Below, in pieces: positions 1 to 64,000 of a stretch of 64,000 nucleotides of DNA. The stretch lies in the NCBI GenBank assembly GCA_021234155.1, contig JAJEKV010000010.1:15630275-15694274 (forward strand), read 5' to 3'. The notes beneath the pieces were generated by a model. The model was not told where the DNA came from and made no database searches. It saw nothing but the letters and a program-made list of their open reading frames with translations. The translations under genes and the position numbers were made by a program. How positions within the stretch are numbered: position 1 is the first letter of the stretch; every line of letters starts with the position of its first letter. The stretch is from Isoetes taiwanensis (taxonomy: Eukaryota > Streptophyta > Lycopodiopsida > Isoetales > Isoetaceae).

Positions 1-3000
1 TTTTCAGGAGCCTTTGTTCCATCACAAACATCACAGTTACCATCATGATTACCTTTGGGAGACCCACCATCTTGACCGGCCACTGTTGAGGCAATCTCAT
101 TTCCTGGTACTGGACAATAATTTCATGTCCTGCTTCATCATGGGAATCCTGCTTGTTGTAAGTCCATAATTTTTACTTTTTGGCAAAGCTAATTACCTTG
201 CTTATGCAGGCTACACGGGTTCAAGTGCATGGAAAGTTTGTCTCTGGAATTTTGCTACCTTCGCAACTCTGCACTACAGAAGTTAAAGGTCTGTAATCTG
301 TTATACATAGAAGGATGCCATACGTTGTTTGCAGATTCGTTTCCCTGTTGGTGCAACACACGATATTGCAATCACAGTTTTATGTTTATGAATTCCCCAA
401 TCGTGATGGTCTGCATCATATCATTGGGTTTCAAAGAGTTGGATATTGAGCTTTCATCCTTACCATGGGATATGAATATATCATGGCTGGCAATTTAGTA
501 CATATCAAGAACCATGTATTCTTTTGTCTCAAGCCAGTTGTTCCTGCAGTCAAAAGGAGTATTGACTCACTGTACCTACACCAACACTTTTAATATGTAC
601 AAAAATCTATTGCATTCTAATGGTCATAAAATATACATAGTCATTACAGATAAGGATTGCTTGTATTGCTCATGTCTTTATGCACCATACTGGCTGCTTC
701 AGAAAGTACAACCTATCTCAGCAGAGAGGTACTCCAAAACTGCAGCAAGGTCGACAGGAGCTCTGGCTCTGGTATTTTCAATCTTTTAGAAACCTAGCAA
801 ACAGAAGGACAAACATTTAGCTAAGATTATTCTAATCTTCCCTATTTTCTCCATGCATGTTACCTTCAGAATGTTTCCAGGCAAAGCTTATTCCACCCTT
901 CAATCAAATCTGCAAAACAGTCACACAATTTTGCGTGATGATCAACAACTACATGTGAGATGGTGCCCTGGGATCACTGCAAAATTAGCAGACATTTGAA
1001 CATAGAATAGAGACAGAGAAGGCATACATATTCTAGGATAAGCCATGTCGAACATGGCAGCCCATGGTCGTTTCCAATTCCAATTTCTCATATTTCTACA
1101 AATAAAAATATTTCTCATATTTTTAATCTCAGTAATTGCCAGCAAGACCCAGCTTGGCAGGCTCCAAAACCTAAACAATATGTAGAAACCCACATGAAAA
1201 ACCCACAAAAACAATTCTTGAACTAAGATGTTTGCCGGATTCATATTGAGCTTTTGAAGCAATGATAGACAAAGGCACGCGAGGCACCACATTTAATTTC
1301 TAACATCATAGATGCCTCACCATGACCACATTCATGTCTCTAGACAATCTGGCAATGTAGTCTGCACACTGTAGACTTACAACAGTAAAAAAAACATGCC
1401 CTAGTAAAGAATGTCCCTTGCATAATTACTTGGTGCATCATGCGAAGAATTTTTCAAGGAGCTCACCCCTGTCCATCCCTTGCTGTCATCAAGCACTCTA
1501 TTTTCTTATTTCTATGCAACTCTTTCACCGGATTGAGAAGCAAGCATCTAGAGTTATGGAGGTTAAGGTTAAGCATGGGATATAGGGACACCCTCTCCTA
1601 ACGGCTAATAGAAACCAGAAAAGCTCCAGAAGGAAGAGCATGTCAAAAAAGAGTTGCTTATTGTGAACACTATGTACGTCCTTTGCATGCAATTCAAGAA
1701 CATAAATAAGTACGCCTAGCAATTGACAAAGCTAGAAGATTCACATGGACAGAGATGAAACCTGTCATGTTTGTATCCAAGCCTGATAAATTGATCAAAG
1801 ATTAGACAGAAGAATTGGACCATATATCTGATTATGTGATTGCCATTACCAGCAAATTGAAAGCCCTTTCTTGCAAATTTGACCTCTTTGGCCCTGCCTT
1901 GGCTCATTGTTCGTTCTTCAGGATTCTAAAACTTTTTAATTTGTAAAAAACAAATACTGAACTGATGTCCAGAGCCGTCTCAAGGTCTTCTGTTCACTGC
2001 CTCATGCCCTGCTAATGCACAAACCCTAGTTCTTGCATATGCCCTCTTCTTGCATCCCTATTTATTTCTCTCATAGTGCTATGAAACCGCAAATGTACCA
2101 TTATCAACAAATTCATTCCGGCAGCACAGCATTAAGTTCCAACTTCGTTTCACCCAAATTAGGTGCACTGTCACATGACTTTGCCCTTCGATAACAGAAA
2201 ATTTTTTTGTCCAGTGTGGGCCGTCAAATTTGCTCAGGTTAATTCTAGCTGCCCGATCTAGGGCGTGATCCACGACAAATAATTCTTCATGGCAAATAAT
2301 TGATCCGCTCCAAGCCGATCAAAAACTAAAAAGATCTCAGATTATGAAGGAAGCTAAAATCATTCAGAGGCGTGTATGCCATTGCTCTAGATGCTCCTGC
2401 ATTTGTAGAACCCTAGTGCAGTTCTCTGCTCCGGTGATGGTCTATTGCAGAAAACTCTGCTTCGATGATCAAAGCCTACAGAGATCAGCCTAAGTTTCTG
2501 CAACTTACCGTGGCTCCAACACAGGAATGCCCCTTGTTGATCCGGAAAGCATGATAAGGATGAACTCGAAATGAATGCATCCCTTCCTTTCGTTCAACAA
2601 AATTGGCCCATCGGATCTACTCGTTGAATTCTAGCCATTGGATTTAGGACTGGATTCAACACCGCATAACATTATAATATAGGATATAAAAAAACATGGT
2701 ATTATTATAGGGACAAAATGGATAGGGCTAGAGAGAGATATATACTCTATACAATTGGTCTAGTTATGGACCATAAATGGTCCATGTTTAATTATATTCG
2801 TATCTTCCAAATAATGTGTTATTTCGATATGAAAACTGAGAGTTATATTGCAAAGGAAGGCCCACATTCATGAAAAATATAGTGTACATGAAAGATGATA
2901 TACCAGTTTTATACTAGTAAGAAATAACTATGTTTCTCCATATTTTTTTGCAAGAAGGCCACACAACCTACATAGTGGACCCATATATATGTCCCTTGTC

Positions 3001-5781
3001 ATATTATTGAACCATTTGGAAGGCTTATTTGGAGAAATGTAGCGTGTTCTCTACAAAGCTGAGAAAGACGCATCAAAGGTCATGTGGTCTAATTATTGAT
3101 TCTTATAGTCAAACTTCAAAATCTTCACGTCCATTCATCAATAAACATCACTAACTATGTAAATGCTCAGTCTTCAGCCTATAACTTTGGAATTAACTCA
3201 AATTTTTAACTTCTAATGTGTTAATCATATGGCTGTACATCATCTTTAAATCTAGTTAATTGCATGATTAAACCCTAATTACACTATGTGCAAGTTGATA
3301 GAGTAATTTTCTATGTAGATATAAGTAGAATGCATCATTCATTACCCTCGTGGTACTCATAGATGGTGATTTTGGAGGAGTGTAACATATAATTTTGTCT
3401 CAAATTCCGTATAAGAAATTCTTTATTAAATTTGGAAGTTGATATAACTTATGAACACTCCAAGAAAATCTAACATTGTACTTCATATAGTTAACAACTC
3501 ATGGCCACAAGAATTGAGCCAAAACTTGTAATAATAAGAGAGAAAGAATTCCTAAACCGTAAGCAACATTTTTTAACAAAATGGGATTTGGCGGCTTTCG
3601 CGGATATTAGATGATAGCAACCAAAGCTGAAAACATACAAATCAAAAATCAATGTGTCTTATCATAGATAGGCAAGCACTTCCAATTTTAACAAGGTTCA
3701 GATCCGCTTATGGTAGGAAAACTCAAGAATGCAGTTCTGGACTGTTGCAGAGACTGCCAAATTCTCTAAAATTTGGACAATCACCACAACATATAGATGA
3801 GTTCATTGGTCGTGAGATTCTCAAAGATCATTAAGAATCAAGTAAAGATTGATATGGCGGTAATATATTATGAAATTCAAACTTCTATTCTCATTTATAA
3901 TGGTTTAAGTGGCAGTGGGTCAACTGGATCAATTCTGGTCCATGGATCAGGAATGGTCTCTAGGACAACTCTAGTGTTAATATTAATTCCACACACACAT
4001 TCTTCATCATTTATTATTCATGACCTTTTTTTATAATCATAATCTAATTCTTGTTATTCCTTCAATATTTGGTATAATACATACATAATTATATTTCCGA
4101 TTCTATTATATTTAACAGCGCATTCACTCTATACTTTATTATCTCAACATTTTCTTTCCACCATATTTTGAAATACTTTTCTTCTTTTGACTATCTCGCA
4201 TCTTTCCTGACCCACACTGTTTTTCTTAATCATACTTTACATTTACATGTGTAGACATATTAATTGATTAGTTATATCTATAGATTTATTAGACATGTAG
4301 AGATTCTTATATTTAGATCGCACAGATACATTCTATGAGGCACCGTTAAGTTGATGCCGCCTGGGCCGCTGTCTGCCGGTGCTGTGGCCATGCGATCTTC
4401 CTGTATCACAAAAGGGCAGTTGTGACTACGGTGTCCATGGCGGAAGCATCGAAAGCATGCCTGGTGCTTCTTGTGCCTGTTGTATATTGATGGTTGAGCA
4501 AGTGCTGAACTCTTGCTTGAAGTAGAAGTGTTAAACGTTGGGAATAAGGAGTGGTAAGGTATCCTTATTTTGGATCAATAGTCGAGAAGTGGTATATGAT
4601 TATCAGCCATAGACCGCGTTAAAGAGGTATTATACTAAGGTGGAAATTGGATCATAGATACCCAGCTTATGAAAGGGAGATCGCTTTAGAAGTGTAGGTT
4701 TCGACAATGGTGGTAAATGTGTAGAATGTTGACCCGACATTTTATAGCTATTGCTACTTGAATCGAGGTATGATTCATGGAAGGATAGAGAATAATGGCG
4801 TATGAGGACGCGGATCTATTATAGCTTATAAAATTACGCATAAGTTGCATTTTGTAAGAAGAGTGACATTCCTAAGGCGTGCAATATAGAACTGAATGAA
4901 GGCGGGAATAATCATTCTATAAGGCTGTTGGAATGGAAGACGTCAATTTCTAACAGAAGGCGCAATCGTCTGAAAGCTGCAAGGTATGTTGGATCTTTGG
5001 TGAAGCTATACTATGAAGGAAAGTTGACCTCCAACTAATGATACATTAGGGAGGCAGGTAATGTACGCAGACGACAAGTGTGAGACAAGATGAGCTTGAA
5101 AGTTGTGGTAAACAATGTTTTAAATAGGAACTTTTAGTTCATAGTTGATAGAAATACAGAAATAATGAAGATAAGAGTTCCTATACTAGACATTAATTAT
5201 GTCCATTAGGAACTTAGGGTGGCATCTCTCCCTGTGGAATTTGTGACTAGAGCTTGAAGATCACGAGCAACTAAAGTTAGAGAGTTTAAAAAGTGTGGTG
5301 TTAAGACCACAGCATGTATATCGTACGAGATAAACGAGTTGAGGAAATAGATTTGCGGCAACAAGAGGTTGATTTTTTTTTTTTTGGTGGATAATATCAT
5401 CCGCTATATTGTTATACAAAAGTGGATTATAACACATGTTAGTATATCACATAATAATAAGGTAGTGGTCATGGATGTTTGAAGGATTTAGTAGTATCAA
5501 ATACTACATTAGTGAGGATATCAAGGATGTCGATGGTGACATTCAGATGTATGTTATATTGGAAGATAGTAGAATAATCGTACAAGGCGAATGAGATGTT
5601 ACTTGACAAGGTTTAAGGACTAAGCATAATAATATGCTTATTTATAAAGATATGGGATTAGGTATGTTTTACGAGAGATAAGTATTCAGGTTATTCCAAT
5701 GGTTGGAGTTGATTATCTTAGATACATCGAACTAAGGGATATGAAAGGAGTTTAAATCGGGAAAAATAGATAGAGTAAGTC
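1..5781. other. AT-rich stretch without a supported gene
   Basis: No open reading frame here has recognisable domains; all are short and compositionally like noncoding DNA. One weak hint of an exon lies on the minus strand at about 2,510-2,640: a short frame starting MHSFRVHPYHAF runs into a good donor (ACG|GTAAGT, about 2,509), but no partner exon was found. From about 2.7 kb to 5.78 kb the sequence is AT-rich and looks like decayed intergenic or retrotransposon sequence. A T-run lies at about 5,370-5,382. Confidence 0.5.
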
Positions 5782-5806
5782 AAGCACAGTTTCATTAAAT
5801 ATGGAC
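5778..5806 (+). repeat. Element A left TIR and target duplication
   Basis: AGTC at 5,778-5,781 is followed by the 25-bp left terminal inverted repeat. Its outer 16 bases (AAGCACAGTTTCATTA) are identical to the reverse complement of the right end. Two central bases differ (AA versus TT), then TATGGAC matches again. Confidence 0.85.
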
Positions 5807-5853
5807 AATACCTTGAATTGTGGACTTTTTATAAAAGAGACGCTTCGATAACA

Positions 5854-8800
5854 CTAACATACATCCCCGGCAAGTGCCGCATATGCTTCAGCAACAAGTG
5901 TGGGAATCTTGACAGTGTTTGGTAGCTTCTTCTTATTCGAAGGACTCCAAGCGTAGTCGATACTCTCTATCTCAATGCGGTCACTAGCAGTGGTCGGCCT
6001 CCATCTCTTCTTCCAACAATTGACATAGTTGGCTGGGAACACCTGGTTCCTAACAGGGACAGGCTCCCACCAAGTGACCTGGATAGTCTCGAAGTTGTCT
6101 TTCTTATCATCCATTTGGGGTTCCTCTGTAGCATACCCTAGCCATGTTGGGCACAAGACATCATCAGGGCGCGCCAATACAAACATGCCCTTCTTCAAAT
6201 CCTTGAAAGGATTGAATTCTGGTACGGGCTTATCCTTCAATGGACCAACATAAGCAGGAGTGATGGTTGCAATTGGCTCCACCACAGCCACCACATCAGG
6301 TACGTCAAGTCTATCCCGCCTAGTGCGTGCCAAAAGTCCTCGTAAGGACCTTCCACGTTAGTGATGTTACCCGGATGCTCCAATAGTCCCATCCAATATT
6401 CAATTGTCGCCAGAATTGTCTTTGTATATTTGGCCGTCTCTCGGTGTGCCCTTCTTGTTCGTCGAGCATGCGACCCAATGCAGGATATGCTTATGGATAC
6501 TGTTTCGGAGCTGACCAATGTCTTTCACCGAGCTCTTAGGTGCTAGCATCTTCGGATTTCCAGATGGCATTAGGGGTTTTCCATCCTCTCCTTCTTTCCA
6601 CATTCTTATTCCACCAGCAGGTAGCCAATCCACGAACGTAGGACGAGCCTTATGGTACATGACAGGCCAGTCACCATTCATAGCAAACATAAAGGTTAGA
6701 GGCTCAGTGTGACCTGTCAATCTATCTTCCCCATCAGGGATATACCCTTCTATGAAACCCTTCCAATCTGGAACCTTATGAACAAGATATGGCACTGGCT
6801 TGTTGAGATTGCACGTATGAAATTCATACAACAACTCGGGCATGGTTAGCACTTCGGCTTTCCTCAAGGTAGATGAAAAATTACCAAACATAGCATCTAT
6901 ATCATCATGTGTATGGCCCGGCATCATAAAACCTAACTCAATCTCCTCGAAAACACCCAGATATACAAGGTATGAAAGATATGAGAATACATACCTATTT
7001 TTGTTTTGTCCGGATGCATTGTCTAGTTGCAACATCAATTTGCGAGGGAGGCGCTTCAATGAGGGTCCCTCAGGTTGAGGGATGGCAACGGGGATGCTCT
7101 TCCCAGACAGCGACAACTTGGATGCTAGCGCAGTGGTGTCACGTAAGGCCCTTGCCCAATCTGGGACTGAAGGATCAGACTGTGCAAGATGGCCTCCTGC
7201 AAACTCATTAGACAGCTCCAACCTTTTCAGAATACTATTCAAGGAACCTACGTGGAAGTTGGAGTCGTCTGACCACAGATCCAAAGCAAAATTTCCATAG
7301 CACCCTCTCCCATGGCCGTGGGTAAGTGCACCTGCCAACGAAGTCTTTAGCTTATCTAGTCTCCAAAGAGACTTCACGGAATCGAACAACTTTGGAATCA
7401 TAGTCTTTGCCTGATCCATTTTGTCGTGAATGATACATACATAGTCTCGAGGATGCCTGTGGGATAACAGTCTCCATGACCCGATCTTGGGTGCGACATG
7501 ATTGCTGCTCTAGTCGATGTGCCCTTCTCTGATCATGCAATATTCTCCTTTCAGCCTCATCCTTAGTCTTCAACAGCTTCGTGCGGATAACCTCGCAAGT
7601 GTCACACTTGGAGAATGCATTCTTCTTAGCAATACTGACGTCCTTGAAGCTACGTCTCCACGTCCTATGAAATCCTGTCGGAGATACCGTCTTGCCTGTG
7701 AGTGCCATCACTTCAGCGTTGACCTCTTCGAGAATGCATGTCTTAAGTAAACATAGCGAGGCAACTTCCTCACGTTTTCTCTAATCCCATCATCATTTCC
7801 CCCGCTACGGTGAGGTAAGGATTCAGAATTTTCCTTCACAAACATGGAAAAAACAGCCTCACGAGGCCAAGGTCGCCGCCGCGTGCTTTCATCGTGCTGG
7901 AATTGCCATGCTCACCTTTTCGAGCACCGGAGCGAATTTACGCCTTCCACTTGAGATACCCCGACTTTGAAATCCCAAGACCAAGGTACCAAGCTCTCTC
8001 ACAGACACTGACGCCTTGCAAGACTAGCCGATGTACCCTTTTACCCTTCAGATTGTTGCCTAACATATCATACACAAAAGTGGTCCTGTCACTCGATTTC
8101 ATGGCGAAGAAATCCTTTCGGATGTTTATAGCTTGATCCCTACTGAATTTCTCACAACATCTCTGTTTACAACACATGGTCTTCCTATACCTCAAGATGG
8201 CTTCATTGGTTGTTAGCCGATCTATCTTTGGAGGCTTTGATGCTTTCTTTGGCTGACGAGAATGGAAGGTGTATTTGCGCTTCTCGTACTGCGGATGCTT
8301 CTCAAGCTCCGAGCTCCCCTGGCTGGATGTGGTGTCATGTTGTTCCACTGGTGCTGCACTTAAAATTTCCGATACCTTCACCCCACAAACCCTAACTAGA
8401 TCATTATTCCACCTCAAAAGCATGCCCGCTTTAGGTATTGTCAAACATGCCTGACACCGGAAGTTCACCTCTGTCGGAGGGGGAAAGCCTTCAGTAACAG
8501 ACACTCCTACGGTTTTCATACCCAAGAACTGGTCACATACTGCATCGTCTGGACCAGTGAAGGATATAAATCCCTTCGCTGCAGGGATGGCAGCACAAGA
8601 GTGATAAATTTCGCAGTCAGTCTCCAATAGTGTGTACCTAGTTAGCGACATAGTGTCTGTCTTGCTTCCCACTCGTTGTCTTTTGGATGCTGATGGCACG
8701 TTCACGACATTGGAGTCCTGAACATCACTTTCCCTCCAGAGAATGAAGGAACCCAGTGCCTCAACCTAAGGTTCTTGCATCTGGAGTAGGCCAACAGAGA

Positions 8801-9018
8801 ACATGATGGCCCTCAAACACAGCTAGAACACCGACACTGACAAGTCCATTTGGGATGTCTTTGAAGTGGCATCTCTCCATGGCTCCTATGGCTCCTTTGG
8901 CAACTGCCCGACCGTCTTTGAATAGGTACACCTCCTGCACAAAGAAGAAATGATTTCGTTGATCCGCAAAGTTTTAGCAGTTGGTCCTTACCAGGTGAAA
9001 TTGGGTGACCGCCCAATT
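5854..9018 (-). pseudogene. Element A transposase (DDE-like, LQLDN/GHTHDDID family), frameshifted
   Basis: The gene reads right to left. Segments in order: about 8,950-8,775, EVYLFKDGRAVAKGAIGAME, after a good acceptor (TTTGTGCAG|GAG); 8,760-7,938, a 255-residue segment with a basic CCKQRCC cluster; 7,711-7,455, a CDTC motif and helical stretch; 7,440-6,400, the catalytic core; 6,330-5,854, a C-terminal domain with RPDDVLCPTWLG and YVNCWKKRW. The core has CIIHDKMDQAK, LQLDNASGQNKN and FMMPGHTHDDID. This signature is known to me from uncharacterised transposase-like proteins of algae, non-seed plants and invertebrates (I believe Pfam DUF7869, not checked). Frame changes near 7,455, 6,420 and 6,330, and a stop at the end of the 7,938 segment (YLKWKA), mark it as broken. 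A minus-strand donor near 9,917 (CACCAAAG|GTAAAT) could belong to a first exon, which would put the 9-kb hairpin in intron 1. Confidence 0.72.
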
Positions 9019-9088
9019 TGCTTCTTTTTGTAATGGTTCTTGGGAGGTGAAATTGGGCACCCGCCCAATTTCCTCCCTGCTGTAATCA
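9003..9088. repeat. Element A palindromes outside the large hairpin
   Basis: Two copies of the element A palindrome lie just left of the long inverted repeat, at about 9,000-9,020 (degenerate) and 9,049-9,070. The 22-bp unit has arms AAATTGGGC(G/A) and (C/T)GCCCAATTT around a two-base centre. They lie 5' of the transposase coding segments. Confidence 0.75.
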
Positions 9089-9563
9089 GAAAGACTATCT
9101 ATGTATCATTTATGAAAGCACCATGTGATGGCAAATTGGGCGGGTGCCCAATTACAACTGCTATGGAGCACTACAAGGAGAAATTGGGCGCCCGCCCAAT
9201 TTCACCTATTAAGAAAGACTGCAACAGGTAGCAAATTGGGCGGGCGCCCAATTTCACCTCCTTAAGACCACCGCAAGAGGGAGGAAATTGGGCGCCCGCC
9301 CAATTTCACCTGCTAAGGAACACTGCAACAGACTGCCTGTTCCAGTGTTCCTTAGCAGGTGAAATTGGGCGGGCGCCCAATTTCCTCCCTGTTGCGGTGG
9401 TCCTTAGGAGTTGAAATTGGGCACCCGCCCAATTTGCTACCTGTTGCAGTCTTTCTTAGCAGGTGAAATTGGGCGGGCGCCCAATTTCATGCTCCTTGTA
9501 GTGCTCCATAGCCCAATTTGCCATCACATGGTGCTTTCATAAATGATACATAGTTAGTCTTTC
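9089..9563. repeat. Long imperfect inverted repeat (475 bp) built from element A palindromes
   Basis: The left arm starts GAAAGACTATCTATGTATCA (9,089) and the right arm ends with its near-exact inverse (to 9,563); the centre is near 9,326. Matching landmarks occur in mirror order: CACCATGTGATGGCAAATTG against CATCACATGGTGC, GGAGCACTACAAGGAG against CTCCTTGTAGTGCTCC, and GACTGCAACAGGTAGC against GCTACCTGTTGCAGTC. Inside it are about seven of the 22-bp palindromes, so it is a palindrome of palindromes. It lies upstream of the transposase coding segments, possibly in an intron. It could form a cruciform or a long hairpin RNA, or be a foldback insertion. The sequence does not say which. Confidence 0.85.
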
Positions 9564-10029
9564 TATGTATGGGTCTATCTGCCCATACATAGTTGCCTAT
9601 GAATCAAACTACCCTACTTGGCCCTGCACATCTACCTGGGTATGAAATCGATTTGCTAACCTAGCTGGAATAAAATATGGCCATTCGCATCTACCTGGGG
9701 TGTCTAATTGGGTTGTAACGGGGCGACTTCCATGCTACCCAACATAGAATGTAGGCTAGGCTACGTCGGTTATGTTGGGGGACCGGGACATACATCTCAA
9801 ATCTTCTATTTATTTCTCAAATCTCATCAATAATGTTCTATACCAATCCGGGCATCTTAAAATCCCCCAGATGCAACCTTGGTGGCAAATAATAAACGTA
9901 AAACCGAAAAGAAATTTACCTTTGGTGAATCGCGACGCCCATTTGGAGAAGTAGCCGCCCAAGAATGTGGGAGAACGAAAAACTTAGCCGCTCCGCTTCA
10001 GTGAGAGTATTTCAAAGTTCAATTCTCTA

Positions 10030-10275
10030 ACTAAACTTTGATTGGGCGGGTGGGCCCGTAATATATATTCAAATTCAAATTCGGGCGGGACGGGCCCGTG
10101 ATTTCAAATCCAAATTGTGGCGGGCGGGCCCGTGATTTGAAATTCAAATTGGGGCGGGCGGGCCCGTATTCTTTAATTCAAATTGGGGCGGGCGGGCCCG
10201 TATTTTTAAATTCAAATTGGGGCGGGCGGGCCCGTATTTCTAAATTCAAATTGGGGCGGGCGGGCGGGCGGGCAT
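10030..10275. promoter_or_regulatory. GC-rich tandem repeat in the divergent promoter of element A
   Basis: Six units of about 34-38 bp consist of GGCGGGCGGGCCCG followed by an A/T-rich spacer (TTTAAATTCAAATT type), at about 10,040, 10,080, 10,118, 10,152, 10,188 and 10,224, ending in a GGCG run. The core is a variant of the element palindrome. The array sits between the putative transposase first exon on the minus strand and the TATA box of the fusion gene on the plus strand, so it may act as a bidirectional control region. Confidence 0.6.
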
Positions 10276-10325
10276 TTAATGTTTCCGTCATTTAAAGTCT
10301 CTTTTTATTGTTATTTCTTTTGGTC

Positions 10326-10333
10326 TATATATA
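10326..10333 (+). promoter_or_regulatory. TATA box of the element A fusion gene
   Basis: TATATATA lies about 30 bp before the pyrimidine/purine context at about 10,358 and 255 bp before the ATG at 10,588. It is immediately downstream of the GC-rich repeat array. A short upstream ATG at 10,369 (MAATCHSAVQ...) would give a small upstream ORF. Confidence 0.5.
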
Positions 10334-10924
10334 GTTCAAACGGTCTATTTTTAAGACACTTCATTTGCATGGCTGCCACTTGTCATTCAGCTGTTCAATC
10401 TCATCACCCATTCCTAACCGCTTGCTCATTCATTTGAGATTCTTGCTGCGCCTATCGACTTGAGAGTGATTGCGCCTTCGCCTATCGACTTGAGAGTGAT
10501 TCACGCTGCGTCTATCGTCGTTTGTGATTGCGCCAGGTTTCGATTCTTCTAAGCGCTGACCCTGAGCTTCCAGGCCCCACTGGTTTCATGGAAAAACGAC
10601 CCTTGAAGGAAGGAAAAGGTAGTGCTTTTATGTTTAAGTTTAGTTTATTATATTACTGCATTTGATCCAGCCACTGGCCATAAGCAGTCCACCCTAAATG
10701 AAATTCTCAGCTATCCTACATCCATCAGTTTTGGTTTCTATGCTTGTAAACCTTCTGGCGCGCGGGCCTGGCCTCTTGGTTGTGACTTAGTACATCAGGA
10801 GCTGTGTCCTCTGCACCAAATAACCCTCTACATCCACACACCCTCTGCTTCCATGCTTATAAACCTACTCTGGGTGTGTCGAAACCGGTCTGGCCGGTCT
10901 GGCGGGTCTTTGCTTGCTAACCTC

Positions 10925-11437
10925 CTCTGGTCTGGCAAATTGGGCGGGCGCCCAATTTGTCTCCTCATGCCTCTGTTGCTTCATCCAAACCTCCTCTGGG
11001 GTGCCAAATCGGGCGGGCGCCCAATTTGGAACCCTCTGGCCCATCTGTGCTTGCTAACCTCCTCTGCTCTGGCAAATTGGGCGGGCGCCCAATTTGTCTT
11101 CTCTTGCCTCTGTTCCTCCAGCCAATCCTCCCCTAGGGTGCCAAATTGGGCGGGCGCCCAATTTGGGACCCTCTGGCCCATCTGTGCTTGCTAACCTCCT
11201 CTGCTCTGGCAAATTGGGCGGGCGCCCAATTTGTCTTCTCTTGCCTCTGTTCCTCCAGCCAATCCTCCCCTAGGGTGCCAAATTGGGCGGGCGCCCAATT
11301 TGGGACCCTCTGGCCCGTCTGTGCTTACTAACCTCCTCTGCTCTGGCAAATTGGGCGGGCGCCCAATTTGTCTTCTCTTGCCTCTTCCTTCGTCCAATCC
11401 TCCCCTGGGGTGCCAAATTGGGTGGCGCCCAATTTGA
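10925..11437. repeat. Palindrome array in intron 1 of the element A fusion gene
   Basis: Eight copies of the palindrome (arms AAATTGGGCG and CGCCCAATTT, centre GG) lie at about 10,926, 11,006, 11,072, 11,142, 11,208, 11,278, 11,346 and 11,415. Spacing is 66-80 bp. Two alternating spacer types (CTCTTGCCTCTGTTCCTCCA and CTCTGGCCCATCTGTGCTTG) make a composite unit of about 136 bp. The last copy is damaged in the centre. Long apparent reading frames across the array, repeating KLGGRPI or NWAGAQF, are artefacts of the repeat. Confidence 0.85.
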
Positions 11438-11547
11438 CACCCTCTTGCCTCTGTTCTTGCCTTTAAAACCCCTCTGTTCTCCCCTACCTTGTTTCAATGC
11501 TTGCATACACTACTAATGGGATTAATGAATGATGTTATGCAGCACCC

Positions 11548-11574
11548 ATGGCCAGAACTAAACAAACTGCACGT
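11548..11574 (+). other. Histone H3 N-terminal tail mimic (MARTKQTAR)
   Basis: These 27 bases encode MARTKQTAR, identical to the first nine residues of histone H3, including Lys4 and its recognition context. The next residues are VPGAGPPLAQ, not H3 KSTGGKAPRK, so the similarity stops before Lys9. The motif directly follows the exon 2 acceptor. If translation starts at 11,548 and the initiator Met is removed, the protein would expose an authentic A1-R2-T3-K4 end. If exon 1 is included, the motif is internal at residues 13-21. Confidence 0.8.
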
Positions 11575-13158
11575 GTACCTGGAGCTGGCCCTCCGTTGGC
11601 ACAGGCATTTGCTGCAGCAAAGGAAACAGAGGCGGGCATTCAGTTCAATGGTATTGAAGTCGTCCCAGAGCTAATGACTAATGTAGCCGACAAGTTTTCA
11701 TGGTGCATAGAGGTAGGCCCAATCCACCCTGGCTCAAGCACAAATCATCTCAAGGATCTGTGCTTATACTTTGCTGAGCCGGGGAGTCGGAGGACACAGA
11801 ATGCTGGTATCGCAATTGACATGACTGTGAGCTCTGAGGTTGAAGGCGAGATAGATCTTGTCGTGGAAGACGTGCTTGATAAGTCATTCCAGGGATACAG
11901 GTTACCCTTTGAGACTTACGATCCTCAGCTAATGCATGCAAGCATCACTGAGGCTCCACATTCGTGTCGGTCAAGGGTCGGGTCCGCGCTTCTTACGAAA
12001 GCCTTGAAAGATCTGGACTCACCAAACGGGGAGACATTATAGATGGGTTTAACACAGTTAGACAGTGCATACTAGATCATAAACAGAATCGATCAAAGGC
12101 CCTTTACACAGAATATCATGGGAAGAACCAACCAAAGGTCTATGACACGCCTTGGTTGAGGTCACGTTATGGAGTTCCTAGGAAGAATGACGGACCAAAG
12201 GGCACAGAGAAGCCAACATCTGTGTCCTCAGAAAAAAAGACTGTTCCTAAAAAGAAAAGATCAGAAACAACAACGAGCAAATTGCTTCTTGGTGGTATGC
12301 GAAGAACATCACGTAGCCCGGACCCAAGCGTTCCATCACAGGAGGTATCTGAGCAGTCCCCCCCAGAAACGCAAGCAAGAAAACGAAGTCGGCACGAGGC
12401 TATAGCTTCCTCGTCGAAGAAAAGAAGAGATTCGACTCCTCCATCTACGTCAGGTGGATCCGATGGGGGGAGTTTGACAGGGACAGGCTCAGAGGAAGAT
12501 GACAGGCAAATTGTTAAGTGCTCGACATCTGGCGAGGCCTTGACCCAGGAAAGCAGACGTGAGCTGTCACAAAGTGCATTGATCAACATTAAGCACAGGG
12601 AAAGGATCTATCCTCTTGGAATTGATTTCGAAATAGAGGTGGATATATTTAAAATGCATCAAACACCTGCAAATATGACCTGTAGGGTCATCAGTCCTGA
12701 ACATGTAGATACACTCTACGAATCGTTTGTTAATGTCCAGATGCATCCACTGGACGTGCACTGAAGTGGAAGAAGGCCAGCGATTTGGAAAATGCAGAAT
12801 TCTAAATTGTAAATGGAAATCACACCACTGCAGTTGCCCAAATTCTTGTTAATCAGGCCCTCGAATGGCCACCAGAAAGGGCTCATCTGAAAGATCTCAT
12901 CTTTTTCTTCTATGCTAAAAGAAAATGTCGTGTGCTGGCTGGGAACCTCACTCCTACTGAATATGTGAAGGTTAGCCAGGAGAGCAACGATATCACAAAG
13001 AATACCATCCATCAGGATGTTTACTTCGAGCAAATACAGCAGCTAAGGAATCAATGGGCAATCTATGGAAAGCCGAAGAAGGGAAAGCGTGGACTATCCC
13101 AAGATAGCGCATATTCAGTAAGTCAGTTCTAATTGTTTTTGTAGTTTTTTTTCTCATT

Positions 13159-13690
13159 AAATTGGGCGGACGCCCAATTTGGGACGCCCTCATGTGTATA
13201 TGCATGTTAAATTGCACCCCCTTGGCCATCAAATTGGGCGGGCGCCCAATTTGAGAGGCCTCCTTGTGCATTCACCCTGAAATTGGACCCCATTGGCCAT
13301 CAAATTGGGCGGGCGCCCAATTTGAGAGTCCTCCATCTGCATTCACCCTGAAATTGGACCCCCTTGGCTGTCAAATTGGGCGGGCGCCCCATTTGAGAGG
13401 CCTCCTTGTGCATTCACCCTGTTAACTTGCGTCCCCTTGGTCATCAAATTGGGCGGGCGCCCAATTTGGGAAGGCTACTTGTGCACTCACATACTTAAAT
13501 TGTACCCCCTTGGCCATCAAATTGGGCGGGCGCCCAATTTGAGAGACCTCTGAGTGCACTCACCCTGTTAAATTGCACCCACTTGACCATCAAATTGGGC
13601 GGGCGCCCAATTTGGGAAGGCTCCTTGTGCACTCACCTACTTAAATTCCACCCCCTTGGCCATCAAATTGGGCGGGCGCCCAATTTGAGA
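13159..13690. repeat. Palindrome array in intron 2 of the element A fusion gene
   Basis: Eight copies of the same 22-bp palindrome occur at about 13,160, 13,230, 13,301, 13,371, 13,445, 13,518, 13,590 and 13,663, with a period of about 72 bp. The spacer carries CACCCCCTTGGCCATC and TGTGCACTCACC. The array fills the intron between exon 2 (donor at 13,118) and exon 3 (acceptor at 13,811). Spacers are unrelated to those of the intron 1 array, while the palindrome itself is conserved. Confidence 0.85.
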
Positions 13691-15899
13691 GCCCTCCTTA
13701 TGCACTCACCTTGTTAAATTGCACCCCCTTGGCCCCATGTGCATCTCATGTTAGCTTGTGCATATTTGAGAGCATATATTTCAAAAATGCTAAGTTTACT
13801 ATGTTGTGCAGGATTGGCTCGCTATAGCGAAACAGACATTGAAGAAACTTAGCATGCGAGATTATGATTACTTCGTGTACTTGGATGACGAAACTTGGAA
13901 TATGTGCCTACAAGTGGCTCAGTTGTTCTATGAAGACCAACTAAAAGATGAATTGGGTGAGACGATAGTGGTTAAGGACCGGCTGAGAATGTTCACGAAT
14001 AACAAGTGCAGACCCTTAAAGTCCATGCATCCAAAGGATTTGCAAAGACTGTTGACAGAGATCATGACAGGCACCACTTACATCAAGACCACCAAAAATT
14101 ACACGGGTAGGCGTGTCATGAAAATCCGTGCGGGAGAACTGAAGAAGATTGGCACTGTCGAGCGTGCACTCCTTAAGTACCTGAAAGATGTAAAGAAGGT
14201 CAAAGTTGAAAACATGGCAGATTTGAGGAAGATTCATCCCATATTCACGGAAAATTTGATGTTAATGTTCGCTAATAGTGTAGGTGAATGGGTTGATAGC
14301 CGCAAGGAGGCAGAGAAGCTCAACCTTCCAAAGGCTCTTATCCTTAAGGTTGATGAGTATCTGCGCGGACCGGTGGAAGAGGGATCTAAATCGTTCAAAT
14401 GCTACCGTGTCAGTCCTCTGGGGATGTCAGTTGATGTGGTCAATACCTCTGCTCGGTTTATCGGATGTGATTTCAGAAATATCAGGAAATGGAGCAAGGA
14501 GGATTACCAGAAGTTCTTGGACCAGATTAGTGTGCTAACGGATCAGCAACTATATTGGATCACGATCTTTATCAGTCCAGATCGTTTGAGTGAATGCTTG
14601 TCCGCCATGAAGACTATAGACGGAGGTAGTCGTGTATGGGTGGGAGCGTACCAGGATCCTAAAAAGAAAAACCCTTCCTCTCGCGTTCGCGAGCTGCAGA
14701 CTCTTGTTCTGGTAATGTATGTGGCCAGAGACCAAGCAGCTGCCCCTGCTATGAATGACCTGAATATATGCTTCAACGACACGGACCATCCTCAAGAGTA
14801 TTCGAAGTTTCCGCAGCACTTGAAAGAAGCGGAGGACATAGAGAAGAACCTCCCCGATCATGAGTGCGCAGCAGGTAACATGATTTTAACTTGTGTCTCT
14901 GTTCATTTCTTTTCAATACCACCTATAACGATTGTCTACTTTCCTTCAGCATACTGGTTGTATCGACCTTGGGGTGACAAGAGTGTGGCAGGAGGCGGGG
15001 GTGCTCTTTTGCCACATCAATTAGATTCCAGGACATGCACGTACCTAGTGCGGAAATTTATGCTTGAGGGTTGCAGTGTACTTGACTTCTTCTCCGGAGG
15101 AGCCTTTAGCCGTGCAGCTGTGTGTGAAGGGTATAAATCCACTGCATTTGAAATTGATGAGAATATAGTAATATACAGCTTAAACTTGTTCAGATATTTG
15201 ATCAACTCGACGTTATGCTGGACGAAAAGAAATCGAGAGCCCGTGCATTGCAAAAGAGAGCTGAGGGAAAAAAGAAAGCAGGCGGCCCCAATGTACCTAC
15301 AGTAGCGACCACTCCTCCACCTCCTTGTCCATTCCCTGCACAAACGGTGCAAGAGTTGCAATCCACTCTTCGGATGTCTAAGGATTCTCTCACAGACCAT
15401 TTAAGAAAGTTTGCAGGTTTTGGAGCAAAGGACATGTCTTTCTTTAGAAAGAAGAAGGATAACATTAATGCTTTGGCAGGCACTACACTAGTGTCCACCC
15501 AAGATGTGATCGAGGGTAGCTCGAAGTTTACGCAGCTACTCCTCAAGGATCAAGACCCTTCTGTTGTCTTGGAGACACAAGAAGCTCAAGCTATGGACCC
15601 GCTACCATCGGAGCAAGAAAAGGAAGTCGAAAATGAGAAGAAGGATGAGGAAGTTGAGAGGGAGGACGAGGAAGATGAGAAGGAGGACGAGAAAGGTGAG
15701 AAGGAGGATGATGTTGAAATGGAAATTGAGAAGGATGCTCCTGACGCTACACTAACCTCTGAAGAATTCCTCGCCCAGATGGAACTCCTTAAGCAAGCGG
15801 CACAGGCAGGGGGGGAAGAAAGCGAAGCTGCTCACACAACTACGTCAGCTGAAGGGTTGGACCCTTAAGCACAAGGAGTATGTTTTGCTAGCACAGGGG

Positions 15900-15998
15900 T
15901 GCAAATTGGGCGGGCGCCCAATTTCGCATCTCTGATACTCAGTGTATATGTCTTTAGAGTGAGCACAGGGGTGCAAATTGGGCGGGCGCCCAATTTCG
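15900..15998. repeat. Two element A palindromes 3' of the fusion gene
   Basis: Two copies (about 15,901 and 15,975) lie in a 74-bp tandem duplication directly after the stop codon at 15,868, probably in the 3' UTR. They extend the palindrome set to the intergenic space between the convergent fusion gene and the small minus-strand gene. Confidence 0.8.
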
Positions 15999-16199
15999 CA
16001 CCACTGTTACTCACTGTATATGTTTTTATAATGGAATTGAGTGAAAAAAACTTATGTACATTGACAAAGAAAATAAATACATGTCGAAAATTTTTGGTAT
16101 TCTTTTAGATAAAGAAAATACATAGGTCTTACAAGACGCGGCTAATTCAACACAAACATACTAGATAATAGACCACATGTAATAGAAAAGACCAAAGCT

Positions 16200-16700
16200 T
16201 CACTCTATGCCCACTTCAACCTCAATAAGATCCTCCAGATCAAACTCATCAATATGACTTCGACTGAACAGATCCAGCCAGTCATCCAAGTGATTGAGAG
16301 AGTGACCACTGCTGACGATGAGCTTGGTTACCAAACCTTCGCATTGTCTTCTTTGCTTCTTGTAAAGCTTCTTAAACAGAGGTCGGAACGTGTTGTGCAT
16401 CCAAACGTCCTCCATTTTCAGCAGTCTTTTCAGAGCCTTTGCCCTGTAAATAAAGCGTTTCAAAGATATGAGGCAGTCCTCCAGCTCCACCCTACTGAGT
16501 TGTTCCTCGTCGCCATTCCTTATCAACCCATCCCCTTGGAGGAGCTTCGTGAATTGGGCGCTAACTTCTCTCGTTCGGATCTGGTTCATCTCGTTTTGTA
16601 CCTCCAGCTGCAACTGATTCGCCCGGCCTAAGATTGCCTCACTAATATGAGACTGCATTTCGGTGATGGTGTGTCCCCGTCTGCGCCTTGTGTCCACCAT
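16200..16700 (-). CDS. Element A third gene, 166-aa basic/acidic helical protein of unknown function
   Basis: The frame is intact with an ATG at 16,700 in a good context (MVDTRRRRGHTITEMQSH). I do not recognise the family. It starts with a basic RRRRG cluster, is predicted mostly helical with heptad-like spacing in the middle (ISLKRFIYRAKALKRLLKME), has a second basic cluster (FKKLYKKQRRQ), and ends acidic (DEFDLEDLIEVEVGIE). No membrane segment or signal peptide is visible. It is convergent with the fusion gene and about 320 bp inside the right TIR, so it belongs to element A. It is the only A gene without a visible frameshift. A DNA- or protein-binding accessory role is a guess; no counterpart was found in element B. 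Confidence 0.6.
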   Translation of the reverse strand: MVDTRRRRGHTITEMQSHISEAILGRANQLQLEVQNEMNQIRTREVSAQFTKLLQGDGLIRNGDEEQLSRVELEDCLISLKRFIYRAKALKRLLKMEDVWMHNTFRPLFKKLYKKQRRQCEGLVTKLIVSSGHSLNHLDDWLDLFSRSHIDEFDLEDLIEVEVGIE

Positions 16701-17021
16701 TTTGAGTGTTCTGAGATGAATGTAAGAGAGCGAATGAAGCTGCTTGCACGAAGAGATTGAATGAAGAGAGAATGAAGAGACCGGATGAAGGGACTTCCTA
16801 TCTCACCTACTAGCACGACTCCCGAAATTGTGGCCCATTTTAATAAGAAGAAACGACAAAATCTAAAAATTCGCCTTGGCTTCCACGCCCTGCCATTTCA
16901 AGTTCCTGCACGGAACCCGATTTTTTTTACCTCAGAAGAGAACCGTGTCACTATTTTTGACAAAAAATACTACATTCTTACGACAGTTCAGGCATTTGAG
17001 ATATTTATGGACTTGTGGAAA

Positions 17022-17050
17022 GTCCATAAATAATGAAACTGTGCTTAGTC
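17022..17050 (-). repeat. Element A right TIR and target duplication
   Basis: GTCCATA at 17,022 begins the right terminal repeat, which ends with GTGCTT at 17,046 and is followed by AGTC. It is the inverse partner of the left end at 5,782-5,806, with 23 of 25 positions matching. Confidence 0.85.
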
Positions 17051-19637
17051 TAGCATACACGGTGATGTTACATTCAAAAACACCCCGAGGATGGTTGGGA
17101 TAGAATTGAAATAACAGATAATGGGAAGTTAACTATTCAAAGGTTCTAGATACTGTTGAATTAATTCAACATTTGTACGATGAGAGTATTTATTGGGTTT
17201 TGGGAATAACAAGATGTATAAAATATCGCATCCAATGATGGAAGAGGAGAAAAACGGCGAGTTTGTCGATCATCCCCTTAGGCTGACCGACAAGAGGGCA
17301 AAACATAGGAATTCGAAGTCCCAATGAAATTCAAGACGAGGTGTATAGATTAGAAGGGGTGAGATTATATAGACCAACAGCCCACATATCGTAACAGTTA
17401 CCCTAGTACTCACGGGGAGCACTTCTAGACCTCAAAGTAGAGGCTGGAGGATCCGTTGCCTTGAGGTATGCACCTAGAGTATGACTTTGAGACTCTTAAG
17501 AGGGTAAGGAATCGAATAACCATATGGCGGTTACTAACGAAGATTCAAACACAGGGGTTTTCTATTATGAGGGTGAGAGGGTTTAATGCCTCCGTCTCAT
17601 TATGGGGGAGCCAAAGACGACAACATTTGAAAACCAAGCAAGAGTCGAAGTTGACATGATAACTTAAGAAAATAAGTTAATTGTGGCAAAACATGGTGGA
17701 TATTGAGAACACAAAGGATATTTAACTGAAGGAGCTTTTAGTAAAGTTCTTCGACTGGGGTAGTAAACTTTGGAATTATGGCATAATCCCGTGTGGGGAT
17801 CATAGTTTATGCGCGGGGCTAAAGTACCATAAGGCACTAAAGGAATGGTTGAAATAGCTAGGGAACCTATCAAAATGTAGGCAGCATATACCATTCCAAC
17901 ATAGAGTTGGCTACTGTCCATTTGGGAAGTCTGTGGCTCAGCCACATCATAAAGGTATATAGGCAATTTATGGATTTTGTTTCAAAGAACTACCATGGTT
18001 ATACTTTAGCTAAGTTAGAGCAGAGCTCTAGCATTGTGGGATAAGGTTATATGTTGACTATGTACGTATGTCAGGAGTATGTCTGGAATGTGGAAACAAT
18101 AGTCGATCTGTTGTATGCTAAGGTAGGATGTTGTAGTTGGCACTTTGAAATGAATATCAATGGGCAATAGAATAAAGCTTAAGATGATGGAGTTGAACAA
18201 CACAATAGTACAATTCCAGGATAGGTAGCGAATAGCAGTTACCTGCTAGAAGGTCGAACGTGTCTTGCATAGACACATAAGACTAGATCTCCCACACCCG
18301 GATCTGGCAGAGGTGAATGCTATGGGTTACATGGAGGTGTAAGTTAGAACATATAGGGCTCGAACATCGATATAAGCCCGGGTTATATCAAACGTAGGTA
18401 ATTTAGGAAGGCTCAAATGCAAGGCAGGCACCCTGATGACTCCAGGTAACTAACGATTCCTACGAAGGTTCATTCCCTAACTTAGGCCATGACTATGGCT
18501 TAGATGAGGATGCCAAGTCATTGGTAATGCCATAACAACAGCATAACATCATGACAGAGAAACGTAATGACTAACATTTCTAGGGCGGATGACAACGTTG
18601 AATCCTAACCCCCAAGGATATGTAGGTTAACTACATAGGGGGGCATATACTAGCGGCTTAGAAGCCACAAGACGGTTAACGGACCTAAAAGAGTAAATGG
18701 ATTGGTGATGCTACTAAATAAAGGTCACAATCAAAGGGTGAATTCTATATGTTTTGTCACTCGTAAGGGCCGGGATAACGTAGAAAACATATTGGAGAAG
18801 AAAAGGAATGAAGAACCCTTGTTCGTGATATTTAGCGACCTAGATGGGAAGGTTATTACCTCCACGATCTTTGGATGAATGGCATGACTTGAAGGGTGGT
18901 CTTTTCTATTATGCAAAAAGATAGATTTCCGGCTTGAAAGGCAGGAAGAGCTGAAAAGCTCTTTAAACATTTGGTGCATGGTTTAGGGAAGAAGACCTTC
19001 ATTTCCTAGGACAACATGGTGGATTGAATTCACCAAGAACCTTTTTAATAGAAGAGGCCTCTCTTGAGAGGTCTTTGAGTGGTACTGTCCTGTGGGATAT
19101 TCACATAATCCTTTGGAATATGTAAGTTCATTTGTGGAACTTATTGACATTTAGGCAGTAAAGTGATGGTTCGAAACACTTTGCTCCAACCATATCTAGA
19201 TACCCTAGAAGGAGATGACTAGTCAACAATGCTTGGATGCCATTGGACCATTACGGTAAAATAACTCTAGAAGAGGGTAGGCCACCATCAATTCGGCAGT
19301 CGTGTGGCGCAAACAAATAATCACTGCCATATAGGTGGTGAAGTTTGGCACAAAATAATACTAAAGTTTGTACTCTGGATTAATTAGAGTAAGTGTTAAC
19401 ATTGTTGTGGGGGTTCTAACACAAGCACTCGCTACATGTTACAGAGTATGTATCATGATCTGGGGAAGTGATCCGTAAAAAGGAACACGACCATTGAGAA
19501 GAAGTATTGACGGGTGATAGGATAAGAAATCCAAACCCATGGTCTAGAGGGGTGCTGCATGGCAGTCCCTAGTCGGTTGGGCTAAGAGAGATCCTTTCTC
19601 TGGAAAATGAGACGAGTCAAGGCTTAGACAATAAAGA
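17051..19637. other. Decayed intergenic sequence without a supported gene
   Basis: Only short frames without recognisable motifs are present. The base composition and broken coding-like stretches resemble an old, heavily mutated retroelement, but no reverse transcriptase, integrase or LTR pair could be identified by eye. Confidence 0.45.
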
Positions 19638-19650
19638 GAAATAATGTTAA

Positions 19651-20464
19651 ATTTTTTTTTTTTGAAGAACTGTGTCATCAATATATTAAAAGAATGGTAA
19701 TGTTACAAAGCAAGTGAGGAGGAAGGAGAACTGCCCCAAAGAGACAGCGATACCTCGACACTCCACAACAAACTCACAAAAAAAACTGCAACTCTACTGC
19801 TGTACAAACCGACCATCACCATCTACAACACCCAAGAAGTCCCGCCAAATGGCAAACTTCTGCTCTACTACTCCCGGGAACACCAGAAAGCTTTGAAATA
19901 GCTTGTACCTGAGTCGAGGAATCAGACTGCAGGCTGCTGAATCCTCTAAAAGATCCACAACCGCTGCCGCTTCCAAATCAGCCACACCAACTAAGCCACG
20001 CACAGATGCAAGGCTTGCTGCCGCAAGAGCGGCCAAGCACCAGGATACACATGAAGCAGCAACTGCTGGCTAGTCAATCTCACCTGAAACAGAGCCCTAA
20101 CCCAATCCCAGGCAGCCTGCAAGTGAGGGCATAAAACCAAACAATGCTCCACAGTCTCACGATGAAGGCCACAACAAGGGCAGAGAGGGCTCACACCCGG
20201 CCTAAACCGACTCACAAGAGCATTCACCCTGATACAGCGGTGCACCACCTGCCACAGAAGCACCCTAACCTTTGGTGGGGGAAGTGAGCTCCATGTCCAC
20301 GTCCAAACCGAGCGCCATCGAGAACCCGGAAGCGGCAGAGACCACTTGCCTGAAGGGGGCAGTGTGTCATGAATAGCCAGCACCCGGTAAGAAGACCGCA
20401 CAAAGCAAGAAGACACAACATCCGGACGAACCTTCCAAACCTGCACCACCACATCATCCTGACC
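19651..20464 (-). mobile_element. 5'-truncated LINE insertion with 13-bp target duplication
   Basis: The insert is flanked by GAAATAATGTTAA on both sides (19,638-19,650 and 20,465-20,477). On the minus strand it starts abruptly inside coding sequence and ends in TTTAATATATTGATGACACA, AGTTCTTC and an A-tail (T-run at 19,651-19,663 on the plus strand), typical of plant L1-like elements. It encodes only the reverse-transcriptase zinc-binding region (next entry). Confidence 0.9.
19991..20461 (-). pseudogene. LINE reverse-transcriptase zinc-binding (zf-RVT) fragment
   Basis: The frame reads DVVVQVWKVRPDVVSSCFVRSSYRVL, then WTWSSLPPPKVRVLLWQVVH, a cysteine/histidine cluster (CPCCGLHRETVEHCLVLCPH) and W-DWVRALF. 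This order (VWK...W, PPKV...LLW, CxxC, EHCL..C, W) is the zf-RVT domain found at the C-terminus of plant L1 ORF2. No catalytic reverse-transcriptase motifs are present, so it is a dead 5'-truncated copy. The frame is lost at about 19,990. Confidence 0.85.
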
Positions 20465-20477
20465 GAAATAATGTTAA

Positions 20478-23400
20478 TTTTAATTATGTCTATAAAATGT
20501 TACTTAACCCTTAATATAGACGTTGAATAAGATCTAATATAAAGCATATGAATGTAGTATAGATTAAATCATGGCAAGGCCCGAAGAAATTTTGTTATCA
20601 AGGCATCTACCAAAGGAAAAAAAAATATTTAAAGCTATAGGTCTAGGAACGTCGATAACTGGACATTATTATCGTTGCCTAAAGAATATCCAAGGTGACA
20701 GTGGATTAGAATCCAACGTAGAAGTCTCTATCTTATTCAGAGGAGTTTCCTTCCATCGCTCAGCGTGAAAGTTCATTGATATGGTTGCGGGAACCATTCC
20801 ACAGTGATAGTAAGAACCCTTTGCTTGTTCCTACCTCACCATGGTTGCACAAGTCCGGCAGAGTTGTTGCCACCACAGCGTTGGTTTAGGGAAGGGTGAT
20901 TACTAGACAAAAGTGTTGCTAGAGAAACAAAGATACTATTGATTAAGTAGAACAAGAGACAATTACATTATTGAAAGGTGGCTTACCGTGTTCATAAAGG
21001 GTTTGATTGGGTTGTGGGAGATCAAGGGTTCAAGTCCCCATAATACACTTTTATATAAATCTGCTATGCAAAGAAAACAGGGTACTGCGCGTGCATAAGA
21101 AATATGCGAACATATATATCACATTCAAAGAGATCAAGAAAGCTTGTCGTGGTGGTAAGTGCCTAAGGTTGGAGTTGAAAAGTTGCGGCTTCAAATTTGG
21201 GTTGAGGGGAGCAAAAAAACATTTATACGAGAAAATAGATAAAATTTTTATACGGCAGAAATACATATACGAGAAAATAGACAAAATTTTTATACGGCAA
21301 AAATACACATTTTATACGGATGCGCCACTGGAAAAATACGGTTTTTTTTTTTGAATTCTAAGACTCCAAAAGTACGGTGGTGCACTCTTAGATCTTGGGC
21401 CCTGTTGTTGCCATTTTAATGCCGGATGTTGACGCCCCTAAGGTACTTTGACCGTTCCCGACACGTTGGTGGAAAAATCTCGTCCATCCGAGCTACCTGG
21501 AGCAAGTTATGGCCCTTGAAAACAAGAGACCCTTTTTTTCTCTAAAACTTAACATACTTGATTTTAAGGACTCACACCTTATTCCTAACTAGCTTAATCC
21601 TCCAACAACTAGGTCAGCATATATACTAGCTATGGAATTGGAATAGTTTATCCTAGATTGAAGTCCCTTACTAACCATCGAACTAACGAGTTAGAATATG
21701 GCCAGTGCTATGATCTGGTCTACCAAAATCATGTCTCTAATACTACTGTGATGCTTCTCGAATCCATAAGATGCTCCCATCGTATAAATACAAGAAACTC
21801 CCCTCCCATGGCGACTCCATCACCACGAAAAGGCCCTCCGTTTGGCTCAGACCACTTGTGATGGCCAAGTGTCCGAGTGAAGGATACGGAAATGTCGTTT
21901 GTCCCACGCCTTCTATGGGAATCCTATATAGCGGAAGCGTACATACATGTTAGCACCTGGCAACAATACTAATAAATAACATACCACCACGAAGGATGGC
22001 CCATCATCATCAATACAACTAGCAACAAAATACCAACATAACAAAGGAAATACACCATAAATAAGGGCTCTACCCGGGCTTAGACTCATGGGGGTCGACT
22101 GACAGTCAAGGCCTCCAGATAACAGCAGACAAAAGTATAACATGACATTGGCTGGCATAGAACAATGGCTAGGGTTTGCAAATAGGCTGAATCATGCTAT
22201 GGTATGGTTGTAGCCTTCCAGAGACGCAATCCCATGGATTCACCCTATGAAATTACTCCGGATTACATCTCCCCGGGTCCGATGAGGCAGGAAAGGGATG
22301 AATCCCCTCCCGAATCACAACGGTTCCATGGGTGTGCTAAAGGATATGTGCCACATCTGCAGCACCCGCATCCGTACTCGACTTACCCCCCTAAATCTAC
22401 GCAAAGTCTAGGACGTCCACATAAGCACGTATCCTGCGACCCAAGGGGTGTCAGACCCATACCCGGCCCACATGCAGTGACCGATTATAAGCCTAGCACA
22501 CTGTAGGAGCCCCAGTAGCTACACTCAGCAAGGCTCCGCTCCCACTTCACTAGTTGTGTCCGTTATTTGGTGTTGAACCACATCATAACATCCATAGCCA
22601 GGTGGGCTTTTGTGCACAAGCCGCATTTACTGGGTTTTAAGGGTTCTAACTAGGAACATCTCTATTCTATATGGCCTTTAGGTCTCTACCCCCCTTTTAC
22701 CCATACAACACAGGAGGAACAAAAAGAGAGCATTCATATCTGATACATCCATCCCAATCTCATCTAGAACATAAAATAGAGAGACTAATCATCCATCTAA
22801 CAAGCAAGGGTTAGTTCCTAGCTAGAATCTCAAGCTAACTAAGCTTACTAACTAATATCTGTGCTAGATCTCCCTTCTCTCAGGCTCTCCATGCCCTACT
22901 GGTTGAATAAGCTCCTCCTCCTTCTCCAACTGCCCCCAAATTCGAATTGGGGAAAATTGGGGGTGGAAACCCCAATTTGGGTGTCCCAAGTTAGCAGGTC
23001 TGCCTTGCCCAATTGATTTGGGCCAGATGGCAATTCTAGATTGGTTAATATTAACTAGTTTAATATTTTAGCCCCTTATTAGGTTAAGCCCTAAATTTGA
23101 ATTAGGGTTTAGTGTTAGGTTTCTACCTTAATAATTAATGATTTACATAGCTAACCGTAGCTTATGAATAATTAATGCACCATTCATTATTCATAGTGAC
23201 GTATCATATATTTATATCCAAAAGGCATATAAATACATGGAACGTCACATTTTCCAAGATAGCAATGTGAGCAGCTTGGAAAACAAGGATAAGGGGGGCC
23301 AGAGATGACTCTATCCTCCCCTTGATTATTCATCACCTTATGAGTTATAGGGATAAGATTTTGATTGTTCCCCAGAATAATTCTGCCCCCGTTATAGAAT

Positions 23401-23916
23401 CTGTGATTATTTTCAGGAAGGAGATTTAGATCATTTGGACCTGAAGTTTATTGAGTATGATGAACATTTGGACAACAAAGACTAGCATTAGGGCGGATTT
23501 GGGGTCTCAAAATGGCATCCTATCAGCCATTCCACGTCATATTTCCGCTCCTTTTTTCCCATGCCATCTAGGATACCAAAATCTTATCATTACAGATTTA
23601 CTTGGAATATTCTCCCTTAATAAGGGGGATCACGCATTCATGGCGCCATATGTATTTAATTCTGTTGGTTGTCAGACAGACTGATGCAACACGTGGCGCT
23701 TCTAAAAAGCCACTTACATTATAGCATACCGGCAACTCATGACGGTGTCTCTTGGTTTGTCAGATACCAAGCGTGCGCATCACCGATTCTTGTCTTGCGC
23801 TATTTTCATGTAGAGGCCATGGCCATACAAGCTTCCTGCCTTCTACATTTCAAAATTTGAATGTGTAGGTTGAAGCTTTGTATCAGACTTTCATTTCGAG
23901 GCGCTGCGGCTGTGCC
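20478..23916. other. Intergenic sequence with minor repeats, no supported gene
   Basis: A 36-40 bp duplication lies at about 21,220-21,310 (TACGAGAAAATAGA, AAAATTTTTATACGGCA twice). GGGTTCAAGTCCCC at about 21,030 resembles a tRNA TpsiC arm/B box, so a worn SINE is possible, but no A box or complete structure was found. Around 22,930-22,980 short GGGG/CCCC inverted segments (CCCAATTT) occur. The 21.6-22.6 kb part looks like internal non-coding retroelement sequence. Confidence 0.4.
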
Positions 23917-24118
23917 TTAGGGTGCTTTCCCATGGGACTAAAACCCGGAGATTTTCTTGAGGTCAGGCCGAAGGCTCCGGTGTTCCCATGAGCGCCTTAC
24001 TTGCTTGATTCAGGTTTCGGACCTGAGTCGCAAAGTATTCTCCACACAATTCTGAGCCTCAGGTTTTTGACCTTAGTACGGCTTTTTCAGGTCTACAATT
24101 CATGGGAAAGCACCCTTA
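23917..24118. mobile_element. Tourist-like MITE (196 bp)
   Basis: The ends are perfect 15-bp terminal inverted repeats, GGGTGCTTTCCCATG at 23,920-23,934 and its reverse complement at 24,101-24,115. TTA target duplications flank it (23,917-23,919 and 24,116-24,118). Short length, no coding capacity, TTA target and a G-rich TIR fit a PIF/Harbinger-derived MITE. Confidence 0.88.
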
Positions 24119-24984
24119 ACCGGGATCTTTACTTCATCCCAATACAGGCTTCCCGCCCCCTACAATTCGAAATTTGAATTTGCTTTATGTATAAAAGCAT
24201 GGATTGTAGGAGAATGGACTTTTCAATTTCCATATGCACGCGTTGCAAATTTCAAAAACGAGGTTAGAAATGCGGACGTTTAATTTGAGCACAGCAAGCG
24301 AATTGTCTTTGGGGCATACAAATTGTACACCTTCGTTTCAAGGCCGTGCGATCCCGCAGATATGGAAGCTCCAAATGATGTGTGGATAAGGATCCAAGCC
24401 CGACTCGCGAATATGCTCCGGTCTTCAATCGCAAAAAAGGAGGTCTAAAAATAAGAACTTAGACCTCGACATGTATGCGCTTCCTTGCGGGCTCAAAAAA
24501 AGTCTCGACATCTGGGCGTATGGCAGTTTATATCCATTGGATCCGTTGAGTGGCAAGAAACCATCATTTCGGGACGTTTCAAGTTTAGTCCGATTTTGTG
24601 GTGACGGTATCGAATATAGTTCCTTGAGATGAGCTGCTTCCGATAAGGAAGGGGAAATGTCCGTGAAGATGCTAATAAATGACATTATACTTTGCAATGC
24701 GAAGGGTTTATACATTTTTGAAGTACAAAGGTTATAGTGTTTGTGTTTAGATACCTCTAACACAAGAAGTCTTTGACTACTTTTCACAAAAGATTCCTTT
24801 AAAAATCTATTGCTATTTAAATTATAGCAAAAATGAGTCTTGAAACTCTTTAAGTAGTAGAACTCTTTGACTAGTTATCCATTTGATGACCATTTTTTAA
24901 GAAAATATGATATGTGACATTCTTATATGCAAACATTCATAAAATTTATGAACATTGAAGGTCAAAGCCATCCTTGTTTAAAGA
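24119..24984. other. No feature identified
   Basis: AT-rich sequence with short frames only; no recognisable motif, repeat or domain was seen between the MITE and the hairpin array. Confidence 0.4.
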
Positions 24985-26376
24985 GGATCATATGATGTGA
25001 AATCTTCATGCGCAGAAGTAGTTGCATATAAGAAAATTCGCCTCGTGTGATCCTTGCGTAAAAAAGTAAATAGAAACACAAATATTGAACTTACAACTTA
25101 GCGTAAACAAATAGTATTTTAATAAACCAACACTTTACATACTAACACTTTACACTTTAAATAAGATATTTCTTTCTTTCCTTCTACTTGAAAGCTATTT
25201 TTTTTCAAGATGGATCACACCAAGCGAATAATACATATGCAAAAAAAAAGGGACACACTAAATTCGCATGGTGTGATCCACTTTCTTATTTGTTGTCAAA
25301 TTAAAATTAAACACAAGTACTCATTCCTATTTGTATCTAAAATGCTTTACCACTCTTAAGTACATAAGTCATTATCCCTTTTCAAAGAGCATATTCTTTT
25401 TCAAGAAGGATCACACCAAGCGAATAGTACATATGCAACAAAAATGGAACACACTAAATTCGCATCGTGTGATCCACTTTCTTATTTGTTGTCAAATTAA
25501 AATTAAACACAAGTACCCCTTCTCATTTAATGCTTTACCACCCCAAGTGCATAAAGTTATTAGTCCTTTTCAAAGAGCATATCTTTTTTTAAGAAGGATC
25601 ACATCAAGCGAATAATACAATGCAAAAAATAATACAACCAATCATTTCGCATGGTGTGATACGCTTTCTTGCTTGTTGTCAAATTAAACTTAAACACAAG
25701 TACCCCTTCCTATTTGCATCTAAAATACTTTACCAACTCTAGTAGTACATAAAGTTATTAGCCCTTTTCAAAAAGCAAACACTTTATCAATAAATGAGCA
25801 CGTCACATATCCACACTTAACTTCAAATAAGACACATATATATTTCTTTTATTAAAAGATAATCAAAGTAATTTTACTATAAGAAGTCATCTTTTTCCAA
25901 AAAGATCACACCAAGTGAATTTTGTATAAGCTAAAAGGTTGGAATATACTAAATTCGCATGGTGTGATCCACTTTCTTGTTTGTTGTCAATAGATAATAA
26001 CACCAAGTCCCTCATCAATAGTCTCCCATTTGCATATAAAATATGTATCATTCCAAGTTATATTATGTTTCAAAGAGGGTCCCAAAGCAAAATACAAACA
26101 CTTAATCAATAAGCCAACACTTTACCAACAACCAAAGCTTTATTAAATAAGATTTTTATGTTATTTTATCAAACCTAACAATGTTTCCATATGTGACACT
26201 TTGTGTTAACTGATCCAAAGGCCCGACATCTGATAAATATAGCCCAAAGAAAAATATTTGATTCAGTGGGTGAATATAAATCAAGAAGAGGGAAGAAAAA
26301 AGAAGCAAGGATCACATGACGCGAAATCTCACTACACATTTGCAAAGTGCATATGCATTTTCGCATGGTGTGATCC
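24985..26376. repeat. Array of six related hairpins (GGATCACACCAWGCGAAT type)
   Basis: Six inverted repeats occur at about 24,985-25,053, 25,212-25,279, 25,408-25,475, 25,596-25,662, 25,903-25,970 and 26,309-26,376. Each has a left arm close to GGATCACACCAAGCGAAT and a right arm close to ATTCGCATGGTGTGATCC, 18 bp with 1-3 mismatches, around a loop of 30-35 bp rich in A. Flanking sequence is also shared between copies (TTCTTATTTGTTGTCAAATT and CTTTTTCAAGA), so the unit of duplication is roughly 190 bp with variable spacers. No gene is present. Confidence 0.85.
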
Positions 26377-27129
26377 ATGTATTATTGAGGGTGCAAATTT
26401 GCAAATATCCTCCTCTTCAAATCCCTTCCCCCCCTCCCTTCCCTTTTTTTTTGCAATATACTATCCACAGCATTTATTTTGAACCCTATAGTTCTACCTA
26501 TTCATTGCGTATGAATGTCGCTCCGGCGATGTAACTCCATAGGCACCCTTCGTTAAGAATAGCATTCTCACCCACGAGCCTATGGATAGATATCCTTCCA
26601 CCGTCATGCCTTTATTGTTTTGTAAGTGATGAACTGCAGAAGCAATGTAGAGAGTACTAGGAGCAATGATGGATGCAATTAGAGATACAGATCGGTCGTT
26701 GAATTGTAAGAATGAATGGCAGGGAGCAATACGATGAATGGGAAGATCTGAAAAGTAGGAAAACTTCAGAATAAAAATTTGGGTTGTAAAAGCATGGCAT
26801 GTAACGTATGTTTGCTTGTCCGCACATTGCCTCGCCGTTGTCGCTTAACTCTATGCTCGCCCCTCATCGATGCTATAACATACTCACCCATTTTGAGACA
26901 TAACCTCCTACTTCTTGTCCTTGAGTGTTCTGTAAATGGGGCAAAAACACAGACACTATTGGAGACTTGGATTCCAAATGAAGAGTGAAGGCGGAGAGGA
27001 TGCACGTAGCGGCGCTAATGTGAACAATGGAAATCTTGGCGCTAATGTGAACAAGAAAAAAAGGCATGATAGAGATAATGACCTAGAACCAGTAAGGAAA
27101 AGTTCTAGAGTTCACAAAAAGATCCCTTT

Positions 27130-30100
27130 TTATGGATATTAACTAGAGATGCCTCTCTTGGAATCTTCAAGGAATAAACTCGAATGTCAAAAGAGACAGA
27201 CTTAAAGTTTGCCTCTCTACTATCAACTTTCATATGGTCTTCTTCCAAGAGCACAAGCTTCATGATTAATAGTTATGAGAGGCTAACTTCCCAGACCTTC
27301 CCGCCTAATTTTAAACTTTGGGCAATTAAGGCCAATACCACCCAACACCTTAGGGGGAATTTAGATTGCATGGAAAGATTCTCTGCAGATTTCAGACATC
27401 CAAATGGTCCATGATGCCAGTGGTCGGTGGCAAATAATGCATGGCAACTTGGATGAAAATAGATTTGCTTTTGTTAATATCTATGCTGACATTCAGCCTG
27501 CTGACAGAACTGTTATCTGGAATAAGATTAGGAACAGTTTGAGCAATATTCCCTTTGACGAGTGTCTTTTAGCTAGAGATTTCAATATGGCATTCCATGC
27601 TTACATGAAAAACATCAATTTTAGACCTCTTCTTAGTCAAGAGCTCAACTCCTGGACCCATCTGACCACCTTGCACAATCTTAGGCTTGCTAGAACTCAG
27701 ACTAATATTTTTAGTTCATTTAATCATAGACTAGATGATCCAATCCATTGCCTACATGATAGATTCTACCTCAGTGAGAATCTCTGGAATCGGAATAGCA
27801 GGATTTCTAATCTAAGTGGCCTCACACTGTCAGATCGTTTTCCTCGATTGCTTGTGATCAATGGTAACCCTACCCAGTCAAAAAGGAACTCTTTCTTTAA
27901 GTTGAATGTAAATTTGCTTGACCATCCTGACTTTATGAATGAGTTTGACCAGATATGGAACATAATTCCCCAACCTCCACCTCCTAACCATTTAGGCTAG
28001 ATGGATTGGTGGATTAGAACTGCCAAAAACATCAAGAACTGGCTGAAGACTTGGGAAAAGCAGGTTCACTTCCAAGTGAAGTTAAATTTGGAGAATCTTA
28101 AAACACAGCTGCAACAAGGCAACAAATCCCCTTGGACCAGCAAGATCAAATCGAGATTCAGATTGAGAGAGAGGAGATCAAAATTGCCAAGGATTGGCAA
28201 GTTAAAGCTAAGATTAAAGAGCTTAAAGAAGATGAGAGATCCAATGCCAAGTACTTCTTTATCAAAGCTAAAGGCAGAATGAAAAGGAATCAGATTTATA
28301 GCATGAATGTGGATGGAGTAGATTTATAGAGCTCAAACATGCTGCTACTGCTCACTTCACTCGAATTATGGGGACTGCTCCAAATGCCTGAGCCCAAGAA
28401 ATCAACAACTTCATCAAGATGCAAGTTAGGATAACAGATCAACAAAACAGCAGCATGGTCTCTCCCTTTACTTCGGACGAGCTTTGGACAAATATCAAAG
28501 GTATGGACAATGTAAGACTCCTGGGCCTGATGGTCTTCCAATTGAATTTAAAAAAAAAAAAACTTGGGACATTATTGGCCCTGCAGTTAACATCTCCAAT
28601 GAGTTTTTTTTGCTCAAAATTCTTGATTGCAGGATCAATACCAGTTTCATCTTCCTTATTCCTAAAAATGAGCTCGCCTCTTTCTCTGACTATAGGCCTA
28701 TCTCCTTGACCAGTGTGATCTACAAAATCATCTCTACCTCCATTGCTGCCAGACTCAAGCCATTCTAAATCAGATCATTACCCAACACTCAAAGTGCTTA
28801 CCTTAAAGATAGATCTATTTTGGACAATGTTGCTACTGCAATCTTAGGCATGCACTGGGCCAATGATTCTAGCCAAGATATTGCTCTCCTCAAGCTAGAT
28901 ATCACAAAGCCTTTGATACTATTAGTTGAGATTTTCTAGCCAGCAGTTGCCACAAATAAGGGTTCCCCCATCAAGTTATCAGTCTTTTCTTAGCTATCCT
29001 GCAGAACTCTAGGTCTGCTGTCCTCATTAATAAGGAGTGCAACCCCTTCTTTGTCATCAAGAGAGGTGTGAAGCAGAGGTGTCCCCTTGCTCCCTTCCTC
29101 TCTAAGATGCTGATTAGAGAAATGTGATTACTGGGCTTAAACTTCCCCACTCCCAAGGCAATCAACACTTTTTGAATGCTCACTTTGCTGATGACACCTT
29201 CCTTTTCTTAAAAATGGATCAGAATTCTATAGATAACACCATGGCCATTCTAGAAGACTTTGGGAATTGCTCGGGCTATAAGGTTAACCCTGCTAAATCC
29301 AAGCTCTTGGCTAGAGATCAGGCTAAAGATGAGAAAACGGCAGTGAGCTTGGGCTGTGACTATCTCCTCACAAATGTCAAATCCAAAATCCTTGGCATCC
29401 CCTTTGCTTTAAGGGTAATGCCAGTGATCTTTGGCATGATATTATTGAGAAATTCAACAAGAAGGCTGATCTCCTCAACAGCAAATATTTTTCAAAGAAT
29501 GGGAGAGCAATTATTTCCAATTCTGTTATTTCCTCCTCCCATGTGTACCAGTCATCCATCCCCCTTGCTCTTAAAAAGATCACCTCCAAATTGCAGAGCA
29601 TCATCGGTAGATTTATTGCAAGTGGGGATAATACAAGATGCTGGATCCCTGTCTCTATGAAGGAAGTGTGCATGAAAAGAAAGCATGAAGGTCTATGAGT
29701 CATTGACATTGAGAAACAAGGCATTGCTCTTGCTGCAAAATACATTTACAGGGCTGGACACGACCTCATCAACCACCCTGTTTCAGGTTTGAATAAACAC
29801 TATCTTTCTAGATGTCATCCCTTTGGATGGAGGAATGTTAAAATGTCTCTTCCTCACAACCTCTTCTTTGAGTTCATTGTGCCTAATAATACTCCTCCTA
29901 TTATTAAAAAATGAATAAAAGCTTGGAATGCAGTCAAAGGCATGTATACTTGAAAACAGGTGCTCTCAAAGGACCAAACCATCTTCTAGAATCTCTCCCT
30001 TATTCCTAATAATCCTAACATGTGTTTGGTTGTACATTTTCCTCAGCAGTGCAGGAAGTGGATTGATATGGGGACTACACACATTTTCAATCTCTTCAAT

Positions 30101-31422
30101 GACAATGGATTCATTGAATATCACAACTCGACTTTTAATGATCTTGAAGGTGAGCACGTCGTGCTGTATCAGAGCATCAAAGAGGTCATCAATCAGGGAG
30201 TATGGCACTTCCAAGACATGTGCTGGCACAACAATGGTATAGCAGGCTTTATGGTAAAAAAAGCCTACAGGTACCTCACCCATGATCTCCCTCTTAGCAC
30301 GCCATTCTGTATCAGAGCATCAAAGAGGTCATCAATTAGGGAGTATGGCACTTCCAAGACATGTGCTGGCACAACAATGGTATAATAGGTTTTATGGTAA
30401 AAAAAAGCCTATAGCTACCTCATCCATGATCTCTCTCTTACTCTTCACCTTAGATGGGATATTAGTTATGATAGATGTTTATTAATCTGAGATTTATGTG
30501 GAATTCTCCCATTAATCCAAAGGTTAAAGCTTTTATATGGCAATTGTGGCAAAAAGCTCTTGCCATAATGCTAAAAGGCACAGGGCTGGCATGGCCCATT
30601 TAGATCTATGTGACAGATGCCTATAAGAAAAAAAAGATGAAGAACATCTATTCAAGGGGCATCCTTGGTCAGAATGGTGCTAGAACTAGCCTCTAAGGCA
30701 TTCCAAAATCCCTGGTCTATCTGAACAGTAATTAGTAGACATCCTTTTTCCTTTTTCTCCAAGCGACTGATCTATCTTCTCTTATGGAGGATGTGGAAAG
30801 GTAAAAACTCCATTATTTTTTACCAAGAAATTATCTGGCCACCTGCTGTGATAAAACAAGCCAATTATATTATTTCTTGGATAAATGAAATCTCATCCAG
30901 CTAAATTTGCTTGTTTGACAGGAAATATTATCATATTGATGAAGAGGCTCATATGGGATCGAATCAACTCAACGATCAATGATATGTGGCTGGACCAGTT
31001 GGGTGCTACCCCTTTTGTATACCATGTAGATCACTGCTTTTGTGACTGCTCATGTACTCAAAGCTATGATGCTAGAAGAGGAATAATCTGTGAAGCCATA
31101 GATCAGACAACCATGTTCAATCCTGCCAAAAGCCAACTATGCAACTGTCCTTACTACTATTTGGTGAGCATGACCTGAGGAATAGGAAGGAGGGATAAAG
31201 GGAAGAAAACTAGAGCAGATCCTTCAGCATCAACCTGATATTATTCTACATTACTGGTTCTTTTCATAAAGAACAATACTTAGTTTTATATTTCAAGGTT
31301 ATGCTTCCTTAAGAAAGCTAGTTTTGAGGTTAAGCTTCCCTATAAAAGCTAACTTTCTGTTGTAAGACTAAATTGTACCCTACCTTCATATAAATACAAC
31401 TACTGCCTTCAATTAAAAAAAA
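27130..31422 (+). pseudogene. Decayed L1-like LINE (endonuclease, reverse transcriptase, zinc-binding region)
   Basis: Pieces in order, in several frames: endonuclease (27,180-27,990; ARDFNM where active enzymes have GDFN, LSDRFPRLL where SDH is expected); reverse transcriptase (28,490-29,700; GPDGLPIEFKK, FIFLIPKNE, YRPISLTSVIYKIISTSIA, RGVKQRCPLAPF, FADDTFLF); a C-terminal zinc-binding remnant (about 30,500-30,720; SPINPKVKAFIWQLWQKAL); and a short A-tail (31,415-31,422). The Asp-Asp pair of the FADD motif is kept, but stop codons and frameshifts interrupt every part. A basic segment before the endonuclease (27,060-27,140, VRKSSRVHKKIPFYGY) may be the end of ORF1. No target duplication was found, and the 5' end is uncertain. 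Confidence 0.85.
30164..30441 (+). repeat. 143-bp tandem duplication inside the LINE
   Basis: The segment starting CTGTATCAGAGCATCAAAGA at 30,164 recurs at 30,307 with a few mismatches and runs to about 30,441. It duplicates part of ORF2 between the reverse transcriptase and the zinc-binding region, and is a further sign that the element is dead. Confidence 0.85.
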
Positions 31423-32757
31423 GAGGAATAGATTACATTACCATCAGTGTTTTGAAAATCTATATGGTTTTTGTGTTGAACGTTGCACTCAAACCAATTG
31501 CCTCATATTCAAACATTGTGTGGTCCTACACTACAACAGGCTCCGTTTTTAAGCATGCAATCATAGCTAAGCAACATATCTAACATTACTATATACTTAT
31601 ATCAGAAATCAATCACTTGAGACTAACCTATAGTTGAACTGGAGACTAAGCAAAGGCTGCAAGATTTTCCTCATGAATGAGGGCATTGCCTGTAGCGAAT
31701 GTAGCCAACCACCTGTCCATCCACCTGTCATCTGCTACATCATCGATTTATTCTTCCATCTGCCTATTCAGCCACACAACTCTTTGTATCAGACGTAACC
31801 ATAAGAAATGGGCATGACGGTTCAGCCCATACCGCAGCCTATATCATCTCTTCCATCCCTTCTCCATTCCATTTAATTCCAACAGTAGCGTACCAAGAGA
31901 GAGATCAACATCAATCAAACAGATATGCATTTGTCTATTCAATTATGGATATATTTGATGCTTCCTTCTCTTTGTTCTTGGATTATGTCTGTGATTTATA
32001 TTTGATAATAGTGTTTATCGTGTATACTTGCTATGGACATTACAACTAGTAGTGGCCTCTATGGCTTGAAAACCGTCTTCCAAAATAAGACATTGGCTCT
32101 AATGAAAGAAAGGGACATGATAGGCTTGTTTTGACCGTCAAAAATACCACGTAGGGGTGCGGGAAGGAGGACCGTTCACCATTGGTGGGCACCTTCCCAC
32201 ACCTGTTTTTCACGTTACACAGTCCAAAAAAGAAACATGATGATCTTCATTCCCACAAATCTTAAAATATAGAATGCTTGAATAAATTGGATTGGGAACA
32301 ACCGCCAACGTAGCATGTACATATAAGGATGGGACACATCTATTCTCTCCCTCTTAATAGAAAGACTATAAAAAAATCCTCTAGACAAAACTCTAGACCT
32401 ACTAGAACTCAATATTATGAGGAAAACCCATAAAAATATCCTCTAGACAAAACTCTAGACCTACTAGACCTATATTATGAGGATACCTTGATCACATATG
32501 GTAGGCATATCTCTCCCCCTTGATGAAGCATCCAATATGCTTAAAATCATTACATGGGACCTCATTATTATGACTACTCTTGCGTCTTCTAGACACTAGA
32601 ACACTGCATAATGATTTAGTAGAAATTTGTCCCAACAAACGTGGGCATTCATCATGGCATGAATTTCCCAAATTTAAATAGAAAAACTGATAATGCTTTT
32701 ACATATCATACCCACGTACATTGACACCATAGTTTCTTGCTAAATGGGCATGAAATC
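31423..32757. other. Intergenic sequence with a 62-bp tandem duplication
   Basis: No gene is supported. At 32,378-32,485 a unit starting CCTCTAGACAAAACTCTAGA and ending near ATTATGAGGA occurs twice with a period of about 62 bp. Confidence 0.5.
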
Positions 32758-33210
32758 TTATCCCTCTAGTGTGACGGTTCCACCAATCTCCTCCGTATCT
32801 GCGATGTGTCCTTCTGCCAACGAGTCTTCTGCGACTCCTTCTGGCATCGATTCTGTGTGTACAATGACTTCTGTTGCTCTCATAAGCATCAATTCGGCAA
32901 CTATAATAACATTGTCCTTTGCAACCTCGCCCGTATCTTTTGCACTTTGTGTAGCTTGGCTTCTCCGTTGCATAGTCTGCAGCCTCTTTAGCCAGTCTTT
33001 GGTTTCTCTAGCACTTTGTACCACTTGTACAACCTTATCCTTGGTAGCATCATAAGTCTGACCAACCTTATCGTTTGCGGCCTCCTTAGCCTCCTCTGTG
33101 AACTCCTTTGCGGCTTGAGCTTTCTTTCTTGCACTATGAGAAACCCCTCTAGTTAATTGTTTTGCATCTTCTCCTGCTTGTCTACATCTATTGTTTGGCA
33201 GTTGCACCAT
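32758..33210 (-). CDS. LEA group 3-like protein (150 aa)
   Basis: The frame opens with an ATG at 33,210 (MVQLPNNRCRQAGEDAKQLT). The middle is a Lys/Glu/Ala/Thr-rich amphipathic stretch with loose 11-residue periodicity (AQAAKEFTEEAKEAANDKVG, YDATKDKVVQVVQSARETKD), typical of group 3 (LEA_4) late embryogenesis abundant proteins, which stabilise cell contents during drying. The C-terminal third is acidic and lacks clear repeats. No signal peptide is visible. Upstream on the minus strand a CTATAATATG box lies near 33,280, and an ACGT core in ACACGTCA (about 33,247), similar to an ABA-response element, lies between it and the ATG. This is the only plausible host gene in the window. The last 45 residues could instead be read-through if an intron has been missed. 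Confidence 0.6.
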   Translation of the reverse strand: MVQLPNNRCRQAGEDAKQLTRGVSHSARKKAQAAKEFTEEAKEAANDKVGQTYDATKDKVVQVVQSARETKDWLKRLQTMQRRSQATQSAKDTGEVAKDNVIIVAELMLMRATEVIVHTESMPEGVAEDSLAEGHIADTEEIGGTVTLEG

Positions 33211-34508
33211 TCTTACTTGGCATATCGAGCCCCGTATATGTCAGTTGACGTGTTTTAACCATATCCTTTTGACATATTATAGCCTTATATGTCCGACTGT
33301 TCATCCATGGGCTTTTGTCACGATGAATGCATATCCATGCCTGCACACCCGAATCTGACATACCCCTGCTTTAACGACTGACATGCATACGACAGACAAA
33401 CCCATGGCATGTTTAAGCCAAACATGATTAAGCCACAGAACGGAGAAGACGAACAGAGAAGAATTTTGAAATAGAGCTGGAATGATAGGTTTTGAAATGA
33501 TGCTGCCAATTTCTGCATTTTTTCGATTGGGATGCCAAGGAAATCATGGAAATGATGTAAGGGGTCGAGATGATACTGGTCGATTTCAAATGAAGCAGCA
33601 TTTTCAAGTGAGCATCTATATTTCCTCTTCTTTTTTTGTGCTCCTCAAAGAACCGCATCTCCCTTTCCTGATCAACATCCCTGCTTCTCATCAAAGTTAT
33701 AAAAGTTCAAAGCCTGAGTAAGCTTAGGTTTTCTTTAAGTGCATTGGGCTTTACCCCAAAGGACTTTGCCACATATGCTAGTCGGCTTGATCTGAAGCCT
33801 CATTGTGATTATCGGATTTGTGGTTGGGCACCTATCTTCAAGCATAGCTAGAAGCATAAGAGCATTGTGCACAGGTCAGAATTCAGTTAACAAGCTAGTG
33901 ATATATTTTATGACAGAAAAAATGCAACTGCACTATTGGTATTTTGCCAAACACAGAGATAAAGAGTTAGATCTGGTAATTCAAAAATGTGATTATCTAT
34001 TTGTAGACTGAGTTCAAACCATTTGCATCTTTCTTATTGGATATGAGGGGTCATATTCATGCCAAAACTGTGTGTAAGGCGTGATGTTCCAGATCATGGG
34101 TCAGAAAATAATGTTGGGCATTCTAGTGTGATACCCTAGTGGCATATCTGATATCTCAATTGCTTGCTATGATTCAGAATACTAAAAGCACATTTAGGAA
34201 AACATGCATTATACATGCAACAATACCAATCAACTGATTGCTGGAGCGATCCTATTCAGGTTTTTATAAATCTTTGATTTTAAAGTATTGATGATATTCT
34301 ATAAAGTCGCATTTAATTAAAGTGGGTCAAATCTCGAATTTTGGGACTCGGACTGAAAATGGAACTCATACTATAGAAAAAAAATTCTGAATTGAATGCT
34401 TGAATAGAATTACACATCACACACAAAGAACTGGGTAACTTGTTTTCCTCATAAATTTTACAAACCACTAGTTGAGAAAGTTTTCAAGCTTCTCAATATT
34501 ATCTACCC
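33211..34508. other. Upstream region of the LEA-like gene and intergenic sequence
   Basis: Apart from the putative promoter elements within about 100 bp of 33,210, no gene, repeat or domain could be supported. Confidence 0.4.
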
Positions 34509-34922
34509 TCATACAAAGATATAGCATGGAGGTTGCTCATGGCTTTGTCCATCTCCCTTTTTGAGATCTTGTGTGTCTTGTCCTTTGCAATGTAAGAACT
34601 TGGATATGACCATACTACCACACTCCACCAACTCCCTTCTTTGAGGATCAGCATGATTTGCCCTCCACTTCTTCTCCCAGCAGTTGGTGTATTGCTCCTT
34701 CAAGTTGCCCTTCTTGTGTCTTCCAATGGGCTCCCAATATTGAACTTGGAATCCAGGACGCAACTCCTCTCCATCAGCCATAGTGGTGGTTACATCAGAG
34801 AGTGCCACCCCTAACCATATTGGACAATCCTCATCATCAGGCCTTACTAACACAAAGTATCCTTCCTTGATGTCCTCAAAGGGATCCCACTCAGGAAGAT
34901 CAAACCACTTCGGCTATGTAGG
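34509..34922 (-). pseudogene. Remnant D: C-terminal exon of an element A-type transposase
   Basis: After a plausible acceptor (AACCTAG, 34,923) the frame reads PKWFDLPEWDPFEDIKEGYF, VLVRPDDEDCPIWLGVALSD, FQVQYWEPIG and YTNCWEKKWRA. This matches, block by block, the C-terminal domain of the element A transposase (FNPFKDLKKGMFVLARPDD, CPTWLG, VTWWEPVP, YVNCWKKRW). An in-frame TAG lies near 34,915 at the exon start. The catalytic core is absent. The fragment is on the strand opposite to the element B transposase, so it is a separate element remnant, probably linked to the palindromes at 35.4-35.8 kb. The domain is a small Trp-rich beta-type module, perhaps a reader-like domain, but this is a guess. 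Confidence 0.65.
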
Positions 34923-35397
34923 CTAGGTTAATGGTATGTATGGAAAATTAGTATGAAAAAAATGAAAAATAGTTACTTAGCTTTTTAGATGTGTGTATGT
35001 CATCTTAAAAAGCAGGGTAAAAAAAATATGAAATTTTAACTACGAAATACGAAAGTTATTTAACCCATTTTGAAGGTTTAAGATACAAAATGGGGACAAG
35101 TACTCTTTAATGCACATGATCATCCTCTAAAGTTCCTAACACAATGTAAGGTTTACATTTTAATAGGTTTAATGCATAGGTTTAATAGGTTCTCATATGT
35201 TTCATGCATAGGTTTACATTAGTTTAATCATTTCAATATGCTTTCATAGGTTTATTACATAGATTTACATATTTTTAATGCATAACTTTCATAGGTTTAA
35301 TGCATAGGTTTAGATAGGTTTAATAGGTTTTATGCCATGGTACCTCTGGAAAAATAAGCTCTGGCCCTAAGAACTGTGTTTTTCACTCTGGGTTGCC

Positions 35398-35710
35398 CTT
35401 CTCGACGTCGAGAAAGGTCCTCAGACTTGCGTTTTTTCACTCTGAGCTGCCTTTCTCGACTCGCGAGTCGAGAAAGGCCATTAGAGAAGGCTTGAGGGTC
35501 TTTCTCGACTGAGAAAGGCCCTCATTAAATTTTTTTTTTCTTCAAAAAGAAAAAAAGAAAAAAAAAAGTTTTTTTTTCTTTGGGCTCACTCTGATCTGCC
35601 TTTCTCGACTCATGAGTCGAGAAAGACCATCAGGGGGCCTTGAGGGTCTTTCTCGCCGAGAAAGGCCTTCAAAAAACTTTTTTTTTCCTGCTTAAATGAA
35701 ATAGAGAATA

Positions 35711-35750
<40 letters not shown>

Positions 35751-35788
35751 GCTCTAAGCTACATTTCTCGACTCGCGAGTCGAGAAAG
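35398..35788. repeat. Remnant D palindromes (CTTTCTCGACTCG half-site)
   Basis: Six palindromes: 35,398-35,416 (short form, CGACGTCG centre), 35,451-35,476, 35,500-35,517 (short), 35,600-35,625, 35,648-35,664 (short, CGCCG centre) and 35,763-35,788. The full form is a 26-bp perfect palindrome with half-site CTTTCTCGACTCG. In the copy at 35,600 the centre is CATG instead of CGCG, so both halves changed together and symmetry is kept. T- and A-runs separate the copies, including a T-run of about 40 at 35,709-35,748. Position 5' of the transposase exon matches the layout of element A. Confidence 0.85.
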
Positions 35789-36142
35789 AACATGATTGAA
35801 AATTAAACGGGAGTGTTGCAGCACTCCCGTTTCAAAGATTCCCTTGAAAAAAATAGCCTGCTCTAGAAAATGACACTTTTTTTCTTCTAATTGGGAATTC
35901 CAACAGGCTTAATTTTTTTTACCTCTTTTTTGGCCCCTTAGTGCAAAAGAACTTGGATTTTGCCAAAAGCAGCACTTGAAAAGGGAAGAATTTAGACATG
36001 ATTTTGTGTTCTCTAAAAGTATTTTCTTGGAAACACCAGAATATAGTGAATAAAATAATCATTATATAATTAAAGTGTTTCAATGACATCAATTTGTAAC
36101 AACACATGAAGGTGAGTAATAAATTTTTTTGTAAAAGACAGA
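35789..36142. other. Short hairpin and 3' flank of the element B fusion gene
   Basis: AAACGGGAGTG and its inverse CACTCCCGTTT (about 35,805-35,832) form an 11-bp stem with loop TTGCAG. It might be a leftover of abutting element ends, but this is not established. The rest is AT-rich and contains no gene. It is the 3' flank of the minus-strand fusion gene. Confidence 0.5.
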
Positions 36143-39100
36143 CTAAAGGTCCAAATCGTAGTCTTCATCATTCTTTTTGCTTGTTTCTGCTGTGCCAGAT
36201 TCTGTAGTCTGATCCTTTTCTTGTGCCTTACCCTTGTCTACTTCTGCAGTGTCTTCAGGAATGGTAGCTAGTGCTGCTTCTTTCAGCTCTGCAAAGGTAG
36301 CTTCATCATCTAAAGAGCTAGTGAATGGAGGCTGTATCTCTGAAGAGGTCAGCTTGGCAAAGTCAGATGAGGATCTGGCGCCTAACTCTTGGTGCTCATC
36401 TGGTAGGGTAGGCAAGGCAACCAGTCTCATCTTGATGAAGTTCACAGCTTCTTTATCTATGTCCAATGCTACACAATTCTTGCCCTTCTTAAGTGCACAA
36501 GCTATTGTTGTACCAGAGTCAGAAAAGGCATCAAGCACCCAATCTCCTGGACGTGAAAACATGTCTAGAAGATGGTTGATTAGCTTTTGAGGCTTCTGGT
36601 AGTGATTAACAATTCTACCTTGTGCACTAGGGTCTTGTAGCTTCTGAAGCACAACTGGAAATTCCAAAACATTAGAAAAGTTCTGGCATGCTGCAGTGTT
36701 AAAATGCTCCATGGTGCGTTTGCCATCGAAACTCCAGTAAGCAACATGGAGGTATTCGACCTTACTCAGCAACCTCGGGCCGCCGCCATGGTAGTTTATA
36801 TTTGTCTTGTACCTGTAGAAATTAAAGTCGTGTCACTAACAAAAACAGAACAAGAAACAAACAAAGAGAACAAGTCAAAAGCAATCATATTCTGGAATAC
36901 AAAACGAAAACACAAAGAAGAAATAAACCCAACGTATTCCAGAATAAAGTACTCACCAAACCAAATTCTCATAACCAGCTTGGACTGGGGATCCGAAATG
37001 ATTTTTGAACGTTGACTCCACAAGGCCGGATTGTATGCTCGAATGAAACACGACAAGACGCCAGTGCTTGGCCGTTGTGACTTGTTTAATACCGTCGACG
37101 AAAGCGTTAAACTCTGAATTTTTAAAAGGCTGATCGTCGTAACGGTTGTCCTTTAGTTTGAAGCCATAAGGAAGGTCCGCTATGACCAGTGTAAAATCCT
37201 GTGGCTTTACTGTGCCAACCAGTTTAGTGCAGTCCCCGTGGATGATAGAAAACAAATTGTTTTGGTCGTACACACTTCTAGAGTCCTCCTATCTGCCAGT
37301 GTTCTTTCTTCTCGTGCCAGTCTCACGAGGTGCATGAAACCTTTTGGCAGGTCCTTATTTTTCTTCTTGTTCTGCAAACAAAAGAGATTGAGACAGAGAC
37401 AAGTCAAGTATGATATGTTTAGTCAGCGTACCCATCCTTCAAAATTTGGAGCGTACTGAACACTACGCTCGTCGGATGTAGCAATGGGATAAAGCTCCTT
37501 GCACCTCTCCCACGTCTCAACGTTAAGTTGCTCCATCAAACATGTCTGGCAGGTGATGACATTTTTTTGGCTTGAAAGAAAACCACAACCATTTTAGCAG
37601 TTGGAAAGTAAACTATCTTCCTGCCACGTAAACTTATTCTAGAACACAAGAGTCTTAAACAACATTTTTGTTGTTGCAGCAGTGTATTCCAGAATACACT
37701 TTAACTGCAGCATAGGAGCATACACTTCCACAACGCACCAAGTTAGAGTGTGTATTCCAGAATACATTTTCGCTGCCTCGAAGGATTAAAAGTGTATTCT
37801 GGAATACACCTTTACACTACACAAAGGGCGAAGGTGTATTCTGGAATACACCTTAGCACTGTACGAAGGGCGAAGGTGTATTCTGGAATACACTTTCGAT
37901 CCCTCAAGGGGGGAAAAGCATATTCAGGAGTACCCGATTGCTCTTATTTTGAGGTTCTTGTAGAATTCAAGAAATGAAAAGGCAGCAAAGATGGTAAAGC
38001 TTACTTGCGCAACTCCTTCGACATTTCTTCTAGTGTGAACTCCTTGTCCACCACCTTCTGCAGGAGCCGTTCTAGTAACTCTGTGTCAGTAAACCCCTGC
38101 ATCTCCCTCCAGACAGGGATAGTCATTTCTTTTTTTGGCGCGTCGGTGCCTTTCTTCTTCTCCGAGACCTTGCCCTTACTTTTTAGTTCACCACGCTCAA
38201 ACATATTAAATATTTCGTTTTGAAGCTCCCAGATCTGCAAACAAAATAAGAAAATCATCAGCTAGTCGTCGACAAGGAACCTTTTTTGTACACGAAATCT
38301 TATTCTGGAATATGCTTGTAACGTACCCTGCCATCCCTGAATGCTAGCTGAAACCAGTTGTCATGGCCAATGAGTGACGCCCATTTCTTCGCCTTGTCGT
38401 ATTTAAGGCAACACTCAATGGCACAAGCTTCTTTAAGTTCAAGTGAGTACTGTGGCTTTTTCAAATCCTCCCCGTACTTTTCCTTGAAGATGACATATTC
38501 TCTGTGCATAAATCTAATTTTGTCGACAAAGCTCATTTTTAGCTTGTACTCGTTGTCAGCGTTGTGAATATTGGCAACAATTTTGGCTTCTTCGTCGGTC
38601 AAACCATAGTAAACTGCACAGAGAATAGACAAGTACCTAGGATTCTTTTTTTCTTTGTACAATTGCCTCCTAGCCTTGAAGCTGTAGTTCCCACCCAAGA
38701 CATAATGCGTGTATGTATCCGCATTTTCTTTATCGTAATCTGCAGGACTTGTGCACTGCTCCTTATCAACAAGAACCACAATAGGAGCAACGTGTGCGTT
38801 TGGATTGCTTTGAATTCTGTCCTTTAGGTTCCTTAGATGATCTGCATATATCTTTCGAACCTGCAGTGGTCGTTCTCCAGCTTCATTTTTTGGAGGAAGC
38901 TTCATTGATGTGACGGGCAAGTAAATGACACCTTGCACAAACTTGTGCAGGTTAATCTCTTCCATATTCTCTGATGTTTTATCAATCTTCTTTTCTTTAA
39001 TGGCAACACCAGGTGCTTTGCCCTTCCCCTTTTTCTTTTTGGGTGCTTCCTCAGGAGCATCTTCTGTTGCAATTAAAGCCGTTTTTCTTTTTTTAGGCTC

Positions 39101-39712
39101 CTTGGCAGCAATGGTCAGCCTCTGCTTCTTTGGTGGCGGTGATGGTGGCTGCTCTTCGGAGGCTGATGGACTGCTCCCAGACTCTGATGGATTGCTCGGG
39201 CTCCGTTGGTCTTCCTCTTCCCCCTGTGATGACTCGCTGTGGGCGAAGTCTTCGCTCTGTGTGCTTCGAACGTCGTTAATGATGGCACTGAGCTTTCTCT
39301 TGTTGAGGTAGTGAGAAACATACTTGTAAAGGGCCGGTGGGTTTACTTTCACCATTCTAAAAAAGGCTTCATCAACATGAATAAAACCTTGGGATGTCTG
39401 AAAGGACAGTCTCCCTCGTTGACCGGACTCCCCAGCTACTTCACTCACAGCTTGGATGGTGCCCATGCAGACAAATTCTCTGTCATCGTACCTTTTTGCT
39501 CCAGCACTCCGACAGACATGTAGGAAAGTGAGGGTGCTATACTTTCCAGCTGTACCCCTTGTGAAGAACCATTGAGTTTGAAAGTTCTCGTAGATAGCAG
39601 GCTTAGAAGTATCGTCAACCCTTCTCTGTGGGTGCGCTTTCTGAGCGATTTTAATGGTCTTCTTCTGTTGTTTCTTGCTGCCTTCTTGCATGTACACATT
39701 GTGTGTAAACAC
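36143..39712 (-). CDS. Element B fusion gene: ParB-like domain plus DNA amino-methyltransferase (DLPYG)
   Basis: Exons (minus): 39,712-38,327, 38,234-38,005, 37,570-37,432, 37,371-36,957 and 36,812-36,143, with GT-AG junctions. All joins are in phase, but a single frame change near 37,290 in exon 4 breaks the frame. Exon 1 (about 460 aa) has an N-terminal globular part, an acidic/basic disordered linker with NLS-like PPKKQRL (residue 194) and a ParB-like domain (about 255-390: YLPVTSMKL, IVVLVD, YVLGGNYSFKARRQL, LTDEEAKIVANIHN). Exon 3 has CQTC. Exon 4 carries HGDC and IADLPYGFKLKDNRYDD (motif IV). Exon 5 has YQKPQKLINHLLDMFSRPGD (motif X) and VLDAFSDSGTTIACALKKGK (motif I, the first Gly of FxGxG being Asp), then LDIDKEAV. 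The order IV...X-I is the beta class of N6-adenine/N4-cytosine DNA methyltransferases, common in bacteria and phages and there sometimes joined to ParB domains. The tail is acidic. The target base is unknown. Confidence 0.75.
37681..37935. repeat. Element B palindromes in intron 2 of the fusion gene
   Basis: Copies of the 20-bp palindrome (consensus AGTGTATTCCGGAATACACT, here mostly CCAGAA or CTGGAA centres) lie at 37,681-37,700, 37,750-37,769, 37,791-37,810, 37,833-37,852 and 37,874-37,893, with a degenerate copy at about 37,917. Spacing is about 41 bp in the regular part. They fall in the intron between exon 2 (donor 38,004) and exon 3 (acceptor 37,571). Single copies or half-sites lie in other introns at about 36,890, 36,935 and 38,303. 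Confidence 0.85.
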
Positions 39713-39928
39713 GACCTTGTTAGAGAAAACAGTGGCAAAAAACTATTCCAGAATACAAAATGTCTTGCAAAAAGGACAAAAAGAGGACAAAACGAGGACA
39801 AAAAAGCCAAAACAACACTGCGACCTTGACAAAAAAACAGGGCTAAACAAGTTCTAAAAACGAAAAAAACGCCTAAAATTACCGAAAAAACTAGAAAAAA
39901 TTGACCTTTCAAAACCTTGAGACACGAA

Positions 39929-40510
39929 AGTGTATTCCGAAATACACTTTCGCCTTTCCCGAAAGCGAAAGTGTATTCCGGAATACACTTCCGCCTTCAC
40001 GTGAAGGAGAAAGTGTATTCCGGAATACACTTTCACCTAGTGTATTTCGGAATACACTTTCGCTTTAGGTAAAGGAGAAAGTGTATTCCGGAATACACTT
40101 TGGCTTCAGTGTGTAAGCCAAAGTGTATTCCGAAATACACTTTGTCTTACACACGAAAGCCAAAACCTATTCCGGAATAAGAAACTGTCTAAAAAATGAT
40201 TATATGTTGTACTTTGTTACTCACCTGTCCATGTCTTCTCTATGTATATCGGAATACAGTCTCTGAATATTATATTCGAGGTGCTGGCGCTGGCGACTTG
40301 AGCTCAGAGACTGGAATACGCAACTGAAGGCGCCAAAATTTCCTTTTCAAGGTATCCATTATGTTTTGCTCGTATTCTATGTGAAGTGGAATACGTTTAG
40401 CTTTACTATCCTACTCCAGTGTATTCCGAAATGTATTTTAGTTTGACTTTCACTTAATTGGTACAGGAATTTCTACTTGTACTACGTGGGCGTGTATTCG
40501 GGAATAAGAA
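39929..40510. promoter_or_regulatory. Element B palindromes in the divergent promoter
   Basis: Copies lie at 39,929-39,948, 39,970-39,989, 40,012-40,031, 40,039-40,058, 40,080-40,099 and 40,122-40,141, with degenerate copies at about 40,167, 40,419 and 40,492. Most are exact 20-bp palindromes spaced about 41-42 bp apart. Several spacers are themselves palindromic (CTTCACGTGAAG, and CTTTCGCC with GGAAAGC-type partners). The block lies between the 5' ends of the fusion gene (minus) and the transposase (plus). A minus-strand donor (ATGGACAG|GTGAGT, about 40,225) suggests a leader exon for the fusion gene. Confidence 0.8.
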
Positions 40511-40566
40511 AAGCTCCGCACTAGAGAAGGTTTCTCAAGTCTCTTCACTATTTTGCAGTTGTTAAA

Positions 40567-42836
40567 ATGACGAACTGCTTCGTGAACAAACTTCCGCCAC
40601 CTTTTGTTGTCTTAAGCTCGTCTAGTTCTGAGGACACACTTGGGAACAACATCATTTCTACTGAAGACCGGCATTCTCCGACTCCGACCTCTACTTCATC
40701 ATTGTTGCTTCTCGAAGACACACCGAGTCCAACACGTAACAGACTTCCACCACCCTTCCAACCGTCACCAAGTCCGGTGAGGCGATGGCGGCATCTCCTT
40801 CCAAAGCATCACCACCGGTTCGGACATCTTTGCCACCACCCTTCGTTCCATCCCCCTGACCTACAGATGCTCCACAACAACGGGTGCTCAAGAACAAGCT
40901 ACCCCCCCCCCCTCCCCCCCGTTTGTAGTTTCGCCTCCTTCATGCAAACATACAAGGAACACAGAAAACAAAGAAGACTATGAGATTCACTACAATTTCT
41001 CTCACCAGAACTTCACTACAAATGAGGACGATGCTGCAGCATGCACTCCTCTTCACATAGCGGTTGTGACACACGGATTTGGAGAATTCCAGTCCGCTCT
41101 AAAGGAGATGTTTGCAAGAACTCCTTTTCAGGATGGTACAAGAACAGCTGATGCCACAACATCTTATGGGCCATCACCATCCTTTAACACTGTGCTACCG
41201 CCTTTTTCGGGAACAACTTCGCGTGGTCTGTTTTCCTCTACAAACACACCACTCAGGACAGAGGAAGTCACCCCTAGAGTAGAAAAGTTTCATCAGAAGA
41301 TGAAGACACCAACGAGGAACAATGAGATTACATGTTCTCCAGCCAATCTTCAAAGAAATTCAAGGTGGATTTTGGTTTGAGGGCATGCTCCTCTGTAAGA
41401 AGAAGAAATCTTATGGATGAACACAAAATGAGAAGACTCCTGAGAACTAAATGCTGCTCATTGGGTTGCATCAACAGATTTAACATGGCCAAATTACGAG
41501 CAGTTAGAGACAAATACAGTTCAATGACTTTGGTAGACCAGAATGCCTACTTAGCTTATCATGTAAGACCAGACTGCAACACCTTCTTGCATTACATTAA
41601 CCGTGAACAAGTCTGCCAAAAATGCTTCATGGTTGTCCACCATTTAGGGTCCACAAGAATGTCTCGAATACACAAAAGACTGGACAAAAACCCAGCAATT
41701 GATGATCACTGTGGTCCAAGAAGAGTTGTAACTATGCATGCCCTAGCTGCTGTTACATGGATGGAGAAATATTTTAGAGAGACATGTGAGAAGTTGCCTA
41801 ATAGCAACATGTATCATCTCACAGACAATATTACAAAAAAGACGTCTTTAAAGAATACAAAGAGACATGCATTTAGTTTCAGCACATCTCTTACTCACAC
41901 TTCACCAGACTGTGGAAAAGTGAATTTGGCCTTGTGAAAATTCCAAGAAGACATAGAATGTTTGTTTGCTCAAGATGTGCAGAATTAAAAAGTCAACGAA
42001 AAACTGCAAAGACAGAGGTCGAAAGAAGTAAGCTCATGTCCTCCATCCTATCACTTGCTTTGAAGAAAAGTTTTTAACCAGATTTCTTTTACAGATATTG
42101 TGCAACAGAATCTTGCCAGACATCGTGAACAACAAGCAGTAGAGAGAAGAAAGCTCGCCAAGCACAGAAAAAAAAGCACTCGAACGTCCATTGCAATACA
42201 TGTCTATTGTAATTGATGGAATGGATCAGAAAAAGACAACTCTACCCCATTTCCTAAATATTCCAAAAGATGTGCCAGAGGAATATTTTGTTAAAGTCCA
42301 CCTTGTGGGAGCCATGATCTTCAAAGGAAGTTTAAAGTGCAAAGTATTTTTGACGTATCCAAACTTGCATGGGGACCCAAACCTGACAATTACAATCCTT
42401 AACAAGGTCCTGTGCGAGCAAGAGCAACTACCACCCGTGCTCTACTTGCAACTTGACAACACTACAAGAGAACAAGAATCAAACACTCTTTGCTTATTGT
42501 GCTATGTTAGTGGAGCTAAGGATCTTCAGAAAAGTAAAGCTCGGATTTTTACTTGTAGGGCACACCCATGATCAGATTGACCAGATGTTCAACAGATTTT
42601 CTGTGCGCCTTAGAAGGAAGAAAGCTTTTTGTCTTCCTACTTTAGTTCGAATCATTAAAGATTTTTACACTCCTGTTCCAGTGGTCGAGCTTCTTAAAGA
42701 GACTGCAGACTTTAGAGAGTTTGTTTTTCCTCAACGTTCAGATAGAGAACTAGCTGTGAACAAGTTGAATGATCTTACCTTTCAACATCACATCAAGTTC
42801 TACTTGAAGGATGGACAAAGCTTCTTACAGGGGAAG
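40567..42836 (+). pseudogene. Element B transposase (same family as element A), frameshifted and 3'-truncated
   Basis: An ATG at 40,567 opens a Pro/Ser-rich, probably disordered N-terminal region (MTNCFVNKLPPPFVVLSSSS). A frame change follows near 40,950 and another near 41,370. A cysteine-bearing segment (TKCCSLGCINRF...NREQVCQKCF) lies at 41,390-41,930. An intron (42,029-42,094, GTAAGC...TTACAG) precedes DIVQQNLARHREQQAVERRK. The core reads IVIDGMDQKKTTLPHFLNIP (42,205), LYLQLDNTTRE (42,444), a frame change, then KVKLGFLLVGHTHDQIDQMF (42,530). These match element A CIIHDKMDQAK, LQLDNASGQN and GFMMPGHTHDDID. A frame change also occurs in the A-run near 42,170. The frame dissolves into simple repeat at about 42,840, so the C-terminal module seen in A and D is missing. 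Confidence 0.75.
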
Positions 42837-42845
42837 AATGTTGGG

Positions 42846-42935
42846 GTTGTCACCACTCACCACACTCGTCACCACACTCATCACCACTCACCACTCACCA
42901 CACTCGTCACCACTCACCACATTCACCACTATTGA
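42846..42935 (+). repeat. CACCACTCACCACACTCGT simple repeat
   Basis: A short-period CAC/ACTC-rich tract truncates the element B transposase and separates it from the LTR sequence that follows. Confidence 0.8.
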
Positions 42936-42939
42936 GGTG

Positions 42940-43211
42940 GTATAGAAAACAGTATACCGTATATGGAGTGATATATGCATATGCACCGTGCAGGATATTT
43001 GCACGTATGCATTGTGGAGCCATTATGATTAGAGTGTTAGCTGAGCAGAGAGAGAAGAACAGAGAGACGGTGTATTAGGAGAGTGTATTTTGCTTGATCT
43101 ACCTATGGAGATGATGACTCTTTGTGTTGTGCATTGCTTTGATCTGATAGATTGAGCTTGGATTGTTGGGTTTTTCATCCTTCTTGCAAGGTTAGAGTTC
43201 AGGCTCTAACA
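42940..43211 (+). repeat. Probable 5' LTR remnant of an LTR retrotransposon
   Basis: The sequence ends in CTCTAACA (43,204-43,211), followed at once by ATTTGGCGACCACGGTGCTC, the LTR/primer-binding-site junction style common in plant Ty3-type elements. GAG coding begins 190 bp later. The left limit of the LTR is unclear, and no 3' LTR was found in the window. Confidence 0.55.
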
Positions 43212-43401
43212 ATTTGGCGACCACGGTGCTCGACAGACCATTGATTGGCAAGAATTTCCATTGAAAAAGGAGTTGTTACCATTGGTATTGGTGATCGTCG
43301 GTAAAGAACGACACCATTGAGAAAGGAGCAATTTTATGTGTGAAGGGAATTTTGCCGTAATTGATTTGTGGGGTAGAATTTGACAAGGGGAGCATAGTTT
43401 T

Positions 43402-45229
43402 ATGCCCAAGGGAAGTAAGAAGGATATCCCACCAAGCTCTATCTTAACAAGAAGGGGACCGGTGAGTCAATCTTTGGGCTCAGAATTGCATCAAGATTCA
43501 ATTTCGTTTTCATATTTGGGAGCAGATCTGGGGTCTAATTCTCAGATCCAGGAGGTTTTGATTCCATTTACTGATCTAGAAGGTAATCCAATTTCGTTTT
43601 TCAAATTGAAGGGAGATTCAATTTCGTTTATCCAATTTCAAGAAACTCAAGAAGAGGCAGAGATGGCTGTATTACCACCTATGGTATGGGGTTTTCAGAC
43701 AATGGGGATTCCAAAGTTTGATGATCTGGTGGATCGGGATCCTTTGAAACATATTGTGAAGTTTGAGAGGTATTGCCAGCAATGTAAGTTACCGGCTGCT
43801 GATTACTTGCTTTGGTTTCATAGTTCTTTGCAAGATTCAGTGGAGGAATGGGCACAAACCCAGCCAGATACCATGACATATCAGGAATTAAAGGAAGCTT
43901 TCATTGCTAATTATCAAGAAGTTCATGGTAAGGATAAGACTATGGAAAGGTGGACAAATTTCACACAAAAGGAAGATGAATCAATTAGAGAGTATAATCA
44001 GAGGTACATTGCGGTTCTCAAAGCCGTGGTTCATTGGAAGATTGCAAGGAACGATGAAATGGATATGGTATGTAAAGGGGATGAAACGAGCTATTGCTCA
44101 TAAGGTGAAGGCTAAACAGCCTACAACATTGCTAGAGGCACAAAAGCATGCTCTCAAGATTGAAGATAAGATGGGATACATTCATGAAGTTGCTGCTCTA
44201 GAGCATAAAACAGAGGATATTGCAGCCAAGATTTCTAAGCTTACAATTGGTGAGAAGCCAAGGGAGGTGCAGTTTATTACTTGTGAGTATTGTGGGTCTA
44301 TTGGACATTCTGATACTAGTTGTAGATTGCTAAAATTCTGCTCAAGATGCCAAATAAAAGGTCATAATGATCAAGAATGTAGGGAGAAGAGATTCTTTGA
44401 GAGGGCCAATCCGGTATTTGTTGTTATGCAACAAACACCACCTATTCCTATTCAACCAATGCAAGTAGTACCTATCATGCCACAAGTGCCAATGATGCCA
44501 CGAGCTCCAATTGCCCAACAAGCTTCAATTGGTTCCACACAAATGGTGCAGCCAAAACAGGGATGGTATCCAAGTAAGGCTCATTTGTATTGCAAGTTAT
44601 GTGATAAATTCAAGCATGATGAGAGTACTTGTTGGAAAATCCATGGGAAACCAGAATGGGCAACCAACAAGTATCCACCAAGGCAGCAAGTGTTTGAATC
44701 AGTAGCTCTTCCTAATAATGATGTTCGCATTCAAGATGCAAAGTACATTGATAATTCTCAAGTTAAGGCTCTTATTGAGGAGCTTAAGAAGCAAACGAAG
44801 GCAAAATCAGTTGTGAATTGTGGATTTGTTGAGGTGGAGAATGATCCATTTCAGCAAGAAGAAGAGATTGGAGAAGTAAATGCGGTTACAAGATCACAAA
44901 AGGTGGTTCAAGAACCAAGAGTAGTGCCGATAGCAGAGAAGACTAAGAGTTCTTTGCCAAAGGCTTTGACAGGATCAGCCTTAAAGGTGTCAGCACCTAA
45001 GAAGGTGCAATTCCATATGCTGCCCACAAAACAATTTCAGTCTATAGAAGAACGTCAGCCCATGTTGATGCCTCCTATGGTGGAGGAGGACGTTCATAAT
45101 GAAGATGATGTGATCAGCCAAGTTTTGGCCACTACGATCACACTTACTCTTGAGAAATTGATGCAGTATTCTCCAAATTTGTTGCAAGAGTTAGGGGAAA
45201 CAACAAAATCAGTGCGATGTGAGTATTAA
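43402..45229 (+). pseudogene. Retrotransposon gag with zinc knuckles, one frameshift
   Basis: Frame 1 (43,402-44,060) starts MPKGSKKDIPPSS and contains the retrotransposon gag domain (FDDLVDRDPLKHIVKFERYC, LWFHSSLQDSVEEW, FIANYQEV, NFTQKEDESIREYNQRY). It continues in another frame after a shift near 44,050 (MKRAIAHKVKAKQPTTLLEA). Two CCHC knuckles follow (CEYCGSIGHSDTSC and CSRCQIKGHNDQEC), then a Met/Pro-rich linker (PIQPMQVVPIMPQVPMMPRA), a further cysteine motif (CKLCDKFKHDESTC) and a Lys/Glu-rich tail. Gag packages the element RNA. No protease, reverse transcriptase or integrase follows, so this is a gag-only or truncated copy. Confidence 0.8.
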
Positions 45230-45818
45230 CAGGTATTTAGTTAAAGGAGCAAACATAGATATGGGCAGCGGAATGAATATAGATCATCCTCTGAAATCAA
45301 GCATGGATGGGACAAATAGAAATCAGGTAAATCTAATCACATCTCACATGGTTGAAGAGTATGAGCATGTTCTTTTATGTGAAAATGATAAGTTTGAGCA
45401 TTGTCATGAGGAAGAAAGTGATAGATGCTTGAACAGCCCTGAGTTTGAGACTTTTCACACATATGAAACAATTTTGGATGATGATGAACCATTATTATGT
45501 GAGCTAGAGGTGGAAAGCATTGATATTTTAGCATTTGACCACTCTGGAGATATGTTACATGCTCTTGAAATTAGTGACAGTCATGACAGCAGTCCTCTTT
45601 ATGAAACTTTCATATTTGAGACATGTATACCAGCTGAACAAGACTGTTACATGCCTCAAATGGAGAAATTTGCTCGCTTTGATGATTTGGCACTAAACCG
45701 TGAGCTAGAATTGCTAATGTTTTATGCTTTGAGCAGTCCGAAGAAGTCTAAGAACACCCCAACATTTGGTCCACGGTTGAAAACAACAGTAAAAATAAAA
45801 TACGAGTTGTTTTTTTGA
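45219..45818 (+). CDS. Acidic ORF downstream of gag, function unknown
   Basis: A 199-codon frame overlaps the gag end by 11 bases. It is acidic (HEEESDRCLNSPEFETFHTY, ILDDDEPLLCELEVESIDIL) with no recognised domain. The compact overlap suggests it belongs to the retrotransposon, perhaps as an accessory or degenerate spacer product. It could also be an open frame by chance in the remnant. The sequence after it (45,830-46,070) is a degenerate T/G-rich repeat. Confidence 0.35.
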   Translation: MSINRYLVKGANIDMGSGMNIDHPLKSSMDGTNRNQVNLITSHMVEEYEHVLLCENDKFEHCHEEESDRCLNSPEFETFHTYETILDDDEPLLCELEVESIDILAFDHSGDMLHALEISDSHDSSPLYETFIFETCIPAEQDCYMPQMEKFARFDDLALNRELELLMFYALSSPKKSKNTPTFGPRLKTTVKIKYELFF

Positions 45819-45829
45819 AGATTTGAAAA

Positions 45830-46075
45830 AAACCTACACGTAGTTATATGGGGGTGTGGTTTTCCAAGGATATGCTGTAGTTTTTCTTAAGGATATGTAG
45901 TTTTTTTTTAAAGAATGGGTGGTTTCTTAAGGAGGTGTAGTCTCTTATTTAAGGATGTGTTGTTTTCGCAGGCAGTATGGTTTTTTGAAGGGATGTTTTT
46001 TTTAAGGTGTTGTTTTTTAAGGTAGTGTTTTTTTGAGGTGTGGTTTTTTAAGGTTTTCTAAGAATCCGTGTATGA
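45830..46075. repeat. Degenerate GT/T-rich repeat
   Basis: Irregular repeats of TTAAGGATRTG and GGTTTTTT-like units follow the acidic ORF. There is no coding potential. Confidence 0.5.
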
Positions 46076-46149
46076 CCAAGTTGTCCACATGCCATTACTG
46101 CCACAAAATGGCAGCATACAAGAGTTCTATATGCTTGACACACTTCACT

Positions 46150-47075
46150 AGCATTTGACTTCAAACATGCTACCTAGGCTCCAACATACAAGGTGGCTCC
46201 AACATGGCAACTAGGCTTCAATATGCCAAGGTGGCTCAAACATGCCACCTAGACTCCAACATGCCAAGGTGACTCAAACATGCCAAGGTGGCTCAAACAT
46301 GACACCTAGGCTCCGACATGCCAAGGTGGCTCAAACATGCCGAGGTTGCTCCAACATGGCACCTAGGCTCTGACATGCCACGGTGGCTCAAACATGCCAC
46401 CTAGGCTCCAACATGCAAAGGTGACTCAAACATGCCATGAGAGCTCCAACATGCCACCTAAGCCCAAACATGCCAAGGTGGATCAAACATGCCATGCGGG
46501 ATCCAACATGCCAAGGTGGCTCAAACATGCCACCTAGGCTCCAACATACCACCTAGGCTCCAACATGCCAAGGTGGCTCCAACATGCCACCTAGGCACAA
46601 ACATGGCAAGGTAGCTGAAACATGCCACCTAGGCTTCAACGTATGCCACGTGGGCTCCAACATGCCACCTAGACTCCAACATGCCACTTAGGCTCCAACG
46701 TGCCAAGGTGGCTAAAACATGCCACCTAGGCTCCAACGTGCCACCTAGTCTCCAACATGCCAAGATGGCTCAAACATGCCACCTCGACTCCAACATGCCA
46801 CCTAGAATCAAACATGCCAAGGTGGCTCAAACATGCCAGCAGGCTCCAACATGCCAAGGTGGCTCAACTCAAACATGCCACGTAGGCTCCAACATTCCAC
46901 CTAGGCTCCATCATGCCAAGGTGGCTCAAACATGCCACCTAGGCTCAAACATGCCAAGGTGGATCAAACATGCCACGCAGGCTCCAACATTCCACCTAGG
47001 TTCCAACATGCCAAGTGGCTCAAACATGCCACGCGGGTTCGAACATGCCATCTAGGCTCAAACATGCCATGCAAG
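46150..47075. repeat. Minisatellite of about 19-20 bp units (CAACATGCCACCTAGGCTC)
   Basis: Around 45 units alternate between two forms, CTCCAACATGCCACCTAGG and CTCAAACATGCCAAGGTGG, in irregular order with point changes. The unit is not related to the element A-D palindromes. An open frame across it (46,681-47,055) is a by-product of the repeat. Confidence 0.9.
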
Positions 47076-47915
47076 AAATGGGATAGAATAGAGGGATCTT
47101 GAAGAACTTAAGTAAACGCTGACACCCTTCCCCAAATCGAACCAGGCCAGGACTTTGCCCAGCTTCCTCACCAGAGGGGAGAGGTCAGACCCCAGGAGAC
47201 GGACCTCAAAAAGGTTGCGGAGGTAGCCTTTCCTGCCAACGATCCTCCGGGAGGGAAAATACCAATGCCCCGCCTCCTGGAGCTCAGTTTCCCTATCCGA
47301 CTGTTGAATCCACCGTTCAAGTAACCTGCTTCGAGTAAATTCAAAAAAATCCAAGATCCGTCTGGAAGAACTTATCAAACCGCGAAGCCAAAAATTCTAA
47401 CCGCACTTGTGTCTTACCAAACAATAGTGTTATATCAAAAATTTAATTATCATGTATTCAATGCACGTCTGTTGCATCGTTTGTTCATCTGCACCCTCTC
47501 TCTCCCCCACTACATAATGGTGGAGCCCAAGCCATCGCAACTATGCAAACAAAATATTCTATCATATTCAAATTAAATCTAATCGTTCAAAATGCCCTTT
47601 GCCCCTCTATCCCAAAGGCTCCCTACATGTGCCACAACCTAGCCTTCTCATCATAACATACAACAAAATAAAATCCAAGAGAGAACTACATGTCTCACAC
47701 ACAGACACACATATATGCAATGTTATGAAGGTTATATTTCGTTCATTGTTATATTTGACAAATGGTCCATTCCGACACATCTATCTAAACATCTTTACAT
47801 CATATTTTATGCGTTGAAGCATATTTTATGTTCTTAACATAGCTGATGCTTTTCTTTCTTGTCTATAGGGTGTTTCTTTCTTTCATCTGCTGATTGCGCT
47901 ACAACATAGCACCTA
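47076..47915. other. No supported gene between the minisatellite and element C
   Basis: A 106-codon minus-strand frame (47,058-47,378) has no recognisable domain and starts within the minisatellite edge. The remainder is AT-rich. Confidence 0.4.
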
Positions 47916-48234
47916 TGTACGGTAAAAGCATGAAAGGGTGTACGTACATCGTACTGAATTGAAGGACGAATTTGTGCTTTTTTGGGGTACATTTTAGATG
48001 TACATCAAGATACTATGGTTTGTCGTTTTGTGTCAGATATGCAATGATTGCAAGATCATCCCTGACATTCCCCCCGAAATTCTTGGTTAACCACCGAACC
48101 ACCGAACCAATTCGAATGGATCCGTCCCTCCCTTTCCGAAATTCCCCCTTTCACGGGGGCGAACACCGAAGCAATTCGAAGCAAACACATGCCAATTGAA
48201 TCTACAAGAAATACAAATCAATTTCAATCTGTTC

Positions 48235-51200
48235 ATGGAGGGTGAGAATTCCAATGGAAGTGATGGTTCTAAAGCGCCAAGTATGCCGACATTGGCGGTG
48301 TTATGCCACAAAACAAATAAAGCGGCGTGTTGATTGGTCGGTGGATTGCATCCTCGATTCGGGCAAACGCCGTCGAGATCAAAGATTAGTTTTTGTGATC
48401 GTTTGTTGCAAGATGACGGGCTTTTTTCTGTTTTCGAACCTGTAATTGGAAATCCTTCCGAAGTTATTGTTATGAAATCAATGATCAGAAACTTGAAAGA
48501 TGGGCTTCAAGAAATAAAGTCTGCTAATATTGGCTGCAAAACATTCACTGTTATCAATGATTGTTGGAAAAAAAGGAGATATAAACAAGAATGTTTCTTC
48601 AAAATTGCTAAAGATATAGCCAAGAAATTTATCCAAAGCTGCAAAAAGAAGAAGGAAGATAATGTCATTAAGTGGAGCAAATGTATGGGCTTTGGCAGGA
48701 AGGATGCCAAGATCAAATAGAATCGATGATTCAATCAAATGTCAGGTTCGTGAATTTTGGCTTGACAATACCAAAGTTTCACCAAAGGTTAGAGATGTCA
48801 TGAAGAGGAGAACACAAGCAATACAATACCTTGATATCTCACAGGTTTGCTCTTGTAATTGAATCAATTCAGTTTTGGAGATTATGTTTTCTTCCAAAAT
48901 TCTTTCATGACTTTCTTCTGTACATTCTAGTTCTGTTCCGAGTGACCTGTTAATGAATACACATGGTTTTCATGAAATGTATTGCATTTTACATTGTTTA
49001 CATTTATACATTGTTTACATAGTAGCAAAAATCTTGCAGTGATGTGCTATTAGGTACTTTTTAGATGTACATCCATTAACACTTACATGTCCATGCAGCT
49101 GCATTTACATGTACTTGAATATCAAAATTACATCATTTTACATTTTAGTGTACTTTCAGGTAATGAAGCCAAACAAATCATACATATGTACATTAGTTGT
49201 ACTAATAACATTAATGTGATGTACTAATATTGGAACATTAATTAGATGTACATTAGATGTACACTGGATGTACATTGGATGTACATTGGATGTACAGTAA
49301 CAGATCAGTGGAACTGTTGGCTGTACATTAGATGTACTGATGTACATTAGATGTACATTAGATGTACAGTAACAGATCAGTGGAACTGTTGGATGGACAT
49401 TTTATGTACATAGAACATACATTAATTGTACAATAGTATAGTTCAATACTCTTTTGGCATCTGGTTGCCGACATCATTTTGCTAACATGGTCTTTAATGC
49501 TTTTGTTATTGCAGTCTGAGCTTTATCAACAGTTTGTATATCAGAATCCTGATACCAAAATTCGCCTTCGACAGTTCGAGTATCTGAAACCTGATTGCAT
49601 AAGGAAATTGAAGGAGAGAAACACATGTTGTTGTGTCAAACATGAGCAAGCAGATCTGTACAGAAAGGCCTTCAATGATATGAGGAGATCCCTACATGTT
49701 AATTGCACTTGCTGCTGCAGTGTCTGTGCATCCCAGCAAAACAATGGAGTATGTCAAGCAAACAAGAAGACTTTTGATAATGTTAGTATCTTGTGGAGGT
49801 CAACAGTTTGCGAGAAATATGTGACGGATGAATGGCATAAACTAAAATGCATCAAAGGTGAATGTGATGAATGTGGAGTGAAGAAATTAGACATCTGTCC
49901 AAACGAGGAAGATGGAATTCAGAATGTGGACTGGCAAGTATATGCATATGTCAATGAGCCATCCAAAAAAGGTACATCCAGAAGGCTTAGATTAGTTGAT
50001 CAGAATGACAAAGCATCTGTTTTGTTAAAGAACATGAAAAATCAGCTTGCTAAGTTTACAGATCATAACTTTACAGCACACTGGCAGAGCAAACAGTTTA
50101 AAAGATGTGTTGAGAAACTCCCGGATAATAGTGTGTTGTCTGTTGTTGACTTTGCAGAGAACTACACATTGAAACCAGGGACAGAAGTGCAATCCGAGCA
50201 TTGGAATCCTGATCAAATTAGTATTTTGGTCCATATTTCAATGATGAAAATAGAAGGTAAGCTTAAAAAAACAGTGCATTTCTATGTTTCAGATGACAGG
50301 AAGCATGACACTCATTTTGTGCAACATGGTTTTAAATTACATTTGGGGTGGCTTAAGAATAATGGAGGTGGACACATAAACCTTCATTATGTGTGGTCGG
50401 ATGGTTGTGCATCTCAATTCAAATCTGCACGGGCATGGTATGGAATCTGTAGATACCATGTTGAAAATAAAATTCGAGTGATATGGAATTTCTTTGGATC
50501 TGGCCATGGGAAAGGCACACATGATGGCGAGGCTGGTATAGCAAAGTTGTGGCTTGAGAGCGAGCAGAGAAAACAAAATGGCATGCCAGTGACAGGTGCA
50601 GAAACAGCTTGTGCAGTTTTAAGGGCCAAGGAATCGGATTGTGAAAGGGTGTTTTGGGAGGTTGGAAAACAGATGTGAACAGGCAGCAAGCATTCAATTG
50701 CAAGACTTTACCTGGTACTCAGCAGATACATTACGTGGTCAACTATAAACCCAAAGCAGATCCAACAAAGTTGCTATGCGACCACCTCTCGTGCTTTTGT
50801 GATGCTTGCATGAACTTCAATTGGTTGAATTGTGAGAACATTAAACATTGTGGAGAATGGTCTCTAAAGTTTTGAGCCCACGGATCATATTGCCTCTCGT
50901 GTTGAAGCTGAAAATGATGTGGATGTTTTGTATGCAGAGGACGAGGCTGGTTTAGATGATACTGTAGCTGTTTCAGATGTATTTGTGTCTTTTGCAGCAC
51001 CAGACAATGTGGAAGGTATTTCATACTATGTTCTCATGTGCACCGGGGAAAAGCATGCATTGGAAGAAAATTCAATTGATGACTATGGAAATGAATACTA
51101 ATCGGCACTAGTGTCATTGAAGGACAATATTATGAACTAATCGTGGCTGCCACAATAAGTATAAAACCGCTTCCTACTAAGAATGTTTTGGTACCTGCAG

Positions 51201-51340
51201 AATCTGTGATTGGGATTCGAATCCCATTCAAGAAAGTAAAACACAATTTGAAGGGGCAAGCACAAAGACATTTCACTTGCGGATGAAGTCCATGAGACAT
51301 TGTTATCACAACTTCCGGCAATTGTAGATGACATGGACTA
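48235..51340 (+). pseudogene. Element C transposase (DDE-like, SDGCASQFKS/GHGKGTHDGE family), broken
   Basis: An ATG at 48,235 (MEGENSNGSDGSK) is followed by a TGA at 48,331, a frame change near 48,690, an intron (about 48,846-49,514, CAG|GTTTGC...TTGCAG) and the core frame to 50,678. Motifs: VREFWLDNTKVSPKVRDVMK before the intron; CCCVKHEQADLYRKAF, CTCCCSVC, CDECG; VVDFAENYTL (first Asp), EHWNPDQISILVHI, HYVWSDGCASQFKSARAWYG (second Asp), and FFGSGHGKGTHDGEAGIAKL (likely third acidic residue). A C-terminal part after a frame change near 50,670 has CFCDACMNFNWLNCENIKHC and EENSIDDYGNEY. I know this combination from uncharacterised transposase-like proteins in plants and invertebrates, without a firm name. 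The intron is filled with GTACAT motifs. Confidence 0.7.
49060..49440. repeat. GTACAT-rich block in the element C transposase intron
   Basis: About 20 copies of GTACA/TGTAC, mostly in the 8-bp palindrome ATGTACAT or as GATGTACATT, lie in 380 bp. A longer unit (GATGTACAGTAACAGATCAG plus TGGAACTGTTGG) occurs twice, at about 49,288 and 49,358. Two other dense blocks are at 51,417-51,480 and 55,190-55,620, and single copies lie near both TIRs. Confidence 0.8.
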
Positions 51341-51416
51341 AGTCGATCTGTAGTACTTTCCGAAATATTGTAATACTTTGTTATAAGAACCAAGAACTGG
51401 ACAACTTCGAAGTGCA

Positions 51417-51480
51417 TTATGTACATCAATGTACATAAGATGTACAACAATGTACATCTTATGTACATCTGTTGTACATT
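51417..51480. repeat. GTACAT inverted repeat between convergent element C genes
   Basis: ATGTACATAAGATGTACA and its near inverse TGTACATCTTATGTACAT stand head to head around 51,431-51,470. The block lies between the 3' ends of the transposase (plus) and the HAD-like gene (minus). Confidence 0.8.
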
Positions 51481-51668
51481 CCAGAAATATTATAAAAATT
51501 TGTTAAGTGTAAGTTGATTAGAATTGAACACAAGAAAGTTGAATTGCATAAACATTAAAAATGGTTTCAGTCATGGCAAAGATAAGAAATGGACAGGTTT
51601 TCATGTACAAATGGTTGATATATTTATATTGTGGACATAAATACAACACACCCAAAAATGAGCATGGC

Positions 51669-52976
51669 TCATAATTCATGACCAAGCTTCAAAATGTCAG
51701 TAGGAGACTGATATCTTATGACTATTGCATCATGTCTTCCAGCCCGCCGAGAGGCTGAAGAGATATCCTCTAAAGCAGTAGTCCATGCGGTTTCTATAGC
51801 ACGTGCCACTGGCAAACCTTTCCATCCTACATGGCCTGCATCTTCCAGGACACGTGCCTTCCCCCAAGGGTTGTGCAACAAGTGATTTGCTGCCAATATA
51901 CCTTTCATGGTTGCTCGTTCCTCATAATTTTCAATTTGCTCAACCTTTTCCCAAAGTTCAGGAACAGCAGTATAGAGGCGATAATCGGTCCCCAACCCTA
52001 TGTACTTGCAGCTTGTGTTGGTTTGTATTACCTCTAGGTGCAGCAGAACTCTATCTCTTAGTTTCTTAATAGTCTTTTGTGTTTCAGTCCATTCATCTAC
52101 AAAGCAAATGAAGATCACTTAATTATGTATACACACTCATAATTGTACCAATAAGAAAGACAGTAAAAACAGAGTACTCAAAATGAACAAAAACTTTGAT
52201 ACATATATTCATAACATTTGAATTTGTACATCAGTCAAAGTCTGTACCAACAATGGGCCAGTCGAGAGGCCAATAACATGATGGCAGTTTCTCCATTCCT
52301 TGCTCCGTATATTGACTAAATTTAGGCAGCAGAGCACCCAAGTTGCTGCCATAGTTTGCCAGCAAAATCTGTTCCACCTGCTCTGATATGCCATCTGCTG
52401 CATTAGTCATTGGATGCTCTTTCACATAAACTATACCATCTTCAGCCATTTTGAATTCATTAAGCCATGGAATGAGCTCCATGACAAGCAATCTATCACC
52501 AGCTAATATCGGTGTCCAAGAGAAAGGACATATGTAGCTTCCTACAGGATTCAAAGTGGATTTGTATCTTTCGTCGTCGATCAGAACTGTATGTCCATAG
52601 TACTCCGGGTACTCTTTCCATACCACAGCTAATGGTTTCACAAACAACCCCTTTTGAAGTTCAGTAGGGTGTTTGTGTGGCAGAGTCCAACACTGCTCCT
52701 TACAAACTTCAGCTTTATGGAAAAAGCATCACAAATATGTTCCACAATTGGTTGAAGATTTTTAGAAGTGAGTGAAGACCAGATGGCAACATCAAACCCT
52801 TCTCTTACAAATGCTAATGATGATGCTAACCCCGGCCTGCGATAAAAAAAACACGTTTCCTATATTAAATTGAAGCTCATCTTTTCTCGGATCTGTTGGT
52901 ATCTTGAGTTAATATTTTCATTCTTGTGCACACTCTTGCCCAACACAGAATTTAAGTCAAAGATAATGAGCTTTCT
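51669..52976 (-). pseudogene. FCP1/NIF-type HAD domain protein with DLNSV motif, broken
   Basis: Read right to left: RKLIIFDLNSVLGKSVHK (about 52,970, HAD motif I), RRPGLASSLAFVREGFDVAI, WSSLTSKNLQPIVEHI (motif II region), a frame change near 52,655, FVKPLAVVWKEYPEYYGHTV and LIDDERYKSTLNP (motif IV DD), then PFSWTP. Motif order, spacing and the RPGL...FDVAIWSS...KPLxxVW...DDxxYKxxxNP signature match FCP1-like small CTD phosphatases. Active members have DxDGT; here the second Asp is Asn (DLN), so a pseudophosphatase is likely if it was ever translated. A last exon (52,099-51,669) gives a helical tail ending RYQSPTDILKLGHEL. A stop TAG in the motif I to RPGL stretch and the frame change show decay. 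It lies within element C and so is transposon cargo. Confidence 0.6.
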
Positions 52977-53198
52977 CCCTGAATTAGATGATTCACCGTC
53001 GAGAAGAAAACACTTAAGATTCACAATTTATAATTACATTTCGGATCACACAATTGAGAAAACACATTGATAATTACACGATTGTTATTTGCGGGTGTAA
53101 GTGAGACAAATAAATTATTTTTTCATTACTTATTGAGTACAAAGAAGCTCGGAGCATGGCTCATACAAAACCGTAATTTACAAACACGTCAAAGGGAC

Positions 53199-54973
53199 TA
53201 TCTACCTGTGTAGGAACAATTGCTTGTATATTCATCTCGCCTTCTACAATTAATGCCTCCATTAGATGATCCCTCCGTGACTTGGCATAGGCATCGATGT
53301 GAACCAACCGGGTGTCATCCGCATGGTGCACAAGTATTAGAGGACTATACCAACAAATAACTAATAGGAAAATAACATGTTCTACTTACAAAAATGGAGC
53401 TTTACATTGCATCAACCACGGCATCTATGAATTTGTGCATGTAAGCCACAATGTACATGCAAGGGTTCCGGTACTAGTTTTCGGCATTTTAGATGAGAAC
53501 ACGGGAGCATCAAAGTTCTTCCTACCATGGTTTAAGCCGTTGGATCCGAGCATCATGTTATTGATCACAAGCTTATGAAACCCGCAAAATTGCAATGTGA
53601 GAATAAATCAAGCATAAGAAATTGCAATATGAGAATAATCAAATCATAAAAACAAAACGTAAACTCATACTTACGGACCACTTTAGCATCGGGTACATAG
53701 CCTTTGACGGAGAGAGGATCTGTATACTTGGGCTAGCTATAGATGGAAAAGAGCTTTTTCTTTGGACCGGCAAGCACAAGTATTGACATTTGGGCCTTGC
53801 AGAATTGGAACAAATATGTATTGGCATCTTGCAATCAAAATGCCATCCAGCCCTTCCTTTATGTTAGTGTTTCGTGCATCCGCCTCCCCGTTCTTGAGGG
53901 AATTCACAAAATTCTGGAAGGTGTCCCATTCGAACAGTAAAAACTTGTGTTTCCAATCGGATGGAAGACCGCTACAAAGGTACCGCACACAAATCCGAAT
54001 ACATATTAATACATAAGATGAGTGACTTAGGGAATGAAATAACATAAATATGTTGAAATGCTAGCCTACCTCCCATAGACATCTACCATCTTAGAGGTCA
54101 AGTCCGACTTCAGCCAGAACTTCGTCAATATCACTTTGAAAGATAGAGGGTGCGGGCTTAGGAGGGCGGTCCTATAAGGAGTGAATGGAACCAACCTTTT
54201 CGGTTGGTTCACTAAACTGTACAAGGAAACAACAGCATTAGCAAAAGAATATATCTATTGTAATCAATTGTATATTACTCACCTTGTAAATTCATCACCT
54301 GCTTCAGCATCTTCTGTGGACGGCTGCACCTTATTTGTTATCACATCAATATTTGCTTGTAGATCCTCTTCCTCTTCCGGCTCCGACTCAGCAGGATCAG
54401 GATCAGCTTCCTTCACGGCCTGTGATCGTGTCCTATGTACAAAAAAAATGTGGTTAATTATCATAAATCTGAGATGTTTAACAAAATTAGTTCATCTTGG
54501 ACATACCTCTTTCTAGGTGGTGGTGGCACTTTTTTGCCTGGAGATTTTCTTTTCGGAGGACATTTTTTTGTTGCTGGAGATTTTGCCTGTTTTTTTCCTC
54601 TTGGAGTGCCATCACCAGCATTCTTTTGCCTTCTCTTTGGAGTGGACTCAACTACCAACTCAACTTCCTCTTCCCTGGTATCTCCTGGGATAAAATCTGG
54701 ATCTCAGGTCCTTTGTAGCTTTTCATACGTGAGGTCAGGCTGGGACCCGCAGATGATCTTTGAGGCGAAGTTTGAATCTTTCTTAGCTTCTCCAATTACT
54801 AATTTAGCACTTGGTGATGAAAGAGTTTCTGTTGCAGCAGTCATTGAAGGCTCTGCACCTGCAACTGCTTTAGCTTTCTCAAGTGTCATCCTCTCAATTT
54901 CCTCAACTTCACTTTGCCATGTTCGAGGAGGCACTGTTGCAGATGGTTCTATTACTGGCACTGTAAATGTCAT
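53199..54973 (-). pseudogene. Element C cargo gene: charged N-terminal region and possible Ulp1-like protease segment
   Basis: Exon-like pieces on the minus strand: 54,973-54,508 (EVEEIERMTLEKAKAVAGAE, then after an in-frame TGA a Lys/Pro-rich stretch KRRQKNAGDGTPRGKKQAKS, donor GAAAGAG|GTATGT); 54,433-54,283 (acidic, AESEPEEEEDLQANID, donor GTGAGT); about 54,180-54,070 (SFKVILTKFWLKSDLTSKMV); and 53,970-53,660 (LPSDWKHKFLLFEWDTFQNF, EGLDGILIARCQYIFVPIL), followed by shorter pieces to 53,199 (HIDAYAKSRRDHLMEALIVE). The W-K...DGIL..CQYIFVPI order resembles the start of the Ulp1/C48 SUMO-protease fold often carried by plant transposons, but the catalytic His and Cys were not identified. The assignment is tentative, and the stretch may hold more than one gene. 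Confidence 0.35.
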
Positions 54974-55189
54974 TGGTGATTTGGAGCTGGAAGGTTGAGG
55001 GTCTGATTGATTCGGTCATTTATTATGCTCGATAAAATCTGTAAAAGAGAGTCGATGCGAGATGGCTCAAGAACATCGACCATTAAAGCCGCTACGGAAT
55101 AGGAACAGCCTCATCTGCAAACAAACAAATGATCTAAATTTCAATAGACATAAAAGAACATGAAAACAGAACTAATGAGAAATATGGTA

Positions 55190-55620
55190 CATTCTGCCAA
55201 GCATGTACATAAAATGTACCAAATGTACGTAACTACATTTAACTATAGCCAATGTACATGTACATGTTCCTCAATGTACATAGAGGTACCTCAATGTACC
55301 CAGATGTACCCGGATGTACCCGTGTATCCGATTAGGGAATGTAGATCTATGCCAAAAAAAAAAGCACATATATGTAAAAATGCACATACTTATGAATCCA
55401 TCTACAGATGCACTCTAAAGATAAATGCATGTACATCTATTTGCAGATGTAGACTCCATTAGAGACATGTACAACTGATACAACTGCAGTCCAAGCTCAA
55501 AAATAAAAGCATCAATAAACAAGCAAATATATGCCTATGTACCTCTGCTTACAGATGTACACTAAAAGTTATACATGTACAAGGAATAGCAATGCACTGA
55601 AAGCCATACATGTAGAACTA
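55190..55620. repeat. GTACAT-rich block upstream of element C cargo genes
   Basis: About 15-20 GTAC-containing motifs (ATGTACAT, ATGTACC, GGTACC) lie in 430 bp between two minus-strand cargo genes. Part is a 12-bp tandem (CAATGTACC, CAGATGTACC, CGGATGTACC). There is no coding evidence. Confidence 0.7.
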
Positions 55621-55689
55621 TGCGATTACAATAACAAATATGAATTAAGAGAAATATAAGTTTAAATTAGTTGAGAGCAATGCATACCT

Positions 55690-56889
55690 TTCACGGTGAG
55701 GGGAAACCAAGCTGAATTCGAATGCCCTCATCCCGGATGCAACCTTTTATGCAATTGCATCTTTCATGGACCGGATAACACAAGCGAAGAGGCAATAAGC
55801 ATCTCGCATGGAGCTAGTAAACAACAAACCGGTTTGCCAAAGCCTTGGCCACAAAGTACATGAACCGAATGTGATGAACTGCTCTATAGAAGTAGCTCCT
55901 GAGGTAGGGCCTCCGGTGCGAGAACAATAGGTCCTGCTCTCCCCATGAAATCCAAAAATGTGAATGCCTTTGCTGAACCAATTCAATGCAATTAAGTTTT
56001 TCCTTTGCTTGTTCAATTGAGATTTCATGCCTTTCAATTTCTTTAGTTGCTTCCGCAAACCAATTTCTAGCTTAGAAGAGTCTGCTCTTTATCATGTCTA
56101 CTAATAACCAAGTCTTCCAACTTGTACTTCAACACTCAAAGATAACTTGATTTCAGCGGGATCACGGGACAATTTGTCAAATTCTGTTTTGTCTCATCTA
56201 TTTTCTCGGCGGATCTGCTGCAGATCTTGGATAGCATATCCTTTCTACACTCAATCCGGCTGATGACCTTCAATGCATCCCTCTTTTTTTTCTTCGGTGC
56301 TTCTACTTCATTCAATAGGTTAGTTTTCTCCTCCAACCCATGCTTAAGTAATCGCTTTATTGTGTCAACATCGATCTAGAATAACCCAGAGCTCTAATAT
56401 TCTGCTGCAATACGATGTCCTGTTTGATAGTTGAGGATTTACCTGTTGTAGGGTCCTCTGTAACGTCTGAAATGAGGGTTTTGGCAAGATCTTTGGCGGT
56501 CCTAGCCACGTCCATCCAATCAACAAGCCGTCCCTTCAAGTGAAGAGCAAATGCTCTGGCAAAATAGATAGAAATATAATGGTTTGTAACCTGTTTCTTG
56601 CCATAAACCAATTCATAATATTTAAAAAATCATCTTTCCATGCGTTCGGATTCTCCCTTCCTTGAATCCTAAATCTGCTTTTTGGAGCTTCACCCCATAT
56701 CTCGTTCATAACCATCTCTAGGTTGGGTATGTGGGCCTCTGCATGTTTATCACGGAGGTCTTTGGCTTGGATCACCTCAGAACCCAAACGTAAACTCGTT
56801 GGAGGTAAAATTCCACTGCCGGAAGCACTGGCTTCTTGCTTGGGCTGTGGTGATGAGCAAGCGCTCATCTGGGGGCGTTTTGGGGCCAT
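55690..56889 (-). pseudogene. Element C coiled-coil protein of unknown function, frameshifted
   Basis: An ATG at 56,889 begins MAPKRPQMSACSSPQPKQEA (a short basic/Ser-rich start). The frame then reads LEMVMNEIWGEAPKSRFRIQ, a change near 56,630, YISIYFARAFALHLKGRLVD and MDVARTAKDLAKTLISDV, another change near 56,370, then IDVDTIKRLLKHGLEEKTNL, a basic helical run (EAPKKKKRDALKVISRIECR) and further coiled-coil-like sequence to about 55,700. I do not recognise the family. Its position 250 bp inside the right TIR parallels the small gene at the edge of element A, but no sequence similarity was seen. Confidence 0.45.
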
Positions 56890-57148
56890 AGCTAGATGAA
56901 GAATTCGTGATCGGAATTCAAGCAGAGAAGGCAGGGGCGGGATAGTGAACGAGAGGCAAACCAAGAAAGAATTTGGGAAAGAATTTCAAAATCCGATAAT
57001 TGCGGGTTCAGAGTAGTGGATAGCCATTAATCATGGCAGTTACTAGCGGGTCATGATGACAGTTATTCCAAAAATGTGCATTCGGTACATATGTATATGT
57101 ACAAAAAGGGCTACATTTATAGACACCCTTTCATGCTTTTACCCTGTA

Positions 57149-60100
57149 ATCAACCAAATCCTTTTATTTTTGCATGCCCAATTGAAAGGTTTTATGATGC
57201 TTCCCATGTGATTTAATATACCCTTAGTTTTATTTCTTTTCTTCTCTTATTGAAAGAATTTTAGGTAAGAGGTATGAGAGGCAAATACATGTTTTGATGC
57301 TTAAGCATTCAAATAATAAGAGCACCACAGATGGGACTTGTTATACTATTCATACATCTGCCTTGGCAAATCTGAAGTAGAGTATAGGATGCATTTCCAG
57401 TATGATTGAAACTAGAGTGGCTAGACCAATTTTCAGCATAATTGTTCTATATTGTATTTTAACTGGATCATTTATGGGACACATTCCATATATTATTGGA
57501 CCCTTCTTCCTCAACTACCTTTGAAGGGATTCCTAGCCAACTGATGGATCTAGTTTGATGCCCACTGAATAGACACCAATAGAATTACAACATGGCATGA
57601 GGAGCTTAAGAAATTGTATATTAAGATGTACATTGAATTAAAGGAAATGCAGACAGCGATTAACAGAGAGACAAGAATAAGCACCACGTCTGCCTAGATG
57701 GATTTATTTCCAGGAATAAGCATGCCAAGAAGATCGATTTGGCTTGGATTCAAGGTAACATGTGGTCCACTGGCTTGGCATCAAGGTAAAATGTCAATAC
57801 CCCAATCTTTTATGCTCATACTTGAGTATGAGCCCTATGACCCAGCCTTGCTACACCTAAGATATAACTAGAACTCTGGCATGCAATGTGAATGTAAAAC
57901 CAAGATAGTATGGTCCCCTTTTAATCTAACAAATCATGTAAGAAGGAAACATACCTCAACCTGTCCGGAATGGTTTTATGCTCTACTAAGCAGAGGATGC
58001 CACCAAAGCAATCACCATAGCCATTGGATTTCTCCAAATCTTCTCCTGCACTATCTACAGAGCATTTTAAATATTCATTGGCATGATCATAATCCTTAAA
58101 GGTTTTTATCATGTTGCTCATATCCCCATTCACCATTCACTATTTGTGATATGTCAACAACTGAAGCAATTTCTATATCTATCTAGTCCTTTCTGGGGCA
58201 TAAAAGCAACTAAACAGAAACCAAAGTAGACAATAGAGATGGGGCTATATATGTATTGTTATTAGCATACTATAAGACGAATCAACAAGTGGTTGAACAT
58301 GGCATCCTATTATTGTTAGTGGGAAAAGTAATAGAAATAGGTTAAAATAAATTCCAGGAGAACCATCTTTGCTCTGTATGTCACCATTCTTAATCTCACC
58401 ATTCTCAATGTGCAACAGTAAGGTATGTAATTAGTACCTTCCAAAAAAAAAAAAGCACCTGCAAGCTCGGATCAAAGATGCACATTCAGCACTGGCAACA
58501 TGACAAATGGGATTCTATGCCACGATAAACACACTAGGTAATAAAACTAACACCATAGTATAATGCCCTACTCTCAAAAAGATAAGACGATGCTGAGAAA
58601 ATGATGCCGGTTTGCCAGTTTCTGGAGTTGCGATACCAAAAGGCGTGAGGGGCAGACTAATGCTTATAACAAGTTTAGGCCACTCGTGATGGATATCTAG
58701 GTATATTGCAGCATATACCCAATATATCTCAACTTCCCACATAACCGAGCGCTTGCCCTTAGGGGCAACCCAAAAACCCATAAGAAAACTTGCCAGAAGA
58801 TCCCGATATACGTGTACTTCGTCGGGAGATTTTCCCATGCACGTCCCATCCATTTTGGCTATGGCCATATGACTTGAACATAACAAGACTCATAATAGGT
58901 TAAAAATTATAAGTTATTTAAAATAAAGTTATTTAAAGTTATTTACAAGTTATTTAAAGTTATCAAATGGTTGAGAATAACGGGCCAGTTTTGACCAAGA
59001 TGAACGGTTCAGATGGCGATCCTGACACTTTCATGCTATTGGTTCTAACTACTTTCCCGCTTCTTCGCTTACTCATCGCCGAAATCCCCTCGTATTATTG
59101 CGGCGCTCTCCCGCTGCGTGCAAGCAAATCCGCTTATTATTCTGCAAATCCGCCTGCTCTCCGGTGCAAGCAAATCCGCTTATTACGCGGCAAATCCGGC
59201 CTACTCTATGCTTTGTCGCCGCCATCAAGAACGGAAGCTATTACGAGAACAAATCGAAGTTTTGCGGTGGGGAGGCATGGCGCTCAAGATCTTTCTTGGT
59301 GCTTAGGTTTTTTTGGCTCATGTATTTTTAGGGCTTTAGGTTTTTTCAGCTTATCCGTTTGTAGATCAAGATGCCAAGATGCCGTTATCGAGCAAGACAA
59401 CCGTAGAGCTATGGAGGTTATTTCCGCGATGGGGTAAGAACCTGAAGCCATAAATCAGCAAATAAATTGGGCTGTGGAGGTTATTTCACGATGGGGTAAG
59501 AACACGAAGCCATAAATCAGCAAATAAATTGGTCATTTCCTATTCGCCCAAGATTGGCATCTTTGAAAAACGAAAGAAGGAAGCTACAACGGATACATGT
59601 CTTGTGTAAGACATTTTTTCCATCTTCTCGGGTTATTTATTCTACTCTTGCTCTTGAAACTTCCCTTTTTTCTAATACTTGCTACAATTTCTCTCGGATT
59701 ATCTGAAGGAGATGGCTGCCGGGTTCTCTAGAGCGGCACTCTAGACCGTGCTCTATGGATTTGTTGGGTTTTCACGGAGGTTATCGCCGATTCTAGTTTA
59801 TGTGGCATTCTTAAGAGTTTTCTTTGATCGATGTTTTAGTAGCATGCTTCAAGACATAACGGTGGATCATTCGATTATTCTTGCCTTCAATGTCTTATCG
59901 ATGTATGGCTATTTGTTTTGAAAGGAAGCTTTCGAACTACGAGGATGTGATGGTTTAAATGTATTGCCATTGATATCACTTGTATCATCTCAAGCTTGAT
60001 ATGTTTAAACTCAACTACGCCCGATACTACGTGTTGTGTACAGATGTTGTTGGGCTGTTCTTGACATGTGACAGCATGCATTGTAATATCAGATAACATT

Positions 60101-60747
60101 GAAAATACCTACTCGTGTTATTCAATGGTTTTATGGGCATGTATTTTATTGGTTATCCAATGGTTCAGTAATAATAGAACTTAGAAATAAGCATTTAAAT
60201 TAATGCTCATTAGATAATGCCAAAATTCATTTGTTTACTATTGCAATTTCTTTGCTCGTCATAACAGAAAAATTGCAATTCTTAACTTTTGATGTTTCTA
60301 CAAAGAAAAAAAGACATGTGTATCAGTATGAAAACAACATGTGGTTTCACTACAAACAATGAAAACAACACGTGGACACTTGAAGGAAAACTATGCTAAA
60401 TTTTTTACATACGCATTGTTTTTAGGTGAAAACCACATTTAAAAACTATACATTGTTTTTTATTTGGGGGAAAACCATGCATAAATTTACACGTTGTTTT
60501 CTCTAAAAACCACGGGTAAAAACCACATAGAAAAGCACGTGTTGTTTTCGTCTAAAAACCACACATGAAAACTATGCGTTTTTTGTGTGGAAAAAACTAC
60601 ATTAAAAAACTACCGTTGTTTCTAGCATTTTCGGAACAATAATATGGGTGGTCTTTGAGTGTTGTTTTATTGCAAAAACAACAGCAAAAAACTACGTATA
60701 AAGTAGATTTTGGGGTTATAGTTTAATCAAGGAAATTAGTTCCTTTC
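57149..60747. other. Intergenic sequence with small tandem duplications
   Basis: No gene is supported; frames at 57,921-58,136 and 58,515-58,886 (minus) have amino-acid-like composition but no recognisable family. Repeats: a 49-bp duplication of GCAAGCAAATCCGCTTATTA at 59,119 and 59,168; a 62-bp duplication starting TGGAGGTTATTTC at 59,412 and 59,474 (to 59,532); and a degenerate AAAACCACA/CGTGTTGTTTT inverted-type repeat at 60,340-60,680. Confidence 0.5.
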
Positions 60748-63700
60748 ATGTTTGAGCATGGAAGTGTGGAAGAGGTGAGCAAATTTGAGCATGACTATGT
60801 GATAAAGGATAGGAAGTTGGACATAAGCAGCACTTTATCTCAATGTGCAGCAGTCAAAGATGCTCCTAAGCGTTTGTTTGCACCATTTGAGACTAACAAG
60901 TTAGCTGGAATATGTCATTTTAGCAAGTTCTATTATATTACATCAGATTTGCCACATTGGTATGCTACTGCAGTAATATTTGAGCAGGTTATTGGATTGT
61001 GGCTTGTTCTTTGGCCACACTTTTTGTTATTGTTACATGTTATCTGCATTCTCCTATTTGGAAGATGCTTACTTGATAGGGTTGGAGGCCATACGCCTCT
61101 GCCTTCACAACCATCATCTTCTACGGGTGGACAGGGATATCCACAAGTCTCTTTTGCTCCTCCCCAGGAATTTCCCTTCCCTACATTTCCCACCGCTCTT
61201 CCTGTTTACAACCTCACAGACCTCAAAACCAATGCTCAGGCACCTCCCGTACCTCCTCCTCAGTCACCTCTTCATCAGGGTCCTTCAGGCACCATGCCAC
61301 CTCCAACTCCACCTCAATATAACCACTATACCATTCCTGTCCAGCCCAGCACTTTCACCTCGACCTTTCAGACCCTTAAGCTGACTTATCCCACCTTTGG
61401 CAACACGAAAGGCAAACCTTTAGACCAAAGTGCTCAGGCCCACATGGAAGAATTTGAGGCTCTGGCTGTCCTAAATGGTCATGCGCAACCTCAACTAAAA
61501 TTCCACATCTTTTCCACCACACTGCGTGGCTCTCCTCATCAATGGCTCATGTCCAACAAAAGCCACTGGAAACAAGATTGGTCAGAAATGAGAATTGCTT
61601 TTCTTTCTCACTATGGGACCACGGATGATGATCAACTTCATCTCAAGCAACTCAATGACCTTCAACAAGAGCCCACGGAGGCTGCCCGGGATTTTGCAGA
61701 TCGACTTCACATTCTGCTCAGCAAACTCAAGGAGTACCCAACACAGAGCCAGATTTTGGTCTGGTTTCTCCAAGGACTTCCTCCAGCTATCCGACTCATG
61801 ACTGAATACCTGCGCCCGAAGACTTTGGAGCAAGCTATCGATCTTGTCAATCACTCAGTCAATGTTTCCTCCCGTGGCGTGGCTCTTCAGGAGCTCCCTT
61901 TCATTCCACCCGTCATGGTTCCACAGACTGCTGTTCAACCTCAACACGCCAATCCGCAGCGCAATCAGATCTGGTGCCATATCTGCAAATATCAAGGCCA
62001 CTTGGCGAATGAGTGCAACTCCACCAATGGCCTGCCTCATTGTAAAAGATGCAACATGTGCAATCATGCCACGGAAGAGTGCACTCGCACTCATCCTACA
62101 CCTTTCCGCAACAAACTGGTTTATCAAGTGCAAACCACACCTCAGCAACAATCGCAATATCAGCCGCCACCACTGCAGACGCAACCCAATCAACTCTATC
62201 AGCAACAGGAGCAACAACGGGGACCCAACACACGTCCTCCTTTTGATCCTTCTAAAGCTCAGTGTTATCACTGTCAAGAGTGGGGTCATACCACCACGGC
62301 GTGTCCTCAACTTCCACAAGTTCAGGTGCAACTTCCTGGCACTAATCAGACCACATCGGTCCGCCTCACGGCTTACCAACTCTGGATTGCAAATGGCAAA
62401 CAAGGCCCGCGTCCTGTTCTTCGGAAGCCACCTCGTGCGCCTCAGCAATCACGCTATCAACCAGCTCCTGCCAATCAACCTCAGATGGATCAACAAGCAC
62501 AGGAAGGAATTTTTCAGGCTCTTAATCCTCCAATCCAGCCGTCCAATTGGGTTGGTTTGGTTTCACGTCAGACCAGGGCGTCACGTCCCTTAACCACTAT
62601 TCCTAATGGCACGCAACCTGCCTTTGCAGTCGACACCATTCCTCATGAAGAGGAAAAAAAGGTTCACTTTGCACCTGACTTGGAGAAACTCATGCCGCAT
62701 GTCATGCCTAAAGTTCGCCAAAGCATTTTGAACCTCATACAAGCTGCTGAAGGCCGCACGTTGGCTAATGTTCATGCCACCACTAGAGCTCAACAAAGAC
62801 AAGAAGCACCTTCCACGTCTCAACCTCCACGCTCTCAGACATATCCAAATATAGCTGCTGAGGTTGACCTTCTCAAAGAAGTTGCTGCTTCATTACCACG
62901 CACTCCAGCACCCGTGGATCCAGCATATCCTTTTTCTCATGTGCCTCTGGAACTCCAAGAGGAGCTGGCAAAAATCAAAATTCCTTTAAGTTTGGCAACA
63001 ATTTTGAAACTCTGTCCTGCTCTCAAGGACCAGTTACCACTCCCGACTGTTTTGGTTGGGGCTGTTGCTACCTCTACACCCACGGTACATGCCACGGTGG
63101 GCAATCAACAAGTCAATCATGTTCAAATTGACGGAGGTAGTGCGGTCAATCTCATCACGGATAAACTCCGCAAACAAATGGGCATCAAACAACTCTATCG
63201 TGCCCCATATGACATCAAATTGGCCAATGGCCATATCACGCGACCTCAAGGCGTCACGCCTCTTCTTCACATCAACATTGGTGATCTCCGATTCCCCTTG
63301 GAATTTGGTGTTTGGAAGGCTGGAGAAGATCCAGGTGATTATGAAATGTTGGTCGGCAGACCTTTTCTCCGCCAGGCCAAAAGTATCCATTACTGGGCCA
63401 CGGATCAGTTAGTCATCACAGATGGTCACCTCAATGCCACTATGGACCTGGAAACCGGGAAGATCATTTCGGTCGACAATGCTGAACCCTCTCTCTCCGA
63501 CACCGATTCTGAGGACGCCCAGAATATCTATCACGTTCAGGCTCCACCTGCGAGTCTGCCTCTGTCATCCTACCCCGAATATGCAGATCCTTGGGGAGAA
63601 ATGACGCTTGATCAGGACCAGGCTGTGGCTGCTTTGCTTGACCCCTACCTGGCTCCTTGCAACCGCATACAACGTGTTGATCATTTCTCAGATGCTGAGC

Positions 63701-64000
63701 TTCCTCCTGATCCTGTAGATGTACACGCTGTCATGAAGCAACCTCTGCTTGATGAAACTCAGCAACCTCTCTTTTTCACCACGCAGAGTGCCACGCATCC
63801 TGTTATGCTTCAACCTCCTGCTCATATTGTCCAGGACATGGAAGTTATCCCCTATATTCAGACTCCTGAAGTCGAGATTGTGGACGTGGGCAACAATCAG
63901 CCTGTCCGCATTGCTGCAAATCTTCCGACCCCCCTATCGAAACAGGGCCGTCACGCTCTTCAAAAAGTTCAAACACATTTTCGCCTGGAGCTACAGAGAT
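60748..64000 (+). CDS. LTR retrotransposon gag-protease polyprotein, open at the window end
   Basis: A single frame without stops runs from the ATG at 60,748 past the window end (over 1,080 codons). Clear retrotransposon sequence starts at about 61,081: a Pro-rich segment; the gag domain (PLDQSAQAHMEEFEALAVLN, SPHQWLMSNKSHWKQDWSEM, FLSHYG, EAARDFADRLHILLSKLKEY, WFLQGLPPAIR); and three CCHC zinc knuckles (CHICKYQGHLANEC, CKRCNMCNHATEEC, CYHCQEWGHTTTAC, 61,978-62,310). An aspartic protease follows, with active site IDGGSAVNLIT (63,127) and MLVGRPFLRQ (63,349). Reverse transcriptase should follow beyond 64,000. The frame integrity suggests a recent insertion. The first about 110 codons (60,748-61,080, with hydrophobic LWLVLWPHFLLLLHVICILL) do not look like gag and may be flanking sequence read in frame by chance. 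No 5' LTR was seen. Confidence 0.8.
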   Translation, partial: MFEHGSVEEVSKFEHDYVIKDRKLDISSTLSQCAAVKDAPKRLFAPFETNKLAGICHFSKFYYITSDLPHWYATAVIFEQVIGLWLVLWPHFLLLLHVICILLFGRCLLDRVGGHTPLPSQPSSSTGGQGYPQVSFAPPQEFPFPTFPTALPVYNLTDLKTNAQAPPVPPPQSPLHQGPSGTMPPPTPPQYNHYTIPVQPSTFTSTFQTLKLTYPTFGNTKGKPLDQSAQAHMEEFEALAVLNGHAQPQLKFHIFSTTLRGSPHQWLMSNKSHWKQDWSEMRIAFLSHYGTTDDDQLHLKQLNDLQQEPTEAARDFADRLHILLSKLKEYPTQSQILVWFLQGLPPAIRLMTEYLRPKTLEQAIDLVNHSVNVSSRGVALQELPFIPPVMVPQTAVQPQHANPQRNQIWCHICKYQGHLANECNSTNGLPHCKRCNMCNHATEECTRTHPTPFRNKLVYQVQTTPQQQSQYQPPPLQTQPNQLYQQQEQQRGPNTRPPFDPSKAQCYHCQEWGHTTTACPQLPQVQVQLPGTNQTTSVRLTAYQLWIANGKQGPRPVLRKPPRAPQQSRYQPAPANQPQMDQQAQEGIFQALNPPIQPSNWVGLVSRQTRASRPLTTIPNGTQPAFAVDTIPHEEEKKVHFAPDLEKLMPHVMPKVRQSILNLIQAAEGRTLANVHATTRAQQRQEAPSTSQPPRSQTYPNIAAEVDLLKEVAASLPRTPAPVDPAYPFSHVPLELQEELAKIKIPLSLATILKLCPALKDQLPLPTVLVGAVATSTPTVHATVGNQQVNHVQIDGGSAVNLITDKLRKQMGIKQLYRAPYDIKLANGHITRPQGVTPLLHINIGDLRFPLEFGVWKAGEDPGDYEMLVGRPFLRQAKSIHYWATDQLVITDGHLNATMDLETGKIISVDNAEPSLSDTDSEDAQNIYHVQAPPASLPLSSYPEYADPWGEMTLDQDQAVAALLDPYLAPCNRIQRVDHFSDAELPPDPVDVHAVMKQPLLDETQQPLFFTTQSATHPVMLQPPAHIVQDMEVIPYIQTPEVEIVDVGNNQPVRIAANLPTPLSKQGRHALQKVQTHFRLELQR

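Follow-up and report, generated by a model that had tools for sequence, protein, structure and literature searches.

The DNA analysed here (the window) is a stretch of 64,000 nucleotides from the lycophyte Isoetes taiwanensis (contig JAJEKV010000010.1), and it raises the question of what a ParB-like domain joined to a DNA amino-methyltransferase of bacterial or phage type is doing inside a plant transposon. The ParB-like domain and, after it, a beta-order N6/N4 DNA methyltransferase are encoded by minus-strand exons at 36143-40232, which make up one half of an element (Table 1). A sequence-only reading had described five coding exons whose GT-AG joins keep phase. These were all present, and a tiny sixth exon was added as the first; 9 of the 13 copies compared, the window copy among them, carry this exon ahead of the ParB exon. 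This copy is dead: the exon-2 splice acceptor is broken (TACAT for TACAG), the frame is shifted, the SAM motif is altered and the right end is missing, the likeness to other copies stopping at about 42,838 on the transposase side. The frame change near 37,290, which had first raised the suspicion of a dead copy, is real, and the acceptor damage and the loss on the transposase side were found besides.

Table 1. Features of the element copy in the window (positions counted from the first nucleotide of the window).
Feature	Position	Strand	Evidence
Left terminal inverted repeat AACATGATTGAAAATTAAACGGGAG, transposon left end	35789..35813	+	same end in other copies
Methyltransferase exon 6 (last), C-terminal half with motif I FSDSGTT	36143..36812	-	PF01555 E=2.9e-14; splice sites, motif
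Two TATTCYRGAATA palindromes, last intron	36888..36946	.	
Methyltransferase exon 5, motif IV DLPYG; frame broken near 37290	36957..37371	-	
Methyltransferase exon 4, CQTC-containing linker	37432..37570	-	splice sites and phase common to other copies
Five TATTCYRGAATA palindromes, exon 3-4 intron, four at 42-bp spacing	37685..37890	.	
Methyltransferase exon 3	38005..38234	-	
Single palindrome, exon 2-3 intron	38301..38312	.	
Methyltransferase exon 2: N-terminal region, charged linker, ParB-like domain	38327..39689	-	TIGR03764; splice comparison
ParB-like domain within exon 2	38327-39004	-	TIGR03764 in 13/13 copies
First-intron palindromes at 39744, 39974, 40016, 40084 and 40168, partly tandem array	39744..40179	.	
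Methyltransferase exon 1 ATGGACAG, then GT donor	40225..40232	-	comparison with other copies
Palindrome variant TATTCGGGAATA, between both genes	40495..40506	.	
Transposase gene, DUF7869, head-to-head, introns or frame breaks, cut at about 42838	40567..42838	+	PF25273 E=1.1e-30

Judged by its profile matches, the encoded domain is certainly a methyltransferase. The last exon alone matched Pfam N6_N4_Mtase (PF01555) at E = 2.9e-14 (54 bits vs. a curated cut-off of 26.7), and the spliced product of copy L010 (952 aa) matched the same family at E = 1.1e-16 (61.9 bits). The L010 product also matched CcrM in the PDB (6pbd, E = 1.2e-8) and phrog_67 "DNA methyltransferase" (E = 1.1e-27). The beta-class order noted earlier was confirmed, with D[LI]PYG (motif IV, exon 5) ahead of motif I (exon 6). 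The motif I given earlier, FSDSGTT, holds for the window copy but not for the others, and it is peculiar to that copy when compared with 10 other last exons: five of them (L005, L010, L011, L013 and L014) read FSGSGTT, L008 and L009 deviate (FSGSDT and FSSSVQT, respectively), and the last exon of L003, L006 and L007 is interrupted or out of frame at motif I.

The ParB-like block is a real but remote match to the ParB/Srx superfamily. All 13 copies of the 226-aa domain matched TIGR03764 (ICE ParB) at E ≤ 1, with 5.6e-5 as the best value and 4.1e-4 for the window copy, although these matches are not independent because the copies are related. The assignment made earlier stands at this level; the curated cut-off was not reached (20.1 bits for the window copy vs. 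143.75), and Pfam ParBc matched 0 of 13 copies. Weaker matches were seen to DUF6551 (12 of 13 copies, best E 0.0028), and to two "ParB-like partition protein" families, phrog_723 (4 of 13, best 0.11) and phrog_1033 (1 of 13, best 0.019). The ParB domain matched no PDB profile at E ≤ 10, and searching the whole genome with a bacterial ParB profile gave a best E of 0.022 and nothing over the cut-off. The structure model of the ParB-bearing exon was unusable (mean pLDDT 40). The nucleotide-contacting arginine of GxxR, the P-motif of canonical ParB CTPases (parABS), is absent from all 13 rows, in both registers of GGN[HY]S, so that a ParB-like clamp switch is unlikely in the plant protein.

The gene lies inside a eukaryotic DNA transposon, as had been proposed, and this is borne out by terminal repeats and target duplications. 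Full elements measure 8.0-8.4 kb and contain two divergent genes, the DUF7869 transposase and the six-exon ParB-like/N6-N4 methyltransferase. Terminal inverted repeats were accompanied by identical 4-bp target duplications in all nine two-ended copies, as in cut-and-paste DNA transposons (ends were called by pattern, with both ends in 9 of 13 fetched copies and one end lacking in the other 4; the 13 were drawn from 29 non-window copies with a DUF7869 gene within 6 kb). Genome-wide, 1,068 right ends were counted at ≤2 mismatches. In this lycophyte the elements make up a large transposon family, and their ends and target duplications attest to past mobility. One copy (L022) considered as a diverged family was rejected as such and is a decayed copy.

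The methyltransferase and the DUF7869 transposase were the only genes recognised in the element copies. The ParB exon stands head-to-head with DUF7869, 3.2-3.9 kb apart, in 30 of 89 scored copies, and 43 methyltransferase-DUF7869 pairs lie within 20 kb of each other vs. 0.54 expected (150 × 150 listed places), the lists being the best-scoring 89-150 of 2,294-10,546 rough candidates. Six DUF7869 copies were picked for having no listed methyltransferase nearby. All six still hold at least part of the ParB-bearing exon (in the cut stretch of L030, its N-terminal half only), and the methyltransferase gene therefore looks like a core component of the element rather than mere cargo. The earlier term "cargo of a DNA transposon" was right in assigning the gene to the transposon, but understates its place there. 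The DUF7869 protein is a putative DDE transposase. Copy L014 matched PF25273 at 1.9e-51, and the protein contains the acidic motifs VIDGMD, LQLDNT and GHTHDQID; its fold model (mean pLDDT 35) was unusable. The 4-bp target duplication would fit Sola elements.

The non-coding DNA of these elements contains arrays of a 12-bp palindrome, TATTCYRGAATA, which the sequence-only reading had overlooked, with 111 copies in nine elements, 0 in 49.6 kb of coding sequence and 0.05 expected from Markov shuffles (counts are for the nine two-ended copies; coding sequence was masked by tblastn and any edge-straddling site would be taken as non-coding). The sites sit in the methyltransferase introns, 62 of the 111 in the later ones, and in the promoter common to both genes; all 111 are upstream of the transposase start. 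The sites are not subterminal: within elements of 8.0-8.4 kb, the first palindrome is 1.0 kb or more in from the left end and the last is at 4.7 kb. Flanks of the elements contained one palindrome in 16.4 kb. We concluded that the palindrome is specific to this family and confined to non-coding parts of the methyltransferase half and to the promoter that both genes share. Across the genome, its 14-bp form was found 6,792 times vs. 24 for the reversed control. Ten palindrome clusters were sampled from the first 100 listed places, with some skipped and no random draw: seven had methyltransferase exons (tblastn) and two more had >2 kb of element-like DNA, which indicates that the palindromes are mostly the element's own. 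No comparable enrichment was found among other palindromic 4- and 6-mers, where the top ratio was that of GGATCC (12 vs. 6 expected).

Palindromes are kept in L009 and L010, copies whose ParB-bearing exon is 68-69% identical to that of the window copy. In the alignment 1 kb upstream of this exon, columns occupied by a palindrome in one copy or more were 0.90 conserved vs. 0.76 elsewhere. The 41-43-bp spacing arises partly from tandem duplication, and sites within one array are therefore not independent. Among one-mismatch variants of TATTCCGGAATA, 54 of 66 were CpG transitions, as would be expected if the host cytosine-methylates the central CpG.

As estimated from pN/pS, purifying selection has been stronger on the ParB-like and methyltransferase domains than on the transposase. 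Median values were 0.09 for the ParB-like domain, 0.13 and 0.20 for the methyltransferase domain and 0.28-0.47 for the transposase, computed over all pairs of kept copies and uncorrected for multiple hits. Each segment retained 9-14 of 14 copies; between 0 and 5 with too short a match were removed per segment, and a few others did not match. A first-pass dN/dS dropped pairs that were saturated at synonymous sites or had dS ≤ 0.05, leaving 20-77 pairs per segment.

We propose, with a probability of roughly 0.45, that the ParB-like/methyltransferase protein binds the palindromes and methylates its own element in a VANC-like form of anti-silencing. The ParB-like region would recognise the element's own palindromes, and this binding would park the methyltransferase on the promoter and introns, where N6-methyladenine or N4-methylcytosine would be deposited. 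Such marks would keep the element expressed against host silencing by cytosine methylation; the whole would amount to sequence-addressed anti-silencing that works like VANC of the Arabidopsis VANDAL elements, with a different protein. That a self-addressed writer puts 6mA/4mC on the palindrome arrays, and in this way shields about a thousand or more copies from silencing, is a tentative suggestion that may well not hold.

The palindromes could serve another protein. No methyltransferase-free element was available as a control among the six DUF7869 copies picked, so the sites could belong to the transposase or to a host factor that works on the promoter of both genes, while the methyltransferase marks the element to control transposition (e.g., through hemimethylation timing) and does not use them. 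Transposases often bind internal repeats, and both the first intron and the shared promoter contain some of the palindromes. However, none of the 111 is downstream of the transposase start, none is subterminal and 62 are in later methyltransferase introns; we consider this arrangement unlikely, if still a serious contender. The same 62 sites are where operators are not expected, which argues against an autoregulator that would bind the palindromes as operators, repress the two divergent genes and keep copy number down, with methylation secondary. The palindromes do cluster round exon 1 and between both starts, and selection is strongest on the ParB-like domain (pN/pS 0.09), but 1,068 right ends indicate a high copy number, and we regard autoregulation as distinctly unlikely.

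It is improbable that the methyltransferase contributes to silencing of the element that encodes it, or that its targets are host genes instead of the element. The CpG transitions in 54 of 66 TATTCCGGAATA variants would be consistent with this; the purifying selection, however, is not easily explained by self-silencing, and palindromes that are mostly the element's own (7 + 2 of 10 clusters) argue against action on the host. Bacterial contamination or chance resemblance is barely conceivable. ParB-methyltransferase fusions are described as frequent in phages, but the gene has introns and the element has 1,068 right ends. Phage records matched in 230 of 50,697 cases, and the 25 matches listed were limited to the methyltransferase part, with 23-25% identity. 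Two scans of IMG/VR and one of GTDB genomes, which are seeded with short peptide patterns and best suited to finding close relatives, confirmed no relative at tblastn E ≤ 1e-3, and a plasmid search with the ParB exon only gave no match. As the sequence-only reading had supposed, the two domains belong to one spliced gene, here of a multi-copy element, and not to a bacterial contaminant.

Its suggestion that such a gene might be undescribed was not borne out. The DNA transposon Sola1-1_Ec32 of Ectocarpus was reported to carry a ParB-like/N4-N6 methyltransferase gene on the strand opposite its transposase; green and red algal cases are cited with it, and the authors suggested that proteins of this kind may bind the transposon that encodes them and modify it (PMC12477816). 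That element is 21.5 kb long, resides in a brown alga and encodes a 1104-aa protein, whereas the Isoetes element is ∼8 kb, has DUF7869 as partner and resides in a vascular plant; it also contains a palindrome array, which the consulted section of that paper does not mention (PMC12477816). The basic idea is already published; new in Isoetes are the lineage of the host, DUF7869 as partner, the copy number and the palindrome arrays.

VANC is an element-encoded protein that recognises motif arrays of the same Arabidopsis VANDAL elements, and its targets resemble the Isoetes palindromes in being short motifs in tandem arrays, located in introns and upstream and mainly non-coding (PMC5735166). In Isoetes, family-specific non-coding arrays account for 111 of 111 sites in nine elements. 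VANC is a different protein and causes loss of DNA methylation (PMC5735166), whereas the Isoetes protein is a putative methyltransferase with a palindromic motif that it may bind. Several lineages of fungal TET/JBP DNA transposons likewise carry a DNA-modifying enzyme, for which a role against silencing has been discussed (PMC12730594); that enzyme oxidises methyl marks, whereas the Isoetes enzyme is of the methyl-writing type. Phage ParB-N6N4 methyltransferase fusions join the same two domain types (PMC12704722), but those are phage genes, while the Isoetes gene is interrupted by introns and its product has no GxxR arginine.

The combination of a multi-copy transposon, a dedicated methyltransferase under selection and a defined candidate target makes directed 6mA/4mC testable in one species. 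Real, directed N6-adenine or N4-cytosine DNA methylation in land plants is disputed, and the N4CMT of bdelloid rotifers is a host gene, not a transposon gene. More generally, 6mA in eukaryotes has been called controversial (PMC12695648). If the proposed anti-silencing role is true, the Isoetes element would stand beside VANC as an independent counterpart with a different chemistry, and would be a genuine source of sequence-directed 6mA/4mC in a land plant. It suggests that transposons of distant eukaryotes took up bacterial-type DNA-modifying enzymes as standard equipment. The rotifer N4CMT is also a bacterial-type amino-methyltransferase in a eukaryote (PMC8885841).

For comparison, we fetched 13 further copies of the element from the genome searched (1,658,258,908 bases in 1,110 contigs). 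Similarity among the element copies begins and ends abruptly. A pattern search detected both terminal repeats in 9 of the 13 fetched copies; these are 8,042–8,393 bp long, and all nine carry identical 4-bp target duplications (TAAC, TAGG, TAGC, CAAT, GAAA, ACAT, CTTA, AATG, and TTTG). Genome-wide, 1,068 right ends were counted at ≤2 mismatches vs. 0 in the control. The second gene, head-to-head with the methyltransferase gene, matched DUF7869 at 1.9e-51, and its three acidic motifs suggest a possible DDE/D enzyme. A head-to-head DUF7869 partner was scored for at least 30 of the best 89 ParB exons, and 6 of 6 DUF7869 copies without a listed methyltransferase neighbor contain the ParB-bearing exon in whole or in part (such co-occurrence is underestimated because the counts cover only the matches listed). 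In the copy L014 (6645–8996) the transposase frame runs on past DUF7869 into a region matching no Pfam family; a low-confidence model predicts it to be partly strand-rich.

The amino-methyltransferase proposed in the sequence-only reading was confirmed by a Pfam N6/N4 family match (1.1e-16). Profile searches also matched phrog_67 (1.1e-27) and CcrM in PDB (1.2e-8), and on these sequence comparisons the identity of the domain is certain. The ParB part of the proposal stood as a remote match: TIGR03764 was matched in 13/13 copies (best 5.6e-5), with scores under the curated cut-off. DUF6551 matched 12/13 copies (best 0.0028) and two phage "ParB-like partition" families matched 4/13 and 1/13 (best 0.11 and 0.019). 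ParBc matched 0/13 copies, no match was obtained against PDB profiles, the arginine of the GxxR motif is absent, and the structure model of the ParB-bearing exon was unusable, which we counted against ParB identity. We also searched all 1.66 Gb of the genome with the bacterial TIGR03764 profile. Of 161 candidates, 147 were scored and none exceeded the cut-off; the matches listed number 145 at E ≤ 10 (best 0.022). Fifty of these are in listed ParB exons, 22 more adjoin listed methyltransferase exons, 9 adjoin listed DUF7869 exons, and 64 have no neighbor among the matches listed. Two loci cut out of those 64 (L026 and L029) also bear the ParB exon.

Median pN/pS over all pairs among the 9–14 copies kept was lowest in the ParB-like domain (0.09), followed by exon 3 (0.12) and the two methyltransferase-domain parts (0.13 and 0.20). 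It was 0.31–0.39 elsewhere in the same protein (N-terminal region, linker and tail) and 0.28–0.47 in the transposase (values are descriptive, because the copies share ancestry and include pseudogenes). Of all parts measured, the two domains and the intervening exon 3 show the strongest constraint; constraint on the remainder of the protein is no stronger than on the transposase.

The palindrome TATTCNNGAATA occurs 14 times in the window, always within the element and never in exons. The nine two-ended copies contain 111 TATTCYRGAATA sites (0.05 expected from shuffles): 0 in 49.6 kb of coding and 111 in 24.2 kb of non-coding DNA, all 111 ahead of the transposase start, and their flanks contain 1 in 16.4 kb. 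The 14-bp form was found 6,792 times genome-wide vs. 24 for the reversed pattern. Among ten listed palindrome clusters sampled, seven have methyltransferase exons by tblastn (three via exon 4 alone); two others have >2 kb of element-like DNA and one has 362 bases only, a DNA measure with some circularity, since the arrays contribute to the match. Intervals between neighboring palindromes are 41–43 bp in 40 of 102 cases, partly via tandem duplication. Conservation was 0.90 in 135 palindrome columns vs. 0.76 in the remaining 876 upstream columns, where counting a column with the palindrome in at least one copy favors conserved columns somewhat. CpG transitions account for 54 of 66 one-mismatch variants of TATTCCGGAATA. 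No other short palindrome checked was prominent. Locus L030 (G000:C1018:2449500-2457500), one of the six DUF7869 copies above, has a long open transposase frame and retains five palindromes; of its methyltransferase gene, only the N-terminal part (the N-terminal half of the ParB-bearing exon) lies inside the cut stretch. Immediately outside the left end of the window copy are copies of a second palindrome, CTTTCTCGACTCGCGAGTCGAGAAAG, and its variants (35451–35788).

Anatomy, past mobility, selection and motif distribution are established. The palindrome layout resembles that of Arabidopsis VANDAL elements, whose VANC protein binds short motifs of its own elements and causes loss of DNA methylation (PMC5735166); those motifs are arrayed in tandem, mainly in non-coding DNA, within introns and upstream regions. 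In the simplest model, the ParB-like/methyltransferase protein would recognize the palindrome and methylate the amino group of adenine or cytosine in the element's DNA, which may keep the element expressed. Rival explanations of the same arrays are that they are binding sites for the transposase or a host protein, or that the ParB-like/methyltransferase protein regulates its own gene.

The kind of element is already known: the suggestion that it was undescribed fails on a comparable Ectocarpus case (PMC12477816, TE diversity section). Phage fusions of the same two domains are frequent (PMC12704722), and fungal transposons with TET/JBP genes are a parallel (PMC12730594). For land plants, we found no earlier report in the open, partly listed literature, including two Isoetes genome papers.

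In the copy L010 the methyltransferase exons stay open (product, 952 aa); among the remaining copies fetched, several are interrupted by stops or frame breaks. In the window copy, motif I is FSDSGTT, the exon-2 acceptor is altered (TACAT), and the suspected frame change near 37,290 was borne out, in exon 5.

Exons of the methyltransferase gene in the window (G000:C908:15630275-15694274); splice sites are common to other copies
Feature	Position	Strand
Exon 1	40225-40232	-
Exon 2 (ParB-bearing)	38327-39689	-
Exon 3	38005-38234	-
Exon 4	37432-37570	-
Exon 5	36957-37371	-
Exon 6	36143-36812	-

Similarity on the transposase side of this copy stops at ∼42,838, beside a satellite-like repeat. In region 42849–45229, where the transposase gene breaks off, this 19-bp repeat is followed by frames that match retrotransposon gag (1.3e-7) and weakly resemble the Ty3 capsid. 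Between the two genes (39690–40570, including the first intron), CpG observed/expected in the window copy is ∼1.06; the methyltransferase gene has 0.58 and the window as a whole 0.53.
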